A stretch of 64,000 bases of DNA from Planctomycetota bacterium. GTDB lineage: Bacteria > Planctomycetota > Phycisphaerae > Phycisphaerales > SM1A02. The number at the start of each line of letters is the position of its first letter. The first letter of the stretch is position 1. Below are positions 1-64,000 of the stretch, one piece after another. The translations under genes were made by a program, and so were the position numbers. Location: assembly GCA_021414025.1 (NCBI GenBank), contig JAIOPG010000008.1:186001-250000 (forward strand). The letters run 5' to 3'. The notes under the pieces are model-generated. The model did no database searches. It was not told the origin of the DNA and saw only the letters and a list, made by a program, of their open reading frames with translations.

Positions 1-361
1 CCGCCTTCACCTCGGCCGGCTGAATGCTGTCCTTGCCGAAGCTGACGATCTCGTTGCCGGTGTGACTCCGGTGCACAATGGTGCCCCGCGAACGCCGGGT
101 GCTCTTGACCGTTGTGGCAGGAGCGCTGCCGTCGTCCGCCTGGTCGTCCATCGCGGCGAGCTCGGCTGGTGCCTCGGGAGTCTCGGGCGCGGCAATCTCC
201 GCGGATGAATCCACGGCATCGTCGCCGGCCTGCTCCGTCTGGGAGGGAGCCGCGGCGTGGGAAGCCTTGCAGGCCGGAACCACGGCCAGCGCCAACGCGA
301 GCGCAAAGAGCATGGAGGCGAACTTGGAGATCAGGGGAAGTTGTGGCGAATTAGATTTCAT
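1..361 (-). CDS. Secreted or lipoprotein-like hypothetical protein, C-terminus cut by window edge
   Basis: The reading frame starts at the ATG at 361 and stays open to the left edge, giving 120 visible residues. The N-terminus is a typical export signal, with a hydrophobic core LALALAVVPA followed by Cys31. The P before A-C makes the lipobox imperfect, so lipidation is uncertain. An Ala/Glu/Asp-rich linker of about 45 residues follows, then a more ordered stretch containing GNEIVSFGKDSIQPAEVK. The start overlaps the stop of the preceding membrane protein gene by 11 bp, so it is probably co-transcribed and coupled with the sigma factor operon. I recognise no domain in the visible part. A secreted product of a sigma/anti-sigma operon is a reasonable inference only. 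Confidence 0.6.
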   Translation of the reverse strand, partial: MKSNSPQLPLISKFASMLFALALALAVVPACKASHAAAPSQTEQAGDDAVDSSAEIAAPETPEAPAELAAMDDQADDGSAPATTVKSTRRSRGTIVHRSHTGNEIVSFGKDSIQPAEVKA

Positions 362-839
362 TGAAGAGGGGTGTCCCATGGTTGCGGATGAAGGTGCGAT
401 AGGTGAAGGCGCAGAGGCCGAAGAAAGATGCGTAGAGCGCCGCGATCAGCGCGATGCTTCCGTAGTGCCAGAGCGGCGGAATGGTGGCCAGCATGTCGTT
501 GGTGAAATCGAAGACCCAGGTGCAGGCGTTGAAGGCCTTGGCGAAAAGGCCCAGCCGGTCTTCACTCTGCTCCAGGAAGTCGCTGGTGCGGATGCCGTTG
601 CTGAGGATATAGAAGGCGGTGACCACCACGACGCCGACCGTGGCGGCGAAGGCGAGGAAGGTCATGCGGATCCCCTCAGGCCATTCACTGAAGGACTTGC
701 GGTGCCAGGGCAGCGCCGCCCGCTGCTCAATGGCGGCCATCACGCGCGACTCGAGGGTCCGCGGGGCGCGTCGTGATGGCAGCTCGCTCAGATGGCGGTG
801 GATCAAGTGCTCGAGCTCGCGGGGCGACCGGTCACTCAT
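351..839 (-). CDS. Small membrane protein downstream of ECF sigma factor, candidate anti-sigma factor
   Basis: This is a 162-residue protein with a charged cytoplasmic-looking N-terminus of about 55 residues and two predicted membrane helices: FLAFAATVGVVVVTAFYIL around residues 61-79, and a second around 125-145. Its start overlaps the sigma factor gene by 8 bp, the usual arrangement for an ECF sigma factor and its membrane-bound anti-sigma partner. The classical zinc-binding anti-sigma motif (H-x3-C-x2-C) is absent, so if it binds the sigma factor it does so through a non-ZAS domain. The role is inferred from gene order alone; it could also be an unrelated membrane protein. Confidence 0.6.
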   Translation of the reverse strand: MSDRSPRELEHLIHRHLSELPSRRAPRTLESRVMAAIEQRAALPWHRKSFSEWPEGIRMTFLAFAATVGVVVVTAFYILSNGIRTSDFLEQSEDRLGLFAKAFNACTWVFDFTNDMLATIPPLWHYGSIALIAALYASFFGLCAFTYRTFIRNHGTPLFNEI

Positions 840-1449
840 GGGCGATTCTCGCGGACTCCAATGGCCCCGGCGTGCCGGCGCTGCGGGCCAGGATCTGCGC
901 CAGTGCCTCGCGGCCGCGCAGGATGTCCGTCTTGATCTTGCTCAGCGACACGCCGAGCTTGCGGGCGATCTCCAGATAGGAAAGCTCGCCGAAGTGGAAG
1001 AGCACCAGCGGCACGCGCTGGTGCTCGGGAAGATTCTGCAGGGCCCGCTCGACCCAGAGGCGCCGCTCCGCGGAGTCATCCGCGGAGACCAGGGATTCGG
1101 GGGCGGCAAAATCGATCTGCTTCTCCCCTTCTCCGTCGCCGCCGCTGCGCTGCGCCATGTCGGTGAAGAAGCGCCAGCGCTTCTTGTAGCGCTGGAGGTA
1201 GTTGATGGAGAGGTTGGTGGCGACGGTCTTGAGCCAGCCGCCGGCGGTCTCGCTGTGTCGCAACGTGTCGAAGCGCTCGTAGGCCTTGACGAAGACATCC
1301 TGGGCGATGTCCTCCGCCTGCGCCTCGTTGCCAACGAGCCGCACTGCCGTTGAATAGACCATGTCCTGGTATTTGCGCATAAAGGTTGTAAAGTCGGCCG
1401 GAGCCGGCGTCCTCGGGGTTGGTTCGTTCACTCTGGAAACTTCATCCAT
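832..1449 (-). CDS. RNA polymerase ECF sigma factor (RpoE/SigW type)
   Basis: The 205-residue protein has the two-domain ECF layout. Region 2 spans about residues 20-95, with MVYSTAVRLVGN, the core-binding stretch AEDIAQDVFVKAY and the promoter-melting part ending in GGWLKTVATNLSINYL. Region 4 spans about residues 135-190, with LPEHQRVPLVLFHFGELSY and the helix-turn-helix YLEIARKLGVSLSKIKT. A variable linker of about 40 residues lies between. Length fits the family (about 180-210). The ATG at 1449 is the only start before region 2 apart from an ATG 4 bases downstream in another frame. It is first in a coupled operon with a membrane protein and a secreted protein, suggesting control by an envelope signal. 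The stimulus cannot be read from sequence. Confidence 0.93.
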   Translation of the reverse strand: MDEVSRVNEPTPRTPAPADFTTFMRKYQDMVYSTAVRLVGNEAQAEDIAQDVFVKAYERFDTLRHSETAGGWLKTVATNLSINYLQRYKKRWRFFTDMAQRSGGDGEGEKQIDFAAPESLVSADDSAERRLWVERALQNLPEHQRVPLVLFHFGELSYLEIARKLGVSLSKIKTDILRGREALAQILARSAGTPGPLESARIAHE

Positions 1450-1540
1450 GCTCAGGACACGGCGGGATGGGGTGAAGTTGCAGAATCTTCAGGACAGGCA
1501 TTTTTGAGCCTCCAACCCCCGTGGAACGCGTCCGAAGGGG

Positions 1541-2914
1541 CTATTTGGTGTCCGCGACCTGCATCACCAGCAGGGTCCGATCGTCGTTGGCCGGGGCGCC
1601 CCGGGTAAATTCGTCCACAGCCTTCAGCGTCGCCTCCAGGAATTGTCCGGGCCCGCTCACACAGGGACGGATCGCCTTGTCCAGCCGCTCGGTGCCGAAG
1701 AGTTCGATGACGCCGGAGCCGTGGGCCTCGGTGATGCCGTCGGTGTAGAAGACCACCACGTCGCCGTTCTTGAAGGTGGCCGTGGTCTCGTCGTAGCGCT
1801 CATCGGGATTGATGCCCAGCGGCAGGCCGCTGACGCTGTTGAGCGGATCGATCGAGCCGTCGGCGTGGCGCACCCGCGGCGTGGGGTGGCCGGCGCTGGC
1901 GTAGGTGATCGAGCGCTTCGCCGGATCGTAGATGCCGTAGAACGCGGTGACGAAGGTGCCGGAGCCGGTGGTGTAGCGCGCGGTCAGATGATGGTTGATG
2001 AAGCTGAGCAGCCGGCCCGGCGGCTCGGGGGGTCCGTCGTGGGTGTGCGCGATGCTGTGGGTGACGGCCATGAAGACCGCCGCCGGCGTGCCATGCCCGC
2101 TGACATCGGCGATGAGGATCCCCCACTTGCCGCCGGGCAGCGGGAAGAAGTCGTAGTAGTCGCCGCCCGCCTGCGTGGAAGTCTGGTAGTGCGCCGCCAG
2201 GCGCAGCCCGGGGATTTCCGGCAGGCTCACCGGCAGCAGCGAGCGCTGGATGTCCGCGACGATCTGCATCTCGCGGTCCACCACTTCGTAGGCGGATTTC
2301 GCCTTGTCGGCCATCACCAACGTCTGGGTCGCCATGCCGAAGAGATTGCTCATCCACACATGCTCGGGCAGGCTCTCATGCCGGAAGGTGCCCGGCTCGC
2401 GGCTCAGCAGCACCACCATGTTGATGGCCACTCCCTTGTCGTAGAGCGGAATCGCCACCAGCGAGCGCATGCCTGCGAAGTACTCCGCGGCGGGATCGTC
2501 CGGCGCGATCTCGAGATCGTCGATGATGCGCGGCTCGTCGCCGTAGAGCAGCTCCCCCAGCAGGCCCCGGTCGAATTGGGGAAGGCGATCCTTCGATTGC
2601 CATGGATTGACGGCCTCCTTCCACTGGCTTGATCGCGTGATGCGGTAGCTCGGCGCCTGCAGGTCGCGGCGGCTCAGCGCCACCAGGCCGTCGCGCGGGA
2701 TGAGCTCGGCCATGCGCTTGCCGTAGAGCTGGACCATCCGCTGCGGGTCGGTCTGCGAGCTCAACTCGCGCATCGTGCTGACGATGAGCTTGAGCTTGTC
2801 GCGCCAATCCGCCTTCTCGTCGAGAAGGCAATGGTCCCTGATCTTCGTCATGCGTGGATCGTAATCGAGCCCGCTCTCCGGGACGGCCCCTTCATGCCGA
2901 TGCGCCGACGACAT
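1541..2914 (-). CDS. GAF domain-containing PP2C-family serine/threonine phosphatase (SpoIIE/RsbU type)
   Basis: The 457-residue soluble protein has an N-terminal GAF-like sensor domain at about residues 35-215 (FAGMRSLVAIPLYDKGVAIN, LFGMATQTLVMADKAKSAYE), a short signalling helix and a SpoIIE-type phosphatase domain at about 220-455. The metal-binding signatures are present: GGDYYDFFPL, LIADVSGHGTPAAVFMA and VVFYTDGITEA with its Asp. Family members dephosphorylate anti-anti-sigma proteins or otherwise act in partner-switching pathways. No anti-anti-sigma (STAS) or RsbW-like kinase gene is next to it, so its substrate is unknown. The gene lies 3 bp after the DUF3667 gene and is likely co-transcribed with it. 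Confidence 0.9.
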   Translation of the reverse strand: MSSAHRHEGAVPESGLDYDPRMTKIRDHCLLDEKADWRDKLKLIVSTMRELSSQTDPQRMVQLYGKRMAELIPRDGLVALSRRDLQAPSYRITRSSQWKEAVNPWQSKDRLPQFDRGLLGELLYGDEPRIIDDLEIAPDDPAAEYFAGMRSLVAIPLYDKGVAINMVVLLSREPGTFRHESLPEHVWMSNLFGMATQTLVMADKAKSAYEVVDREMQIVADIQRSLLPVSLPEIPGLRLAAHYQTSTQAGGDYYDFFPLPGGKWGILIADVSGHGTPAAVFMAVTHSIAHTHDGPPEPPGRLLSFINHHLTARYTTGSGTFVTAFYGIYDPAKRSITYASAGHPTPRVRHADGSIDPLNSVSGLPLGINPDERYDETTATFKNGDVVVFYTDGITEAHGSGVIELFGTERLDKAIRPCVSGPGQFLEATLKAVDEFTRGAPANDDRTLLVMQVADTK

Positions 2915-2917
2915 GGC

Positions 2918-3754
2918 TCAAGGCGGGGCCTTGAAGGACCGCAGGGACTCCAACGCCGCGGGATCGACCAGCGCCAGCACGAGCATCACCAGGACTGCCA
3001 GAGCGCTCGCCGCCACCATGAAGAGCACCTGCCCTCCCAGATAGACACCGATTCCCTTGAGGAAGGTGGTGACCCGGGGCCGGTCGGGGAAAAAGGTGAG
3101 GTAGGTGAAGCCGAAGAAGAGCAGCGAGAGCAGTCCGAAATAGGCCGGAGGCAACTCACCGGAAATCTTCCTGTAGACGAATGAGAGCATGGACAGCCAG
3201 AAAAGATGCCCGGTCGTGTAGAACAAAGGAACCGTGTGCTCGGTGAGGTTCAGGCCGCTGCGGCGAAAGAACAGAAACCGTGCGGCGAAGGCCTGGAACG
3301 GAATCGCCAGAAACACCACCCACTTGATATTGCTGGCGATCCAGTGCGCCATCAGGTCCGTGATGCGCGCGTTCGAGCTCGACAACTGGAAGGCATTCTG
3401 CTTGCTTTGGATCTGCTCCACGTAGTCCAGATCGAGAAGGCTCAGGAGCACAAGCAGAAGCGTGATCATCAGGAAGAAATACCCCACCGGGGTGCAGTAC
3501 TTGACCCGATTGCCCGCGATGTACTCCCGCGCGACTTGGCCCGGACGGATCGTCAGATCCCGGAGGGTGCGGGGAAACTTGCCGTCGAATTCCAAGAGGC
3601 GCGCGACGATTTCGTTCAGGCTCTCCCGGAAGGTGATGCGCTGCGTACCGGACGACTGACCGCATTGGGGGCAGTAGCGGGCGGTGGTTTCGGCGCCGCA
3701 GTTCACGCAGGCGATTCGATCATTCCCGGGTTCGCGCGGCGCTGATGAATCCAT
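2918..3754 (-). CDS. DUF3667 family zinc-ribbon membrane protein
   Basis: The 278-residue protein begins with a zinc ribbon (CVNCGAETTARYCPQCGQ, four Cys within the first 33 residues). The family core follows: a stretch with LLEFDGKFPRTLRDL, then RPGQVAREYIAGNRVKYCTP. At least four or five hydrophobic helices complete it, including FFLMITLLLVLLSLL and VLFMVAASALAVLVMLVLAL. The ribbon plus 'RPG..AREYI.G.R.KY..P' arrangement is the hallmark of DUF3667 as I know it; the biochemical role of the family is unknown. It sits between an S10 peptidase (15 bp upstream) and a SpoIIE-type phosphatase (3 bp downstream), consistent with a three-gene operon. Confidence 0.8.
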   Translation of the reverse strand: MDSSAPREPGNDRIACVNCGAETTARYCPQCGQSSGTQRITFRESLNEIVARLLEFDGKFPRTLRDLTIRPGQVAREYIAGNRVKYCTPVGYFFLMITLLLVLLSLLDLDYVEQIQSKQNAFQLSSSNARITDLMAHWIASNIKWVVFLAIPFQAFAARFLFFRRSGLNLTEHTVPLFYTTGHLFWLSMLSFVYRKISGELPPAYFGLLSLLFFGFTYLTFFPDRPRVTTFLKGIGVYLGGQVLFMVAASALAVLVMLVLALVDPAALESLRSFKAPP

Positions 3755-3769
3755 CTCACTGGGATCAGA

Positions 3770-5479
3770 TCAAGAATTCGCCTTGGCGGCCGGTGCCATT
3801 CGCGCGGCGGCCGGCACCAGCGGCTGGCTGGTGCACTCCTTTAGGAAGACCGCAAAATCCTTCTTGAACTTCTCGCGCGAGGGCTGGTGGATGTAGAGCA
3901 TGTGCCCGGCCGGGTAGTAGGTGAAGCTCATGTTGGCGCGAATGGGAGGATCCAGGTTCATGCTCGCCACCACATTCTCGGCGCCGAAGAACGGCGTGGC
4001 CAGGTCGTAGTAGCTGCAGGTGACCCACACCTTGAGATAGGGGTTGCGCGTCATCGCCTTGCGCAGGTCCTCGGCGGTGTTGGGGAAGCCGTTGCCCGCA
4101 TCGCCGAAATTCCACGGATAGACATCCCCGATGGTTTCATAGGACAAATCGCTCTCGAATTTCAGCTCGCGCCGAACATAGTCGTTGAACGCGGCGGTGA
4201 GCGGTCCGGAGACGGCCTCGTCGCTGGGGTCGTAGCCATCCCCCCTGCCCTCGCCCGGCGCGTAGCTGAGGCCGGTGAAGCGGGAATCAAAGCGCCCGAC
4301 GATGCGGCCCTGCGGCTTGAGCAGCTCGGTGAAGAAAATGCCGTCGCGCATGCGCAGCTTGAGCAGGGTGAAATAGTCCGCCGACATTCCGGTGAAGCGG
4401 TTGAATTGCTCGGCGATCCTTTTCTTGTCCTCGGCGCTGACCGCGTCGCCGCGCAACAGGGCGAGGGCGTAGTCCTTGCCGGCGAAGGCGCGGGCCTCGG
4501 CGGCGACCTCCTCCACGCTCTTGGCCTGCATGTCCGGCGACAGCTTGTTGTGGTACCAGGCGGTGACGGCGTACGACGGCAGGAAATCGACGTAGGGATC
4601 GATGTTCTGCGGCGAAAACTCCAGCGTCTGGAAGTTCAGCACCGACGAAACCAGGATGATGCCGTTGAGATAGAGGCCGTAGCGGTTCTGCAGGTAATCG
4701 GAGAGGCCCGCGGCGCGGGTGGTGCCGTAGCTCTCGCCCAGCACGATTTTCGGCGAGAGCCAGCGGGAATTGCGCGAGGTGTAGAGGCGGATGAAATCGC
4801 CGACGCTGGCGATGTCCTCCTTGAGGCCGTGGAACTGCTTTGCGTCCTCCTTGGGCATGGGACGGCTGTAGCCGGTGGAGACGGGGTCGATGAAAACCAG
4901 GTCGGTCATGTCGAGCCAGGTGGACTCGTTGTCGGCCAGCTTGTAGGGCGGCGGCGGCGCCTCGCCTTCCGGCGTGAGCGCCGCGCGGCGCGGGGCGAAC
5001 GAGGCCATGTGCAGCCAGACCGATGAGGAGCCGGGGCCGCCGTTGAAGGCGAAGGTGAGCGGGCGCGTGGCCGGGTCGGCGACATCGTCGAGGGTGTAGG
5101 CGGTGAAGAAGACCTTGGCCTTGGGCTTGAGGTTGTCCTTCAACTTGTTCGTGTCGGAATCTTTCTTGTCGGCGTTTTCCTTGGCGCCGGGACCCGATGG
5201 CGGCGCGTCGTCCTTGCCCTCCTCGGCCTTGAGCACCATGTAGCCCGCGGTCGCGTGGTACTTGATCTCCTTGCCGCCGACCACGATGGTGTGCGCGGTG
5301 ACCGAGAGCACGGGTTCTTCGTCCGCAGCTTTCTTGTCGTCCTTTTCGGGAACGGTGACGGGCTTGGCGTCGGCGGGCTTGGTGTCGCCGGGCTGACGTG
5401 CCGCGCCGACGAGCATGGCGGGTGCCAGCAAAAGCAGAAGCGTGGCGGCCGCGATCCGAGTGGTGCTTGAATTGTTCAT
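3770..5479 (-). CDS. Secreted peptidase S10, serine carboxypeptidase family
   Basis: The 569-residue protein has a signal peptide (hydrophobic AAATLLLLLAPAMLVGAA, cleavage near AARQ), a Lys/Asp-rich linker to about residue 125 and a serine carboxypeptidase domain. Family motifs include the oxyanion-hole loop FNGGPGSSSVWLHM and the nucleophile motif VLGESYGTTRAAG (Ser). The probable catalytic Asp is in TCSYYDLATPF and the His in YPAGHMLYIHQPS. This fold removes C-terminal residues from peptides and is widespread as a secreted enzyme in planctomycetes and acidobacteria. It probably acts in the periplasm or outside the cell. The natural substrate is unknown. Confidence 0.93.
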   Translation of the reverse strand: MNNSSTTRIAAATLLLLLAPAMLVGAARQPGDTKPADAKPVTVPEKDDKKAADEEPVLSVTAHTIVVGGKEIKYHATAGYMVLKAEEGKDDAPPSGPGAKENADKKDSDTNKLKDNLKPKAKVFFTAYTLDDVADPATRPLTFAFNGGPGSSSVWLHMASFAPRRAALTPEGEAPPPPYKLADNESTWLDMTDLVFIDPVSTGYSRPMPKEDAKQFHGLKEDIASVGDFIRLYTSRNSRWLSPKIVLGESYGTTRAAGLSDYLQNRYGLYLNGIILVSSVLNFQTLEFSPQNIDPYVDFLPSYAVTAWYHNKLSPDMQAKSVEEVAAEARAFAGKDYALALLRGDAVSAEDKKRIAEQFNRFTGMSADYFTLLKLRMRDGIFFTELLKPQGRIVGRFDSRFTGLSYAPGEGRGDGYDPSDEAVSGPLTAAFNDYVRRELKFESDLSYETIGDVYPWNFGDAGNGFPNTAEDLRKAMTRNPYLKVWVTCSYYDLATPFFGAENVVASMNLDPPIRANMSFTYYPAGHMLYIHQPSREKFKKDFAVFLKECTSQPLVPAAARMAPAAKANS

Positions 5480-5528
5480 AGCAGGTCAGGGTAACGCGCC
5501 CTCCCGGTGGCGTGCTCCCGGAAGCGAG

Positions 5529-6071
5529 TCAGATTTCGCCGGATTCCCCGCTTTGAATTGGCGTTTGGCCCAGGAATTCTGCGACCGCGGCGGCGAGAGC
5601 CCTGACGCGCTGCTCGCGCCCATTCACGGTGTAGTCGAGGATGATGGCCTTGTCGGGCTGAGTAATTAGAAGATTGGCACGGAGGCACTTCCGCGGCTTG
5701 GAATTTTTCATCCCCCCGGAGAAATAAGTCTCCAACTCGACCGAAGTGTTGCCGACGAGCGCGAATTCATGCTGCTCGAGCTGGCCGCGGACGAGCGATC
5801 GACGGAGGTATTCGCCCTTTGAAATGCCCGCGTCGAGCACGAGCCTTTCCCGCTGCAGCAGGGCGTCCGTCATCAATCCCAGGATGAAGAGCAGGAACAG
5901 GGCGCCGAAACCGAGCACGAGGCGAGTTGCCCAATCGGGAAACTCCATCCAGAAATAGGCGACGCCACCGAGCATGGCGCCGAGGACGAGGAACCCACCG
6001 AGGAGATTCGAAAGTCCCTGGGGAACTCCGCGAAGCTCAAGGCGGACCGGATCCTGGGTGTGAATGGTCAT
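5529..6071 (-). CDS. Hypothetical protein with two membrane helices
   Basis: The 180-residue protein has two adjacent membrane helices at about residues 22-75 (LLGGFLVLGAMLGGVAYFWM and LVLGFGALFLLFILGLM) followed by a soluble part of about 100 residues. This layout resembles the short membrane proteins that carry a PH-like domain, but I cannot assign a family. The start overlaps the end of the upstream zinc-ribbon membrane protein gene by 4 bp (ATGA), so the two are translationally coupled. It is the last gene of a compact minus-strand operon that also contains the GNAT fusion and a DUF1801 protein. Confidence 0.65.
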   Translation of the reverse strand: MTIHTQDPVRLELRGVPQGLSNLLGGFLVLGAMLGGVAYFWMEFPDWATRLVLGFGALFLLFILGLMTDALLQRERLVLDAGISKGEYLRRSLVRGQLEQHEFALVGNTSVELETYFSGGMKNSKPRKCLRANLLITQPDKAIILDYTVNGREQRVRALAAAVAEFLGQTPIQSGESGEI

Positions 6072-6961
6072 GCGGTTGCGATGGCGTCGGGAGGACTGGC
6101 AACCTTTGCGCGGATGCCCTTGAGGACGACGCGAAGGCTGTCAAGCAGGTTGTAGTAGAAGATCAGCGCGATGAGCGGTCCGATCCCAACGCAGGGGAAG
6201 CCCAGGACGAAAATCAGAGGACCGAGCCAGCGCAAGCGCGTGGCGCCGTTGAAGATCTTGGCGCTGGGCACGCGCGGCGCCATCCAGCGGATGTAGTTCA
6301 TGGCGGCGAAGAAGGCCACCACCCAAGCGACGAAATCAAAGACCTGAACGAGGATCGCGACCAGCGTGAGCACGATTTCAAGGACATCCTGCGATTGCAT
6401 CGGCGCGGAGAGCACCGGTGTTGAGCCGAGGTGGAGGCGTGACATCAGCGAAGGGAAGTGCATGAACGAGGCTACGAGTTGCGTCACGGCGTTGACACCG
6501 GCGACCACCATGGCGGCGCGGATGATCCGCCGCGGCCGCTCCCCCTTGTTGGTGGAGAGCTGACCCGGGTCCGCCACGCTGAGTCGCCACCAGCCGTAGA
6601 TCGACATGGCGATCACGAGCAGCTCAACGCCGTGTCGGATCGGTCCCAGCGCCGCCACCGACCAGCCCGGCGAGACACTGGTCGAGGTGCCGCCCGAGGT
6701 CGAGACCATGAACGTTCCAACGGCCAGGAATGTGAGAATGCCGAGTCCAATGAAGGACACGACATAAAGAATGATGGAGGCCTCGACCCAGAACACACCT
6801 TTGTGCAGCGAGGCGAGGTATTCCTCGCCGCAATACTCCAGAAGGTCGCCGCGCAGCGATCGCTCGACCGGCGTGCCGCACTCGGGGCACTTGCCCTCGG
6901 GGCTCAGGCCGAAGAGCGTGTAGCCGCAGCGGATGCAGAACTTGTCGGAGGGCACGGTCAT
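6068..6961 (-). CDS. Zinc-ribbon membrane protein, paralogue of the adjacent GNAT-membrane fusion
   Basis: The protein starts at the ATG at 6961 (297 residues). An ATG at 7042 is possible but would overlap the previous gene by 50 bp. A zinc ribbon at residues 9-28 (CIRCGYTLFGLSPEGKCPEC) is followed by a membrane domain of about five helices from residue 55 on. The segment LLEYCGEEYLASLHKGVFW and the late segment YIRWMAPRVPSAKI match the equivalent segments of the next gene upstream (LLENSGREHITKLQSGVFW and YIRWLADRIPNVPI). The two genes therefore derive from one another or share an ancestor. Zinc-ribbon membrane proteins of this kind are common in planctomycetes; function unknown. Confidence 0.75.
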   Translation of the reverse strand: MTVPSDKFCIRCGYTLFGLSPEGKCPECGTPVERSLRGDLLEYCGEEYLASLHKGVFWVEASIILYVVSFIGLGILTFLAVGTFMVSTSGGTSTSVSPGWSVAALGPIRHGVELLVIAMSIYGWWRLSVADPGQLSTNKGERPRRIIRAAMVVAGVNAVTQLVASFMHFPSLMSRLHLGSTPVLSAPMQSQDVLEIVLTLVAILVQVFDFVAWVVAFFAAMNYIRWMAPRVPSAKIFNGATRLRWLGPLIFVLGFPCVGIGPLIALIFYYNLLDSLRVVLKGIRAKVASPPDAIATA

Positions 6962-6992
6962 GGGGCGCCACCATGTTCCACGGTCGCCGAGA

Positions 6993-8189
6993 TCATGATG
7001 GGGCGATCCCGGGCTCGCCGTCGATTTTGGTGACGATGCCATTGAGCTCCCTGCGGAGCAGGATGAGCAGGATGAAATAAATCGTCATTGCCAAGAGAGT
7101 GCTGATTCGAGGGGCAGTGCTGTTCCAATCCCACAGGCACAAGGGAATTCCAATCCAAATCAAATACAAGGCTAATTGCTTGATGGGGACATTTGGAATG
7201 CGATCGGCAAGCCAGCGGATGTAGAGCAGTGCGAAACCGAAAGTTGCGAGCGATACAACCGTTATATAAATCACGATGACGATCACAAGCAGGATTGCCA
7301 CATAGATCCCTTCAGGTCCAAAGGCATTGGAGGGAAACATGGCCAAAGGCGTGGTCATTGAGAGGAACCACGCAAGGGAATTGATCCCTGTGATGACGAT
7401 GCCGATACGGAGAAGTCGTCTCCTCAGGCTTCCATTGTCGGCGGAAAGCCTGACCGGGCTCGGAGTGCTGAGACGCCATAATCCGTAAGTCGACATCATG
7501 ACGGCCATAAATCTGAGGCCATCCCAGATCAGCTCGAATTCGTCCGACGGGTTGTTCGAAGCCTGCTTGATGTGAGACCCGGGACCGAAGTTCGTGGTGT
7601 AATCAATGAAAACCGGCAGGACCTTCACCACGATGGAAGCCATGATCCAGAACACACCCGATTGAAGCTTGGTGATGTGTTCCCTGCCAGAATTTTCCAG
7701 CAGGGGGCCGCCCGCTTTGACGAAGCCAAGGTCCTGGTAAAGGGCGATGGCCGGAATATTCGTGCGGGTCACAACGAGATGCACTTCCCGCTCCCCCTGC
7801 GCGACGAGGTCCTGCATGGCGTTGATCAGGCCGGCGCGGGCAAGCCCCTTGCGTTTTGCGATCGGAGCCGTCATCGAGAACGCAATGAACGGCCGGTCCT
7901 TCCAGCGCGTGACCAGCGTGGCCGAGAAGATCACTCCCCCGCTCTCGACAACCTTCGAGCATTCGGGATTGAGGGGGCCGTACTCCCCGGCGAATGTTTT
8001 CTGAATTTCCTTCGTCGCGTCGTCAAGCGTTTCCCCCTTGTCATCGACGGTGCCCTGGTAGGCGGCGAGCATGAGCATCGCCAAATCGGGGATGTCCGAT
8101 TCCTTTGGAGTGCGCATGCCGTCCACTTGCACTCGCTCGCGTTGACCGAGCTGGGCCCGCATATGGAAGCGCGGAATTTTTTGGCTCAT
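6993..8189 (-). CDS. GNAT acetyltransferase fused to a multi-helix membrane domain
   Basis: The 398-residue protein has two unrelated parts. Residues 1-160 are a GNAT domain. MRTPKESDIPDLAMLMLAAY and QGTVDD resemble a known GNAT subgroup, the acetyl-CoA loop is around AKRKGLARAG (111-120), and the usual late motif TNIPAIALYQDLGF is present (143-156). From residue 163 the sequence changes abruptly to the membrane domain of the neighbouring zinc-ribbon protein (LLENSGREHITKLQSGVFW, then about five helices, then YIRWLADRIP). The frame is continuous, with no stop or frameshift at the joint. The start overlaps the upstream DUF1801 gene by 4 bp (ATGA). Known: GNATs acetylate amines. Inferred: here the enzyme is membrane-tethered. 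The substrate is unknown. Confidence 0.8.
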   Translation of the reverse strand: MSQKIPRFHMRAQLGQRERVQVDGMRTPKESDIPDLAMLMLAAYQGTVDDKGETLDDATKEIQKTFAGEYGPLNPECSKVVESGGVIFSATLVTRWKDRPFIAFSMTAPIAKRKGLARAGLINAMQDLVAQGEREVHLVVTRTNIPAIALYQDLGFVKAGGPLLENSGREHITKLQSGVFWIMASIVVKVLPVFIDYTTNFGPGSHIKQASNNPSDEFELIWDGLRFMAVMMSTYGLWRLSTPSPVRLSADNGSLRRRLLRIGIVITGINSLAWFLSMTTPLAMFPSNAFGPEGIYVAILLVIVIVIYITVVSLATFGFALLYIRWLADRIPNVPIKQLALYLIWIGIPLCLWDWNSTAPRISTLLAMTIYFILLILLRRELNGIVTKIDGEPGIAPS

Positions 8190-8749
8190 CTTGCGGAAGC
8201 GGCGGACGATTTCGCGCGCCGCGTCGCGGTGGATTTCGAACTCTTCGCCTTGTTCGTCGAGCCCCTGGCGTTCGCGGCCGTTCGCTTGGCTTTCGCTTTC
8301 ACCGCATCGGCGCGCGATTTTTCATACCACTCGACGTATTGCTTCACGGTGGTGCGCTTGATGATCTGCCCAACCACCTCCAGCGGCAGGTCTTCCAGCT
8401 TCTTGAAGCGGATGCAGCACTTGCCCATGTCCAGTTTTCTGCCCGACTTCGCGAGCTCGCTGCGCAGCCACGCCTCGTTCTGCCGAGAGCCGCACATCAC
8501 ATACAGCGACATGTAGTTCTTCTGCGAGGCCAGACCTGCAAACCCCAGCGGCAGGCTTGGGTCGCAGTGGTACCCCGGCGGATAGAGGCTCTTGGGCACG
8601 CTGTAGGCGATCATGCCGTAGGCCATGCCCTCCTCGAAACCCTTGTTCAGATTCTTCATGATCGTCTTGTGCACCGTCGAAATCGCGGCGCGTCGGTCGG
8701 GTGGAAGTTCGGCGATGTACTTCGCCGGTGTTGTCGCTTTGCTTTGCAT
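8186..8749 (-). CDS. DUF1801 (YdhG-like) domain protein with Lys/Ala-rich tail
   Basis: The 187-residue protein has a DUF1801-type domain at about residues 8-125: YIAELPPDRRAAISTVHKTI near the start, MAYGMIAYSVP in the middle, and KCCIRFKKLEDLPLEVVGQI towards the end. The tail from about residue 145 is built almost only of Lys, Ala, Arg, Ser and Thr, like the C-terminal tails of bacterial histone-like proteins, and could bind nucleic acid. The family fold is related to frataxin/YdhG; its role is unknown. The gene overlaps the GNAT fusion gene by 4 bp and lies 9 bp after the secreted-protein gene upstream. Confidence 0.8.
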   Translation of the reverse strand: MQSKATTPAKYIAELPPDRRAAISTVHKTIMKNLNKGFEEGMAYGMIAYSVPKSLYPPGYHCDPSLPLGFAGLASQKNYMSLYVMCGSRQNEAWLRSELAKSGRKLDMGKCCIRFKKLEDLPLEVVGQIIKRTTVKQYVEWYEKSRADAVKAKAKRTAANARGSTNKAKSSKSTATRRAKSSAASAR

Positions 8750-8758
8750 GAGTTCCTC

Positions 8759-9766
8759 TTATTTTTTCCCGGACAATTCCGCTGGCGCGGTTGGTGCCGC
8801 TGCAGGCGGTGCCAGAGGCGTCGCGGCAGCCGGCGGCTCGCCTTCTTTCATTGTCATGGTCATCTCCATCTTCTGCTCGATTGATTGTCCCTCTCCTTCG
8901 ACCGTCCTGAACATGCACGACTCGCTTGCAACTTGCATTGCCGAATCCTTGGGAAACGGATTGTTCAAACTCATTGTCATCCGACCATGACCGCTGGAGG
9001 CATATGAATGCAAACGCGCTTTTGCGTCGGGCGGCATACCGGGTATGTCCATGTCCTGCGGCGGCGCTGTTTGCTTCAATTCCACCTGAAGGTTCAGCAG
9101 GTCGCCTTCGATTTTCTCCAGCGTCATCGTCGATTCCTGCGTCATGTTCATCCCATTCACGGATATTTCTGACTGCACCTTCCATTTGCCACCAACCCCC
9201 ACCGCTTCTTCCGGCAACGGCGTGACGAACTGATTCATCGAATCACGCACGCTCTCCACCTGGTTTTTCGCCATCGCATTGGCGTCCGGCGGCATGCGAC
9301 GCTCCATGTTCTTCAACAACCCTCGATTCGTCATCGTCGAATTCATCGTCATTCCGATTATGGATTTCATCGAGTCCCGCACCGATGCGGAGACCGATGG
9401 GGGAAGGCCCGGCGCATCAGCCACCCTGACATCGGTGATCACGAAGTCGCATGCAAAATCGCCGTTGGGCTGCACCTCGGCAATGTGCAACTTGTACACC
9501 ACCGTCATGGCGGGCATTCCCTGCATTTTCATTGTGCCGTTCTGAATGCTCATTTGCATGGTCATGAACATCGCGGGGGACGCGTCTTTGACGACGGAGA
9601 ATCGCAAGACACTTCTCGGCGCTTGCCCGGCGTCCAACAATGTGATTATCGGCGAACTCGGTTTCGTCTGCGGCGCGGCGGCGGGCTGCTTGGCTTCCTG
9701 CGCCATCAATTGACTTGCTGGCGTCGCCGCAAGAATCACCACACACCACAATGTTGCACATTTCAT
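8759..9766 (-). CDS. Secreted hypothetical protein, Met-rich
   Basis: The 335-residue protein has a signal peptide (LWCVVILAATPASQLMAQ) and a Pro/Ala-rich tail that ends in GKK. Between them is a predicted beta-rich domain with many Met residues (MFMTMQMSIQNGTMKMQGM, MTMTMKEG). The architecture resembles secreted proteins of the DUF6263 kind, but I cannot confirm this by eye. A GGAG Shine-Dalgarno element precedes the ATG at about the right distance. The gene is probably first in the minus-strand operon running down to 5529. The Met-rich segments could bind copper or simply be structural; there is no evidence either way. Confidence 0.65.
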   Translation of the reverse strand: MKCATLWCVVILAATPASQLMAQEAKQPAAAPQTKPSSPIITLLDAGQAPRSVLRFSVVKDASPAMFMTMQMSIQNGTMKMQGMPAMTVVYKLHIAEVQPNGDFACDFVITDVRVADAPGLPPSVSASVRDSMKSIIGMTMNSTMTNRGLLKNMERRMPPDANAMAKNQVESVRDSMNQFVTPLPEEAVGVGGKWKVQSEISVNGMNMTQESTMTLEKIEGDLLNLQVELKQTAPPQDMDIPGMPPDAKARLHSYASSGHGRMTMSLNNPFPKDSAMQVASESCMFRTVEGEGQSIEQKMEMTMTMKEGEPPAAATPLAPPAAAPTAPAELSGKK

Positions 9767-9816
9767 TGCGTATCTCCTCGAATCGTCGCATTAAACCCGG
9801 GTTCCATCTTGTGAGC

Positions 9817-11232
9817 CTACTCCGTTGCGAAACCTCGCCCGGCGTAGGGCCAGTAGCCGCCGCGCATGTTCATCACCTTGAAGCCGTGGCGGGCCAGATA
9901 CGCGCCGGCCCGCGCGCTGCGGTTGCCCGAGCGGCAGTACACCAGGACATCGCGATTCTTGTCGAGCTCGCCAATCCGCGCCGGAAGCTGAATGAATGGA
10001 ATGTGCGCGGCGCTGACCAGATGGCCCGCCTCGAATTCCTGCTTGCTGCGGACATCCACCACTTGGATCTTGCCGCCGCAGACGCATTCGTTGGCGCGGC
10101 CGGGGCTGATCTCGTCGATGCGGTCCTGCCAGCAGGGCTCGTCGGCGACCTTGTCGAAGGACTTCGGCGAAATGAACCCAACAACGGAGTCAATGCCCAC
10201 GCGGGAGAGAAGCCGCACCACGCTCTCCACCTTGTCCGCCTCCGCGAGAATAATGACCTCGTCGCCCGGCTCCACATAGTTGGCGACCGTCGGGCCGAAG
10301 TACGGGTCGAAACCGGCGCTGATGGATCCGGGCCAGTGCTTGTCCAGGAACTGCGCCCAGGGCCGCGTGTCCACAATCACGCAGTGCGGGTCGCAGGCCG
10401 TGGCGGCGAACTCCGCTGGGGAAAGCTCGCGCGGCTGCGGCAGTTTGTCGATGATCGCGGCCCCCTCTTCGTTGGCCTTCTTCACGCGGCCGAAATAAGG
10501 CGGCGGATCGGGCTGGTCCCGCAGGAGCACGCGGGCGAATTCCTGCGCGTCATCCTTGGAGCGCAGCGGCCGATTGATGACGCGCTCGATGCCCATGGTG
10601 GTGCGCGGCAGGCGGCAGATGAGTTTGCCGCAGGCGCTGCCGGCGCCGTGGCCCGGCAAAATCATCGTGTCGCCGGGCAGATCATCCAGCATCTCCAGGC
10701 TGTTGCGCAGGCGCTCCGCCGCCTGATCCACGGTCATGCCGCCTGAGGTGAGAAAACCAAGATCGGGGCGGCCCACGTCACCGGCGAAAAGAAAATCGCC
10801 CGACACCAGAAGCTGCGGATGCCCGTCGACGTTGAGCACCTCGTAGGAAATGCTCTCGGTCGTGTGTCCGGGCGTGTGCCGCACGCGAAAGCGCAGCGTG
10901 CCCACGGAAAACTCATCGCCCTCGCACACCTTGACCACGCGCGCCTCGGGATGGAACGGCCCCGTGGTCACCCACTTGGGCAGCACGCCCAGGCCGCTGA
11001 CATAGGCGGTGACCGGATGCTTGGCGGCGAAGGCGTTCATGCCGCTGAGAAAGTCGGCATGCAAGTGAGTCTCGGCGACGGCGGTGATGGTGAAGCCGGC
11101 GTGTGCCGCGTCCTTCAGGTAGCGATCGATGTCGCGGGCAGGATCGAACAAGATCGCCTGGTGCGTCTGCGGGCAGGCCACGAAGTAGCTGGCTTGCGCA
11201 AGGGACTCGTCGTAGACGCGGCGCAGGATCAT
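9817..11232 (-). CDS. Metallo-beta-lactamase fold hydrolase with two rhodanese domains (persulfide dioxygenase/CstB-like)
   Basis: The 471-residue protein has an N-terminal metallo-beta-lactamase domain (about 1-245) with the metal motif THLHAD (His56, His58, Asp60), then HTPGHTTES, GDVGRPDL and PGHGAGSACGK. Two rhodanese domains follow. The first (about 265-355) lacks the active-site Cys. The second (about 370-465) has the loop CRSGNRS with Cys433. The same order is found in CstB and related persulfide-oxidizing enzymes. A second copy with the same layout lies at 36928-38361. It is transcribed divergently from the DUF4097 lipoprotein. Substrate preference (glutathione persulfide, CoA persulfide or other) cannot be read from the sequence. 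Confidence 0.9.
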   Translation of the reverse strand: MILRRVYDESLAQASYFVACPQTHQAILFDPARDIDRYLKDAAHAGFTITAVAETHLHADFLSGMNAFAAKHPVTAYVSGLGVLPKWVTTGPFHPEARVVKVCEGDEFSVGTLRFRVRHTPGHTTESISYEVLNVDGHPQLLVSGDFLFAGDVGRPDLGFLTSGGMTVDQAAERLRNSLEMLDDLPGDTMILPGHGAGSACGKLICRLPRTTMGIERVINRPLRSKDDAQEFARVLLRDQPDPPPYFGRVKKANEEGAAIIDKLPQPRELSPAEFAATACDPHCVIVDTRPWAQFLDKHWPGSISAGFDPYFGPTVANYVEPGDEVIILAEADKVESVVRLLSRVGIDSVVGFISPKSFDKVADEPCWQDRIDEISPGRANECVCGGKIQVVDVRSKQEFEAGHLVSAAHIPFIQLPARIGELDKNRDVLVYCRSGNRSARAGAYLARHGFKVMNMRGGYWPYAGRGFATE

Positions 11233-11328
11233 GAAGGGTCAGGATACTCTCGCATCCTCGGCCAATCCCGGATTTTTCACTATACACTTCTGCTTCCGCA
11301 ATCACGCCACAACCTCCGGAGCCCACCC
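11233..11328. promoter_or_regulatory. Divergent promoter region between MBL-rhodanese and DUF4097 genes
   Basis: This 96-bp spacer must hold promoters for both divergent genes. On the plus strand the AT-rich TATACA at 11281 could be a -10 box, although no good -35 box lies 16-18 bp before it. GGAG at 11318-11321 is a Shine-Dalgarno element 7 bp before the ATG at 11329 and fixes that start. Confidence 0.4.
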
Positions 11329-12222
11329 ATGAATCCGATCCCCCACTTCGTCCGAACGGTCGCCTTGGCCACCCTCAGCCTGGCGGCGTGCAACGCCAAT
11401 TGGAGCGTCCATCCCTTCACCGCCAATGAAGCCGTGACGCAATCGTTCACGACCACGGTTCCAACCCGCGTCGTGGCCGAGATGTTCAACGGCAGCATCG
11501 AGGTCATCACCGGAACCGATGCCACGATCAAGATCGACGTGGACAAGCGCGGCGGCGGCGACACGCAGGCCGCAGCCCAGGAGGACCTCAAGAATGTTTC
11601 CGTGACCATGACGCAGACGGGCGACACCGTCAGCGTGATCGCCAAGCGCACCGACGCGCGGGTCGACATCGGCAATAGCGGCGCGTCGGCCAGCCTGCGC
11701 GTGCCGGCGGGCACGGTCCTTGAACTGCACTCGGGCAACGGCAAGGTGGTCGTCTCCGGTCCGGTCGGCAAGTCGAAGGCCGTGACCTCCAACGGCGGCA
11801 TCGAGGTCAAGGGCGCGGCCGGCCCGCTGAGCCTCACCACCAGCAACGGCAGCATCACAGTCAATGGCGGCTCGGGTCAGCTCACGCTGGAAACCAGCAA
11901 TGGCGCCATCAACATCACCGCGGACAACGTGGACGTGTCGGCGCGCTCCTCCAACGGCGCGATCAACTTCAAGGGATCGCTGGCCGCGGGCGAGCAGACC
12001 TTCCGCACCGGCAACAGCAGCATCAAGCTGACGCTGCCCGAGGGCGCCGCCTTCAGCTTCGACGCCCAGACCAGCAACGGCAAGATCAACTCCGATTTCA
12101 AGGTGACCGCCTCGGGCAATTTCAACGACACTTCGCTCCAGGGCACCGTGGGCGAGAATCCCCAGGCCAAAATCGTCCTGCACACCAGCAACGGCAACAT
12201 CTCGCTCAAGCAGAGCAAGTAA
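11329..12222 (+). CDS. DUF4097 (adhesin-like beta-helix) lipoprotein
   Basis: The ATG at 11329 (297 residues) is preceded by GGAG. A much longer in-frame extension upstream lacks coding character and runs over the neighbouring gene. The N-terminus ends in a lipobox (LSLAAC), so the protein is probably a lipoprotein. From about residue 40 on it is a repetitive beta-strand protein, with recurring S/T-S-N-G-x-I units (TSNGGIEVKG, TSNGSITVNG, TSNGAINITA, SSNGAINFKG, TSNGKINSDF, TSNGNISLKQ). This ladder is typical of DUF4097 proteins, often encoded near stress sigma factors. It probably sits at the cell surface; its molecular role is unknown. Confidence 0.88.
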   Translation: MNPIPHFVRTVALATLSLAACNANWSVHPFTANEAVTQSFTTTVPTRVVAEMFNGSIEVITGTDATIKIDVDKRGGGDTQAAAQEDLKNVSVTMTQTGDTVSVIAKRTDARVDIGNSGASASLRVPAGTVLELHSGNGKVVVSGPVGKSKAVTSNGGIEVKGAAGPLSLTTSNGSITVNGGSGQLTLETSNGAINITADNVDVSARSSNGAINFKGSLAAGEQTFRTGNSSIKLTLPEGAAFSFDAQTSNGKINSDFKVTASGNFNDTSLQGTVGENPQAKIVLHTSNGNISLKQSK

Positions 12223-12249
12223 GAAACAATTTGACGCTGTAAACAAAGT

Positions 12250-12273
12250 GGGCCTCGGAGTCATCCGAGGCCC
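12250..12273. terminator. Perfect 9-bp hairpin between convergent genes
   Basis: GGGCCTCGG at 12250-12258 pairs perfectly with CCGAGGCCC at 12265-12273 around a 6-base loop. ATTTATTGTTT follows on the plus strand and ACTTTGTTTA on the minus strand, so it probably terminates both the DUF4097 gene and the dockerin-tagged gene on the other strand. The T-tracts are interrupted, so strength is uncertain. Confidence 0.7.
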
Positions 12274-12300
12274 ATTTATTGTTTCAAGTTCGATGCAAAC

Positions 12301-13128
12301 TTACGGACAGGCGCCAAAACCCAGCAGCAACAACCCGATATCCGCCCCATCGACTTCGCCGGAGCCGTCCAGATCGGAAGGGCAGCCCGGGCATGGCCCA
12401 AAGTCCAGCAGCATGAGCCCCACATCTCCGCTGTCGACCTCTCCGGATCCGTCGAGATCGCCGAAGCATGGCGCAATGTTGACGACCACTTTGAAATTGT
12501 CGTACTCGGTGACGCCGCCCGTGATCGCGGCGCTGAAGCTCGCATTCATCGTGACAAAGCCGAAGCGGATCGGCATGCCGGTCGCCGAGAAATCCGGGAT
12601 GCCGGGACCGTTGATGCAGTAGAAGTTCGATGCCACGAGTCCGGTCGCGCTGAAGGTGTTCCACGCGGGACCCGAGAGGTTCATGAAGGGCGACTGCACA
12701 TAGATCTGCCCGCCCTGCTTCAGCGCGAAGGCAAGTCCGGGGATCTGCCCATTGATGACGCTGATGGTCTGCGCCTGGACTTTGAAATCGACGCTGGCGA
12801 TCGCGCCGAACATGGTCGCCTCGTATCGAGTCGATGAATTGGTGCCGTAACGGCTGAAGGCATAGAACCAGCCGGAATTGGCGGTGACGCTCTGGGTGAT
12901 CCGGCGATAGGAACCGGGGTTGCCGCCCAGCGGAATCTGGCTGGGAGTGCTGGTGCCGCTGCCGACAATTTCAAAGCCCCATTCACTCGGATTGAATATG
13001 CCGTCCTCGAACTCCACGGTGTCGGCGAGGGCGACTGCGGGCAGGGCCGGCGCGGCCAAAAGGCAAAGCAGACTGGCCACGCGAAGGAGGCGGAGGCGAC
13101 TTGAAACGAAGTTGCGACTGTCTTTCAT
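12301..13128 (-). CDS. Secreted protein with C-terminal dockerin/EF-hand-like repeats, copy 1
   Basis: The start is the ATG at 13128, giving 275 residues; the upstream extension of ten residues is not supported. A signal peptide with hydrophobic LLRVASLLCLLAAPALPAVA precedes a beta-rich domain of about 180 residues. The C-terminus carries two EF-hand-like repeats, GDLDGSGEVDSGDVGLMLL and SDLDGSGEVDGADIGLLLL, joined by FGPCPGC. The Asp spacing D-x-D-x-S-x-x-x-D is that of type I dockerin calcium loops. Such tails are very common in planctomycete secreted proteins and probably serve sorting or anchoring rather than cellulosome assembly. The next gene upstream is a clear paralogue (shared EVVGSG/EIVGSG-x-STPSQ, SVDF-x-x-QAQT, PIRFGFV). 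Confidence 0.8.
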   Translation of the reverse strand: MKDSRNFVSSRLRLLRVASLLCLLAAPALPAVALADTVEFEDGIFNPSEWGFEIVGSGTSTPSQIPLGGNPGSYRRITQSVTANSGWFYAFSRYGTNSSTRYEATMFGAIASVDFKVQAQTISVINGQIPGLAFALKQGGQIYVQSPFMNLSGPAWNTFSATGLVASNFYCINGPGIPDFSATGMPIRFGFVTMNASFSAAITGGVTEYDNFKVVVNIAPCFGDLDGSGEVDSGDVGLMLLDFGPCPGCPSDLDGSGEVDGADIGLLLLGFGACP

Positions 13129-13193
13129 GGTGATCTTTCGAAATGGATCTTGGAACAAAAGTTTGCATCAATTCATCAATGTTGATTTCAGAG

Positions 13194-14003
13194 TCACTCG
13201 CACGCGCCGAAGCTCAGCAGCACCAGCCCGATGTCGCCGCCGTCGACCTCGCCCGATTCATCAAGATCGGTCGTGCAACCGGGGCACGGTCCGAAGTCCA
13301 GCAGCACCAGACCGATGTCGCCGCCGTCGACCTCTCCCGAGCCGTCGAGATCGCCGAAGCATGGAGGCGGCGCGATGTTCACCGTCACCTGGTAGTTGTC
13401 GTACTCGAAGACGCCGCCCGTGGAGGCGCCGTTGAAGCTTCCATTGATCGAGACGAAGCCGAATCGAATCGGGGCGCCGGAGTTGGAGAAGTCCAGCGAT
13501 TCACCGCCAATGCCATTGATGCAGGTGAAGTCCGCGGGGATGAGTCCGCTGTGGCTGTAGGTGGTCCACGAGCCGGCAAACTGGCTGAAGAACTGGTTCT
13601 GCACGAAGATCAGTCCGCCCTGCTTGATGCCCATCGAAAGGTCCGGAACGATGCCGTTGAGGACGCTGACCGTCTGCGCCTGGATGGAAAAATCCACGCT
13701 CTCGATCGCGCCCTGAGCCGAGGGGACATACCGCGTCGACTGGTTGGTGCCGAATTTGCTGAAGGCGAAGAACCAGCCCGTGTCGGGATCGACTGCCTGG
13801 ACAATGCGGCGAAAGGCTCCCGGATTGCCGCCGCTGGTGACCTGGCTCGGCGTGCTCTCGCCGCTGCCCACGACCTCGAAACCCCAGCCGGCCGTCGGGA
13901 AGGTGTCGTCGGAGAAGACCACGGAGTCCGCGGCCGCGGTTGGAGCCAGCGCCAGCATGGAGGCCACGGCGCAGAACATCGACATCTTGTTGCGTGAATT
14001 CAT
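13194..14003 (-). CDS. Secreted protein with C-terminal dockerin/EF-hand-like repeats, copy 2
   Basis: This 269-residue protein has a signal peptide ending near LAPTAAADS and a beta-rich domain containing FEVVGSGESTPSQVTSGGNP, WFFAFSKFGTNQSTRY and PIRFGFVSINGSF. The two C-terminal EF-hand-like loops are GDLDGSGEVDGGDIGLVLL and TDLDESGEVDGGDIGLVLL, again separated by FGPCPGC. It is homologous to the gene just downstream over its whole length, so the pair arose by tandem duplication. Function of the N-terminal domain is unknown. The 65-bp spacer to copy 1 shows no terminator, so co-transcription is likely. Confidence 0.8.
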   Translation of the reverse strand: MNSRNKMSMFCAVASMLALAPTAAADSVVFSDDTFPTAGWGFEVVGSGESTPSQVTSGGNPGAFRRIVQAVDPDTGWFFAFSKFGTNQSTRYVPSAQGAIESVDFSIQAQTVSVLNGIVPDLSMGIKQGGLIFVQNQFFSQFAGSWTTYSHSGLIPADFTCINGIGGESLDFSNSGAPIRFGFVSINGSFNGASTGGVFEYDNYQVTVNIAPPPCFGDLDGSGEVDGGDIGLVLLDFGPCPGCTTDLDESGEVDGGDIGLVLLSFGACE

Positions 14004-14037
14004 CTTGCTCTCCTTGATGTGAAATCGAAAGAAAAGC

Positions 14038-14571
14038 TCACCCGGGATCGAGGAAGCTCAAGTGCAGTTCGGCATGGCGAAAGTGAAGCTGGTTCCATTC
14101 ATCGTGGGTGAACTTGCCGAACACGACGCTCGGGACCCGCTTGGACTCGCTCTTCTGGCGATGGATGGCGCTGCGGAGCGCGTTCAATCCATCCTGCGTG
14201 GAGGTCGGTCCGAAGACCAGCTCCGCGGCCGCGTTGGGCGGCAGCGTGAACCCCGCCGACATGTGACGCAGCACGCGCTTCTTCATCAGCGGCCCGATCA
14301 ATTTCACGAACCAGGGCGGCTGGGACTTGGCGCCGTCGATCGACATGTTCATGGCATAGGCCAGGTGGGCGAAGACCTGCCCCGGCGACCAGTTCCCGAG
14401 CTGCTTGACGCTGCGGGCGGCGGCGATGCGCTCAGCTTCCTTCAGGATCTGATCGAGAGACTCAAACTTGAGTTCGCGCCGACCCTTGACCTTGCCGGTG
14501 ACGACCGGAGCGCCCTGGGGTGGCCCCGAGTGAGTGCCCGATGTCGGCCGATCCAAGGTCGATGTCGCCAT
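14038..14571 (-). CDS. DUF1569 protein, DinB-like four-helix fold
   Basis: The 177-residue protein contains the DUF1569 signature RRELKFESLDQILKEAERI, LGNWSPGQVFAHLAYAMNMS with the metal-type His, SIDGAKSQPPWFVKLI, and a final HDEWNQLHFRHAELHLSFL with further His residues. These match the DinB superfamily pattern of three metal-binding His residues on a four-helix bundle. Members are putative metal-dependent enzymes, often thiol transferases, but this one is uncharacterised. A second DinB-like gene lies at 48399-48887 and is not closely similar. Confidence 0.82.
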   Translation of the reverse strand: MATSTLDRPTSGTHSGPPQGAPVVTGKVKGRRELKFESLDQILKEAERIAAARSVKQLGNWSPGQVFAHLAYAMNMSIDGAKSQPPWFVKLIGPLMKKRVLRHMSAGFTLPPNAAAELVFGPTSTQDGLNALRSAIHRQKSESKRVPSVVFGKFTHDEWNQLHFRHAELHLSFLDPG

Positions 14572-14602
14572 GGGGAAATCCTATCGAAACAACAAGATCG
14601 GT

Positions 14603-15166
14603 TCAATACACAAAAGGCACGAGCCGCTTGGTGTTCCCCATGTATTCGAGGTATTCGGCGCCGAGTGCCCTGAGCAACGCTCGCTCCTCCACCGAAATGC
14701 GCCACAGGAAGACTGCGACGATCGGCGCCACGAGCACGATCGTCGCCGCCCAATTGAAGAGCAGCAGACCAAGACCGAAGGCGATCAGGAGCACGCCGGT
14801 GTAGCTCGGATGCCTCACAAATGTGTATGGACCATCGCGCACGACGCGGTGGTCCGCAGCGATCGCCACATCCACGGTGAAGAAACGGCCCAAGTGGAAG
14901 ATGGACCACCACCGAAGAATGGCCCCGCCCAGGAAGAGCGAGGCGGCAAGCCAGTACACCGTGCTGGAATAATCGAAGTCGAACTGCGGCAGCCAGTGCG
15001 AAATGCGAATCGCTCCGTAGATCGACGCGGCGATGGCGATCCACAGCATGAAGAGCGAGCCCTTGTCCTTGGTCGTGGCGGATGAGCCGGCGCGCTTGAA
15101 CAGGGCCAGTGCGATCTCCGAGAGACCGAAGGCCATGAAAAAATAGCTTGTTGCTAGGTGCGGCAT
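14603..15166 (-). CDS. Isoprenylcysteine carboxyl methyltransferase (ICMT)-family membrane protein
   Basis: The 187-residue protein has about five membrane helices and the ICMT-family core: FHLGRFFTVDVAIAADHRVV, then RDGPYTFVRHPSYTG, then RISVEERALLRALGAEYLEY near the end. The R-H-P-S-Y-x-G and E-E-x-x-L motifs bind S-adenosylmethionine in this family. Bacterial members methylate lipids or small isoprenoid-like molecules; the substrate here is unknown. The gene lies 34 bp from the methyltransferase gene upstream and 31 bp from the DUF1569 gene downstream, in the same orientation. Confidence 0.85.
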   Translation of the reverse strand: MPHLATSYFFMAFGLSEIALALFKRAGSSATTKDKGSLFMLWIAIAASIYGAIRISHWLPQFDFDYSSTVYWLAASLFLGGAILRWWSIFHLGRFFTVDVAIAADHRVVRDGPYTFVRHPSYTGVLLIAFGLGLLLFNWAATIVLVAPIVAVFLWRISVEERALLRALGAEYLEYMGNTKRLVPFVY

Positions 15167-15200
15167 GGATCTCGTTGGGCGGGACGCTTGCCCTTTGCGC

Positions 15201-16103
15201 TCACGCCTTTCGATAGAGGCCGTGCTGGTAGTAGAGCCAGGGCAAGGCCGGCGCCGAGCGGACCAGGGTCCAGCCGCTCGAGGGGCGCATGCGCTCCTCG
15301 TAGCGCTTGCGGGCTTCGCGCAGCGCCGCGTCGTCGAAGATGTCGATGACCTCGGTCAGCAGTCCGGTGGACATCGCCGCCTTGATCTCGGTCGGGTTGG
15401 CCTCCACGATGCCGATGCTCTCGGGGGAATACTTGCCGACGGTGTTCTTGGAGTAGAACCACTGCGCGGAGCGGTCGATCAGCTCGAAGTAGCTCTGGAT
15501 GACCTCGCGGTCCATCTCCGCCATCGAGTTGATGTTCATGAGGAGGTCGTGCGGCGGGATCCCGGAGGCCTGCTCGGCCTGGACGAATTCGAGCTTGCGG
15601 AAGTCCTCGGGGCGCAGGACCCGCTTCAGGTAGCGCTGCGAGAGCGCCAGGCATTCGGGCAAATCGATGATCGTGTAGCGCGTCAGCTGCGGACGCGTGA
15701 CCAGCAGGACATGGGCGGTGCGGCCGAAGCCGGCGCCGATCTCGCCGATCGATGCAACGCCGGCGAGATCCTTCTCCAGGAAGAGGACCTCCTCAATGGA
15801 CTGCAGATAGTCAAGATCCACCGCCATTCCGCGGGCCTTCACCGTGACCGGCGCGCCGACGGAAGTGTCCAGCATCTTGTGGATCTCGAAGAAGCGCTCC
15901 GGCATTCCAACGAGCATGTTGAAAAGCACCGTCTTGTAGTTGCGCTGGTTGCGCGCCACCGGATCCCAGGAGGAAAGGCGGTTGTTGAGCGTGCCGGGAC
16001 GGCGGAAGGTGGCCAGGTCGATGGTCTGCGCCTGCGCGAAGACCCCCTTCTGCAGCCCCTGCCACAGCGCGCTGGCCCGGAAGTTGTCGCTCGTCCGCGT
16101 CAT
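15201..16103 (-). CDS. Putative sugar O-methyltransferase, SAM-dependent
   Basis: The 300-residue soluble protein shows a Rossmann-type SAM-binding start, VASIGEIGAGFGRTAHVLL. The following stretches YTIIDLPECLALSQRYL and PHDLLMNINSMAEMDREVI are as in the family annotated as putative sugar O-methyltransferase. That family is usually found in polysaccharide clusters. The gene lies between an ICMT-like gene and an ABC exporter rather than within the polysaccharide locus at the right end, so the substrate is uncertain. Confidence 0.7.
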   Translation of the reverse strand: MTRTSDNFRASALWQGLQKGVFAQAQTIDLATFRRPGTLNNRLSSWDPVARNQRNYKTVLFNMLVGMPERFFEIHKMLDTSVGAPVTVKARGMAVDLDYLQSIEEVLFLEKDLAGVASIGEIGAGFGRTAHVLLVTRPQLTRYTIIDLPECLALSQRYLKRVLRPEDFRKLEFVQAEQASGIPPHDLLMNINSMAEMDREVIQSYFELIDRSAQWFYSKNTVGKYSPESIGIVEANPTEIKAAMSTGLLTEVIDIFDDAALREARKRYEERMRPSSGWTLVRSAPALPWLYYQHGLYRKA

Positions 16104-16133
16104 GCGTGTGGATGGTAATGCATCGGCCGCGAA

Positions 16134-18032
16134 TCACGGCGCGGCGGGAGGCATTTCCGCGGGCTCCTCGGGCGCCGCCGCCCCCAGCAGCGTGCGCTCG
16201 CGGTTCTCCACGAATTGCTGCAGATAGAGCGTGCGATAGCGGCCATGCGCCCGCATGAGCTCCGCGTGCGTGCCGCTCTCCACGATCTCCCCCTGGTCCA
16301 CCATCAGGATCTTGCTGGCATGGCGGATGGTGGAGAGGCGGTGCGCGATGATGAAGCTGATGCGCTCCGCGAGCACGCGCTCCACGGCGCGCTGGATCTG
16401 CCGCTCGGTCTCGCTGTCCACGCTGCTGGTGGCCTCGTCGAGCACGAAGACATCGGGATCCTTCAGGAAGGCGCGGGCCAGGCTCAGCAACTGCCGCTGC
16501 CCCAGGCTCAGGCGTTCGCCCCCCTCGCCCACCACGCAGTTCCACGTGTCCTCGAGCCGCCTGACGAAATCATCGGCGCCGACGGCGCGGGCCGCGGCCA
16601 TCACCTGCTCGTCGGTCGCTTCCAATTTCCCGTAGCGGATGTTCTCCATCACGCTGACATTGCGAAGCCAGGGGCTCTGCTGCACCACGCCCAGGCGCCC
16701 CTGGTGCCAGCTCAGGGCGCGCTCGCGCATGTCCACGCCGTCCAGCAGAATGCGCCCGCTGGTCGGCTCGTAGAAGCGCCCGGCCAGGTTGACGATCGTG
16801 GTCTTGCCGGCGCCGGTGGCGCCGACCAGCGCGATCGACTCGCCGGCGCGGACCTCCAGCGAGAAGTCCTTGAGCACCGGCTCGCCCACCACGTAGCCGA
16901 AGCTGACATGGTCGAAAGTGATGCAGCGGATGCGCGGCGGCCCGCCGTCATTGGCCTCGCCCGGCTTGGGTCCGCCCGCCGCCCGCAACGCGTCCACCTT
17001 GGCGCGCACCTGCGGCGAATCCTGGATCTCGGGCACGGTGTCGATGAGCGACTGCACGCGCTCCGCCGCGGCCTGGGCGCCGAGCAGATCGACCACGCGC
17101 TGGCTGGCGTCGATCATCGGCCAGGTGAAGAGCAGCGCGTACTGCATGAAGGCGATGAGCTCGCCGGGCGACATCCGCCCCGCCTCGACGCGCAGACCGC
17201 CGCGCCACAGGGCGATGGCCACGCCCAGGAAACTCATCGACATCACCACCGGCACGAAGACGCTGCTCTGCACGCCGTTGCGGAAACTGTGCTCCTCCAT
17301 CTCGGCGGCCAGCGCGCTGAACTCGCGGTCGCTCTCCGCCTCGCGGGCCAGGCTCTTGGTGGTGCGCACGCCGGCGATCGCCTCGTTGAAGGAGGCGGTG
17401 ATGCGCGAGTTGGTGCGCCGCACCAGGCGCGAACTGTGCAGCAGCCGCTTCTGAAAGACCGCGGCCGCGATGGCCAGCAGCGGCAGCAGGCCCATCATCC
17501 AGAGCGCCACCCGCCAGTCCAGCGCCAGCATGAAGGCCGCGCTGCCCACCACGCTGGTCGTCGCCCAGAAGACGTCGAGCATCACCCAGGGCACGATGCC
17601 GCTCACCTTGGAGCAGTCGCTGGTGAGCCGCGAGACCAGCCAGCCGGTGGGGCGCCGGTCGAACCAGCTGAAGGGAAGCTGCTGCAGGCGCTCGAAGGCC
17701 TCCTCGCGCAGGTCGAAGGCCAGGCCCGCGCTCAATCGTCCCGCCGCCGAGATGAAGATCCACACCGTCGCGCCGAATGCGAAGCCCATGCCCGCCCAGT
17801 AGACGACCATCCACCAGAAGTGATCGGTGGTGCCACGCGTGATGGCTTCGTCGAAGAGCCAGGCGTTGAGCGTGGGGCGGAAGCTCTCGATCAGCGCGAT
17901 CACGACGCCGGAGACCACCATGATGATGGCGGCGCCGCGGCGGCGGATGGCGATGGAGAAGATGCGCCGCCACAATCCAATGGCGATGCCTTTGGGCGGC
18001 GGCGCGTCGAGTTCGTCCTGCATCGCGTTCAT
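16134..18032 (-). CDS. Heterodimeric ABC exporter, subunit with intact Walker B Glu
   Basis: The ATG at 18032 is preferred (632 residues) because it overlaps the upstream ABC gene stop in ATGA; an earlier in-frame ATG is 42 bp inside that gene. Residues about 30-330 form a six-helix type I exporter membrane domain, and the rest a nucleotide-binding domain. It has Walker A ALVGATGAGKTT, signature LSLGQRQ and Walker B DVFVLDEATSSVD with the catalytic Glu, then IIAHRLSTI. The signature has Leu where the canonical LSGGQ has Gly. With its partner it forms an exporter of unknown substrate (lipid, peptide or drug). Confidence 0.9.
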   Translation of the reverse strand: MNAMQDELDAPPPKGIAIGLWRRIFSIAIRRRGAAIIMVVSGVVIALIESFRPTLNAWLFDEAITRGTTDHFWWMVVYWAGMGFAFGATVWIFISAAGRLSAGLAFDLREEAFERLQQLPFSWFDRRPTGWLVSRLTSDCSKVSGIVPWVMLDVFWATTSVVGSAAFMLALDWRVALWMMGLLPLLAIAAAVFQKRLLHSSRLVRRTNSRITASFNEAIAGVRTTKSLAREAESDREFSALAAEMEEHSFRNGVQSSVFVPVVMSMSFLGVAIALWRGGLRVEAGRMSPGELIAFMQYALLFTWPMIDASQRVVDLLGAQAAAERVQSLIDTVPEIQDSPQVRAKVDALRAAGGPKPGEANDGGPPRIRCITFDHVSFGYVVGEPVLKDFSLEVRAGESIALVGATGAGKTTIVNLAGRFYEPTSGRILLDGVDMRERALSWHQGRLGVVQQSPWLRNVSVMENIRYGKLEATDEQVMAAARAVGADDFVRRLEDTWNCVVGEGGERLSLGQRQLLSLARAFLKDPDVFVLDEATSSVDSETERQIQRAVERVLAERISFIIAHRLSTIRHASKILMVDQGEIVESGTHAELMRAHGRYRTLYLQQFVENRERTLLGAAAPEEPAEMPPAAP

Positions 18033-19870
18033 GGCGCGGGCTCCTCCGCTTCGAGTTCCGCCTGGATGTCCCACAATCGTCGGTAGAGGCCGGGCCGCGC
18101 GATCAATTCCTCGTGCGTTCCCTGGTCAGTGACCCGCCCGCGCTCCAACACCACGATGCGATCGGCCTCGGCCAGCGTGCTCAGCCGGTGGGCGATGACC
18201 ACCGTGGGAAGTCCCTTGCGATTGCGCATCGCGTCCAGGATCCGCTGCTCGGTCTCGCCGTCGACGGCGCTCAGCGCGTCGTCCAGGATCATCAGGTCCG
18301 CGTCGCGCACCAGCGCGCGGGCGATCGCCAGGCGCTGCCGCTGCCCGCCGCTGAGGGTGATGCCGCGCTCGCCGATGACGGTGTCGTAGCCCTTCTGGAA
18401 GCGCTCCACGCTGGAGTGGATGGCCGCGTCCTCGGCGGCGCTGACCACGCCCTCGTGGGTGAGGTCGGCGCGGGCCAGCCGCACGTTGTCGCGCACGCTG
18501 CGGCTGTAGATGAAGGGCGGCTGCAGCACGCTGGCGGTGCGGGCGCGGATCAGGCGCCGATCGAGCGTGTCCAGCGGCGTGCCCCCTTTGGTGATGCGGC
18601 CGGAGGTCGGCTCGTAGAAGCGCTGCAGCAGCGATGCGATCGTGCTCTTGCCGCTGCCCGAGGGACCCATCAACGCCACGGTCTCGTTCGGCCCGACGGT
18701 GAAGCTCACCTTGTCCAGCACCTGCGCACCGCCCAGGTAGCTGAAGCTCACATCGTGGAACTCCACCGCGCCGGCGGGCAGTCGCTCGGTGGCCATCGGC
18801 TCGCCGGGCCGCGCCTCTTCCACCTTGGTGTCCAGCACTTCGTGCAGCCGCTCCAGCGCCACCAGCGCCTTGCCCAGATCGGCCAGCATGCGCCCCAGCA
18901 TGCGGATGGGCCAGATGTACATGTTGGTGGCGAAGAGGAAGAAGAAATATTCGCCGGCGCCCAGCGTGCCGTGGGCCACGCGCCACAATCCCGCGACCAG
19001 CACCAGCAGCATCTGGGCCAGGCATGTCACGTCGCTGAGGCTCCAGAAGCGCGAGAAGGCGTCAAAGAGCGCGATGTCCGCGTCGCGGTGCTCCTGGTTG
19101 CGCTTGCGGAACTCCTCGCGCTCGAAACGCTGCCGCCCGAAGGCCCGCACCACGCGGATGCCGGTGATGTTCTCCTGCGCCCGCGCGGTCAGGCGACCCT
19201 CGGCCTCGTCCTTGTGGCGGAAGCGCCGGCTCACCACGCGGAAATAAAGCACCGCGAAGGTCACGATGGGGATCACCAGCGCCAGGCTCACCATCGCCAT
19301 GCTGACATCGATGGCCAGCATCAGCGGCACCGCAAGCAGCACCAGCAGAATGGAACGACCCATTTCGGCGATCTGGTTGGAGAGCAGGTTCTGCACGGTG
19401 TCCACGTCGCTGGTGCAGCGCTGCAGCAGGTCGCCGCTTTCGGTCTTGTCAAAGTAGGGAACGGGCAGGCGGATCAGGTGCGAATGCACCCGCTCGCGCA
19501 GGCGGCGGGCGCTGGCTTGGCTGGCCCGCGCCGTCATGCGGCCGCGCACCACGCTGAGCACCGCGGCGCAGAGCGCGGCGGCGGCGATGACCACGCCCGC
19601 GACCCAGAGGTGCGCGTGCAGAAAGTCGACGCCGCCCAGCAGCTCGGTCACCTTGCGGCTCAAGGGCGGTGCACCGCGCGGGCTTTGGCCGAAGACCACA
19701 TCCATCACGCTTTGGGGAACCAGCGGCACCACATATTGCAGCGCGGCGACCAGGCCCTGCACCACGATGGCCGCGGCGTAGAGCGGCCGATCCCGGCCGA
19801 GGACCGTCCAGAGGTCGGCGAGTCGGCGGATGGATGGAGCGGGTTTGGGCTGGGCGGGCTGCTTCGTCAC
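18029..19870 (-). CDS. Heterodimeric ABC exporter, subunit with Asp in place of catalytic Glu
   Basis: The 613-residue protein has a six-helix exporter membrane domain (about 25-340) and a nucleotide-binding domain with Walker A ALMGPSGSGKST, canonical signature LSGGQRQRLAIARAL and Walker B DLMILDDALSAVD, where the residue after the Walker B Asp is Asp rather than Glu. This places the degenerate ATP site between its own Walker motifs and the deviant LSLGQ of the partner, as in heterodimeric exporters such as TM287/288. It overlaps the partner gene by 4 bp and is likely made at equal levels. The substrate is unknown. Confidence 0.9.
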   Translation of the reverse strand: MTKQPAQPKPAPSIRRLADLWTVLGRDRPLYAAAIVVQGLVAALQYVVPLVPQSVMDVVFGQSPRGAPPLSRKVTELLGGVDFLHAHLWVAGVVIAAAALCAAVLSVVRGRMTARASQASARRLRERVHSHLIRLPVPYFDKTESGDLLQRCTSDVDTVQNLLSNQIAEMGRSILLVLLAVPLMLAIDVSMAMVSLALVIPIVTFAVLYFRVVSRRFRHKDEAEGRLTARAQENITGIRVVRAFGRQRFEREEFRKRNQEHRDADIALFDAFSRFWSLSDVTCLAQMLLVLVAGLWRVAHGTLGAGEYFFFLFATNMYIWPIRMLGRMLADLGKALVALERLHEVLDTKVEEARPGEPMATERLPAGAVEFHDVSFSYLGGAQVLDKVSFTVGPNETVALMGPSGSGKSTIASLLQRFYEPTSGRITKGGTPLDTLDRRLIRARTASVLQPPFIYSRSVRDNVRLARADLTHEGVVSAAEDAAIHSSVERFQKGYDTVIGERGITLSGGQRQRLAIARALVRDADLMILDDALSAVDGETEQRILDAMRNRKGLPTVVIAHRLSTLAEADRIVVLERGRVTDQGTHEELIARPGLYRRLWDIQAELEAEEPAP

Positions 19871-19920
19871 GGATTTGGCGATCGTAGCAAAGCCGCCCTG
19901 CCAACATCACGTGCCGTCCG

Positions 19921-20697
19921 TCAGTCCGGGCCCCAATAATCCAAGCATGCATCACATGTAGCGCAGCAATCGCCAAAATCAAGCAGCAAAAGCCCAAGGT
20001 CGCCCCCGTCGATCTCGCCGTCCCCATTCAGATCCGACTGCGGGGAGTACCCGCCATAATCCAGAAGCAGCAAGCCGACATCGGCGCCGTCGATATGCAG
20101 GTCACCATCCAGATCGGAGGCGCAGGAGTGCAGGACGCAGGACTGCAGCCTCTCCTGCTGCACCACCATCGGCCCGGTGTAGGGACCGAAGATTTCACCG
20201 CCGGCGAAATCGGGATTGGTTCCGATGAACCAGCCGGGCAGCGCCGGAGTTTGGCCGTTGGTCACCACGAACTGGGCGCCGGGCGGAGGAGGCGGCGCGA
20301 CGATGCCATCGCCCAAATTCACCGAGCAGCACAAGGCCCTTTCCTGCAGCGGATCCACCAGCATCGCGGTGGAGCCGATGATGCTCACATCGCCGCCGTT
20401 CTTCCATTCGCCTTCGCCGACGCCCACTCCCTTGAAGGAAAGAAAGTACTTCTTGACCTTCTTCGAGGTCACATAGACGCGGCTCTCGCCCTCCTTGATC
20501 ACATCGTCGTCGGCGGAACCGGCGGCGTCCGTGCCGGGCTTCAGGATGATCTCCTGCGTGCCGTCCTCGGCCCAGACGATCAGGTCTGAAATTTTTGTGT
20601 CCCATGGAAATGTGTTTTTCACCGTGACCACGTCGGCCCGTGCGCTCGATGCCAACGCCAAAAGAATTCCCGCCCCCATGATGGAATAGTTTTTCAT
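19921..20697 (-). CDS. Secreted protein with two C-terminal dockerin/EF-hand-like repeats
   Basis: The ATG at 20697 is preceded by AAGGAG at good spacing and begins a signal peptide (YSIMGAGILLALASSARA); the longer upstream frame has no coding character. The mature protein (258 residues in all) has a beta-rich domain of about 170 residues with no family I recognise. The tail then carries SDLDGDLHIDGADVGLLLL and SDLNGDGEIDGGDLGLLLL, EF-hand-like loops with the D-x-D/N-x-D pattern. It is the third protein with this tail in the window but is not a paralogue of the pair at 12.3-14.0 kb outside the tail. It lies just downstream of the PEP-CTERM-like array. Confidence 0.78.
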   Translation of the reverse strand: MKNYSIMGAGILLALASSARADVVTVKNTFPWDTKISDLIVWAEDGTQEIILKPGTDAAGSADDDVIKEGESRVYVTSKKVKKYFLSFKGVGVGEGEWKNGGDVSIIGSTAMLVDPLQERALCCSVNLGDGIVAPPPPPGAQFVVTNGQTPALPGWFIGTNPDFAGGEIFGPYTGPMVVQQERLQSCVLHSCASDLDGDLHIDGADVGLLLLDYGGYSPQSDLNGDGEIDGGDLGLLLLDFGDCCATCDACLDYWGPD

Positions 20698-20827
20698 CGG
20701 AACTCCTTGTTGTGATCGGAATCGAAATTCAGATGCCCGGGCGAGTGTCCGTGAGTTCCATCCGAAGATGGCGATTCCAAAGGGCAATGCTAGCGAATGG
20801 GCCGAGTGCGAACAAGGATGTTCGGAT

Positions 20828-21697
20828 TCATCGGCGTCGACGCAACACGAGACCGGCAAGACCCATCAAAGCCGCGGCGCCTGGAACCGGAACCACATCC
20901 TGCGATCCCGCCGAGAAAGTCCAGGCCGCCTGTCCCGAATCCACGCCATCGAACGAGGAATTAAAGGTCCACACCTTGCCATTGGTGGTGAATTGAGTTT
21001 GAGCGTCGCTCTTCAAGTTGGCGGCGGCCAGAACATAGAGGGTGGTTCCGCCGGTTTGTGCGGTGGACTTGCCCACAATATTGAGCCACACCGTCATCGT
21101 CGGCAGGCCGCCACTGGCGGCAATGTCCGTGGTCTTCAGGCTGAAGCGGCCGAGCATGATCATGTGGTCGGAATAGGCCGTGGTGTTGGTTTCAAAGCCC
21201 GGATCCAGCGGGTCACTCTGGGCGACGCCCGCCCCGCCGCCAGTACCGATGATGGACCCGACATTGGAGTTTGGATTCGCGAAGCTGGGATCGGCGATGA
21301 TGGAGCCCGAAGCGCCGAGTCCCTGACCGCGGCAGCCGATCGTGACGAAAGAATCCCAGGTGCTGTTGCCCGCAACGGAGCCCGGGAGCCAACTGGTGTT
21401 GCTGTGTTGGAAGGCCAGCCCACGGCTGTTGACCAGCTTCGAGTGCTTATCGACGCCAAAAGTGGAGGAACCGGTCGTGCTTTCTCCGCCAAAATTCACC
21501 ACACGCTCGCCGTTGGTGCCCGTGCCAACGCTCGAGTTGTATTTGATAAAGACATCCATGACTGAATACTCGACGCCTGCAGAGGTGACGATGTAGTTGT
21601 GCGCGTAGAGCCCCTGCATGCCCGAGACCGAGGCGCTGGCGGCTCCGGCGAAGGAGAGTGCGAGCAGTGTGGAAACCATGTGGCCTGAAGTATTCAT
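20828..21697 (-). CDS. PEP-CTERM-like secreted protein, array copy a
   Basis: This is the last gene of the array (289 residues), starting at the ATG at 21697 with AAGGAA upstream. The signal peptide ends near GAASA and the mature protein begins SVSGMQGLYAHNYIV. It differs from the others in lacking the FFGQ segment (it has VVNFGGESTTGSSTFGVD instead). It also has ITIG-type wording SFVTIGCRGQGLGASG at the conserved NNTWDSF site, where its own sequence is GNSTWDSF. The tail is VPVPGAAALMGLAGLVLRRRR. It is probably exported and anchored or processed by an exosortase-like enzyme encoded elsewhere. No enzymatic motif is visible. Confidence 0.85.
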   Translation of the reverse strand: MNTSGHMVSTLLALSFAGAASASVSGMQGLYAHNYIVTSAGVEYSVMDVFIKYNSSVGTGTNGERVVNFGGESTTGSSTFGVDKHSKLVNSRGLAFQHSNTSWLPGSVAGNSTWDSFVTIGCRGQGLGASGSIIADPSFANPNSNVGSIIGTGGGAGVAQSDPLDPGFETNTTAYSDHMIMLGRFSLKTTDIAASGGLPTMTVWLNIVGKSTAQTGGTTLYVLAAANLKSDAQTQFTTNGKVWTFNSSFDGVDSGQAAWTFSAGSQDVVPVPGAAALMGLAGLVLRRRR

Positions 21698-21894
21698 GAT
21701 GGGTGATTCCTTGGGAAAAGGGGAGTGAGGGAGAGTGGTGTCAGTTTGAGTTTCGATGTGCGTTTCGTCGACGCGGCAGGAGTCCGGCAAGTCCGATCAG
21801 GGCCGCGGCGCCTGGAACCGGAACGGCATCCGCTCCACTCGCAAATGTCCAGGCCTCCTGGCCGGAATTCACGCCGTCGAAGGATGAAGTGAAG
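21660..21894. repeat. Junction repeat pair 1, copy at a/b
   Basis: This 235-bp tract covers the first codons of gene a, the 43-bp spacer and the last 51 codons or so of gene b. It recurs at 22600-22834 with 5 mismatches by my count, four of them in the spacer. The coding parts are almost unchanged. Confidence 0.9.
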
Positions 21895-22637
21895 ACCCAG
21901 GTTTTTCCGTTCGTGGTGTACATGGTCTGGGCGTCGCTTTTCAGGACCGGCCCCGCCAGCGTGTACAAGGTGGTTCCGCCCGTCTGCGCAGTGGACTTCC
22001 CGACAAATATCCCTGCGATGTCCAACTTCGCCGGGCCGCCGGCGGCGACAATGTCGCTCACCTTCAGGCTGAAGCGGCCGATCATGATCATGTGGTCGGC
22101 GGCGCCCGTGGTGTTGGTTTCAAAGGCCGGGTTCAGCGGGTCACCCTGGGCCCAGCCCGGTCCGCCAACGGTTCCCTGGATCGATCCCACAAGATGTTCG
22201 GGATTCACAAAGGTGGGATCCACATAGACACCGGCCGAAGCGCCCGCGCCCTGCGTGCGCGAGCCGATGGTGACGAAAGAATCCCACGTGTTGTTGCCCG
22301 TGCCGAACTTCGCATTCGCTCCGGGAAGCCAGCTGCCGTTGCTGTGCTGGAAGGCCAGTCCGAGGCTGTTGACCACGTGGGAGTGCTTGTCAACACCGAA
22401 GGTGGCGGAATCGGTCCCTTGCGATCCGCCGAAAACCACCACGCGTTCGCCGTTGGAACCCGTGCCCACGCTCGAATTGTATTTGATGAAGACGTCCATC
22501 ACGGAGTAGTCAATGCCGGCGTCGCTGACGATGTGGTTGTGCGCGTACAGGCCTTGCACGCCGGAGACCGAGGCGCCGGCGACTCCTGCGAACGAGATCG
22601 CGAGCAGTGTGGAAACCATGTGGCCTGAAGTATTCAT
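21741..22637 (-). CDS. PEP-CTERM-like secreted protein, array copy b
   Basis: Starts at the ATG at 22637 (298 residues); the 31-codon extension upstream is the end of copy c's frame region and is not supported. Signal MNTSGHMVSTLLAISFAG is nearly identical to that of copy a, while the tail PGAAALIGLAGLLPRRR plus NAHRNSN is identical to that of copy c. The body includes FGGSQGTDSATFGVDK and ADHMIMIGRFSLKVSDIVAA. This mixed identity (front like a, tail like c) is the clearest sign of recombination at the gene junctions. Function unknown; presumably surface or matrix located. Confidence 0.85.
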   Translation of the reverse strand: MNTSGHMVSTLLAISFAGVAGASVSGVQGLYAHNHIVSDAGIDYSVMDVFIKYNSSVGTGSNGERVVVFGGSQGTDSATFGVDKHSHVVNSLGLAFQHSNGSWLPGANAKFGTGNNTWDSFVTIGSRTQGAGASAGVYVDPTFVNPEHLVGSIQGTVGGPGWAQGDPLNPAFETNTTGAADHMIMIGRFSLKVSDIVAAGGPAKLDIAGIFVGKSTAQTGGTTLYTLAGPVLKSDAQTMYTTNGKTWVFTSSFDGVNSGQEAWTFASGADAVPVPGAAALIGLAGLLPRRRNAHRNSN

Positions 22638-22834
22638 GATGGGTGATTCCTTGGGACAAAGGGAGTGAGCGAGAGTGATGTCAGTTTGAGTTTCGATGTG
22701 CGTTTCGTCGACGCGGCAGGAGTCCGGCAAGTCCGATCAGGGCCGCGGCGCCTGGAACCGGAACGGCATCCGCTCCACTCGCAAATGTCCAGGCCACCTG
22801 GCCGGAATTCACGCCGTCGAAGGATGAAGTGAAG
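22600..22834. repeat. Junction repeat pair 1, copy at b/c
   Basis: Second copy of the 235-bp direct repeat found at 21660-21894, 940 bp away. It joins the front of gene b to the end of gene c. Confidence 0.9.
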
Positions 22835-23592
22835 TTCCAGGTCTTTCCGCTTGTGGTGTACATGGTCTGGGCATCACTCTTTACATTGGCGCTTGCAATG
22901 GTGTACAGGGTGGTTCCGCCGGTTTGCGCGGTTGACTTGCCAACAAAATCGCACCACATGGTCATTGAGGCGGTGCCGCCATTCGCGAGTATGTCGCTGA
23001 CTTTCAGCGAGAAGCGTCCAAACATGATCATGTGGTCTGCATGGGCAGAGGTGTTGGTTTCAAATGCGGGATCGAGGGGATTTTCCTGCCGTACACCGGC
23101 ACCGACGTAGCCCGAACTGTTCGAACCCCCAATGATTGATCCGACATCGGAATTTGGATTCATGAATTCAAGATTGCCGTGCACACCCCCGGAATTGCCC
23201 GCTCCCTGCGTGCGGGCGCCGACCGTAAGAAACGAATCCCAGGTGTTGTTCCCAGTGCCGCCGTGGGCGCCGGCACCGGGAAGCCAACTGATGTTGCTGT
23301 GTTGAAATGGGAGACCAAGATTGTTTTCATATTTCGATATTTTATTGACGCCATAAGTGGCGGAATCGGTGGTGGACTGCCCGAAGAAATTCACCACGCG
23401 TTCGCCATTGGAGCCGGTCCCGACATTGGAATTGAACTTGAGAAAGACATCCATGACGGAGTAGTCGATGCCGCCGTCGCTAACGATGTAGTTGTGCGCG
23501 TACAGGCCTTGCACGCCGGAGACCGAGGCGCCGGCGACTCCTGCGAACGAGATCGCGAGAAGCGTGGAAGCGATTTGATTTGTGGGTTTCAT
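22681..23592 (-). CDS. PEP-CTERM-like secreted protein, array copy c
   Basis: This 303-residue copy starts with MKPTNQIASTLLAISFAG and has FFGQSTTDSATYGVNKIS, GTGNNTWDSFLTVGARTQG and ADHMIMFGRFSLKVSDIL in the body. The tail and following 13 residues equal those of copy b. A segment of the body (the NISWLPG region through KISK) is nearly the same at DNA level as copy g rather than its neighbours. Export and C-terminal sorting are inferred from the signal and tail; no function is known. Confidence 0.85.
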   Translation of the reverse strand: MKPTNQIASTLLAISFAGVAGASVSGVQGLYAHNYIVSDGGIDYSVMDVFLKFNSNVGTGSNGERVVNFFGQSTTDSATYGVNKISKYENNLGLPFQHSNISWLPGAGAHGGTGNNTWDSFLTVGARTQGAGNSGGVHGNLEFMNPNSDVGSIIGGSNSSGYVGAGVRQENPLDPAFETNTSAHADHMIMFGRFSLKVSDILANGGTASMTMWCDFVGKSTAQTGGTTLYTIASANVKSDAQTMYTTSGKTWNFTSSFDGVNSGQVAWTFASGADAVPVPGAAALIGLAGLLPRRRNAHRNSN

Positions 23593-23692
23593 GATTCAGG
23601 GATTTCGTTTCTGTGATTTGATGGGATGAAGGGAAGAGATGGATTTCGCCGACTCAGCTTCGTCGACGCGTCCTGAGTCCGGCGAGTCCAAG
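23586..23692. repeat. Junction repeat pair 2, copy at c/d
   Basis: A 107-bp tract (start codon region of gene c, whole 61-bp spacer, last 13 codons of gene d) is identical base for base to 24529-24635. Confidence 0.92.
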
Positions 23693-24535
23693 CAGCAAGC
23701 CCGCGCCCGGGGCCGGCACAGCAAAGGTCCAGGCCTCTTGGCCGGAGGTCGTCCCATCGAACGACGAGTCAAATATCCATGTCTTGCTGTTCGTGGTGTA
23801 CTTGGTCTGGGCATCGCTCTTCAGGTTGGCGCTGGAAATGACGTACAGGGTGGTTCCACCGGTCTGCGCGGTTGACTTGCCCGTGATATCGCACCACACA
23901 GTCATTTGGGGGACACCACCATTGGCAACTATGTCACTGACCTTGAGCGTAAATCGCCCCATCATAATCATGTGGTCGGGCTGAGCAGAGGTATTCGTTT
24001 CAAAGCCGGGATCGAGCGGGTTCAGCTCACCGACTCCAGCTCCGACATATTTGGAACTGCTGTTGTATCCGCCAATGATGGAGCCGACATTGGAATTGGG
24101 ATTCATGAAATAGGGATCTGCGTATGAACCCGCGGAATTTCCCGCTCCTTGAGTCCGTGCACCCATGGTGACAAACGAATCCCATGTGTTGTTGCCTGTG
24201 CCTCCATTTGCACCCGCGGCGGGAAGCCAACTGATGTTGCTGTGTTGGAATGCAAGACCAAGGCTGTTTACATACTTTGATGTCTTATCAACTCCATAGG
24301 TTGAGGCGTCGGTCGTGGCTTGGCCGTAGAAACCAACCAGACGCTCTCCGTTCGCGCCGACGCCGACATTGGAGTTGAATTTCAGGAAGACATCCATGAC
24401 CGAGTAGTAAGTGCCCGAATCATTGACGATGTAATTGTGGGCGTACAGACCCTGGGCTCCCGAGACCGAAGCGCTCGCGGCGCCGGCGAAGGAGAGGGTG
24501 AAAAGCGTGGAAGCGATTTGATTGGTGTGTTTCAT
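23654..24535 (-). CDS. PEP-CTERM-like secreted protein, array copy d
   Basis: This 293-residue copy has signal MKHTNQIASTLFTLSFAG and mature start SVSGAQGLYAHNYIVNDSG. The body contains FYGQATTDASTYGVDK and GTGNNTWDSFVTMGARTQG. The tail is shorter than in b/c: AVPAPGAGLLLGLAGLRTRRR ending in S, shared with copy e. The 61-bp spacer on each side of its start and that of copy e is identical. Function unknown. Confidence 0.85.
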   Translation of the reverse strand: MKHTNQIASTLFTLSFAGAASASVSGAQGLYAHNYIVNDSGTYYSVMDVFLKFNSNVGVGANGERLVGFYGQATTDASTYGVDKTSKYVNSLGLAFQHSNISWLPAAGANGGTGNNTWDSFVTMGARTQGAGNSAGSYADPYFMNPNSNVGSIIGGYNSSSKYVGAGVGELNPLDPGFETNTSAQPDHMIMMGRFTLKVSDIVANGGVPQMTVWCDITGKSTAQTGGTTLYVISSANLKSDAQTKYTTNSKTWIFDSSFDGTTSGQEAWTFAVPAPGAGLLLGLAGLRTRRRS

Positions 24536-24635
24536 GATTCAGGGATTTCGTTTCTGTGATTTGATGGGATGAAGGGAAGAGATGGATTTCGCCGACTCAG
24601 CTTCGTCGACGCGTCCTGAGTCCGGCGAGTCCAAG
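24529..24635. repeat. Junction repeat pair 2, copy at d/e
   Basis: Identical 107-bp partner of 23586-23692, at a distance of 943 bp. An identical non-coding spacer implies a very recent event. Confidence 0.92.
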
Positions 24636-25475
24636 AAGCAACCACGCACCCGGAGCGGGAACCGCGAAGGTCCAAGCCTCTTGCCCGGACGTGGTGCCGT
24701 CGAAGGACGAATCAAAGATCCAGGTCTTCGCGTTTGTGAGGTACTTGGTCTGGGCATCGCTCTTCACATTGGCGCTGAACAAGTTGTACAGCGTCGTGCC
24801 GCCGGTTTGTGCAGATGACTTTCCCACGAAGTCACACCACACCACCATCTTCGGGGCCCCGCCACTGGCGACAATGTCGCTGGCCTTGAGCGAGAAACGA
24901 CCAAGCATGATCATGTGGTCGGCATAGGCGGACGTGTTGGTTTCAAAACCGGAATCAAGTGGATTGTCCTGATTCCAACCCGCGCCCGTGTAATCCGCGC
25001 CAATGGACCCGCCAATGATCGAGCCGACATTTGAATTCGGGTTCAAGAATTGAGGTTGTGGATGGATGTTGGAGGTGTTTCCAGCGCCCTGCGTGCGTGC
25101 GCCGACGGTGACGAAGGAGTCCCACGTGTTGTTGCCGGTGCCGCCGTTGGCGCCGGCGGCGGGCAGCCAGCTGACGTTGTTGTGCTGAAAGGCGAGGCCT
25201 AGATTGTTTTCAAACTTGGAAGTCTTGTTGACGCCAAACGTTGAGGTATCGGTGGTGAACTGACCGAAGAAATTCACGATGCGCTCGCCGTTCGTGCCGG
25301 ATCCGACATTGGAGTTGTACTTGATGAAGACATCCATCACGGAGTAGTAGGTGCCCGCGTCGTTGACGATGTAATTGTGGGCGTACAAGCCTTGGGCTCC
25401 CGAGACGGAGGCGCTGGCGGCACCGGTGAACGAGATCGCGAGCAGTGTGGAAACCAAGTGGTTTGATTTATTCAT
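24597..25475 (-). CDS. PEP-CTERM-like secreted protein, array copy e
   Basis: This 292-residue copy has the signal MNKSNHLVSTLLAISFTG, identical to that of copy f, and a tail (PAPGAWLLLGLAGLRTRRR) shared with copy d. The body has FFGQFTTDTSTFGVNKTS, SSAQTGGTTLYNLFSANVKS and ADHMIMLGRFSLKASDIV. A 56-bp tract around the TTLYNLFSANV codons is identical to copy g, two genes away. Export expected; function unknown. Confidence 0.85.
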   Translation of the reverse strand: MNKSNHLVSTLLAISFTGAASASVSGAQGLYAHNYIVNDAGTYYSVMDVFIKYNSNVGSGTNGERIVNFFGQFTTDTSTFGVNKTSKFENNLGLAFQHNNVSWLPAAGANGGTGNNTWDSFVTVGARTQGAGNTSNIHPQPQFLNPNSNVGSIIGGSIGADYTGAGWNQDNPLDSGFETNTSAYADHMIMLGRFSLKASDIVASGGAPKMVVWCDFVGKSSAQTGGTTLYNLFSANVKSDAQTKYLTNAKTWIFDSSFDGTTSGQEAWTFAVPAPGAWLLLGLAGLRTRRRS

Positions 25476-25567
25476 GATGTGGGAACCTAGGGAAGCAGGG
25501 AGAAAGGGAGGGGGAAAGCGTGAAGGGTGATTTCACCTGGCGTTTCGAAATGAATTCCGTCGACGCA
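25423..25567. repeat. Junction repeat pair 3, copy at e/f
   Basis: A 145-bp tract spanning the signal-peptide codons of gene e, the 57-bp spacer and the end of gene f. It recurs at 26377-26521 with a single mismatch in the spacer. Confidence 0.9.
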
Positions 25568-26429
25568 GCATGAGTCCGGAGAGTCCAAGAAGCAGCGTCG
25601 CGCCCGGTGCGGGAACCGCGAAGGTCCAGGCCTCTTGGCCCGATGTGGCTCCATCAAATGACGAATTGAAGGTCCAAGTCCTGGTGCCATCCGTGTACAT
25701 GGTTTGGGCATTGCTTTTCAAATTGGCGCCGCCAAGGGTGTACAGAGTGGTTCCGCCAGTTTGGGCAGTTGATCGGCCCACGAAATCCAGCCACACGATC
25801 ATTTTGGGGATTCCGCTGGCAACAATGTCCGTCGTCTTCAGGCTAAAGCGGCCGATCATGATCATGTGATCGGGGTACGCCGAGGTGTTTGTTTCAAACG
25901 AGGGATCGCTCGGATTGTCCTGATTGACGCCGGCCCCCGTGTATGCCCCACCCGGCAATGAGCCGCCAATGATCGAGCCGACATCCGAATTTGGATTTAG
26001 GAACTGGAGATTGGCGTGCACACCTGCGGTGTTGCCCTCTCCTTGGGTGCGGGATCCCACCGTTAGGAATGAATCCCAGGTGTTGTTGCCGGTGCCGCCA
26101 TTGGCGCCTGCGGCCGGAAGCCAGCTGATGTTGTTGTGCTGGAATGCCAGGCCGATTGAGTTCTCGAACTTCGAGATCTTGGTCACGCCGAAAGTCGAGG
26201 TGCCGGTCGCGTTTTGCCCGAAGTAATTCACGACCCGCTCGGCGTTTATTCCAGTGCCGACATTGGAATTGAATTTGAAGAAGACATCCATGACCGAGTA
26301 TTGGACGCCCGCGTCTGTGATGAGATAGTTGTGCGCGTGCAAGCCTTGCAACCCCGAGACGGAGGCGCTGGCGGCGCCGGTGAACGAGATCGCGAGCAGT
26401 GTGGAAACCAAGTGGTTTGATTTATTCAT
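25533..26429 (-). CDS. PEP-CTERM-like secreted protein, array copy f
   Basis: This 298-residue copy has the same 26-residue N-terminus as copy e and the same end (LLLGLSGLMLRRRNSFRNAR versus LLLGLSGLLLRRRNSFRNAR) as copy g. The body has FGQNATGTSTFGVTKISK, GTGNNTWDSFLTVGSRTQG and DHMIMIGRFSLKTTDIVAS. The coding-strand leader is a pyrimidine-rich stretch that recurs before copy e with one mismatch. Function unknown. Confidence 0.85.
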   Translation of the reverse strand: MNKSNHLVSTLLAISFTGAASASVSGLQGLHAHNYLITDAGVQYSVMDVFFKFNSNVGTGINAERVVNYFGQNATGTSTFGVTKISKFENSIGLAFQHNNISWLPAAGANGGTGNNTWDSFLTVGSRTQGEGNTAGVHANLQFLNPNSDVGSIIGGSLPGGAYTGAGVNQDNPSDPSFETNTSAYPDHMIMIGRFSLKTTDIVASGIPKMIVWLDFVGRSTAQTGGTTLYTLGGANLKSNAQTMYTDGTRTWTFNSSFDGATSGQEAWTFAVPAPGATLLLGLSGLMLRRRNSFRNAR

Positions 26430-26521
26430 GATGTGGGAACCTAGGGAAGCAGGGAGAAAGGGAAGGGGAAAGCGTGAAGGGTGATTTCACCTGGCGTTTC
26501 GAAATGAATTCCGTCGACGCA
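26377..26521. repeat. Junction repeat pair 3, copy at f/g
   Basis: Partner of 25423-25567 at a distance of 954 bp, joining the front of gene f to the end of gene g; one mismatch. Confidence 0.9.
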
Positions 26522-27386
26522 ACAGGAGTCCGGAGAGTCCAAGAAGCAGCGACGCGCCCGGAGCGGGAACCGCGAAGGTCCAGGCCTCTTGGCCGGACGT
26601 CGTGCCGTCGAAAGACGAAGTAAAGTTCCAGATCTTTGCGCTTGTGGTGCATTTGGTCTGCGCATCGCTCTTCACATTGGCGCTGAACAAGTTGTACAGC
26701 GTCGTGCCGCCGGTTTGCGCGGTGGACTTGCCGTTGAAGTCGCACCAAACAACCATCTTCGGGGTTCCGCCATTGGCCACAATATCGCTGGCCTTAAGCG
26801 AGAAGCGACCCAGCATGATCATGTGGTCGGGATTCGACGAGGTGTTGGTCTCGAATGCCGGATCCAGCGGATTACCTTGGACAAAGCCGGCGCCAATGTA
26901 ATGACCATTCGTGTTCGATGCGCCCATGATGGAGCCGACATTGGAATTCGGATTCAAGAAGAAGGGATCCGCAAACACACCAGCGGTGTTGCCCGCCCCC
27001 TGGGTTCGGGCACCAACCGTGACGAACGAATCCCAGGTATTGTTGCCCGTGCCACCGTTGGCGCCGGAACCGGGAAGCCAACTGATGTTGCTGTGTTGAA
27101 ACGGGAGACCAAGGTTGTTTTCAAACTTCGATATTTTATTGACGCCAAAGGTTGCGGCATCGGTGGTGGCCTGGCCAAAGAAATTCACAATGCGTTCGCC
27201 ATTCGAGCCGGTGCCGACATTGGAGTTGTACTTGACGAACACATCAATGACGGAGTAGGAGTTACCCGCGTCATTGACGATGTAATTGCGTCCGTACAAG
27301 CCTTGGACGCCCGACACCGAAGCGCTCGCTGCGCCGGCGAAGGAGAGCGTCAGCAGCGTTGACGCGATGAGGCAAGGGTGACTCAT
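26487..27386 (-). CDS. PEP-CTERM-like secreted protein, array copy g
   Basis: The ATG at 27386 is preferred over a TTG two codons earlier (299 residues). The signal is MSHPCLIASTLLTLSFAG and the mature start SVSGVQGLYGRNYIV differs slightly from AHNYIV in most copies. The body has FFGQATTDAATFGVNKIS and GTGNNTWDSFVTVGARTQG; the tail ends RRRNSFRNAR as in f. Unlike copies a-f it has a long leader of about 217 bp upstream, with a purine-rich (plus strand) tract and an element also found before copy h. It may therefore have its own promoter. Confidence 0.85.
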   Translation of the reverse strand: MSHPCLIASTLLTLSFAGAASASVSGVQGLYGRNYIVNDAGNSYSVIDVFVKYNSNVGTGSNGERIVNFFGQATTDAATFGVNKISKFENNLGLPFQHSNISWLPGSGANGGTGNNTWDSFVTVGARTQGAGNTAGVFADPFFLNPNSNVGSIMGASNTNGHYIGAGFVQGNPLDPAFETNTSSNPDHMIMLGRFSLKASDIVANGGTPKMVVWCDFNGKSTAQTGGTTLYNLFSANVKSDAQTKCTTSAKIWNFTSSFDGTTSGQEAWTFAVPAPGASLLLGLSGLLLRRRNSFRNAR

Positions 27387-27412
27387 TGGCAAAACCTCGG
27401 ACTATGAAATAT

Positions 27413-27510
27413 GGAAGAGGGAACGAAAGGGAAGCGAACGAAAGGGGAACCACGGAAGGCCGCCTGGGAGGACCGCCAACCTCCATTCGCGGGCATGGAT
27501 TATTGGATCC
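27413..27510 (-). promoter_or_regulatory. Leader of array gene g: pyrimidine-rich tract and shared upstream element
   Basis: On the coding (minus) strand 27413-27450 is almost all pyrimidine, with repeated TTCCCTTTCGTTCC-like words. A similar tract precedes the tail-bearing gene at 43855. Farther upstream, 27484-27510 matches 28593-28619 (before gene h) at 22 of 27 positions, including an unbroken 11-base end TTATTGGATCC. This suggests a shared promoter or regulator site. No clear -35/-10 pair could be assigned. Confidence 0.4.
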
Positions 27511-27603
27511 AGCAAATTATGAAAGGGAGTGTGATTTTCCGATTTTCGTCAATCATCGCCCCGGCGATGACGTTTCTGATTCAAAATCCCATCAAATCAG
27601 GAT

Positions 27604-28509
27604 TCAACCGCCAAAGTGACGGCGCCGTCGCAACCCAAGTCCGGCAAGTCCGAGCAAGGTCGCAACGCCGGGACCCGGAATATCCACTTTCGCTCCCGCG
27701 AAAGTCCATGCCTCCTGCCCCTCATTCACGCCATCGAAAGAGGAGTCAAAGGTCCAAACGTTGCCGCTGGTTGTATACATGGTTTGAGCGTCGCTTCTTA
27801 CGTTGGCAGACAGCAGGCTGTACAGAGTCGTCCCGCCGGTTTGAGAAGTCGATTTACCCACGAAGTCGCACCACACCACCATCTTGGGCGCACCTCCGCT
27901 GGAAATAATGTCACTGATCTTAAGTGTGAAGCGGCCCATCATGATCATGTGATCTGAATAGGCCGATGTGTTGGTGGCAAAATCGGGATCGTGGTGCCCA
28001 TCACCCGCAAATCCGGCACCGACATACCTTGGGCCCGAAGAGCCGCCCAGGATGGATCCGACATTGGATTGAGGATTCAAAAAATAGGGATCCGCGATGA
28101 TGTGATCAGCGTAACCCGCGCCCTGGGTGCGGCAGCCGACGGTGACGAAGGAATCCCAGGTGTTGTTACCCGTGCCGCCGTTGGTTGCCGAGCCCGGAAG
28201 CCAGCTCAAATTACTGTGTTGAAACGCGATTCCGAGTGTGTTTTCAAATTTTGAAGTCTTGTTGACCCCATAGGTCGAGGTGTCGGTGGTGGCTTGTCCA
28301 AAGAAATTTACAACTCGTTCGCCATTGTTGCCTGTTCCAACATTGGAGTTGAATTTCAAGAAGATGTCCATGACGGAGTAGCTGACTCCTGTGTCCTGGA
28401 CGATGTAGTTGCGTGCGTAGAGTCCTTGGACGCCCGAGTCAGAGGCGCCAGCCGCGCCTGCGAAGGAAATCGCGAGAAGGGCTGAAGTCATGGAACCGAA
28501 GTTTTTCAT
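27604..28509 (-). CDS. PEP-CTERM-like secreted protein, array copy h (first in transcription)
   Basis: The ATG at 28509 (301 residues) has AAAGGA upstream; an ATG at 28530 is less likely. The signal MKNFGSMTSALLAISFAG and mature start DSGVQGLYARNYIVQDTG are the most diverged in the array. FFGQATTDTSTYGVNKTS, GTGNNTWDSFVTVGCRTQG and DHMIMMGRFTLKISDII still identify it as a member. The tail is IPGPGVATLLGLAGLGLRRRR then HFGG. It lies first in the direction of transcription, so its upstream region probably holds the main array promoter. Confidence 0.85.
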   Translation of the reverse strand: MKNFGSMTSALLAISFAGAAGASDSGVQGLYARNYIVQDTGVSYSVMDIFLKFNSNVGTGNNGERVVNFFGQATTDTSTYGVNKTSKFENTLGIAFQHSNLSWLPGSATNGGTGNNTWDSFVTVGCRTQGAGYADHIIADPYFLNPQSNVGSILGGSSGPRYVGAGFAGDGHHDPDFATNTSAYSDHMIMMGRFTLKISDIISSGGAPKMVVWCDFVGKSTSQTGGTTLYSLLSANVRSDAQTMYTTSGNVWTFDSSFDGVNEGQEAWTFAGAKVDIPGPGVATLLGLAGLGLRRRRHFGG

Positions 28510-28592
28510 AGGAAAGATCCTTTGGGTCAAGCAAGACGGAATAGAAACAAACCCGATCCCTCCACGAACGAATTTGAACGACGACCCATCAA

Positions 28593-28619
28593 CATTCGCG
28601 TCGATTGGTTATTGGATCC
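28593..28619 (-). promoter_or_regulatory. Upstream element of array gene h
   Basis: 27-bp element shared with 27484-27510 upstream of gene g (22 of 27 identical, CATTCGCG at one end and TTATTGGATCC at the other). It lies about 84 bp before the start codon of the first array gene. The rest of the 209-bp gap between gene h and the membrane protein gene at 28719 shows no gene. Confidence 0.4.
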
Positions 28620-28718
28620 GTCCGAATTTGAATTCGCGGATATTTCTTGCAATCACGTTGCGGAAGGATGCCGGCTTCCTCCCCCGGGAAAGCGAATGTC
28701 ACACGTGCAAGGTTCGAT

Positions 28719-29669
28719 TCACTTGCGAAGTGCGGACAAAATGCCCAGTGCCGTCGCGGCCACGATCAGGCCCCAGGCGAAGGCCCGCATCGACCGCCAT
28801 CGCGACTTCAAGATGGAACCGATGGTCCACCCCGCGGCAGTCAGAGCGACGCCGGTCCACACGTCGACCGGCTTCTGATCGTTCGCGTAGCGCGGCGTGC
28901 CCAGCTCCCACACGCCGATGACGGGGCCGCGGAAGTTGGCCGCGATTTGAAGCGCGACGATCGCGAGGCCGATGCCTGCGATCATCCCGAGCACGAACCA
29001 CATGAGACCGAGTCCGATGGACGCGGCCGACGCGTTCGTCCCCTCGTTTCCCGCGCCGGATGCCGCGCCGCTCGCGGCCAGCCTGCTCCGCTTGCGCCAC
29101 ATGAAGACCCCATGCACGACTCCCGCGACTCCGGCTCCCGCAAGGGTTCCCAGGATGACTTCGGTGCCGGCTCCAAAGCCCGCCGTGACCGCGATGAGCA
29201 CCGCGATGCCAAGCCATGCGATCACCTGCCAGAGCGCCGCGGCCCAGGCGATCGTGAGAATGAGATCCGGGTGCCTGGTTCGCCGGATCCAATTCCAGAC
29301 TGTGAAAGCGATGCCCAGCCCGATCACGCCGAACGACCAGCGAAAGGCCAGTGCGCCCAAGTCCAATTCGATGTTGGCCCGTTGCTCGACGGGTTGCCAG
29401 GGCCAGCGCACCGGGGCTTTCATGCCTTCGGCGTATGGAACGGGAGGATTCCAAATGGGCGACTTCGTGCGAACCGAATCTCCATCCCCTTCTTTCAATT
29501 CGAAGGTGCCGCCGTCATACCAGCGGGTGGGATTGTCGGGAGTGTCCGGGTTGTAAAAGCGCCCGGTCCATGTTGGAAAGATCGCTCCGTAGACCAGCCA
29601 GATCGTCAGCAGGCAGAGATAGAGGTTTCGGCGGATGAGTGTCTTGCGATCGGTGGAGGACTGGGTCAC
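28719..29669 (-). CDS. Hypothetical membrane protein
   Basis: The 316-residue protein has one N-terminal helix (LCLLTIWLVYGAIFP), an extracytoplasmic stretch of about 85 residues rich in Trp, Pro and charged residues, and then about six helices in the second part. I recognise no family. It begins 4 bp after the stop of the DUF2339 gene and is therefore the last member of an ABC-2/DUF2339 operon. Confidence 0.65.
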   Translation of the reverse strand: MTQSSTDRKTLIRRNLYLCLLTIWLVYGAIFPTWTGRFYNPDTPDNPTRWYDGGTFELKEGDGDSVRTKSPIWNPPVPYAEGMKAPVRWPWQPVEQRANIELDLGALAFRWSFGVIGLGIAFTVWNWIRRTRHPDLILTIAWAAALWQVIAWLGIAVLIAVTAGFGAGTEVILGTLAGAGVAGVVHGVFMWRKRSRLAASGAASGAGNEGTNASAASIGLGLMWFVLGMIAGIGLAIVALQIAANFRGPVIGVWELGTPRYANDQKPVDVWTGVALTAAGWTIGSILKSRWRSMRAFAWGLIVAATALGILSALRK

Positions 29670-29673
29670 AGGT

Positions 29674-32600
29674 TCAGGGACTCGGGTCCTGCTCGTCGCG
29701 CGTGCCGAACATGCGCGGCGCGACTTTGGCGTAGACCACCGACACGCCGATGAAGAGCAGGCCGACCACGACGAAGATCAGCGCCCGCCACACCAGATCG
29801 ACATTCTTCATGTCAAAGACCAGGGCCTTGAAGAAGGTGATGCCCAGAAGCCCGAGGCCCGCGTACCGGGCCGTCGAGGCGCGGCGCGTGAAACCGATCA
29901 GCACCAGCGCGACGCCGTAGAGACCCCAGTAGACGCTCAGGCCCGTCTGCACGCCGCTCCAATCGGGAGTGAACCAGCGGTTGATCTCGAAGCTTCCCAG
30001 GACCAGACCGATCAGGGCGATGATGCCCAAATTGACATGAATCGCCCGCTTGATTTCCCCCCTGCGGAGTTCGCCGGAAGGACGGGCTTCGTTGCGCAGG
30101 ATTCCGATGGCGGCGACCAGCAGCGCCGCCACCAGCGCGCCGACGGCGAATTGAAGGTTGAGCACCACCCGCACCGGGGCGATCTCACGCTCCATGCGGA
30201 AGACAATGGTGTCGAAGGTCAGCCACGCCAGGCCGGTGGCCAGCAGCAGCAGCCAGCCCGAGGTGAGCAGCCCGTTCATGCGGCGCAGCTTTCCCACCAC
30301 CATCATCGTCAGGCCGCCGACTGCCCACAGCGCAGTCCACAGCAATCCTCGCAACTGCACCGGCGGCCACGCCGCAAGAAAGTGGGGCCAGGGTTCGCTC
30401 ACGCGGCAGAGTGCGCGGTCGACTTCAAAAGACGCACCCCACAGCACCACAAGGCACGAAGCGATCGGCACCAGCACTTCGGTGCGCTGCAGCGGCAGTT
30501 GGAAAAACGATTCGTCCGCGCTGAGCGGCGCGTCGCCCGCCGCGTCCGCGCGCGTCAGGCTCACCAGCACGATCGCGCACACTGCCAGCGCGATGCCCAC
30601 CAACATCTGCACATTGGCCAGCGGCAGGGATCCGATCACCGCGTTGGAATCGCCCAGCAGCCAGAACTGCAGCGTGTCGACGAAGATCCACTTGATGGCG
30701 CAGAGGCAGAGCATCAGCCAGGCGAAGACCATCAGGATCGCCGGGGCGGAACCCGCCGCAGAGGAGTGCGTTCGCCGCACGGAGCGGATCATCAGCCCCA
30801 GGCCCAGCGCTCCGAAGGACCACAGCAATGTCAGCAGAAGCTGCCGCATGTGCGACACCGCGCCCCACGTTCCGGGGGAGCCGACGACTCGGCGCACCAC
30901 GGCGCGATCGATCTCAAAGCTCATCGCCACCAGGGCGAAGAGGACGCCGACCACCAGAATCCACTGCCAGAGGTTGCGGCCGGGATCCATCGAGAGCGGG
31001 CCGGCCGTGGAACTCTTGCGCTGCGGACTCCGCAGGATCCGGTAGGCCCACCAGCCGGTCGCGGCAATCGCCACGGCCATTCCCATCTGCCAGTTCACAA
31101 TCGGAAGCGCGTCGGACGCGGACCACGAGGGGTTCATGCGCGACCCCAGGGCGTCGACGATCAGCCAGCGGGCCGCCGTAAGGGTCAGCGTCAGCAGCGC
31201 GATCTCGAAATACTTCTGCCGGCGACCCCACGACTCCAGGGCCATCAGGAACACCACGCCAAAGAGCCAGCCGCCGGTCAGGGTCAGGTTCGTGCAGCAG
31301 GCCGCCATCAGAGCCAGCCATTGAATGTTTCCCAGCGCCGCCAGTGTCACCGGACCACGCGGCGATGCCGGCTCGATTCGGAAGCGAATGCGCTGCGCCG
31401 CAAGATGGGTCACCATGAGCGCGTCGAGGGCCAGAATCGACCATCGATTGATGTGGAAGTCGCCCATGGTCCAGATCTCGGCGCGCATGATGGGCGGCAA
31501 CAAGTCGAGGAACCACACACGAGTCAGAGCCAGCGCGCCGACCACCAGTCCGTAACTCGTCACTCCCTTGGAGGGCAGTCGCCGCCCGAGCTCGACGGCG
31601 GCCAGCGCGATCGCCAGCCAGCCGATCGACTGGCCGAAGCCCTCGAACTGCAAGCCGACCGCCGTGCCCAGCAGGACGCCGAATTGCAGCCACAGCGCCA
31701 CCGCAAGCTTGTCCATCGGAGTGATGGGTCGGTTGCGCAGGGCGTCAAGCCTGGGGCCGAATTGCAGCGCGATCACGGCGCTCAAGAGGCCGACCGCGAA
31801 CGTGAAAGCACCCAGCCACTGCCCACCGGTTGCAGTGGCGCTGCGGAGAAGCCAGCAGACGCCGGTGACATAGAGCGTGGTGATCGTCAACACGGTGGCG
31901 ACATTGCCCTGCGCCGACTGACGGCGCAGCGCGGCGTAGACGCTTTCCAGCAGCGTCATCCCCCACCACATGCTCATGAACACGATGGCCAGCACCGTCT
32001 GCGAGGAGTTCCCCAGCAACCACATCAGCGCCAGCACCGTGTGCGCCACCAACGCCACATAGCGCAGCCGGCGGAAACTCCGCGGCACCAGCGCCGAAAG
32101 CCCCAGCGAAATGCCCAGCAGCATCGTCAGATAGCCCAGCAGCACCAGGTCGTTCCCGCTCTGGCCGCGCAGCAGCAGCGGAGTCAGATAGCCGCCGACG
32201 ATCGACAGCACGCCGATGCTCAGGAAGCGCGTGCGGTAGGTGATGGCGAGTCCGATGACGGCCACCACGGCCATCAGCACGAAGGCCCCCTGCACTTCCA
32301 GCAGGTCGAAGAAGCGGAAAGTGGCGAACGCATCCAGATAGAGCGTGCCCAGTGCGGCGCCGAAGAGGCCGGCCGAAGCGGCGCGGCCGATGCGCCGCAG
32401 GGCGATTTCTCCGCCGACCATCATGGCGACGCCGGCCAGGGCGATGCCGATGCAGCGCGCCGAAGGCGGAAGACTTCCCCACCAGCCGCGCTGCACGCCG
32501 ACCGCGATCGCGAAGGCCGCGCCCAGTAGCACGGCAATCGCGCCGACCCACGCCATGGCCTTGCCGCCGATCATCAATTCCAGCGATGACGACCGGGCCG

Positions 32601-32955
32601 GCCGCTCCATCACGGCGTCGCTGGGCGAGAGTTTCGGCAAGGTGCGGATGGCGTCGGATGTGTCCGGAACGCGTGCGGCGACCGCCGGCGCTGCATGGAC
32701 CACGGGCTCAATGACGGGTGTCGGCGTCGGCGCCGCATGTGGCGCCGGGGGCGGAGAAGGTGACGTTTCTTTCAACCGTTCGGCGATACTTGTCCAAGTG
32801 TGCGCGACCGGTGGAGTGACCGGCTCCGCGGGCAGCCCGATGGGATGGGATGGCTGCGCTTGCGACAAGCTGTAGAGGCGAAGCATGCGCTCGACCTTGG
32901 CCAGCCTTTCGGCAAGCCGCTCCACTTCGCGCTTGAGATCTTCCGGTTCGCTCAC
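29674..32955 (-). CDS. DUF2339 family large membrane protein
   Basis: The start is a GTG at 32955 that overlaps the stop of the ABC permease gene as GTGA. The frame is open much further upstream, but that part only shadows the permease gene. The product has 1093 residues. An N-terminal coiled coil (LKREVERLAERLAKVERML) and a Pro/Ala-rich linker to about residue 105 lead into more than 20 hydrophobic helices in regular succession. This layout is that of DUF2339 proteins, predicted membrane proteins of unknown function. Coupling to an ABC-2 exporter suggests a joint role in envelope transport or assembly, by inference only. Confidence 0.85.
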   Translation of the reverse strand: MSEPEDLKREVERLAERLAKVERMLRLYSLSQAQPSHPIGLPAEPVTPPVAHTWTSIAERLKETSPSPPPAPHAAPTPTPVIEPVVHAAPAVAARVPDTSDAIRTLPKLSPSDAVMERPARSSSLELMIGGKAMAWVGAIAVLLGAAFAIAVGVQRGWWGSLPPSARCIGIALAGVAMMVGGEIALRRIGRAASAGLFGAALGTLYLDAFATFRFFDLLEVQGAFVLMAVVAVIGLAITYRTRFLSIGVLSIVGGYLTPLLLRGQSGNDLVLLGYLTMLLGISLGLSALVPRSFRRLRYVALVAHTVLALMWLLGNSSQTVLAIVFMSMWWGMTLLESVYAALRRQSAQGNVATVLTITTLYVTGVCWLLRSATATGGQWLGAFTFAVGLLSAVIALQFGPRLDALRNRPITPMDKLAVALWLQFGVLLGTAVGLQFEGFGQSIGWLAIALAAVELGRRLPSKGVTSYGLVVGALALTRVWFLDLLPPIMRAEIWTMGDFHINRWSILALDALMVTHLAAQRIRFRIEPASPRGPVTLAALGNIQWLALMAACCTNLTLTGGWLFGVVFLMALESWGRRQKYFEIALLTLTLTAARWLIVDALGSRMNPSWSASDALPIVNWQMGMAVAIAATGWWAYRILRSPQRKSSTAGPLSMDPGRNLWQWILVVGVLFALVAMSFEIDRAVVRRVVGSPGTWGAVSHMRQLLLTLLWSFGALGLGLMIRSVRRTHSSAAGSAPAILMVFAWLMLCLCAIKWIFVDTLQFWLLGDSNAVIGSLPLANVQMLVGIALAVCAIVLVSLTRADAAGDAPLSADESFFQLPLQRTEVLVPIASCLVVLWGASFEVDRALCRVSEPWPHFLAAWPPVQLRGLLWTALWAVGGLTMMVVGKLRRMNGLLTSGWLLLLATGLAWLTFDTIVFRMEREIAPVRVVLNLQFAVGALVAALLVAAIGILRNEARPSGELRRGEIKRAIHVNLGIIALIGLVLGSFEINRWFTPDWSGVQTGLSVYWGLYGVALVLIGFTRRASTARYAGLGLLGITFFKALVFDMKNVDLVWRALIFVVVGLLFIGVSVVYAKVAPRMFGTRDEQDPSP

Positions 32956-34241
32956 GCGTCCCCCCGCTTCACCGAAATCCATCCCGCGATGGCGCCGGCC
33001 AACGCCAGCCCCAGCAGCACGCCGACCGGCAGCGCCATGTCGGTCACGGTGAAGCCGCGCCAGATCGCCCCCTCGACGGCCTTGATCGCCCACTTGAAGG
33101 GCGAGACCGAGCTGATCATCTGCATGACCGGCGGCATGAAGAAGAGCGGGATCGAGCCGCCGCCGATCAGGGCCAGCACCAGCACGATGGCGCGCCCGGC
33201 GCCATGCGCGGCGGCCTCGGTGCGGAACATGCCGCTGATCAACATCATCACGCCGGCGCCGGCGGCGCTGGAGGCGGCGATCGCGAGCGCGAGCATCGGC
33301 AGGTTGCCCAGGTTGACGCCAAAGAAGAGCCTCGCCACCAGCATGAGCAGCACGATGCCGATGGCGCAGGCGATGAAGCAGCCCAGCGCCTTGCCGCAGA
33401 GGATCTGGCCGCGCGAAATCGGCGCCACCGAAAGCCGCAACAGCGTGCCGCGGGCCCGCTCGGTGGCGATGCCGGCGCTGAAGGCGGCGATGCATGACAT
33501 CAGCACCCACGCGATGCCCTGCGGAAAGGTGACCGCGTAGGTGCTCGGCGGGCCGTCCTTGTTCGATTCAAGCTCGACGAGCGTGATCTTCGCGGGCGAC
33601 CAGCCGCCGCCCCCGCCCAGCGGTCCGCCCCCCGACGCCTTGTCGCCGGCTCCGCTGCCGGCGGAGATCTTTTCGACGGTCGAGAACAATCCCCTGAACA
33701 GCGACTTCTCGCCGCCGCTCATGGTGGTCGACGCGTCGATGCCGGCGCGCGACTTGTCGAGCATGCGCTTCAACTGATCGGGATTGCCCATGGCGCCGCT
33801 GAGCTGCTTGAACGCCATCTCATTCAACTTGCCCACCAGCAGGCCCGACTCGGCCTTGCGCGACGGATCCACGATCGCGTCGATCTTGATTCCGCCTCCT
33901 GCGAACACATTGTCCGAGTTCTCCTGGTAATCCTTCGGCAGCACGATGCAGGCCAGCGCGTCGCCTCGCTTCACCAGCTTTTCACCCTCGGCGCGGGTCG
34001 GCACCGTGTGGGCGCTGAGGATCGAATCGTCGTCGAGGTCCTTGATGAATTTCGCCGAGGCTTCCGAGTGAGACTCGTCCAGCACCACCAGGTCGAGCGG
34101 GCGCTGCCCGGCCTCGCCGCCGAAGAGCATGCCGAAGAAGACCGCGATCAGGATGGGAAAGACAAAGGTGAAGAAGGCGTTGGCCTTGTCGCGCATGAGC
34201 AGCTTGAGGTCGTTCAGGGCGATGGTGAGGATGGGGCGCAT
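32952..34241 (-). CDS. ABC-2 type transporter permease
   Basis: The 429-residue protein has the ABC-2 permease layout. One N-terminal helix (FFTFVFPILIAVFFGMLFGG) is followed by a large extracytoplasmic domain of about 200 residues, with a Gly-rich loop near ASGGGPLGGGGG. Five or more helices follow at the C-terminus, including ILCGKALGCFIACAIGIVLLM and AIVLVLALIGGGSIPLFFMP. It lies 12 bp downstream of the ATPase gene and overlaps DUF2339 by 4 bp. The substrate is unknown. Confidence 0.88.
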   Translation of the reverse strand: MRPILTIALNDLKLLMRDKANAFFTFVFPILIAVFFGMLFGGEAGQRPLDLVVLDESHSEASAKFIKDLDDDSILSAHTVPTRAEGEKLVKRGDALACIVLPKDYQENSDNVFAGGGIKIDAIVDPSRKAESGLLVGKLNEMAFKQLSGAMGNPDQLKRMLDKSRAGIDASTTMSGGEKSLFRGLFSTVEKISAGSGAGDKASGGGPLGGGGGWSPAKITLVELESNKDGPPSTYAVTFPQGIAWVLMSCIAAFSAGIATERARGTLLRLSVAPISRGQILCGKALGCFIACAIGIVLLMLVARLFFGVNLGNLPMLALAIAASSAAGAGVMMLISGMFRTEAAAHGAGRAIVLVLALIGGGSIPLFFMPPVMQMISSVSPFKWAIKAVEGAIWRGFTVTDMALPVGVLLGLALAGAIAGWISVKRGDA

Positions 34242-34253
34242 GGATTCGCGGGA

Positions 34254-35108
34254 TCAGTCCCGCAGGCTCCTTCCGGTCAGGGAGAGGAAGACCGACTCGA
34301 GGGTGGGTCGCTCCACGCGCACTCCGCTCACGTCGCCGCGGGCCAGAGCCGAGGAGATTTCCCGCAGCGGATCCTTGGTGAGGACGCGCTCCTCGGCGGC
34401 TTCGCCATTGCCGTTGGAGCGCTCGACCACCACGGCGCTGTCGCCTCCGTGGCGCGAGACCAGCTCCGCCACCGTGCCGACATCGAGCAGCTTTCCATTG
34501 TCGATCACGCCGACGCGGTCGCAGAGCTTCTGCGCCTCCTCCATGTAGTGGGTGGTGTAGACGATGGTGCAGCCGCCCTTGGCCAGAGTGCGCACCAGGT
34601 CCAGAATGCTGTTGCGCGACTGCGGATCGACGCCGGCCGTGGGCTCGTCCAGCAGCAGCAGCGGCGGCTTGTGCAGGAGCGCCACCGCCAGGTTGAGCCG
34701 GCGCTGCATGCCGCCGGAGTATCCGCTGACATGGTCCTTCGCACGGGCCGAGAGCCCAACCAGCTCGAGCACTTCGGCAACGCGGGACTTCGCATCGGCC
34801 AATCCGTAGAGCCTCGCGAAGAAGAGCAGATTCTCGTTCGCCGAGAGGTTGCCGTAGAGCGCGATCGCCTGCGGCGCCAGGCCAAGTTTGCGGCGCACCT
34901 CGGGATCCATCGGCGAGCCGGCGCCGACGAGCTCGACCGTGCCGGAGTCGGGCCGCAGCAATCCCATCGCCATGCTGATCGTGGTGCTCTTGCCCGCGCC
35001 ATTGGGACCGAGCAACCCGAAGACCTCGCCGGTGCGGATCTCCAGCGAAAGTCCGTCGACCGCCCGGACGCTGCCGAAGGATTTTCGAAGATCAGTGAGC
35101 CGGAGCAT
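34254..35108 (-). CDS. ABC transporter ATP-binding protein
   Basis: The ATG at 35108 ([12 protein letters not shown]) gives a 284-residue ATPase; the longer frame adds 26 residues with no match to the family. Walker A is [11 protein letters not shown], the signature is [15 protein letters not shown], Walker B is [13 protein letters not shown] and the switch His is in [10 protein letters not shown]. The C-terminal part after about residue 220 is typical of ABC-2 (drug/Nat-type) ATPases. It energises the permease encoded immediately downstream. Confidence 0.93.
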
Positions 35109-35149
35109 GCGCGGCGATGCTACCAGTACAATTTCCACACCACGGAGCC

Positions 35150-35671
35150 ATGGAGATGCGCATGATCCTCTATATCGTCCTCGCAATCTTTGGCCTCATC
35201 GTTCTGCTCATCGGCGCCCTGGGCATCATCGGCTCCTTCCTGCCCGCAACGCACACCGCCACCATGAGCGTCACCGTGGCCATGCCGCGCGAGAAAGTCT
35301 GGGCGCTGCTGGACGATGTCTCCGCTTTCCCGACCTGGCTTCCCGGCATCGACAAGATCGAGATGCTGCCCGACCACGACGGCCACCGCGTCTTCCGCCA
35401 GCAGCAGGGCCGCAATTCCTTCGTGCTCGAGGAGACGGTCAAGACGCCGCCGAGCCTCGTCACCCGCACCATCGCCGACGACAACGGCATGTTTAGCGGC
35501 AGGTGGGAGCACCGCTTCGAGGATGCGGGTTCGGGCGGAACCAGGATCACCGTGACTGAAACCGGCACCGTCAACAGCGCCATCCCCCGCGCCATCATGC
35601 GGCTCTTCACGGGCTACGACTTCTACCTGACCAAATTCGGCGAGGCCCTCAAAGTCAAGTGCGGCGCCTGA
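35150..35671 (+). CDS. SRPBCC-family protein with N-terminal membrane helix
   Basis: The product (about 173 residues) has a membrane helix at the N-terminus (IVLAIFGLIVLLIGALGIIG) and then an SRPBCC/polyketide-cyclase-like lipid-binding domain (SVTVAMPREKVWALLDDVSA, FPTWLPGIDKIEM, GTRITVTETGTV). The start is uncertain: ATGs at 35150, 35156 and 35162 are all in frame. The GGAG at 35152-35155 suits the ATG at 35162. The gene stands alone between divergent and convergent neighbours; the ligand is unknown. Confidence 0.8.
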   Translation: MEMRMILYIVLAIFGLIVLLIGALGIIGSFLPATHTATMSVTVAMPREKVWALLDDVSAFPTWLPGIDKIEMLPDHDGHRVFRQQQGRNSFVLEETVKTPPSLVTRTIADDNGMFSGRWEHRFEDAGSGGTRITVTETGTVNSAIPRAIMRLFTGYDFYLTKFGEALKVKCGA

Positions 35672-35675
35672 ATAC

Positions 35676-36044
35676 TTACGCCATCGAGTGAAGCGCCACT
35701 CGGTTGCCTTCGCTGTCCTCGAACAAGCCCATGTAACCGTATTCGGGGCTGATCTGGAGCTTGGCCCGCAAAATCTTGCCGCCGAATTTCTCGACCCGAT
35801 TCAGAACCGCGTTGAGATCGGGACCGGCGTCGAAGTACACCATCGTCCCCTTGTGGCTCGGTTCGTAGGTGGCCTGCTTGATGAGTGCGCCATGCATCTG
35901 AGCCCCGTCGGTAAAGGCGGCCATCTGAAAGTCGGGTCCCACCTGCAAGACGCGCAGCTTGGTTTCGAAAATTCCCTCGTAGAATTTCTGCGCCCGCGCG
36001 AAATCAGCCGTCGGAATTTCAAACCATGCAATTTTGCCGGCCAT
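35676..36044 (-). CDS. VOC (glyoxalase/bleomycin resistance) family protein
   Basis: The ATG at 36044 with GGAG 6 bp upstream gives 122 residues; a longer frame is not supported. The sequence MAGKIAWFEIPTADFARAQK begins the first beta-alpha-beta unit, and the second contains GTMVYFDAGPDLNAVL and GYMGLFEDSEGNRVALHS. Glu in FEDSEGN is a likely metal ligand. The family covers glyoxalases, dioxygenases and resistance proteins; the reaction is not predictable. It lies 43 bp downstream of the aquaporin gene. Confidence 0.85.
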   Translation of the reverse strand: MAGKIAWFEIPTADFARAQKFYEGIFETKLRVLQVGPDFQMAAFTDGAQMHGALIKQATYEPSHKGTMVYFDAGPDLNAVLNRVEKFGGKILRAKLQISPEYGYMGLFEDSEGNRVALHSMA

Positions 36045-36087
36045 GTTTGCTCCTTGAAATGTCGAACTGCAAAGTGAACGGAGAAAT

Positions 36088-36711
36088 TTATTCGTCCGGA
36101 TTGACTGCCTTGTAGGCCAGCGCAGCGCAGGCACCGCCCGCGAAGCATCCGACCAGGTAGACCCAGAAGTTGGCGGCTGCCGTCAATCCCATCACGGTGA
36201 TGCCGGTCGCGACCGCCGGGTTGTACGCACCACCCGAAACCGCGCCGCCTGCGAACGCCCCCACCACGACGGTGAAGCCGATCGCCAGTCCGAAGTAGGA
36301 ATTGCCCGCGGACTTCTTGGAGGTCGCGGTGTTGAGCACGACATACACCAGGGCGAAGGTAAAGATGAACTCGTTCAACAGGGCCTTGGGCACATCCAGG
36401 GTCATCGCGGTATTCGCCGGATTGCCCTTGAAATAGGCGACGGCCCAGGCGGCCACGAAAGCGGCTGCACATTGGGCGACCCAATAGGGAATCACATCCT
36501 TCGACGCGCATTTGCCGCGCATCCAGACGCCGAGCGTGACCGCGGGGTTGTAGTGCCCGCCGGAGATCGCACCGCCGGCGTAGACCATCACCATGAGCGT
36601 GGCGCCGATCGCGATCGGCGCGAACTTGGTCGACCCGGGATCCATCACGGTCAGACCCACGACCAGGACCAGGAAGAATGTGCCGATGAACTCCACGATG
36701 TAATTTTTCAT
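36088..36711 (-). CDS. MIP family channel (aquaporin/glycerol facilitator)
   Basis: The ATG at 36711 gives 207 residues with six helices and the two aquaporin NPA boxes, SGGHYNPAVTLG and SGGAYNPAVATG. Length (about 210-250 for the family) fits. Water versus glycerol selectivity cannot be settled by eye; the second half has GGAYNPA followed by A-x-G, the aquaporin rather than the GlpF (NPARD) pattern. It is divergent from the sulfur operon, with a 216-bp spacer between them in which I find no clear gene or promoter. Confidence 0.92.
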   Translation of the reverse strand: MKNYIVEFIGTFFLVLVVGLTVMDPGSTKFAPIAIGATLMVMVYAGGAISGGHYNPAVTLGVWMRGKCASKDVIPYWVAQCAAAFVAAWAVAYFKGNPANTAMTLDVPKALLNEFIFTFALVYVVLNTATSKKSAGNSYFGLAIGFTVVVGAFAGGAVSGGAYNPAVATGITVMGLTAAANFWVYLVGCFAGGACAALAYKAVNPDE

Positions 36712-36927
36712 GCTTGACCTTTGAAGAGGTGGTTGAGAAGCACTGGATTGAGCGAGCTCAATTCGGGAATCCATTCCCGTTTTTATCCTACTGGATTTTT
36801 TCGGGATGCGCTTCGGCGAAACGCGCCGTTGTGGTGCGGGATGCGAATCGATTCAGAGGCTTGCAGCGCGGAGTCTGCCCGCTTCGCGATAGACTGGATG
36901 AGCCAAGGACAACAAGGAGATTTCACA

Positions 36928-38361
36928 ATGTTTCTACGCATGGTCTACGACGAGAAACTGGCCGAAGCCGCCTATGTGATCGGGTGCCAGCGCACCGGGG
37001 AGGCGATCGTGATCGACCCCGAGCGCGACATCGACCGTTACGAAAAGCTGGCCGCCTCCAATGGCCTGCGCATCGTGGCCGTGGCCGAAACTCACATCCA
37101 CGCGGACTTCCTCTCCGGCGCGCGGGAGTTCGCGGAGAAGGGCACGAAGATCTATCTCTCCGACGAGGGCGACGCGGACTGGAAATACCAGTGGCTCGAC
37201 AAGAAGACCGGCGGCGGCAGCTACAACCATCGCCTGCTCAAGGATGGCGACACATTCCAGGTGGGCAACATCGAGCTCAAGGCGATGCACACGCCGGGGC
37301 ACACGCCGGAGCACATCTGCTTCATGGTCACCGACCGCGGCGGCGGCGCCGACAAGCCCATGGGCGTGGCCACGGGCGACTTCGTCTTCGTCGGCGACCT
37401 TGGCCGGCCCGATCTGCTCGAGAGCGCTGCGGGAATCGCGGGCAAGGCGGATCCCTCGGCGCACCGCCTCTACAGGACGGTTCAAAGTTTCATGCAGTGG
37501 CCCGACTACCTGCAAGTCTGGCCGGCGCATGGCGCCGGAAGCGCCTGCGGCAAGGCCCTGGGCGCCGTGCCGCAGAGCACCGTGGGCTACGAGAAGATGT
37601 TCAACCCCTCGATCAAGGCCGCCGACAATGAACAGCGCTTCGTGGACTTCATCCTGAAGGAGCAGCCCGAGCCCCCGCTCTATTTCGCGCGGATGAAGCG
37701 CGACAACAAGATGGGGCCGAAAGTGCTGGGCGGCGTGCCGAAGATTCCGCCCATGACCGCCGCGGAATTCAAGAGCGTCGACGGCTTCAAGAACGCGATC
37801 GTGGACACGCGGCCGTGGCCCGCGTTCATGGCGGGGCATGTTCCCGGCGCGCTGTCGCTGCGGCTGAACAGTTCGTTCAGTACAGACGCCGGCTCGGTCG
37901 TCGCGGAGACGGAGAGGATCTATTTCATCGTCGATCCGGCGCGCCTGGACGAGGCGACGCGCGACCTGATCCGTGTGGGCCTGGACAACTTTGGCGGCTG
38001 GTTCGACGCCGGTGCGATGAAGTCCTACGAGGCCGCGGGCGGCAAGCTTGTCCCCACCGCCGAGGTCACCGTCGCCGAGGCGCAGGATCTGCTGGACACC
38101 AGCAACCCCTTCGTGCTGGATGCGCGGCGCAACGCCGAGTTCGTCGAAGGGCACATTCCCGGCGCCTTGAACATCGCGCACACGCGACTGCTCTCGAATA
38201 TTTCGAAAGTGCCCAAGGATCGTCGCATTCTCGTCAACTGCAAAAGTGGAGGCCGTTCGTCGCTCTCCTGCTCGCTGCTGCAGAAGCATGGCTACGAAGT
38301 CGCCAATCTCGCCGGCGGAATGCTCGCCTGGGAGCAGGCCAAGGTGCTGGTTGAGAAATAA
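36928..38361 (+). CDS. Metallo-beta-lactamase/rhodanese protein, second copy (persulfide dioxygenase-like)
   Basis: The ATG at 36928 follows AAGGAGA at a good distance; the frame is open for 69 more codons upstream without support. The product has 477 residues. The metal site THIHAD (His56, His58, Asp60), HTPGHTPEH (His125), GDLGRPDLL and PAHGAGSACGK match persulfide dioxygenase-like enzymes. A Cys-less rhodanese domain (about 270-360) and an active one with CKSGGRS (Cys438) follow. TauE and rhodanese-DUF2892 genes lie directly downstream, a typical sulfide/thiosulfate detoxification unit. It shares its layout with the protein at 9817-11232. Confidence 0.92.
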   Translation: MFLRMVYDEKLAEAAYVIGCQRTGEAIVIDPERDIDRYEKLAASNGLRIVAVAETHIHADFLSGAREFAEKGTKIYLSDEGDADWKYQWLDKKTGGGSYNHRLLKDGDTFQVGNIELKAMHTPGHTPEHICFMVTDRGGGADKPMGVATGDFVFVGDLGRPDLLESAAGIAGKADPSAHRLYRTVQSFMQWPDYLQVWPAHGAGSACGKALGAVPQSTVGYEKMFNPSIKAADNEQRFVDFILKEQPEPPLYFARMKRDNKMGPKVLGGVPKIPPMTAAEFKSVDGFKNAIVDTRPWPAFMAGHVPGALSLRLNSSFSTDAGSVVAETERIYFIVDPARLDEATRDLIRVGLDNFGGWFDAGAMKSYEAAGGKLVPTAEVTVAEAQDLLDTSNPFVLDARRNAEFVEGHIPGALNIAHTRLLSNISKVPKDRRILVNCKSGGRSSLSCSLLQKHGYEVANLAGGMLAWEQAKVLVEK

Positions 38362-38379
38362 TCCGCGGGAAATGCTCGC

Positions 38380-39216
38380 GTGATTTTGATCCTGCTCGGA
38401 GCCGCGGCGGTCGGCCTCGCCCTGGGGCTGCTCGGCTCGGGCGGCGGCATCCTGACGATTCCCATCCTGGTCTACCTCGTCGGCCACGACGAGAAGAGTG
38501 CCGTGGTGGAATCGCTGGCGATCGTCGGCGCGATCGCGCTCACCGGCGTCATCCGCGCGTCATTTCAGAAGCGCGTGGACTTCCGCAGCGCCGCGCTGCT
38601 CGCGTTTCCGGGAATCGCGGGAACGATCGCCGGCGTGTACGTGGGGGAATTCATTCCCGGCGCCGTGCAGTTGCTGCTGCTTGCGGGACTCATGCTCACG
38701 GCCTCACTGCTCATGTTTCGAAGCGGTGCCACGGCAATCGCCGCGACGCCCGGGGTGAAGAAGACCGGATCGTTGTGGTTGATCCTGTTCCAGGGTTTTG
38801 CGCTCGGATTCACAACAGGCTTGGTCGGGGTCGGCGGTGGATTTCTAATCGTGCCGGTGCTGGTGCTCATGCTGCGCTTGCCGATGCCGGTGGCGGTGGC
38901 CACAAGCCTGGCGATCATCGCGGTGAACTCCACCGCGGGATTCTTGAACTATTGGATGGCTGGCAGCGGCGGCGAAGCGGGCGCCATCGCTCCATGGCGG
39001 ATCGACTGGACCATCATTGGCGTATTCACAGTGGCGGGAATTGCAGGGAGCCTGGTCGGAAACCATTTCGCGGGGCGCATCGATCCGCGGATGCTCAAAC
39101 GCGTCTTCTCGATCTTTCTGGTCGTCATGGCCGGATACATCGTGGTTCGTCAGGCGCCGCGTGCGATGCCGGGCTGGTTCGGTCAAGCCGCTCCTATCCA
39201 TCCAACTTCTCGCTAG
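38380..39216 (+). CDS. TauE/SafE family sulfite exporter-like permease
   Basis: The 278-residue membrane protein starts at a GTG at 38380; the nearby ATG is in a frame with an immediate stop. It has the internal duplication of the family, with the glycine-rich turns GLLGSGGGILTIPIL and GLVGVGGGFLIVPVL at the start of each half, and about eight helices. Members export sulfite, sulfoacetate or similar anions. Its position between two rhodanese-containing genes supports sulfite or thiosulfate as a plausible substrate. Confidence 0.9.
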   Translation: MILILLGAAAVGLALGLLGSGGGILTIPILVYLVGHDEKSAVVESLAIVGAIALTGVIRASFQKRVDFRSAALLAFPGIAGTIAGVYVGEFIPGAVQLLLLAGLMLTASLLMFRSGATAIAATPGVKKTGSLWLILFQGFALGFTTGLVGVGGGFLIVPVLVLMLRLPMPVAVATSLAIIAVNSTAGFLNYWMAGSGGEAGAIAPWRIDWTIIGVFTVAGIAGSLVGNHFAGRIDPRMLKRVFSIFLVVMAGYIVVRQAPRAMPGWFGQAAPIHPTSR

Positions 39217-39225
39217 CATTTCAGA

Positions 39226-39801
39226 ATGTCCGTCACCGCCAATCCATATAAGGAAGCGAAGCCCCGCCAGGTGCAGCAATGGCTGAGCCAGGGCGAGGCG
39301 GTTCTGGTCGATGTGCGCGAGGCCGATGAGCACGCCCGCGAGCGGATCCGCGGGGCGATTTTGGCGCCGCTTTCCAAGTTCGATCCGGGCAAGGTGCAGG
39401 AACTGGCCAAGCCCGGGCAGAAGCTCGTGGTGCATTGCCACAGCGGGCGTCGCTCGGCCGACGCGGCGCTCATGTCGACCGCGTTCTGCAAGCCCGGCGT
39501 CGAGGTGGTCAGCATGGTCGGCGGCATCGAGGCGTGGAAAAGCGAGAATCTTCCGGTAGAGGTCAACGCGACAGTTTCGCGGATCAGCGTGATGCGGCAG
39601 GTGCAGATCGTGATCGGCGTCGGTGTGCTGGGCGGCTCGGCGCTGGCGTGGTTTGTGCACCCCGGCTTCGTCGCCATCCCGGCGTTCTTTGGCGCAGGCC
39701 TGCTCTTTGCCGGCGCGTCGGGCACCTGCGCCCTGGCCTCGATCCTTGGCGGCATGCCCTGGAACAAGGGCGCCGCGGGCTCCGATTCCTGCGCTACCTG
39801 A
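39226..39801 (+). CDS. Rhodanese with C-terminal DUF2892 membrane segment
   Basis: The 191-residue protein has a rhodanese domain (about 8-110) with the active loop HCHSGRRS (Cys71), and a C-terminal pair of helices (VIGVGVLGGSALAW and AFFGAGLLFAGASGTCALA) as in DUF2892 proteins such as YgaP. The domain transfers sulfane sulfur; the tail places it at the membrane. It is third in the sulfur cluster and lies 9 bp after the TauE gene. Confidence 0.9.
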   Translation: MSVTANPYKEAKPRQVQQWLSQGEAVLVDVREADEHARERIRGAILAPLSKFDPGKVQELAKPGQKLVVHCHSGRRSADAALMSTAFCKPGVEVVSMVGGIEAWKSENLPVEVNATVSRISVMRQVQIVIGVGVLGGSALAWFVHPGFVAIPAFFGAGLLFAGASGTCALASILGGMPWNKGAAGSDSCAT

Positions 39802-39812
39802 TTGCGCCTTCG

Positions 39813-40781
39813 CTACTTGACCGCGGCTTTCGGCGCGTCGCGCCGGCTCTGCGTATAGATGATGAAGGTCGCCCGGTCCTTGTCCTTCTTCTGGTCGAAC
39901 TCGCACGCGTCGCTGCTGACCAGCGACACGGTCGCCACCTTGTCGTAGGGGCGCAGGTTCTTGAACTCGGCCACGGTCGCGCCGCTGCGATCGATATGGA
40001 AGCACCCCGCGATGTGCACCACGCGGTATTTGGGCCGAGCGTTTGCCGCGGAGTGCGCCATCGTCGCATCCCACATCAATTGCGCCGCGATGAACTTGTC
40101 CACTTCCTCATCGGTGACGACGGGCGTTGGCTGCCCCTCCTCCTGGCGCATCTCGACCATGAAGGCGCGGAAGTCCTCGCGGTAGCCCTCGTTTTTCAAC
40201 GCCGGTACGTCGAAGAGCGCACGTTCCTCGCTGGTGACCGGGGGCAGCGCCTGCATTCCCTCCTTGGAGACAGTGCGCACATACTTGCGCGGCGCGTTGG
40301 CGGCGATGATCACGCCGCCCTGGTATTTCGCGTCGTCCAGAATGGGCTGGTACCACGCCATCCAGGAGCCCTTGCCCGCCCAGGCCAGACTGTTGGTCTT
40401 TTCGGCAAGCATCTGCGCGTCGATCTTGCCGATGCGCCACTGGTCGGCGTAGATCTGCTCGTCGCGCTCCAGCATCTCCATGCTCAGCGCGCCGCTGGGC
40501 CACGCCGCGAGCAGTTCAAGGACGATGCGCGCCTCCAGCGCGTGGCCGTGGGCGTCGTCGTGCGACTCGCCCAGGAAGACCGCGTCGCACTGGATCAGCT
40601 CGCGCATCATCGCCAGCCAGGTCACCGGCGCGCCGTCGCGGGTGAAGAGGCAGACCTGGCCCGGATCGACTTCGACGGCGACGGCGGGTTTTTCAATCGG
40701 CGCGGGCGCGGCGCATCCCGAGAGGACGACAGCGATCGCGGCGGTCGTGGTCCAAAAAAACAATCTGCAAGCGTGCTGCAT
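39813..40781 (-). CDS. ChaN-like (haem-binding uptake, Tiki superfamily) lipoprotein
   Basis: The signal peptide MQHACRLFFWTTTAAIAVVL ends in the lipobox LSGC, supporting the ATG at 40781 (322 residues); in-frame ATGs farther upstream lack a ribosome site. The core motifs VFLGESHDDAHGHALEARIV and SMEMLERDEQ are those of the ChaN/DUF399 fold. ChaN of Campylobacter binds haem, but most members have no tested function. The gene converges on the rhodanese gene with only 11 bp between the two stops. Confidence 0.82.
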   Translation of the reverse strand: MQHACRLFFWTTTAAIAVVLSGCAAPAPIEKPAVAVEVDPGQVCLFTRDGAPVTWLAMMRELIQCDAVFLGESHDDAHGHALEARIVLELLAAWPSGALSMEMLERDEQIYADQWRIGKIDAQMLAEKTNSLAWAGKGSWMAWYQPILDDAKYQGGVIIAANAPRKYVRTVSKEGMQALPPVTSEERALFDVPALKNEGYREDFRAFMVEMRQEEGQPTPVVTDEEVDKFIAAQLMWDATMAHSAANARPKYRVVHIAGCFHIDRSGATVAEFKNLRPYDKVATVSLVSSDACEFDQKKDKDRATFIIYTQSRRDAPKAAVK

Positions 40782-40899
40782 TGCCGACGAACCTGCCTCC
40801 GCAAAAGGTTTCTCAAGCCGTGGTCGCGTCCTCTTCATGGGCTGCATATTGCCAGCATTGGGCGGGATGTGCATCCCCCCGCCGGGCCATACATTGGCA

Positions 40900-41481
40900 A
40901 TGATGAGCAACCAACGACCGGTCATTGTGGTCTCGGGACTGCCGCGCTCGGGCACCAGCATGGCCATGCAGATGCTGCAGGCGGGCGGAATCCCCGTGCT
41001 CACCGACGCCCTCCGCACCGCCGACGAAGACAACCCGCGCGGCTATCTCGAATTCGAGCGCGTCAAGCAACTCAAGAGCGACAAGGCGTGGCTGGACGAC
41101 GCGGCCGGCAAGGCGGTGAAGATCATCCATCTGCTGCTGATGGAACTGCCCGCGAACCGCCCCTACAAGGTGATCCTGATGCGCCGCGAGCTGCGCGAGG
41201 TGGTGCGCTCGCAGTCGGTGATGCTGGAGCGGAGCGGGCGCAAGGGGGCGGCGCTGCCGCCGGAGCGGCTGATGAGCGTCTTTGAAGCGCAGCTTGCCGC
41301 CGTCAAGGCATGGCTCGCGGAGCGCCCCAACTTCGAGGTGATTGAACTGGACCATGCCGAGTTCATCTCGAACCCGCGGCGCCAGGCGCAGGCGATCAAC
41401 ACGTTTCTCGGCGGAGGCCTGGACGAAGCGGCCATGGCCAACGCCGTGGACCCCTCGCTGCATCGCAACAAGCAATCGTGA
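40900..41481 (+). CDS. Sulfotransferase-like P-loop protein
   Basis: The 193-residue protein begins with a P-loop-like motif IVVSGLPRSGTSMAMQML, the PAPS-binding signature of sulfotransferase-type proteins, and has an acceptor-side motif in VILMRRELREVVRSQSV. It is shorter than true sulfotransferases (about 270-300). Two ATGs at 40900 and 40903 are both possible starts. It lies divergently from the ChaN-like gene and converges on the phosphodiesterase-TPR gene. The substrate is unknown. Confidence 0.75.
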   Translation: MMSNQRPVIVVSGLPRSGTSMAMQMLQAGGIPVLTDALRTADEDNPRGYLEFERVKQLKSDKAWLDDAAGKAVKIIHLLLMELPANRPYKVILMRRELREVVRSQSVMLERSGRKGAALPPERLMSVFEAQLAAVKAWLAERPNFEVIELDHAEFISNPRRQAQAINTFLGGGLDEAAMANAVDPSLHRNKQS

Positions 41482-41489
41482 TTGAATTC

Positions 41490-41504
41490 GCGCCGCCCCG
41501 GCGC
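41490..41504. terminator. Short GC-rich hairpin between convergent genes
   Basis: GCGCCG (41490-41495) pairs with CGGCGC (41499-41504) around a three-base loop. There is no U-tract on either strand, so it is at best a weak bidirectional terminator. Confidence 0.25.
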
Positions 41505-41518
41505 TCGATCGCCCAACC

Positions 41519-43642
41519 TCACGCGTTCGGCTTCGAGCGCAGCCGCTGCTCGAACGCCTGCCAGCCCCATGCGGGCACACGCACCGGCGGAGATTTCGCC
41601 GCGCCCTTTTCCGCGCGGGCGGCATCGACCCCTTCGACCTGCTTGAGCAGTAGATCGGCTTGCGCGGCATGCTTCGCGGCCGGCTCACTCAGGTTGAGGG
41701 CTCCGCAGACCAGCGTCATGAAGCGATGGGTGTCGACCAGGTTGGGCTGCATCGAGAGAGCCACCTCGAAGGACTGCCGGGCGTGCGGAAAATCCTCCAG
41801 CCAGGCCAGCGCCACGCCGAGAAGAAAATGGGCCTCGGGGAGCAGGTGGTGCAGCTCGGCGGCCCGAATCGTGTGGTCCACCGCGTCATCAAACCGCTTC
41901 AGTCCGAGCGAAGCCCGCGCCAGACCCAGGTGCACCATCGGATTGTCCGGCTCGAACTTGCCCGCCTGCTGGTAGAGGCGCAGGGCCTCTTCAAACTTGT
42001 CGAATGCGCAGAGCAGATTGCCCAGCGCCAACGCGTACTGACCTTGCGATCCGAGCCGTTTCACCAGCCGCTCGGTCTCCTTCTTTGCCTCGTCCATCCG
42101 GTTCAACTGGATCAGAGCGCTGGCCAGCATCAAACCCGCGTCGACATCCTGCGGATTTTCCGCAAGGATTTTCTGGAAGCCTTCCACGCACTCCGCGAAT
42201 CGATTCGCCAGGTATTGCATCTTGGCCAGGTCGCTTTGATATCGCTTCTCACCGGGGCACTCCCGAAAGAGTTCCTCCATAATGGGCAGGGCCAGGTGCG
42301 GCCGGCCTGTCGAGGAGTAGGTGACGGCAAGATTGAAGCGCGTTTCGCGGCGCACCAGATCCAGCTGCGCCTGCACGCCTTCGGAAGGCGCCGCCATGTA
42401 CCCCAGGTCGACCAGTTGCTGCAGCGCGTCCTGCGACTCGAAGGGATCGCTGCGCATTTCGGCGGGATGCATGGCCGCGTTGCCCTCCACGGCGTCCCAG
42501 CTTTCGATGGGCGGAATGTTCCGGTCCGGCTCCAGGGCTTCGAGCAGCGCTCGGCCATCCATGTCGCGGCCGGCGGGAAGCCCCAGCAGCGCCAAAGCGG
42601 TCGGCGCGATGTCCAGCAGATTGCTCGACACGATCGCGGCGCCGCGCTTCACGCCGGGCCCCGACATCGCCAGCACACCGAAAGGGCGGTGCCACATGGC
42701 TTCCATCGCGGCGCGCTCCTTGGCGTCGTCGGTGTTGATCGTGGGCCGCCGATGGTCGGAATGGAAGCCATGGTCCGACAGCAGCAGCACGGTGGTCCCC
42801 GGTCCGGCCGCCTCCAGCAGCTCGCCCAGCATCCGGTCGTGCAGCTCGTAGGTCCGGTTCATCACGCCGCCGAACCAGCGCACCTCGTCCTTGTGCACGT
42901 GCGGCATCCGCGGCGCCACGAACTGCATGAAGTGGTGGCCGATGGTGTCGATGGTCTCGTAGAACACCATGGTGCAGTTCCAGTCGGTCGAACCGCGCAG
43001 AATGGAGAGGGTCGCCTGATGCACCGACTTCATTCGCGCCAGCTGCTTGGCCAGCGCCCGGGGCCGCTCGTCGCCGCGTTTCAAGTCGTGAAGCATGGGG
43101 ATCATGGCGAGCACTTCCTCGCGCTTCACGCCGGAAGTCGCCACGCGGCACGCGGCCAGAGATTCGCTCAATGACTCTGGATGGACGGCCGCCGCCTGCA
43201 GCGCCCACGGCATGCTCGCGTCGGCAGGTTCGCCCTCCTGGAAAAGATTGGTGACGCAGGCGCCGCTGATCGGCTCGGCGGGGTGCGAGGCGTACCAGCT
43301 CACCGCGTTCACCTTCAAGCCGGCCTGGGTCAGGATGTTCCACAGCGCCTTGGTGCGCCGGGTGGTGCTGGCCGCGATGCGAACCCCTCCGCCGGCGGGA
43401 TTGGGCTCCACGAAATTCAGGATTCCATGCTTGTCGGCGGTTTTGCCGGTGGCGATGGAGGACCAAAGAATCGGCGAGAGCGTCGGCTCAAGTGTGGCCA
43501 AGTCGCTGCGGACCCCCGCTTCGACCAGTCGCTTCAAATTGGGCATCTTTCCCTGGGCCATCAGGGGGTCGATCAGGTTCCAGTCGGCGGCATCCCAGCC
43601 AATGATGAGCAATCGTTGATTGGCGGGCATCGGGTCGATCAT
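41519..43642 (-). CDS. Alkaline phosphatase-type phosphodiesterase fused to TPR domain
   Basis: The 707-residue protein starts with a type I phosphodiesterase/nucleotide pyrophosphatase domain (about 8-400): LLIIGWDAADWNLIDPL, the nucleophile-bearing TLSPILWSSIATGK, DTIGHHFM, and LLLSDHGFHSDHR. A TPR-rich region follows from about residue 430 (VTYSSTGRPHLALPIMEELF, NLLCAFDKFEEALRLYQQAG, HFLLGVALAWLEDFPHARQS). No signal peptide is seen, so the protein is probably cytoplasmic. The domain may remove phosphate or phosphodiester groups from large-molecule substrates; the substrate is not known. Confidence 0.88.
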   Translation of the reverse strand: MIDPMPANQRLLIIGWDAADWNLIDPLMAQGKMPNLKRLVEAGVRSDLATLEPTLSPILWSSIATGKTADKHGILNFVEPNPAGGGVRIAASTTRRTKALWNILTQAGLKVNAVSWYASHPAEPISGACVTNLFQEGEPADASMPWALQAAAVHPESLSESLAACRVATSGVKREEVLAMIPMLHDLKRGDERPRALAKQLARMKSVHQATLSILRGSTDWNCTMVFYETIDTIGHHFMQFVAPRMPHVHKDEVRWFGGVMNRTYELHDRMLGELLEAAGPGTTVLLLSDHGFHSDHRRPTINTDDAKERAAMEAMWHRPFGVLAMSGPGVKRGAAIVSSNLLDIAPTALALLGLPAGRDMDGRALLEALEPDRNIPPIESWDAVEGNAAMHPAEMRSDPFESQDALQQLVDLGYMAAPSEGVQAQLDLVRRETRFNLAVTYSSTGRPHLALPIMEELFRECPGEKRYQSDLAKMQYLANRFAECVEGFQKILAENPQDVDAGLMLASALIQLNRMDEAKKETERLVKRLGSQGQYALALGNLLCAFDKFEEALRLYQQAGKFEPDNPMVHLGLARASLGLKRFDDAVDHTIRAAELHHLLPEAHFLLGVALAWLEDFPHARQSFEVALSMQPNLVDTHRFMTLVCGALNLSEPAAKHAAQADLLLKQVEGVDAARAEKGAAKSPPVRVPAWGWQAFEQRLRSKPNA

Positions 43643-43801
43643 ATTGGGGAAAATGGCTGGTTTCGCCTTTCAAACAGGCCAAAGGACTCGAAATACCGCA
43701 CTTTCGGCGCTGAATAAAGAAGCAAAAAATCCAGTGTTTTTAAGAATTTAAGTTGATTTTAACCGCTTATGGGCTAGTTTGAGCCCACGCCGCGAAATCG
43801 G

Positions 43802-43843
43802 CGTTCCCTTTCACTTCCCTTTCTCTGTTCCCTTTCCCCTTCC
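43802..43843 (+). promoter_or_regulatory. Pyrimidine-rich leader of PEP-CTERM-like gene
   Basis: A run of pyrimidines with repeated TTCCCTTTC words lies just before GGAG (43845-43848) and the ATG at 43855. Similar tracts precede several array genes. The 212-bp spacer 43643-43854 also has an AT-rich stretch (43715-43760) with TTGATT and TAGTTT 16 bp apart, a weak promoter candidate. Confidence 0.4.
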
Positions 43844-43854
43844 TGGAGTTTCTC

Positions 43855-44517
43855 ATGAATAACCGTCTTAGTCGTCATTTTGCAGCTTGCGCCGTCGCAG
43901 CTGCCGGCGTCGCCGTCCTTGGCGCTGCACAGAAGTCTGATGCAGCCCTGGTGTACAGCGGCATTCAGAACATCGCAGCCCCTGCAACAACTGCAGGTCT
44001 GTACCTCAACCTGATCACGGGCGACAATGGAGTCACTCCAGGCGATGCTCCTGGCTGGCACATCAACCCGTGGAGTTCCTCTGTCCTTCGATTCGGAACC
44101 AATTACCCGGTTCCCGATGTCTATTTCTGCGGCACCACCTCATCGGGCACCGCGGTGAACCTGAACGCCGGCAGCTTCCTGATGTTCGATGGATCGGCGA
44201 ACAACGCCAGCACCATGAACGGTGCGTATGGATGGTCCTTCAGCAGCAGCGCCGTGCTTGTCGGAGCCCCCGCTGGACAGTGGAAAGTGAACTCGGACAA
44301 CTATGTGGGTGTTCTTTCCTTTGAGAATGCAACCGATGTGCTCATCGGCTGGGTTCGCATGCATGTCGGTGCGACCATTTTGGATCGCACCGTTGTGGAT
44401 TGGGCCTACGACATCGGCGATGGCTCGCAGGTTGTCGAAGTGGGTGCGGTTCCTGCTCCAGGAGCGCTCGCGCTCGTGGGTCTCGCAGGCTTCGCAGCCC
44501 GTCGTCGTCGCGCCTGA
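43855..44517 (+). CDS. PEP-CTERM-like secreted protein, stand-alone
   Basis: The 220-residue protein has a signal peptide (CAVAAAGVAVLGAAQKSDA), a beta-rich body with VNSDNYVGVLSFENATDV, and the tail VPAPGALALVGLAGFAARRRRA of the same type as the array proteins. The body is not similar to the array copies; the motif set (short segments, FVGW/IGWVRMHVG) resembles secreted PEP-CTERM proteins of unknown function. GGAG at 43845-43848 sets the start. A strong terminator follows at 44544, so it is a single-gene unit. Confidence 0.85.
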   Translation: MNNRLSRHFAACAVAAAGVAVLGAAQKSDAALVYSGIQNIAAPATTAGLYLNLITGDNGVTPGDAPGWHINPWSSSVLRFGTNYPVPDVYFCGTTSSGTAVNLNAGSFLMFDGSANNASTMNGAYGWSFSSSAVLVGAPAGQWKVNSDNYVGVLSFENATDVLIGWVRMHVGATILDRTVVDWAYDIGDGSQVVEVGAVPAPGALALVGLAGFAARRRRA

Positions 44518-44543
44518 GTTTGCAACTTTGAATTGACACTACG

Positions 44544-44577
44544 CTGGCGGCTCGCAAGAGCCGCCAGTATTATTTTT
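44544..44577 (+). terminator. Rho-independent terminator after PEP-CTERM-like gene
   Basis: CTGGCGGCTC (44544-44553) and GAGCCGCCAG (44558-44567) form a perfect 10-bp stem with a GCAA tetraloop, followed by TATTATTTTT. This is the clearest intrinsic terminator in the window. Confidence 0.92.
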
Positions 44578-44662
44578 CCATCGGTGAATGAATGACATTC
44601 GGCCGAGTTTGCCGCTGCGTTTTCGGTGGTTGCATCCTGAAACCCTCTCTACGATTCGTGCC

Positions 44663-45802
44663 ATGAGCAAGTCCCAGTCCATCCCGTTCGCTGCATCGGC
44701 ACGCACCGCGCCAGGCCGACCCTCGGGGATTTCACGCGAAGAGATGGAGTGTGCGTTCCTCGCGTCGGATGCAAGCTACGACGGCCTCTTCTGGACCGCG
44801 GTCCGAACCACGGGCATCTTCTGCCGGCCGACCTGCCCGGCCCGCAAGCCCAAGCCGGAGAACTGCGAATTCTTTGGCACGGTGCGCGAGGCGATGTTCG
44901 CCGGCTACCGCGCCTGCAAGCGCTGCAAGCCCTTGCAAGCGCCGGGCGCAGCGCCGGACTGGGTTGCGCCACTCTTGAGCGAGATCGATTCCGACCCACA
45001 GCCGCGCGTGCAGGCCCATCACCTTCGTGAGCGCGGTCTCGACCCGGGCCGCGTGCGGCGCTGGTTTGTGGCGCACTACGGCATGACCTTCGCGGCGTAT
45101 TGCCGGGCCAAGCGGCTGGGCGGAGCGCTGCGGCAATTGCGCAGCGGCGCCTCGGTGGATGACGCGGTCTTTGAGAGCGGCTATCGCTCACACAGCGGGT
45201 TCCGTGACGCGTTCGGAAAGTCATTCGGCCAGGCGCCGGGAAAGGGCCGAAGCATGGAACCCGTGATTACCGCGATGATCGAGAGCCCCGTCGGCCCGCT
45301 GCTGGCCGGCGCGCGCGACGAGGGAGTCTGCCTGCTCGAGTTCACCGACCGGCGCATGCTTGAAGCGCAGCTGCAAACCGTGCAGCGGCGCCTCGGCGCG
45401 GCGCTGGTTCCCGGCGAGCACCGCTGGCTCAGAAAGTTGAAGACGGAATTGGACGAATACTTCGCCGGCGCACGGCGGGACTTTACGGTACCGCTGGTGG
45501 CACCGGGCACGCCTTTCCAGGAGCAGGTCTGGGCCGAGCTGCGAAAGATCCCCCACGGAGAAACCATCTGCTACGAAGAGCTGGCCAAGCGCTTCGGCCG
45601 CCCGGGCGCCTCTCGCGCGGTCGGCACCGCCAACGGAATGAACCGGATCGCGATCCTGATTCCCTGCCACCGCGTGCTCAACAAGAGCGGCGAGCTTGGC
45701 GGCTACGGCGGCGGCATGTGGCGCAAGCAGAAATTGCTGGAATTGGAGAAGGGTGAAGCCGCGATAAAAAGCATTTTTGGCTCGGTTGCCATCGGCGGCT
45801 GA
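44663..45802 (+). CDS. ada: Ada: methyl-DNA-dependent regulator and O6-alkylguanine alkyltransferase
   Basis: The ATG at 44663 gives 379 residues, close to Ada of Escherichia coli (354). Domains in order: the Ada zinc domain with four Cys (Cys54 and Cys58 in GIFCRPTCPARKP; Cys85 and Cys88 in CKRCKP), an AraC-type helix-turn-helix region (about 115-195), and an O6-alkylguanine methyltransferase domain with the active-site PCHRV (Cys335) and EQVWAELRKIPHGET. Known: the N-terminal Cys takes up methyl from phosphotriesters and turns the protein into an activator, while the C-terminal Cys repairs O6-methylguanine. The upstream leader is very short; TACGAT at 44650-44655 would give a nearly leaderless mRNA. 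Confidence 0.95.
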   Translation: MSKSQSIPFAASARTAPGRPSGISREEMECAFLASDASYDGLFWTAVRTTGIFCRPTCPARKPKPENCEFFGTVREAMFAGYRACKRCKPLQAPGAAPDWVAPLLSEIDSDPQPRVQAHHLRERGLDPGRVRRWFVAHYGMTFAAYCRAKRLGGALRQLRSGASVDDAVFESGYRSHSGFRDAFGKSFGQAPGKGRSMEPVITAMIESPVGPLLAGARDEGVCLLEFTDRRMLEAQLQTVQRRLGAALVPGEHRWLRKLKTELDEYFAGARRDFTVPLVAPGTPFQEQVWAELRKIPHGETICYEELAKRFGRPGASRAVGTANGMNRIAILIPCHRVLNKSGELGGYGGGMWRKQKLLELEKGEAAIKSIFGSVAIGG

Positions 45803-45819
45803 AGCTGCGGCCCCCTATT

Positions 45820-47166
45820 TTATTTCGTGCGCGTGGCGGTGAGATCGCCGCCCTGAGTAAGCGTGAATGTCGTGGCCGGGCCCTCCCCCGCCGGGAAGGT
45901 GAATTTCACCTTGTTGTCGAAGTCGGCGACGAACACGCCCTGTCCTTGGTAGAGCAGACGGTTTTCCGGCTGTTTGGTGGCTTGCGCGTACATCTTGCCG
46001 TCACGCAGGGTGAAGACGATCTCGAGAGGGATCGTGTCGAACTTGAATTCACCGACGAAACGCTTCGCTTCATCCGCGGACACGGGGAGATCGGCCGGCA
46101 CAAATTCGGGAATGTCCATCGCGGCGCGGGCGATCGAATCCGCGACCTTGCCGGGATCGAAGGAGTCGCAGTTGGCGATGACGGCGATCGAAAGCTTTTC
46201 GGCGGGGAAATATTCCAGCATCGAGCTGAAGCCAAAGATGCCTCCGCCATGCGACACGCGCTGCCGCGTTTCCCATTCGCTCACCTGAAGTCCGAATCCA
46301 TAGCGGGTGTTCTTGCCGCCAGGCAGGATGGTGGGCGTGGTCATCAGCTCGTAGGACTTGGCGGAGATCACCTTGCCGCCGGCCAACGCGGTGTTCCAGC
46401 GGACCAAATCCTCGGCGTTGGATAGCAAGGAACCCGCCGCGCCCGGCACATCGGCGCCAATGGGCTTGTCATTGACGAGTTTGCCCTTCTCGAAGGAGTA
46501 GCCCTGGGCGCGGTTGGCGATCACCTCGCGGTTGGATTCATAGCGGGTGCGTGAAAGGCCAAGTGGCGTGAAGAGCTCATCCTGCACGAAAACGGCGTAG
46601 GGCTTTCCCGCGGCCTTGGCGACGATCTCGCCCAGCAGGTAGTAGGCGCTGTTGCTGTAGTTCCATTTCGTGCCGGGGTCGAAGTCGAGCGGGTGGTCCT
46701 TGAAGAATGCGACGAGTTCCGTCGGCGTGAGCTCGAGCGATGCGTCGCGCGACATGAACTTGTCGTCATTGGTGTAGGACCAGATGCCCGAGGTGTGGGT
46801 GAGGATCTGGCGCAGCGTGATCGGCTTGCTGGTGGCGGGAAAATCCGGAAGCATCTTGTCGAGCGTGTCGTCGAGGGAAAGCTTGCCCTGCTCAACGAGC
46901 TTCATGACCGCGGCCGCGGTGAACTGCTTGGTCACGCTTCCGATGCGGAACATCGTCTCCTTGTCGGTGGGAACCGCGAATTCAAGATCGGCCTTGCCGT
47001 AGCCCTTGGAGAAAATCACTTCGCCGTCGCGCGCGACCGCGATCGAGAGGCCCGCCACGTTCGGCTGCGCGAGGGCCTTGGCCGCGATGGCGTCGATCTT
47101 GGCGGAAAGGTCCGCGGGGGCATGAAGGGAGAGCGCGAGCAGGACGGGAAGAAGGGTGTGCAACAT
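45820..47166 (-). CDS. Secreted class C beta-lactamase-family serine hydrolase
   Basis: The 448-residue protein has a signal peptide (TLLPVLLALSLHAPA) and the serine beta-lactamase/DD-peptidase motifs: SVTK in IGSVTKQFTAAAVMKLV (nucleophile Ser), Y-S-N in WNYSNSAYYLLG, and H-G-G in VSHGGGIFGF. The C-terminal part (about 340-448) is an extra beta domain (GDLTATRTK at the end). Family members include esterases, DD-peptidases and beta-lactamases; nothing here shows antibiotic hydrolysis. The 144-bp region to the next gene upstream (47167-47310) is not coding. Confidence 0.88.
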   Translation of the reverse strand: MLHTLLPVLLALSLHAPADLSAKIDAIAAKALAQPNVAGLSIAVARDGEVIFSKGYGKADLEFAVPTDKETMFRIGSVTKQFTAAAVMKLVEQGKLSLDDTLDKMLPDFPATSKPITLRQILTHTSGIWSYTNDDKFMSRDASLELTPTELVAFFKDHPLDFDPGTKWNYSNSAYYLLGEIVAKAAGKPYAVFVQDELFTPLGLSRTRYESNREVIANRAQGYSFEKGKLVNDKPIGADVPGAAGSLLSNAEDLVRWNTALAGGKVISAKSYELMTTPTILPGGKNTRYGFGLQVSEWETRQRVSHGGGIFGFSSMLEYFPAEKLSIAVIANCDSFDPGKVADSIARAAMDIPEFVPADLPVSADEAKRFVGEFKFDTIPLEIVFTLRDGKMYAQATKQPENRLLYQGQGVFVADFDNKVKFTFPAGEGPATTFTLTQGGDLTATRTK

Positions 47167-47310
47167 CGGGGCTCCTGTTGGTGCGGGGAAGGCATCATGG
47201 TAAGGACCCGACGAAGGTGGCGAAGTTGCAGATTCCCCTTACCGGAAACGGCCCGGCTGCTGAGGGTCGCATTGTTGATGGCGCCAGGGACTTCGCGAAC
47301 CCGCCGCCGG

Positions 47311-48213
47311 TCAATCGTGAAGGACTCCGGCCTTGGCTTTGCACTTCGCGCACTGGCCGGTGCATGACTTCTTGGCGGTTTGCCGCTGGGCCTCCAGGGA
47401 CTCTTCGACCTGATCGAGGATCGACTCGATCTGGCCCAGGTCCTCCATGACGAAGAGATGCTCCGGGGAATGCGCCAGGGACATGGGAGCGGCGAACACC
47501 TCCCGGATGTCGAAGGGGCGATGCGTTTCGAGCGGGGATTCGAGGCAGCGCCGCGATTCGACGGGCGAAGCGACCAGGCCGGAGCCGAGCAGGCGCACCT
47601 CGCCCTCCTCGCGAATGAGCCCGAATTCCACGGTGAACCAGAAAATCTTCTCCAGCCGCTCCAGCTGTGGAGGGTCCAGCTGCACGCCCACCTTGCCGAA
47701 CCGTTCGAGGATGTCCGCCATGCGCGGGTCGGCGCAGAGCGGCGCGTGGCCGAAGAGATCGTGAAAGGCGTCGGGCTCGACGCCGGATTCCCGCCGATCA
47801 CCGCTGTGCAGCGTCACGGTGACCGGCATGATCTTCTGCGAGAGACAGCGAAAGAAAATCCGGGAGGGCAAGTGGCCGGTGGTCGCGCGAATCTGCCATC
47901 CGGTCAGCGCGAAGAGGCGCCGGGAGACTTCCTCCACCGAGGGCACGCGCGACTTGCTCAGCTCCAGCGCCGCAGCGCCATCGCGCCAGGCCGCGCTGGC
48001 GTGCGCGGCGAGATGCGGAATTTGAAATTGGGTGAGGGAATCCCACGCCTGATGGTCGCGGCGCCGATAGCCGCGCTGGTCCTGCTGAACGAAAATCTCA
48101 TCCAACGGCAAGTTGAGCGAGGCATCATCCTCAAGACTCTGGATGGCCCGTCGGGCGGCATCCATTTCCAGGGGATGGATCACGGGTACGGCACGAGAGC
48201 GGGTTGAAACCAT
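47311..48213 (-). CDS. phhA: Phenylalanine 4-monooxygenase (aromatic amino acid hydroxylase) with extra Cys tail
   Basis: The 300-residue protein carries the iron-binding set of aromatic amino acid hydroxylases: His151 and His156 in PDAFHDLFGHAPL and Glu197 in FWFTVEFGLI. HLPSRIFFRCLSQKIMPVT belongs to the cofactor and substrate side. It converts phenylalanine to tyrosine with tetrahydropterin and oxygen. The unusual part is the last 20 residues, CTGQCAKC then KAKAG, with Cys284, Cys288 and Cys291 (C-x3-C-x2-C); I know no such tail in PhhA. AAGGAGG lies 6 bp before the ATG. An inverted repeat lies in its promoter region. Confidence 0.93.
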   Translation of the reverse strand: MVSTRSRAVPVIHPLEMDAARRAIQSLEDDASLNLPLDEIFVQQDQRGYRRRDHQAWDSLTQFQIPHLAAHASAAWRDGAAALELSKSRVPSVEEVSRRLFALTGWQIRATTGHLPSRIFFRCLSQKIMPVTVTLHSGDRRESGVEPDAFHDLFGHAPLCADPRMADILERFGKVGVQLDPPQLERLEKIFWFTVEFGLIREEGEVRLLGSGLVASPVESRRCLESPLETHRPFDIREVFAAPMSLAHSPEHLFVMEDLGQIESILDQVEESLEAQRQTAKKSCTGQCAKCKAKAGVLHD

Positions 48214-48240
48214 GGCCTGCCTCCTTATGTAGACTCGTCT

Positions 48241-48273
48241 AGTATAACGAATTATGGATATGTTTATCGTTAT
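48241..48273 (-). promoter_or_regulatory. Candidate promoter and operator of phhA
   Basis: TATACT (minus strand, 48246-48241) is a good -10 box for phhA. ATAACGA at 48244-48250 and TCGTTAT at 48267-48273 form a perfect 7-bp inverted repeat with a 16-bp spacer that overlaps it, in an AT-rich patch. It could bind a repressor or activator. The pattern is not the TyrR/PhhR box I know. Confidence 0.45.
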
Positions 48274-48398
48274 TCATCAAAATCCCAATTTCACGGCTGA
48301 TTCACGCCATTTCTGCCAATTCGAATCCGCGCCTTCGGCCCCGCTCCCCTGCCCCCCTGTGGCCGATTGGGCGATGGATTCGCAGATACGCTTTGGGC

Positions 48399-48887
48399 AT
48401 GAAAGCCACGCAACTTCTCCTCGGGCTCCAGGCCATGAACCTGGAGCAAATCCACGGACTTCTCAACGGACTCAATGATTCACACCTCACGACCTGTCCC
48501 TACAAGGGCGGCCACGATGTGCGCTGGGTCCTCGGACACCTCGCCATCAGCATGGATTTCGCCGCCAGCATCCTCGGACTTCCCAACGCGTCGCCCGAGG
48601 AATGGAACAAGCTTTTTGGACCTGGCGCCAGCGGCCAGACAACGAGCGGACCCAACATTGCCGAGCTCGTTAGTGTCATCGATCGAGGTCATGCCCAGGT
48701 TGCGACGGCGCTGTCGAAGGCGGATCCCGCGCTGCTCGAGCAACCGCACGGCATGGATTTTCTCGCCAAGTCGCCCCTGAAGTCCAAGGGTGATGTGCTG
48801 GGACTCCTGCTGACGAATCACGAGAGCTACCACATCGCGCAACTCTCGGCGTGTCGCTGCGTCGCCGGATTGAAGCCGCTCTTTTGA
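48399..48887 (+). CDS. DinB family protein
   Basis: The ATG at 48399 (162 residues) is chosen over a TTG six bases earlier. The four-helix DinB pattern is visible: LLLGLQAMNLEQIHGLLNGL, VRWVLGHLAISMDF with the first His, and a late LLTNHESYHIAQLSACR with two more His residues. The spacer of 185 bp to phhA on its left contains the phhA promoter. Members are metal-dependent; the substrate of this one is unknown. Confidence 0.82.
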   Translation: MKATQLLLGLQAMNLEQIHGLLNGLNDSHLTTCPYKGGHDVRWVLGHLAISMDFAASILGLPNASPEEWNKLFGPGASGQTTSGPNIAELVSVIDRGHAQVATALSKADPALLEQPHGMDFLAKSPLKSKGDVLGLLLTNHESYHIAQLSACRCVAGLKPLF

Positions 48888-48905
48888 TTCCTCCTGATCG
48901 AGGAA
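48888..48905 (+). promoter_or_regulatory. Hairpin covering the Shine-Dalgarno of the pullulanase gene
   Basis: TTCCTC (48888-48893) can pair with GAGGAA (48900-48905) around a six-base loop. The right arm is the Shine-Dalgarno sequence, 6 bp before the ATG at 48912. This could dampen translation or be chance; the stem is short (6 bp) and has no U-tract, so a terminator is less likely. Confidence 0.3.
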
Positions 48906-48911
48906 CCCTGA

Positions 48912-51524
48912 ATGCGTGAGTCCCGATCCATCGCCCGCTCGCATCGTGCCGGACGCTTTGCGTTGGTGCTTGCCATGGCCCTGTCGGGAGTTGCCGCGAT
49001 CTTCGCCGCCAAGGCGTGGGCCGGCAATGCCGCGGAATCCTCGGCACAGGCCGGGAAATCCCCGCGGATTGCCGAGAGCCTCAAGGCGAAATATCCCAAG
49101 TCCGAAGGTCTGCTGGTGGTGCACTATGCCCGCGCCGACAAGAAGTACGACCGATGGAATCTCTGGTGCTGGCCCCAGGGCGGAGAGGGCGCTTCCTATC
49201 CCTTCACCGGCAAGGACGGCTTCGGCCGATACGCGGTCATTCCCTTCGACAAGCTGCCCAAGGAGGCCGGGTTCCTCGTGCGCCTGGGCGACTGGGAGTC
49301 GAAGGACATCGAGCATGACCGCTCGGTCAAGTTTGACGCGGGCAGCACGCGCGAAGTATGGCTGGTCGCCGGCGATGACCATGTCTACGCCGATCCCGAG
49401 ATCGATCAGTCGCTGCGCGTCACCGGCGCCTTCCTGGATTCCGACAGCGCCATCACCCTGGCCACCTCGGCACCGCTGAGCAAGGAGCAGACGCAGAAGG
49501 CACAAATTGTGCGCCGCGACAAGCGCCCCGGCGCGCCCAAGATCACCGGCATCGCGCCGAGCCACGAATCCGGCACCTCGCGCTCGCTCTACACCGTGAA
49601 GCTGGCCAAGCCCGTGGCCGACGCCGACATCGCGGCGCTGCAGATCGAGATTCCCGGTGCGAAGCCGCAGACGCTCTACGCGCGGAACATCCTTGACCAG
49701 GAGCGTTTCACGCCGTTGCAGGCCCATTTGGGCGCCTTCTGCACGCCTGAGAAAACGGATTTTCAAACCTGGTCTCCGGTGAGCAGCGGCGTGCAGCTTC
49801 TCTTCTACGACAGTGTGGATGCCAAGCAACCCTCGCGCAGCGTGCCCCTGCAGCGCGGCGAGAAGGGATTGTGGAACGCGGAGGTTCCGGGCGATTTGCA
49901 GGGCAAACTCTACCGCTATCGCTTCGACAGTTATGGCGAGCAGCGCGAGGTTCCCGACATCCACACCTTCGCGGCAACGGCGGACGGCAGCTTTTCGGTG
50001 GTCGCCGACTTGAACCGCCTCAGCCCCAAGGAGTGGGAGTCGACCGCGGCCCCGATCCTCAAGCATCCGACGGACGAGATCATCTACGAGGTCCACGTGC
50101 GCGACTTCTCCATCGCCGACTCCGCGTGCCCGACGGCGCTGCGCGGCACCTACCTGGGGCTGACGCAGGAAAGCGCCGCCAAGGGCGGCATGATGAACGG
50201 CGGACTCTCCCATCTGAAGGAGCTCGGCGTGACGGCGGTGCATCTGCTGCCCATCGAGGATTTTTCCGCGGCGCCCAAGGAGTACAACTGGGGCTATTGG
50301 ACCGCCTTCTTCAACGTGCCCGAGTCGAATTACTCCAGCGACGACAAGGATCCCCTGCAGCCCATCCGCGAGGTCAAGTCGATGGTGCAAGGCCTGCACG
50401 CCGCGGGCCTCCGCGTCATTCTTGATGTCGTCTACAACCACACCTCCAGCACCGGCACCTCGTCGCCCTTCGACCAGACGGTGCCCTTCTACTTCCACCG
50501 CACCGCGGACGACGGCCACTTGATGGACGACACCGGCGTCGGCAACGCGGTCGCCGACGAGCGGCCGATGGTGCGCAAGTACATCGTCGACAGCCTGGCG
50601 CATTGGCTGACCAACTACAAGGTGGATGGATTCCGTTTCGACCTGCTCGGCACGCACTACCCGGAGACGGTGAAGGCGATCTGCGACCGGCTTGTCGCGC
50701 TGAAGCCCGACATCACGCTCTACGGCGAGCCGTGGACCGGTGGCGGCGTCACCCACTTCGGCAAGGGCGCCCAGAAGGGAATGCGCATCGGGGTCTTCAA
50801 CGACAACATCCGCAATGCGGTGCGCGGCGACCTGGACGGCACGACGACGGGTTTCGCCACCGGCCCCGGGGGCGACGCCGCGGCCTTGAAGCGCGGCGTG
50901 ATCGGATCCATCGATGACTTCACGCTCGAGCCCGGCGAATCGGTGAACTACGTCGCGGCCCACGACAATCTGACCCTATGGGACAAGCTGCTCAAGGCGC
51001 AGCCGAGCGCCGACGACGCCACCCGCCGCGCCATGCAGAAGATGGCGCTGGGCATCGTGCTGACCAGCCAGGGCATCGCTTTTCTGGATGAAGGCAGCGA
51101 CTTCTGCCGCACCAAGAACGGCAATCACAATTCCTACAACGCCGGCGACGAAGTGAACGCCCTCGACTGGAAGCGCAAGATGGAGTACCGCGACGTCTTC
51201 GACTATGTCAGCGGGCTGGTGGCCCTGCGCAGGGAGCATCCGGCCTTCCGCATGGGGGACAACGCCTCGGTGCGGAAGTCGGTCAAGTTCCTCGACAACG
51301 CCGGAACGGTGTCGTTCACGATCAACGGCTCCGCCGCGGGCGACTCCTGGCGCGACATCTTCGTGGCCTACAACGGCGAACCCAGGACGCAGCAAGTCAC
51401 GCTGCCGCCCGGCGCCTGGACGGTGGTCGTCGACGCCAAGCAGGCTGGAACCGAGCGGCTGCGCCTGGCGTCGGGCCTGACGGGCATGCCCGCCTACTCC
51501 ATGATGGTGGCCTACAAGAACTAG
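48912..51524 (+). CDS. Secreted pullulanase-type alpha-glucan debranching enzyme (GH13)
   Basis: The 870-residue protein has a signal peptide ending near AKAWAGNA, then a CBM41-like PUD domain (LLVVHYARADKKYDRWNLWC at about 67-86, with VWLVAGDDHVYADPE), a CBM48-like domain before the catalytic part, and a GH13 barrel from about residue 390. The four GH13 regions are present: RVILDVVYNHT, VDGFRFDLLG with the nucleophile Asp, LYGEPW with the acid Glu, and YVAAHDNLTLWD. At the pullulanase fingerprint it reads YNWGYWTAFFNVPESNYS instead of the usual YNWGYDP-type sequence. It cleaves alpha-1,6 links in pullulan or glycogen, probably outside the cell. A DinB-like gene lies 25 bp upstream. Confidence 0.88.
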   Translation: MRESRSIARSHRAGRFALVLAMALSGVAAIFAAKAWAGNAAESSAQAGKSPRIAESLKAKYPKSEGLLVVHYARADKKYDRWNLWCWPQGGEGASYPFTGKDGFGRYAVIPFDKLPKEAGFLVRLGDWESKDIEHDRSVKFDAGSTREVWLVAGDDHVYADPEIDQSLRVTGAFLDSDSAITLATSAPLSKEQTQKAQIVRRDKRPGAPKITGIAPSHESGTSRSLYTVKLAKPVADADIAALQIEIPGAKPQTLYARNILDQERFTPLQAHLGAFCTPEKTDFQTWSPVSSGVQLLFYDSVDAKQPSRSVPLQRGEKGLWNAEVPGDLQGKLYRYRFDSYGEQREVPDIHTFAATADGSFSVVADLNRLSPKEWESTAAPILKHPTDEIIYEVHVRDFSIADSACPTALRGTYLGLTQESAAKGGMMNGGLSHLKELGVTAVHLLPIEDFSAAPKEYNWGYWTAFFNVPESNYSSDDKDPLQPIREVKSMVQGLHAAGLRVILDVVYNHTSSTGTSSPFDQTVPFYFHRTADDGHLMDDTGVGNAVADERPMVRKYIVDSLAHWLTNYKVDGFRFDLLGTHYPETVKAICDRLVALKPDITLYGEPWTGGGVTHFGKGAQKGMRIGVFNDNIRNAVRGDLDGTTTGFATGPGGDAAALKRGVIGSIDDFTLEPGESVNYVAAHDNLTLWDKLLKAQPSADDATRRAMQKMALGIVLTSQGIAFLDEGSDFCRTKNGNHNSYNAGDEVNALDWKRKMEYRDVFDYVSGLVALRREHPAFRMGDNASVRKSVKFLDNAGTVSFTINGSAAGDSWRDIFVAYNGEPRTQQVTLPPGAWTVVVDAKQAGTERLRLASGLTGMPAYSMMVAYKN

Positions 51525-51555
51525 GCGCCGGCGAGCGCAGTGCGAGGAGTCCTCA

Positions 51556-52149
51556 ATGAAGAAGCAACTGCAACGATGCTGGTGGTGCGGCGAGGATCCG
51601 CTCTACGTGGCCTACCACGACCGCGAGTGGGGCGTGCCGGAAATGGACGACCGCGCCCTCTTCGAGAAGCTGGTGCTCGACGGCTTCCAGGCGGGACTCT
51701 CCTGGATCACCATTCTCCGGAAGCGCGAGGCTTTCCGCGCGGCATTCGCGCAGTTCGACCCGCACAAGATTGCCAAGTTCGGCAAGAAGGATGTGCGCCG
51801 CCTGCTCGCCAACGCCGGGATCATCCGCAGCCGCAGCAAGATTGAAAGCGCCATCGGCAACGCCCACGTGTGGATCAACATCATGAAGGAGGGCGAGGGC
51901 TCCTTCCGCGACCTGCTCTGGCAGCACGTGGATCACCGGACCCGGCAGAATCGCTTTCGCCAGAAGTCCGACCTGCCGCCGGCGACGCCGGAAAGCGAGG
52001 CGATGGCCAAGTGCCTGAAGAAGGTCGGGTTCAAATTCTGCGGGCCGACGATCTGCTACGCCTTCATGCAGGCCGTGGGCATGACCAACGATCACCTGGT
52101 CTCCTGCCCGCGGCACGCCGCGGTAAAGAAGCTGGCGCGGATCAAATGA
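51556..52149 (+). CDS. tag: DNA-3-methyladenine glycosylase I
   Basis: The 197-residue protein matches Tag along its length (about 187-200 in the family): [20 protein letters not shown] at the start, the helix-hairpin-helix and catalytic region [20 protein letters not shown], and [21 protein letters not shown]. Cys and His residues at the two ends fit the structural zinc site. It removes 3-methyladenine. It lies 31 bp after the pullulanase gene and overlaps the convergent nitroreductase gene by 8 bp. Confidence 0.94.
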
Positions 52150-52729
52150 TGGTGCAGGCCTCGTCGAACTCGAGGCGCGGCGAGCGCGGAAAGAGCTTGC
52201 CGGCGTCGCCGTAGCCGAGGTTGCAGAGGAAATTGGAGCGGTGCTTGGTGCCCGCGAAGAAGAGTTTGTCGGCGGCGGCGTTGTCGAAGCCGGACATCGG
52301 CCCGCAGTCCAGCCCCATCGCGCGGGCGGCGAGGATGAAGTATCCGCCCTGAATGCTGGAATTGCGGAAGGCCGAGTCGGCGATCATTTTTTCATTGCCC
52401 ACGAACCAGGAGCGCGCATCCGCGGCTGGAAAGAGCTTGGGCAGCTTCTCGAAGAACTCCATGTCCTGGGCCAGGATCGCCGTGACCGGCGCCGCCTTGG
52501 TCTTCTCCTGGTTGCCCGGCGCCACGCAGGTCAGCAGTTTGGCCTTGGCGGCGGGCGATTTCACGAAGACCACCCGGAGCGGGCTGCAGTTGGCGCTGGT
52601 CGGCGCCCAGCGCATCGCATTGAACAACTCGCGCAGCGTGGCGTCGCTCACCGGCTTGTCAAGCCAGGCGTTGTGCGTGCGGGCGTTGAAGAACAGCTGG
52701 TCGAGCGCGGTCTGCGGGATGTTGGGCAT
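52142..52729 (-). CDS. Nitroreductase family protein, RutE-like
   Basis: The 195-residue protein resembles RutE-type FMN reductases: [20 protein letters not shown] near the start, [18 protein letters not shown], and [16 protein letters not shown]. RutE reduces malonic semialdehyde or N-peroxy acid in pyrimidine degradation, but no other rut gene is present in the window, so it may act on a different substrate. It is convergent with and overlaps tag by 8 bp at the 3' end. Confidence 0.85.
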
Positions 52730-52748
52730 GGGTGAAGTGTAGCCCGTT

Positions 52749-53762
52749 TTATTTTGCCGACTTCGTCCGCGGGATGAAGTCGATGACTCTCTTTGTCAGC
52801 TCGGGATTGATCGGCAGCGCGGGATCCGAGTACGAAGCCAGCTGCTTGGCTTGAACCGCTGGAACGGTCTTAAGGACGTGGTTCATGCCCTCGATCATCA
52901 CGAGTTGCGCGGAGGGCGCCGCCTTCTTCAGCGCCTCGGCCTCCTCGACCGCGACCTGGATGTCCGTTGTGCCCTGTCCGATCAGGATGGGAACCTTGAG
53001 ATCCGCGAAGATTTTCGCGGGGTTGTGCTTGAACCACGAAATCAGGTAGGGCTGCACCGAGGGCCGGTAGAGGGCCTGGAGCGCGGCGGGCACGGCATTG
53101 ATGGTGCGCCCCGACTCGAGCTCGGAAAGGATTTTTTCGTTGGCCTGGAAAAGCTCGGGGGTCAGCTTGCCGTTCATCTGCTCGCGCAGGATCAGCCCTG
53201 CCGGGCGCGCGACGCCCGCGAGGGAGACGAAGGCGTCGGGATGAACGCGCGAGGCTGCGATCGCGCCGATCAGCGAGCCCTCGCTGTGGCCGATGATGGT
53301 GATGGTGGAGAATCGCGGATCGCGCCTCAGTTTCTCCACCCAGGCGGCGGCATCGTCAACGTAATTCTCGAAGCGCAGATTCGCTTCACTGGGACCGGCG
53401 GCGCGGCTGGCCGAGATCCCCCGCTTGTCGAAGCGCACCGAGGCAATGTTGGCTTCGGCCAGCGACTGCGCCAGCATTTGAAGTGAATTGTTCTTCCCCT
53501 TCAGAGCGCCGCTGTTGCCGTCGCGGTCCGTGGGACCGGAGCCGGCGATGATCAGCGCCACAGGAAAGGGACCGGTTCCGCCGGGCATGAGCAGCGAACC
53601 GCGAATCACTCCGGTGTCGGTGTCGAGCTTGAAGGGTTCCTCCTTGGGCGCTGCGGCAGCGGGAACCGCAGGCGCGGCGGGCGCAGCGGGCGGCGTTGTC
53701 GCGGGAGCGGTGGCCTGAGCCGCCAGAAGCACGCCAAGAACGATGGACGAAAACCAGCTCAT
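52749..53762 (-). CDS. Secreted alpha/beta hydrolase
   Basis: The ATG at 53762 gives 337 residues, with a signal peptide ([17 protein letters not shown]) followed by a low-complexity Pro/Ala linker of about 25 residues. The hydrolase domain has [17 protein letters not shown], the nucleophile GHSEGSLIG, an Asp in [13 protein letters not shown] and the His in GMNHVLK. Esterase or peptidase activity is likely but unspecified. It is divergent from the Wzz-like gene. Confidence 0.88.
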
Positions 53763-53907
53763 GCGATGCAATCCTTCCGGCCGGATTTGGAGCGGCGCGG
53801 ACGCGCCAACCTCACCGTCGACCAGCGCCAAGTTTAATCGAAGTCGGTTCTCAATGGACACGCGGGCCATCGTCCGCAACAACCGATTGTCCTTATACTG
53901 CGGCGAC

Positions 53908-54750
53908 ATGCCCAAGACCGAATCGTTGGCGCCGTTGGAGATGGATCCCCAGAATAAAATCATGATCATGTCGCCCTATGGTGCGCCGGAGGGGCCGGGC
54001 ATGGACCTGGCGGATCTGTTCGTGGCGGCCTGGAGGAGCCGCGTCCTGCTGATCGTGTCCTGGATCGTCCTGACGGTGGCGATCTACGCCGTGCTGGTCT
54101 TGCTGGGAAAAACCACGGTGAGCACGGTCATCCGCAGCGGGCAGCTGAGCGACGCGATCCAGACGCAGGACCAGATCCGCAACCAGATCACGCAGCTGAT
54201 CTTCCCGCTCCAGATGCAGTCGCTGGCCAAGGAGAAGCAGCATCCCGTCGCCGCATCGGTGAAGGTGGACTTGCCGCGGAACTCGGATTTGCTCGAAGTT
54301 TCGATCACCAGTTCCAGCCTGTCCGAGGACGAATTGAACGACCTGCTTGAGCAGGTCACGCAGGCGTGGTCACGCACTCAGTCGGTCAAGATCACCAACA
54401 ATGTGCAGTTGACCCGGGATCACATCACGCTGCTTGAGAACGAGATCGTCTCGATCAACAATTATGTCAACAGCCTCAACACCAAGACCGATCCGATGCA
54501 GCAGACCGAGGCCGACCGGATGCGGATGCGCATCGACTCGCAAAAGCAGACCATCTTCTCCCTGAATAACTCGATCACGACCTTTGAGCAGCCCCTCATC
54601 CGCAAGCCCTTCGAGACCCTGGAATCGAACCTGGCCGTGGGGATCCGCGGCGCCGGCCTCTGCGTCCTGCTCGGCGCCGCCTTGGCGTGCTGCGTCGCGT
54701 ATTTCGGAAGCGTGGTCCGCGTTGCGCGGTCGCGACTCCGGAATAGTTGA
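53908..54750 (+). CDS. Wzz/chain-length-determinant-like membrane protein
   Basis: The ATG at 53908 gives 280 residues. Two membrane helices flank a periplasmic, coiled-coil-rich domain: VLLIVSWIVLTVAIYAVLVL near residue 55 and GAGLCVLLGAALACCVAYFG near the end, the layout of Wzz-type chain-length regulators. The first gene in the polysaccharide locus, it may control chain length. TATACT at 53894-53899 is close enough to the start codon that the transcript would be nearly leaderless. There is no Shine-Dalgarno element. Confidence 0.7.
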   Translation: MPKTESLAPLEMDPQNKIMIMSPYGAPEGPGMDLADLFVAAWRSRVLLIVSWIVLTVAIYAVLVLLGKTTVSTVIRSGQLSDAIQTQDQIRNQITQLIFPLQMQSLAKEKQHPVAASVKVDLPRNSDLLEVSITSSSLSEDELNDLLEQVTQAWSRTQSVKITNNVQLTRDHITLLENEIVSINNYVNSLNTKTDPMQQTEADRMRMRIDSQKQTIFSLNNSITTFEQPLIRKPFETLESNLAVGIRGAGLCVLLGAALACCVAYFGSVVRVARSRLRNS

Positions 54751-54774
54751 CAGGGCGCGGGGTTTATATAGACT
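54747..54774 (+). promoter_or_regulatory. Promoter of the H-NS-like gene
   Basis: TTGACA at 54747-54752 overlaps the stop codon of the Wzz-like gene. TAGACT at 54769-54774 lies 16 bp downstream, so the start would fall about 3 bases before the ATG at 54784 and the mRNA would be almost leaderless. TATATA at 54765 is an alternative with short spacing (12 bp). No Shine-Dalgarno element is present. Confidence 0.45.
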
Positions 54775-54783
54775 GGCCCCCCT

Positions 54784-55167
54784 ATGAAAAAATCATATAA
54801 ACAGCTCGTCAAGGACATCCAGCAGCTCACCGCCACGGCCAACAAGATCCGCAAGGCGGAAATCTCGCGGGTCAAGAAGGCGATCAAGACCAAGATGGCC
54901 GAATACCAGCTGAGCCTGCACGACCTCGGCGCCGTCGGCGCCGCCGCCTATGCGGGCGCCCGCGACGGCATGAACAAGGCCGTGTCAAGCAAGTCCCGCG
55001 CCGCCAAGGCCGCGAAGAAGGTCAAGGACAAGCGCAGCATTGTCAAGCCGAAGTACCGGCACCCCAAGAGCGGCGCCACCTGGTCCGGCCGCGGAAAAAC
55101 CCCGCGCTGGATGGCCTCCGAGCTGAAGCACGGCAAGAAGCGCGAGTCGTTCCTCATCAAGAAGTGA
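54784..55167 (+). CDS. H-NS family nucleoid protein
   Basis: The 127-residue basic protein has an N-terminal helical part (about 1-50), a linker rich in Ala, Lys and Arg (about 55-85) and a C-terminal DNA-binding region with the H-NS core WSGRGKTPRWM (100-110), preceded by KPKYRHPKSGAT and followed by a basic end. This is the HvrA/H-NS fold consensus (YR-x-P, TWSGRGR-x-P-x-W), which binds AT-rich DNA and silences genes. The family is common in Proteobacteria and I do not expect it in a planctomycete. It overlaps the next gene by 4 bp (GTGA). Confidence 0.8.
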   Translation: MKKSYKQLVKDIQQLTATANKIRKAEISRVKKAIKTKMAEYQLSLHDLGAVGAAAYAGARDGMNKAVSSKSRAAKAAKKVKDKRSIVKPKYRHPKSGATWSGRGKTPRWMASELKHGKKRESFLIKK

Positions 55168-56384
55168 GCGGACGCGGCGGCATGGGTGTGAGCCCCCTCG
55201 GCGCGGACATCACCGCCCGCGGGGTCGGCGACCCCCATCGACTGGGACCGGGATCAATCACCATGTTCAACCTCGGCCCCATGCCCCTGGTCAACAATCT
55301 GTACGACACGGCGGACGCCGCGGAGTCCGCGCGTCGCCACCCGCTGAACGTGGTGATGGACGGCGACCTGGTCGCTCACCTGGATCACCAGGTGCCGCCC
55401 GATGAGATGTATGCGAACTACCTCTACCGCTCGGCGGTGGGCGCCCCCTACGTCGAGCACTGCAAGCGGATGTGGCGGGATCTTGCCGGGCTCAAGCCGC
55501 GGCGCATCATCGACATCGGCGGCAACGACGGGACACTGCTCGCCGCCTTCCAGTCGCAAAGCGCTGAGAAACTCGATCGGGTCAACGTCGACGCGTCCGC
55601 CTCGGTCGGGCCGGAGAACCTGGCCAAGGGCATCCGCTACGTCAACGCCTACTGGGGCGACGCCGATGTGGGCAAGGCCGATGTGATCGTCTCGACCAAC
55701 GTCTTCCAGCACACGGCCGACGTCGACAAGTTCCTCCGCGGCATCCAGAAGCACCTGGATGGCGTGTGGGTGCTCGAATTCCCCTACTTCTTCACCACGC
55801 TCCTGACCAACCAGTTCGACCAGATCTACCACGAGCACTACTACTACTGGCTGGTCACGCCGCTGGTGAAGCTCTTCAAGAAGTACGGTCTGACGATCAC
55901 CTCCATCAGCGAGCAGGAGATCCACGGCGGCTCGCTGCGGATCATCTCCACCAACAAGCCGCTCCCCGATCGCGGGGTTCACGAGAAGTTCGTGGCGCAG
56001 GAGGCGGCATACGACTACACAGGCTGGGCGGCGCGGATGCGCGACAAGATCGAGCGCGATCGCGCCTTCTTCAAGGAGTTGAAGAGCACGTCCACCATTG
56101 CCGGCTTCGGCGCCGCGGCCAAGGGTTGCATCTACCTCAACGCAGTCGGCTGCCACGCCCAGCTGGACTACGTGGTCGACGACACGCCGCAGAAGCAGGG
56201 CAAGTTCATTCCCGGCACGCGGCTGGAAGTGGTGCCGCGCGAGCGGCTCTTCGCAGATCAGCCCGACTGCCTGGTCGTGCTCGCCCACAACTTCAAGGAC
56301 TACATCGCAACATCGCTCCGTCCTCATTACAAGGGGCGCATCGTGGCGATGATTCCCGAGTTCGCGCAGGTCGACCGGACCTGA
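55164..56384 (+). CDS. Sugar C-methyltransferase-like SAM enzyme without zinc-binding Cys
   Basis: The frame can begin at the GTG at 55164 (overlapping the H-NS-like stop as GTGA) or at the ATG at 55263; the latter begins at MFNLGPMPLVNN, where the family has 'LG-x-x-P-x-AN'. The SAM-binding motif IIDIGGNDGTLLAAF and the C-terminal Rossmann segment TIAGFGAAAKGCIYLNAVG match the NDP-hexose C-methyltransferase architecture. The usual N-terminal CxxC zinc motif is absent. It may transfer a methyl group to a sugar in the adjoining polysaccharide pathway. Confidence 0.78.
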   Translation: MSGRGGMGVSPLGADITARGVGDPHRLGPGSITMFNLGPMPLVNNLYDTADAAESARRHPLNVVMDGDLVAHLDHQVPPDEMYANYLYRSAVGAPYVEHCKRMWRDLAGLKPRRIIDIGGNDGTLLAAFQSQSAEKLDRVNVDASASVGPENLAKGIRYVNAYWGDADVGKADVIVSTNVFQHTADVDKFLRGIQKHLDGVWVLEFPYFFTTLLTNQFDQIYHEHYYYWLVTPLVKLFKKYGLTITSISEQEIHGGSLRIISTNKPLPDRGVHEKFVAQEAAYDYTGWAARMRDKIERDRAFFKELKSTSTIAGFGAAAKGCIYLNAVGCHAQLDYVVDDTPQKQGKFIPGTRLEVVPRERLFADQPDCLVVLAHNFKDYIATSLRPHYKGRIVAMIPEFAQVDRT

Positions 56385-56403
56385 GCCGGCTCGCGGCGCA
56401 GGA

Positions 56404-57267
56404 TCACTTGAAGGGCTTGAAGTGCCGCCGGGAGAGATCCCACCCGAAAAGTCTTTCCAGGCGCATCATCATCCGGTACTTCCGCTCCTTGCGGGTGATC
56501 CGATAGTCGGGATCGGGCGCGAAGCCGCGCTCCGACTCCTCCTCGATCCACTTGTGGATGACCGCGGGATGCGTTCCCTGGAAGCGGGCGAGCCCCATCG
56601 GATCGGTCTCATAGCGCTTGATGGCCGCGGCCGTGGAGCCCCAGTACTTGGTGACCCGCGCAATCTTCTTGTTCATCGACTCCACGCTGCGCACGAAGCC
56701 GTAGTGGTAGATCGCGGCGTCCGCCACGGCGGCGCGCGGATAACGGCCGCGCCGCTGCCGGTCCATGACCACCCAGTAGAGGCCGTCGGGGGCCCAGGTC
56801 CGGATGGTGTTGCGGATGATGCGCGGCTCGCGGCGGTACCAGCCCGGGCTCACCGATTCCCATTCGGCGCTGCCGAAGAAGTGGTGGAAGTGAAAGGCGA
56901 TCGCGTCGACCTGACGGTTCTCCAGGTGGCGCTGCATGCACTCTCGGATGGCGGGCAGGTCCTTCTCGTGCACCACCTCGTCGCCCTCCAGGTAGAAGGC
57001 CCAGTCCCCGGTGCAGTGGTATTGCGCGATCATCTTCTGCTGGGCGTAGACGAAGCCGCGGTCGTGCATCTTCTCGTTCCATTGCGTCTGCAGGATCTGG
57101 ATCTTCGGCGACTGAATGGCGCGGATCCTCTCAAGCGTGTCGTCCTCGCCCTGGCCCACCGAGATCACGAACTCGTCGCACAGCGGCAGCACCGACCGGA
57201 TGCTCTCCACGAACGGATACCCCAGCAGCGTGCCGTTGCGAATGAAGGAGAACCCGCTGACTTTCAT
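56404..57267 (-). CDS. Family 2 glycosyltransferase
   Basis: The 287-residue protein has the GT2 (GT-A fold) sequence SGFSFIRNGTLLGYPFVESI near the start, and WAFYLEGDEVVHEKDLPAI with the acidic donor-binding Glu-Gly-Asp-Glu. No membrane helix is visible, so it probably acts at the cytoplasmic face. The sugar and acceptor are unknown. It is convergent with the C-methyltransferase-like gene and divergent from the acetyltransferase gene (95-bp spacer). Confidence 0.85.
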   Translation of the reverse strand: MKVSGFSFIRNGTLLGYPFVESIRSVLPLCDEFVISVGQGEDDTLERIRAIQSPKIQILQTQWNEKMHDRGFVYAQQKMIAQYHCTGDWAFYLEGDEVVHEKDLPAIRECMQRHLENRQVDAIAFHFHHFFGSAEWESVSPGWYRREPRIIRNTIRTWAPDGLYWVVMDRQRRGRYPRAAVADAAIYHYGFVRSVESMNKKIARVTKYWGSTAAAIKRYETDPMGLARFQGTHPAVIHKWIEEESERGFAPDPDYRITRKERKYRMMMRLERLFGWDLSRRHFKPFK

Positions 57268-57362
57268 GGCGTGGCGGATGATAGAAACATTTCAGGCGCG
57301 GATCGCGCCGAAACCGGAGCCGCGATTCCCTGAAGGTAGGATGAGCTGCGACAACGACCGCC

Positions 57363-58103
57363 ATGCCTTCCTCCAGCCGCAACCTCCGGGACTATTTCGC
57401 CAGGCCATTCACGCGGCCGCCGCGCATCCGCGACCACTACCCTGTTGGCGAGGGCGCGTTCGGTGAGACGCTCGAATCGCTCCCGATGAGTCCCATGCAG
57501 GCGCTGGGGGCGAATGTTCGCAAGTTCATCCTGAAGCACCGGATCAGTTTCCGTTCGCTCAAGCGAGGGCGGGTCCGGGACCACTTTCCCGTCGGGCGCG
57601 GCACCTACGGCGAGCCCACCGTCCAGTTTCACAACGCGGCGAATCTGCGGATCGGCTCCTTCTGCTCGATCGCCGACAATGTGAACATCTTCCTCGGCGG
57701 CAACCACCGGATTGACTGGATCACGGCCTATCCGTTCAATGTCTTCCGCGCCTCCGCGAGGCACATCAAGGGCCAGCCGCAGACCAAGGGGGATGTCACG
57801 ATCGGCAACGATGTCTGGATCGGCGACGGCGTCACGATCCTTTCAGGTGTCACGATCGGCAACGGCGCGGCCATCGGCGCCAAGGCCGTCATCGCCAAGG
57901 ATGTGCCGCCCTACGCCCTGGTGGCGGGCAATCCGGCGAGGATTCTGCGCTATCGATTTCCAGAGCACCAGATCGCGGAGCTCCAGCGCATCGCGTGGTG
58001 GAACTGGTCGGATGCGAAGCAGGAGATGGCGATGCCGATCCTGCTGTCGGGCGATGTCGAGAAGCTCATTTTGTTTGCCGACAGCCATCGGCACATCGAC
58101 TGA
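57363..58103 (+). CDS. CatB-related hexapeptide O-acetyltransferase
   Basis: The 246-residue protein has a left-handed beta-helix acetyltransferase core: FHNAANLRIGSFCSIADNVN, GNHRIDWITAYPF, DVTIGNDVWIGDGVTILSGV, GAAIGAKAVIAKDVPPYALV, and GNPARILRYRF. The His in NHRIDW is the likely catalytic residue. It may acetylate the sugar chains built by the locus. The extra N-terminal 75 residues (RDHYPVGEGAFGETL and a second RDHFPVGRGTYGEP) look like a duplicated strand element. Its 3' end overlaps rfbD by 38 bp. Confidence 0.88.
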   Translation: MPSSSRNLRDYFARPFTRPPRIRDHYPVGEGAFGETLESLPMSPMQALGANVRKFILKHRISFRSLKRGRVRDHFPVGRGTYGEPTVQFHNAANLRIGSFCSIADNVNIFLGGNHRIDWITAYPFNVFRASARHIKGQPQTKGDVTIGNDVWIGDGVTILSGVTIGNGAAIGAKAVIAKDVPPYALVAGNPARILRYRFPEHQIAELQRIAWWNWSDAKQEMAMPILLSGDVEKLILFADSHRHID

Positions 58104-58974
58104 CGACTTCGCGCAGCGACTCGCGCCACGGCGGAAGCCGGCATTGGAATGCGTTGAACAATTTTCCGCAGTCCAGCCGTCCATTTTTCGAGCGCGGCGC
58201 CGGCAAGGGATAGTCGCTCGAAGGGATGGGAACGACCTTCGTCCCGCGCTCCACGGCCGCCGGTGACAGCCCCACGATCGCCTGGGCAAACTCGAACCAG
58301 CTCGTGCTTCCGGTGCCGGTCGCGTGGTAGATCTCCGAAGCAAAGTCGCCGGGAGCGGCGAGCACACGCTGGACGACCTGCGCGGTCGCGTCGGCGAGGG
58401 AGCCCGCCTCGGTGGGATTTCCGAATTGGTCGTTGACCACGCGGATCTCGTCGCGCTCGCAAGCGAGCCTGAGGATGGTCCGCACAAAATTGTGTCCGTG
58501 CGAGGCATAAACCCAGCTGGTCCGCAAAATCACGAAGCGACCCCCGGCCGCCGCCACCGCCTGATCGCCCTCCCATTTGCTCCTGCCGTACTGATTGATC
58601 GGATTGGGCGCGTCGCTCTCGACATAGGGCGCGCCCTTGGTGCCGTCGTAGACCGCATCGGTGGAGTAGTGGATCAACAGGGCGCCGAGCATTGCCGCCT
58701 CCTCCGCCATCACGCCGGGAGACTCCGCGTTGATGCGACGGGCGAGCTCCGACTCGCTCTCTGCCTTGTCGACCGCGGTGTAGGCCGCGGCGTTGACGAC
58801 GATCTCGGGTTTGGCGTAGCGCACCACCTCTCGCAGCGACGAAGGCCGGGAGAAATCCGCCTGGCTGGGGGTCGGAACGATCAGCGTTCCGATCGACGTG
58901 AGCGACCGCTGCAACTCGAGTCCAACCTGTCCGTCGCCGCCGAACAGCAGGATTCGGCGGGCCCCCTGACTCAA
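58066..58974 (-). CDS. rfbD: dTDP-4-dehydrorhamnose reductase
   Basis: The best start is TTG at 58974, which overlaps the rfbC stop as TTGA and gives 302 residues (family about 290-300). An ATG at 59052 would run deep into rfbC. The NAD(P) motif ILLFGGDGQVGLELQR and the catalytic YGRSKWEGDQAV (Y-x3-K) are present. It makes dTDP-L-rhamnose, the last step of the pathway. The 3' end runs 38 bp into the convergent acetyltransferase gene. Confidence 0.92.
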   Translation of the reverse strand: MSQGARRILLFGGDGQVGLELQRSLTSIGTLIVPTPSQADFSRPSSLREVVRYAKPEIVVNAAAYTAVDKAESESELARRINAESPGVMAEEAAMLGALLIHYSTDAVYDGTKGAPYVESDAPNPINQYGRSKWEGDQAVAAAGGRFVILRTSWVYASHGHNFVRTILRLACERDEIRVVNDQFGNPTEAGSLADATAQVVQRVLAAPGDFASEIYHATGTGSTSWFEFAQAIVGLSPAAVERGTKVVPIPSSDYPLPAPRSKNGRLDCGKLFNAFQCRLPPWRESLREVVSRCADGCRQTK

Positions 58975-59516
58975 GGAAAGAGCTCCGCGTCCTTGAAGGC
59001 TGACCCGGCCGCATCCTTGGCCGAGAGGATGGGCGTCGCGGAGAGCGGCCACTTGATGCCGGTTGCGGGATCATCCCAGCGAATGCAGCGCTGGTGCTCG
59101 GGCGACCAGAAGTCGGTGTGCTTGTAGAGCACCTCCGCAGTTTCGGAAAGGGTGAGGAACCCATGGGCAAAGCCCCTGGGTATCCACAGTGCGCGGCGGT
59201 TCTCCGCACCGAGGCGCGTGCCGACCCAGCGACCGAAGTTCGGGGAGCTCTTTCGCAGGTCCACGGCGACATCGAAGATCTCTCCGGTGACAACGCGGAC
59301 GATCTTTCCCTGCGGCCGAGCGATCTGGTAGTGCAGGCCGCGAAGCACATGGCGGGTCGAGCGCGAGTGATCATCCTGCACGAAAGCGTCCATGCAGCCC
59401 GTTGCACTCTGGAATGCTCGTGAGTTGAAACTCTCAAAGAAGAACCCGCGGTCGTCGCGAAACACCTCCGGCTCGATCAGCATGACTTCGGGAAGATCGG
59501 TCGGCGTGAATTTCAT
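58971..59516 (-). CDS. rfbC: dTDP-4-dehydrorhamnose 3,5-epimerase
   Basis: The 181-residue protein has the cupin-fold epimerase motifs: FFFESFNSRAF, QDDHSRSTRHVLRGLHYQI with the catalytic His, and LWIPRGFAHGFLTLSETAEV. Length (about 180) is typical. It lies 7 bp after the rfbA stop and overlaps rfbD as TTGA. Confidence 0.95.
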   Translation of the reverse strand: MKFTPTDLPEVMLIEPEVFRDDRGFFFESFNSRAFQSATGCMDAFVQDDHSRSTRHVLRGLHYQIARPQGKIVRVVTGEIFDVAVDLRKSSPNFGRWVGTRLGAENRRALWIPRGFAHGFLTLSETAEVLYKHTDFWSPEHQRCIRWDDPATGIKWPLSATPILSAKDAAGSAFKDAELFP

Positions 59517-59523
59517 CGGCGCC

Positions 59524-60399
59524 TCAGCGCTCCCGCAGCATCTGCATGAGGTATTGGCCGTAGTCGTTCTTGAGCATCGGCGCCGCCAATTTCTCGACCT
59601 GGGCCCGGTCGATGTAGCCCTGGCGGAAGGCGACCTCCTCGGGGCAGGCGATCTTCAGGCCCTGGCGGTCCTCGAGCGTCTGCACGAACTGGCTCGCCTG
59701 CAGCAGCGACTCGTGCGTTCCGGTGTCGAGCCAGGCGTAGCCGCGCCCCATCAGCTCCACGTGCAGCCTCTTGCTCTCCAGGTAGGCGCGGTTCACATCC
59801 GAAATCTCCAGCTCGCCGCGCGCCGAGGGCTTGATGCCGGCCGCGACGCGCAGCACGTCGTTGTCGTAGAAGTAGAGCCCGGTCACCGCGTAGTTCGACT
59901 TGGGCTTTTCGGGCTTCTCCTCGATCGAGGTCGCCTGCCCCGCGGCGTCGAAGGCCACCACACCGTAGCGCTGCGGGTCACGCACGCGGTAGGCGAAAAC
60001 CGTCGCGCCCTCCTCGCGCTTGGAGGCCTTCTGCACCAGGTTCTGGAACTCATGCCCGAAGAAGATGTTGTCGCCCAGCACCAGCGCCGTCGGGGCCTTG
60101 CCGACGAATTCCCTGCCGATGATGAAGGCCTGCGCCAGCCCGTCGGGCGAGGGCTGCGGGGCGTATTGCAGATTGATTCCCCACGCGCTTCCATCGCCGA
60201 GCAGCTTCTGGAAGAGCGGCAGATCCTGCGGCGTGGAGATGACCAGGATGTCCCGGATGCCCGCCAGCATCAGCGTGGTGAGCGGGTAGTAGATCATCGG
60301 CTTGTCGTAGATCGGCAGCATCTGCTTCGAGAGCGCCAGCGTCACCGGATGGAGCCGCGTGCCCGAGCCGCCGGCCAGGATGATGCCGCGCCGCTTCAA
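59524..60399 (-). CDS. rfbA: Glucose-1-phosphate thymidylyltransferase
   Basis: The best start is TTG at 60399, overlapping the rfbB stop as TTGA, and giving 291 residues, the normal RfbA length. [20 protein letters not shown] is the nucleotide-binding loop, [19 protein letters not shown] follows, and [19 protein letters not shown] lies in the sugar-binding part. It joins dTTP and glucose-1-phosphate to begin dTDP-rhamnose synthesis. Confidence 0.95.
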
Positions 60400-61472
60400 A
60401 CCGAAGTCTCCTGCCGCTTGGAATAATTCGTGTCCACCCACTCGCGGTAGGCGCCGCTGGTCACGTTGGCGACCCACTTCTCGTTGTCCAGATACCAGCG
60501 CACGGTCTTCTGCAGGCCGCCGGCGAAGGTCTCCGCGGGCTTCCACTTGAGCTCGCCCTGGATTTTCCGCGAGTCGATGGCGTAGCGCCGATCATGCCCC
60601 GGCCGGTCCTTCACGAAGGTGATCTGCGTCCGGTAGGACTTGCCGTCCGACCTCGGCCGCAGCGCGTCGAGGATGTCGCACAAGGTGTGGACCACGTCAA
60701 GATTTTTCATCTCGCTGTTGCCGCCGATGTTGTAGACCTGTCCGACGCGCCCCGACTCCAGCACGCGCCGGATGGCGGAGCAATGGTCGGAGACGAAGAG
60801 CCAGTCGCGCACATTCTGCCCGTCGCCGTAGACCGGCAGCGGCTTGCCCTGGAGCGCGTTGTGGATCATGAGCGGAATGAGCTTCTCCGGAAACTGGAAG
60901 GGCCCGTAGTTGTTCGAGCAGTTGGTGGTGAGCACTGGCAGTCCGTAGGTGTGGTGGTAGGCGCGGACCAGGTGGTCGGAGGCGGCCTTCGAGGCGGAAT
61001 AGGGGCTGTTGGGCTCGTACTGCTTGCTCTCGGCGAAGGCGGGATCGGCCGCGCCGAGCGAGCCGTAGACCTCGTCGGTGGAGACGTGCAGAAATCGAAA
61101 GGCGGCCTTCTCCGCGCCGGCCAGCGCGTCGTGGTGCTTGCGGACGCACTCGAGCAGCCGGAAGGTGCCGACGATGTTGGTCTGGATGAAGGACTCCGGC
61201 CCGTGGATGGAGCGGTCGACGTGGCTCTCCGCGGCGAAGTTGACGATGGCGCGCGGATGGTGCTTCTCCATCAGCTGCTCGACCAGCGCCGAGTCGCCGA
61301 TGTCACCGCGCACAAAAGTGAGCCGCTTGTCCCCGCGAAGTCCGGCGAGATTCTCCAGGTTGCCCGCGTAGGTCAGGACGTCCAAGCCCAACACCGGCTC
61401 GCCGCCGCCACCAAGCCAGTCCAGCGTGAAGTTGGAGCCGATGAATCCGGCGCTTCCGGTGACGAGGATCAT
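60396..61472 (-). CDS. rfbB: dTDP-glucose 4,6-dehydratase
   Basis: The 358-residue protein has the NAD-binding motif [17 protein letters not shown], the active-site Y-x3-K in [25 protein letters not shown], and the Asp-Glu pair of the dehydratase. This is the first gene in the rfb group in the transcribed direction; rfbA, rfbC and rfbD follow with small overlaps. The pathway supplies dTDP-L-rhamnose for the surface polysaccharide. Confidence 0.95.
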
Positions 61473-61597
61473 TCGGTTTCATCCTAGGACAAATCGGCGG
61501 GGATTTCACGGCGCGCCGGCGCCGCCCGCGGGGGTTGTGCTACCTTTTTCGTCATCCCACCAAGAGCCCGCGATTGACCACTTCCGCGACGAACATC

Positions 61598-62452
61598 ATG
61601 TCCATCATTGTTCCCACCTGGAACAACCTGCCCTATCTGCGGCTCTGCGTCGAGAGCATCCGCAGGAACTCCGCGTTCGACCATGAAATCGTCGCCCATG
61701 TCAACGAAGGAAGCGACGGGACGCGGGAGTACCTGACGCGCGAGGGCATCCGCTTCACGGAATCGCCCGCCAACGTCGGCATCTGCATCGCGATGAACCA
61801 GGCGGCCGCGAGCTCGACCTCGCCCCTTCTCTGCATCATGAACGACGACATGTACTGCCTTCCCGGGTGGGACACCTGCCTGCTCGAGAAGGTGCGCTCG
61901 CTCGACACCCGGCTGTACATGATCTCCGGGACGATGATTGAACCCCGGGGTGCAGGAAATCCCTGCGCCGTGTCGGCCGATTTCGGCACCTCCATCGAGA
62001 CTTTCTGCGAAGCGGAGCTGACCCGGAAGTTCACCTCCCTGCGCATGCTCGACTGGTATGGCTCATGCTGGTGCCCCTTCATCATGCACCGCGACGCCTG
62101 GAACCAGGTCGGAGGACTGAGCGAGGAGTTCTCGCCCGGGATGAGCTGCGAGAACGACCTGGCCATGAAGATGTGGAGGGCCGGTTGCCGGATCTTCCTC
62201 GGACTCGGCGGATCGATGGTCTACCACTTCCAATGCAAGTCCACGGGGCGCGTGAAGCGGAACCCCGGCGCCAGGCAATTCCTGAAGAAGTGGCGGATCA
62301 GCTCATCGCTTCTGGACCGCCACTATCTGCGCAAGGGCTTTCCGGCGCGCTCCATCAAGCTGCCGGAGCCGAGCCGCACGCCGCTCTACTTTTACGACCT
62401 GGCTCGAAGCAAGGCGAAGCTCGCCGCGCGAACGCTCTTCGACCGCGACTAG
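61598..62452 (+). CDS. Family 2 glycosyltransferase
   Basis: The ATG at 61598 (284 residues) starts directly at the GT2 core MSIIVPTWNNLPYLRL. VNEGSDGTREYL, ANVGICIAMNQAA and LLCIMNDDMYCLPGWD (the DxD-like motif) follow. A later segment has GGLSEEFSPGMSCENDLAM. No membrane helix. Two upstream TTG/ATG-type starts are less likely because they precede the conserved first strand. The sugar transferred is unknown. Confidence 0.88.
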   Translation: MSIIVPTWNNLPYLRLCVESIRRNSAFDHEIVAHVNEGSDGTREYLTREGIRFTESPANVGICIAMNQAAASSTSPLLCIMNDDMYCLPGWDTCLLEKVRSLDTRLYMISGTMIEPRGAGNPCAVSADFGTSIETFCEAELTRKFTSLRMLDWYGSCWCPFIMHRDAWNQVGGLSEEFSPGMSCENDLAMKMWRAGCRIFLGLGGSMVYHFQCKSTGRVKRNPGARQFLKKWRISSSLLDRHYLRKGFPARSIKLPEPSRTPLYFYDLARSKAKLAARTLFDRD

Positions 62453-62461
62453 AACCAGGCG

Positions 62462-63805
62462 TCAGGCGCGGGAAGGCGAGGCGCTTTTGGCGCCGCCCGA
62501 TTCCGGAAGCGGCATCGTGGAGAGGGTCATCATGATCACGCCGATGGTCAGGAAGACGCCGCGGGTGTGGAAGCTGTCGAACATGGCCGCGCAGAACCAG
62601 ATCACCGAGCCGCCGAAGACGCCGATGCGCGTGGGATCGAGCTGGACGAACTTGAAGGCCCGGACGAAGAATGCCCCGGCCCAGACCGCGAAGAGCAGCA
62701 GGCCGACGACGCCATTCTCGGTGAGGATCATCACATAGGTCGAGTGGGGCGTGTCGTAGTACTTGATGTCGATGCCCGGATACTCGATGCCGGTGACGTT
62801 TGCGGTCGCCTTCTTGTAGCCGCCGAGACCGACGCCGAAGATCGGGTTGGTCCGCCACGCGACCATCGACATCTTCCACATCGCGATCCGCGCCTCCATC
62901 ACCTGCGGCGTGCCGCTCTGCAGGGACTGCTCGGTCTCGACGACCGCCTGCCGGACCTTGACGACCAGGGCCTCGCCCGCGAGGAAGTAGACGCCCCCCA
63001 CCACGGCCAGTCCGAGCACGAAGCGGATCGCGGCGCGGCGCAGCCAGCCGCGCACCGCGAAGACCAGCACGATGTTGGCGACCAGGATTTCCATCAGGAT
63101 CGCCACCAGCGCCGCGCGCTGGCCCGCCCAGACAAACCCCAGCGCCGAAAGCACCGCCATCGGCACGCACAGAAGCATCGCCTGCCAACTCACGGCGACC
63201 GCCAAAAAGAGCCAGCAGCTCAGCGCGATCGCATCCCAAAGTCCCGTCATGGTCGGATGACGAAGTCCGGCCAGCGTGTTCTGCCCGTGGTGCGTGACTC
63301 CGAACGCGGCGCCCGCCAGCTGGATCCCCTGCATCACGACGGCCGAGAGCAGGAAGCCCGCCAGCAGCCAGCGCCACTGCCGGTGGAGCGGCCAGAGCAT
63401 GGGCATCCACACCAGGAATTTCAGGGTTTCGAAACGCTCCAATCCTTGCGAGACATCGGGCGACCACACAATCGTGATCGCCAGCCACGCCGCCGAGAGC
63501 AGCATGAGCCGGATCCAGGTTTCGCCGAACATCCGCTTCCAATCGGGCAGCAGGGCCGGGGCTCGCAGCAGCGTGGCGCCCAGCAGCACGAAGATGCCGA
63601 CGCTGGAGGTGGCGGTGGAGATCGCCTCGCAGACCATGGCGACGAAGGCCGCCACCAGGTGCGCCGGCACGCCGATGAAATCTCCCTTGAGCCGGGGAAC
63701 CGGAATGTAGAAGAGCGTGAGGTCCAGACCGGCCTTCGCGAAAAGCCTGGTGATCCAGGGATCCTTCTTCAGGCGGGCCGAATCCAATTCAATTGATCCC
63801 GTCAC
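62462..63805 (-). CDS. O-antigen ligase/polymerase (Wzy-like) membrane protein
   Basis: The best start is GTG at 63805, with GGAGG 7 bp upstream; an ATG at 63823 is also possible. The product (447 residues) has about 10-12 helices. The periplasmic-loop region of the O-antigen ligase family is recognisable by NPIFGVGLGGYKKATA, then YYDTPHSTYVMILTENGVVG. This motif set is characteristic of the Wzy_C domain, and such proteins polymerise or ligate surface glycans. It overlaps the gene on its right by 17 bp at the GTG start. Confidence 0.85.
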   Translation of the reverse strand: MTGSIELDSARLKKDPWITRLFAKAGLDLTLFYIPVPRLKGDFIGVPAHLVAAFVAMVCEAISTATSSVGIFVLLGATLLRAPALLPDWKRMFGETWIRLMLLSAAWLAITIVWSPDVSQGLERFETLKFLVWMPMLWPLHRQWRWLLAGFLLSAVVMQGIQLAGAAFGVTHHGQNTLAGLRHPTMTGLWDAIALSCWLFLAVAVSWQAMLLCVPMAVLSALGFVWAGQRAALVAILMEILVANIVLVFAVRGWLRRAAIRFVLGLAVVGGVYFLAGEALVVKVRQAVVETEQSLQSGTPQVMEARIAMWKMSMVAWRTNPIFGVGLGGYKKATANVTGIEYPGIDIKYYDTPHSTYVMILTENGVVGLLLFAVWAGAFFVRAFKFVQLDPTRIGVFGGSVIWFCAAMFDSFHTRGVFLTIGVIMMTLSTMPLPESGGAKSASPSRA

Positions 63806-63998
63806 TCGGCATCCTCCGCACATGCTCGACTTTGCGGAGGAACATCACCAGGGACCGACCAAAGAGCAATGCCGGTGAGTTGATGTGCGAGAACATTTCC
63901 CGGTTCCGCCCCATGTGCTCCCTGTTCGCCCAAGGGCCGAAGAAAATCCACAGCGCCCACGGCAATCCCAGCAGCCAGATCAGGACATACAAGGGCAT
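63789..63998 (-). CDS. Hypothetical protein, possibly partial
   Basis: A 69-residue frame begins with MPLYVLIWLLGLPWALWIFF, one membrane helix, and ends in MPSDGIN. It may be a complete short protein or the end of a gene continuing past the right edge; only 2 bases remain after the ATG. No family is recognised. It overlaps the O-antigen ligase gene by 17-35 bp, depending on that start. Confidence 0.4.
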   Translation of the reverse strand: MPLYVLIWLLGLPWALWIFFGPWANREHMGRNREMFSHINSPALLFGRSLVMFLRKVEHVRRMPSDGIN

Positions 63999-64000
63999 GA

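Follow-up and report, generated by a model that had tools for sequence, protein, structure and literature searches.

One of the closest described counterparts of the locus reported here is the PEP-CTERM/exosortase (EpsH) system (TIGR02595, PF09721; Haft et al. 2006, PMC1569441), in which exported proteins have a signal peptide and a short proline-containing tail followed by a hydrophobic stretch and RRR, the exosortase is encoded in an EPS-type locus, and a genome holds many such tails on bodies without known homology that expand within lineages. In Zoogloea, floc formation needs PEP-CTERM proteins together with EPS (PMC9012009). A second likeness is to the giant TIG/IPT- and FnIII-repeat proteins of related Phycisphaerales, which carry near their N-terminus the same body domain as the proteins described below. 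Thirdly, the recombining surface-protein gene arrays sap of Campylobacter fetus and vls of Borrelia share with our locus tandem surface-protein paralogues, conserved ends and recombination among them.

The host is a freshwater planctomycete with an assembly of 2.8 Mb in eight contigs, of which we analysed a window of 64 kb (G000:C8:186001-250000, G000 being this genome). An earlier note made from the sequence had described eight consecutive minus-strand genes at 20828-28509, and this was confirmed: they are complete ORFs of 289-303 aa with ATG starts. Its period of approx. 0.94 kb holds for most of the array (940-957 bp from start to start), but not for c1-c2 at 1123 bp, and the spacers between copies are likewise 43-61 bp except for the 217 bp between c1 and c2. 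Eight genes of one family in a row with such short spacers differ from the usual arrangement of PEP-CTERM genes, which are mostly single-gene operons with long upstream regions.

Table 1. Positions of the array copies, paired junctions, upstream elements and additional family members (window coordinates unless a contig is given)
Feature	Position	Strand	Description
c1	27604..28509	-	First and most upstream copy, 301 aa; separated from c2 by 217 bp
c2	26487..27386	-	Array copy 2, 299 aa
c3	25533..26429	-	Array copy 3, 298 aa; flanked by direct repeats (J2/3 and J3/4)
c4	24597..25475	-	Array copy 4, 292 aa
c5	23654..24535	-	Array copy 5, 293 aa; flanked by J4/5 and J5/6
c6	22681..23592	-	Array copy 6, 303 aa
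c7	21741..22637	-	Array copy 7, 298 aa; flanked by J6/7 and J7/8
c8	20828..21697	-	Array copy 8, 289 aa; the final copy
J2/3	26257..26594	-	c2 tail, spacer and c3 head; 91.7% identical to J3/4 over 338 bp, spacers 56/57 identical
J3/4	25303..25640	-	c3 tail, spacer and c4 head; pairs with J2/3
J4/5	24363..24777	-	84.8% identical to J5/6 over 415 bp; 61 bp spacers identical (61/61)
J5/6	23420..23834	-	Pairs with J4/5
J6/7	22437..22872	-	90.6% identical to J7/8 over 436 bp; spacers approx. 38/43 identical
J7/8	21497..21932	-	Pairs with J6/7
27 bp element GGATCCAATAACCAATCGACGCGAATG	28593..28619	-	Lies approx. 110 bp before the start of c1; possibly regulatory
Matching 27 bp element GGATCCAATAATCCATGCCCGCGAATG	27484..27510	-	Lies approx. 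124 bp before the start of c2; possibly regulatory
Close extra copy	C4:112350-113234		Single-copy search, E<=1e-10
Close extra copy	C4:353440-354300		Single-copy search, E<=1e-10
Diverged paralogue	C4:113791-114420		Single-copy search, E<=1e-10

Each array protein consists of a signal peptide, a common body of approx. 230 residues and a P-x-P-G...RRR tail, and the copies are 66-72% identical at the protein level with c8, taken as the reference, which is far above chance. The motif set described earlier as common to all stood in part: DHMIMxGRF is present in all eight copies, but NNTWDSF is exact in seven (c8 has NSTWDSF) and TAQTGGTTLY in six (c1 has TSQ... and c4 SAQ...). Judged by reading the sequence, all eight copies have a Sec-style N-terminus of the form MK/N..STLLAISFAGAASA-S. 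The tail comprises P-x-P-G-(V/A), a hydrophobic stretch and a terminal RRR, with residues beyond the RRR in c2/c3 and c6/c7. In contrast with the described system, the motif is P-A/V/G-P-G, Pro-Glu-Pro itself being absent, and most copies lie at or below the 16-bit cut-off of TIGR02595: three reach it (c2 with in-frame neighbours at 16.2, c3 at 16.5 and c8 at 16.2), c4 and c5 score 14.0 and 13.5, and c1, c6 and c7 are absent from the E<=1 list.

Across the genome, 45 PEP-CTERM-like tails were listed at E values up to 1, approximately half of them above the cut-off and some in small tandem clusters. Such clusters, with different body families, were observed at L086 (G000:C7:442098-444008), L087, L088, L089 and L091. 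The genome encodes a single exosortase (PF09721, 156 bits; G000:C6:116646-117434), which adjoins Poly_export/SLBB, DUF3485 and TPR genes in an EPS-type locus on contig C6, and an exosortase with neighbours of this type is the described layout of PEP-CTERM systems (PMC1569441). Given the tail, the exosortase and its EPS-type locus, the array proteins are likely to be exported and processed by this enzyme, in line with the exosortase-type tail that had been claimed for them.

Directly downstream of the array lies a gene for a secreted protein (19921-20697, minus strand) with two C-terminal dockerin-like Ca-loop motifs (Dockerin_1, 13.1 bits against a cut-off of 22.9, i.e. at the E<=1 level), followed by two ABC exporter-type genes. 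The proposal that the array acts together with the polysaccharide genes of the window found no support: the genes for an NTP transferase and a sugar-nucleotide dehydratase (59.5-61.5 kb) lie approx. 31 kb away behind unrelated genes, including Ada, a beta-lactamase-fold gene and a biopterin hydroxylase, and the exosortase sits in its own EPS-type locus on C6. The hydroxylase gene is of the biopterin-dependent aromatic amino acid type (PF00351; 47311-48213, minus strand).

Whether the query was a single copy or a profile, nothing in Pfam, NCBIfam or PDB sequences matched the body, which supports the reading of it as one without a known enzyme or domain family. With a threshold of E<=1e-10, the single-copy search returned 11 genes of the genome itself, i.e. 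all eight array copies plus three more on contig C4; these three relatives and the near-identical paired junctions described below had escaped the earlier note. Among 60 relatives, the same search matched same-genus genomes only. The body profile found members in all 16 genomes of the genus (one weak and partial) and a few from other genera, and a more divergent profile extended these to 22 of 397 genomes of the class, in 14 genera, with 11 members in the genome under study. These profile searches show the body to be, on sequence evidence, a divergent family of predicted secreted domains within Phycisphaerae. Tandem clusters of the family also occur in other genera (e.g. G402:C40, G149:C92 and G021:C2). 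The related loci were drawn from planctomycete and Phycisphaerales metagenome assemblies, deep Lake Baikal included, in which many family matches stop at contig edges, so that array lengths there are lower bounds. No comparable intact array was found among 15 same-genus genomes, an absence that counts as a lower bound only since these assemblies are fragmented.

In same-genus genomes the body is also found near the N-terminus of large proteins (961-2742 aa of open frame, with contig ends truncating several), and FnIII-like stretches and TIG repeats (PF01833) come after it; in L048 it precedes a beta-helix-like repeat region. The giant forms that we read have a dockerin-like Ca-loop motif N-terminal to the body. 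As relatives carry the body in giant TIG/FnIII-like proteins, it is shown by this comparison to be a mobile, presumptively extracellular module. The array proteins, in contrast, are the body plus a sorting tail and lack both TIG repeats and the dockerin-like segment. Proteins of this giant secreted kind, in which the array body is combined with FnIII-like stretches and up to 17 or more TIG domains, were observed at L038/L057, L039/L061, L041 and L044. In L039 and L041 an insertion within the body domain (residues approx. 215-290 of the giant ORF) resembles later stretches of the same proteins (TGGGGTGA-type repeats).

In a phylogenetic tree, c1-c8 form one clade (support 98/95), which is sister to the two close C4 copies (100/99), and all ten G000 copies group together (95/94). 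Because the array is one clade with two dispersed copies as its sister, it appears, within the set of genomes compared, to be confined to this lineage; the expansion proposed earlier thus held, no comparable intact array being present in the 15 same-genus genomes. An empty-site test failed, as the flanking genes used (28719-29669 and 18029-19870) had no match in the 15 other same-genus genomes at the thresholds used. A diverged paralogue beside one or two canonical copies also occurs in G003, G005 and G014, and this recurrence suggests that the C4-type pair of diverged paralogue and canonical copy may predate the eight-copy array, which would then be derived. Certain giant-protein bodies group with standalone copies of their own genome (G003 and G014), from which we infer repeated exchange or fusion between the two forms. 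Between array copies, the bodies differ with pS values of 0.51-0.76 and pN values of 0.12-0.27, and this comparison shows that they diverged long ago and have been kept under purifying selection. Positive selection, sought in the array copies by the same synonymous/non-synonymous comparison, was not found, and variable body positions were not concentrated in predicted loops.

The joins between units have a different history. Three consecutive pairs of junctions (Table 1) are near-identical and in register, each taking in a gene's tail, the adjoining spacer and signal-peptide sequence of the following gene. Core identity within pairs is 95-100%, against approx. 70-75% for the bodies, and in the same comparison spacers from different pairs are merely approx. 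40-55% identical. Consequently near-identical direct repeats flank each of c3, c5 and c7, and the edges of these repeats fall near the signal-peptide and tail boundaries. Run tests on polymorphic sites favoured shared tracts, with P values of 0.001 for the c6-c7 tail (silent sites), <0.001 for the c3-c4 head and 0.001 for a c2-c4 body tract (all sites), and tract signals within bodies were limited to c2-c4 and c7-c8. The tandem clusters examined in relatives showed no such pairing of junctions; similarity between their paralogues extends over the body instead. The near-identity of three consecutive pairs and the position of c3, c5 and c7 between direct repeats show that neighbouring units have, as read from these tracts, recombined, and recently. 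Of the recombination-driven diversity suggested in the earlier note, the junctions and run tests bear out clear recombination at the joins, but the signals within bodies are limited and do not establish such diversity. Unequal crossing-over with body replacement, and gene conversion of adjacent junctions, would both fit the junction pattern.

The upstream regions of c1 and c2 are longer than the others and the spacers downstream are short, and on this spacing c2-c8 probably form one operon with c1 as a separate unit. The 27 bp element was not seen before c3-c8, nor near other family members in the loci examined. Pattern scans of the array gave no excess of sigma-70-like promoters and no clear terminator beyond chance; a possible hairpin after c1 was rejected, being no more stable than shuffled sequences. 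No switch was found in the array: neither an expression site nor silent cassettes nor an inversion was seen, and all eight ORFs have their own start, signal peptide and tail; in these respects, and in the purifying selection on its bodies, it differs from the sap and vls arrays. Simultaneous expression of the variants, one of the two possibilities raised earlier, is favoured over switching, given the short spacers, intact genes and purifying selection.

We consider the locus most probably (probability roughly 0.6) a lineage-specific tandem expansion of one gene for an exported surface or matrix protein, the variants being co-exported via the exosortase while their units recombine. Each copy would supply a Sec signal peptide, a beta-rich body of approx. 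230 residues and a PEP-CTERM-like sorting tail; after export, the P-x-P-G tail would be cleaved by the genome's only exosortase, as the tail, the enzyme and its EPS-type locus imply, and the cleaved proteins may be set free at the cell's exterior or retained there alongside exopolysaccharide. With c2-c8 co-transcribed and c1 apart behind a similar upstream element, several variants would be made at once. Non-allelic recombination between adjacent units would add and remove copies, so that the array grows and shrinks by unequal recombination, and three recent events would have left the near-identical tail-spacer-signal-peptide junctions that flank c3, c5 and c7. Because Zoogloea flocs require PEP-CTERM proteins and EPS, a coat or matrix role is a reasonable guess, and a structural or adhesive function of the body in the cell coat is our best one.

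The direct repeats could also be read as the edges of a cassette system, in which homologous recombination at the junctions inserts, removes or exchanges bodies and strains come to differ in their surface variants, as a repertoire or by phase or antigenic variation. The bodies of c3, c5 and c7, only approx. 70-75% identical to their neighbours between near-identical repeats, agree with this, as do synonymous sites, which put the bodies of c2, c4 and c6 nearer each other than to c3 or c5. However, the body tree gives no clean split of c3/c5/c7 from c2/c4/c6, plain gene conversion of adjacent junctions would yield the same pattern, and the lack of an expression site or silent copies, with starts, signals and tails on all eight genes, speaks against it; we regard this reading as unlikely. 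A form of it in which homologous recombination adds, removes and exchanges bodies between units, and perhaps with the giant TIG proteins too, so that every strain displays its own set of coat proteins simultaneously, seems to us quite unlikely. Another possibility is an old array whose tails, spacers and signal peptides are merely homogenized by gene conversion. Its bodies would drift within the bounds of purifying selection, the number of copies being neutral or a question of dosage, and this reading would account for pN well under pS throughout and for bodies near synonymous saturation. Alone, however, it leaves unexplained the strict pairing (2/3=3/4, 4/5=5/6, 6/7~7/8) with unrelated spacers between pairs, and we hold it distinctly improbable.

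A further alternative concerns the body itself. An AF2 model of the body only, built from 27 sequences (pLDDT 78, pTM 0.83), is mostly beta; a model from eight sequences was useless (pLDDT 32). No confident fold match to the body model was found in the PDB, and a viral fold library gave nothing. The top Foldseek matches, beta-pore-forming toxins (E 0.003, TM 0.23, rmsd approx. 21), were rejected as chance beta matches. The weak matches include type II cohesins (2bm3, E 0.039, probability 0.44; 3fnk, TM 0.41 on the target), and dockerin-like motifs (DxDGDGxIDxxDLGLLLL) occur both in the adjacent downstream gene and before the body in the giants, so the body might be a cohesin-like beta-sandwich that binds such modules and assembles a surface complex. 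The fold matches are insignificant, however (E 0.04-0.4, TM 0.24-0.41), and the neighbour's Dockerin_1 score falls short of its cut-off. We consider this very improbable, and the predicted cohesin likeness a lead only.

PEP-CTERM proteins are numerous in environmental bacteria, and how their sets expand and what their bodies do are mostly unknown. Read as a lineage-specific tandem expansion, the present array is a legible case, i.e. an uncatalogued Phycisphaerae body family, expanded in one lineage, with the scars of recombination at the joins between its units. These scars predict that c3, c5 and c7 would be the units most often absent or replaced in sister strains. In addition, the common module connects small tailed proteins with giant TIG-repeat surface proteins.
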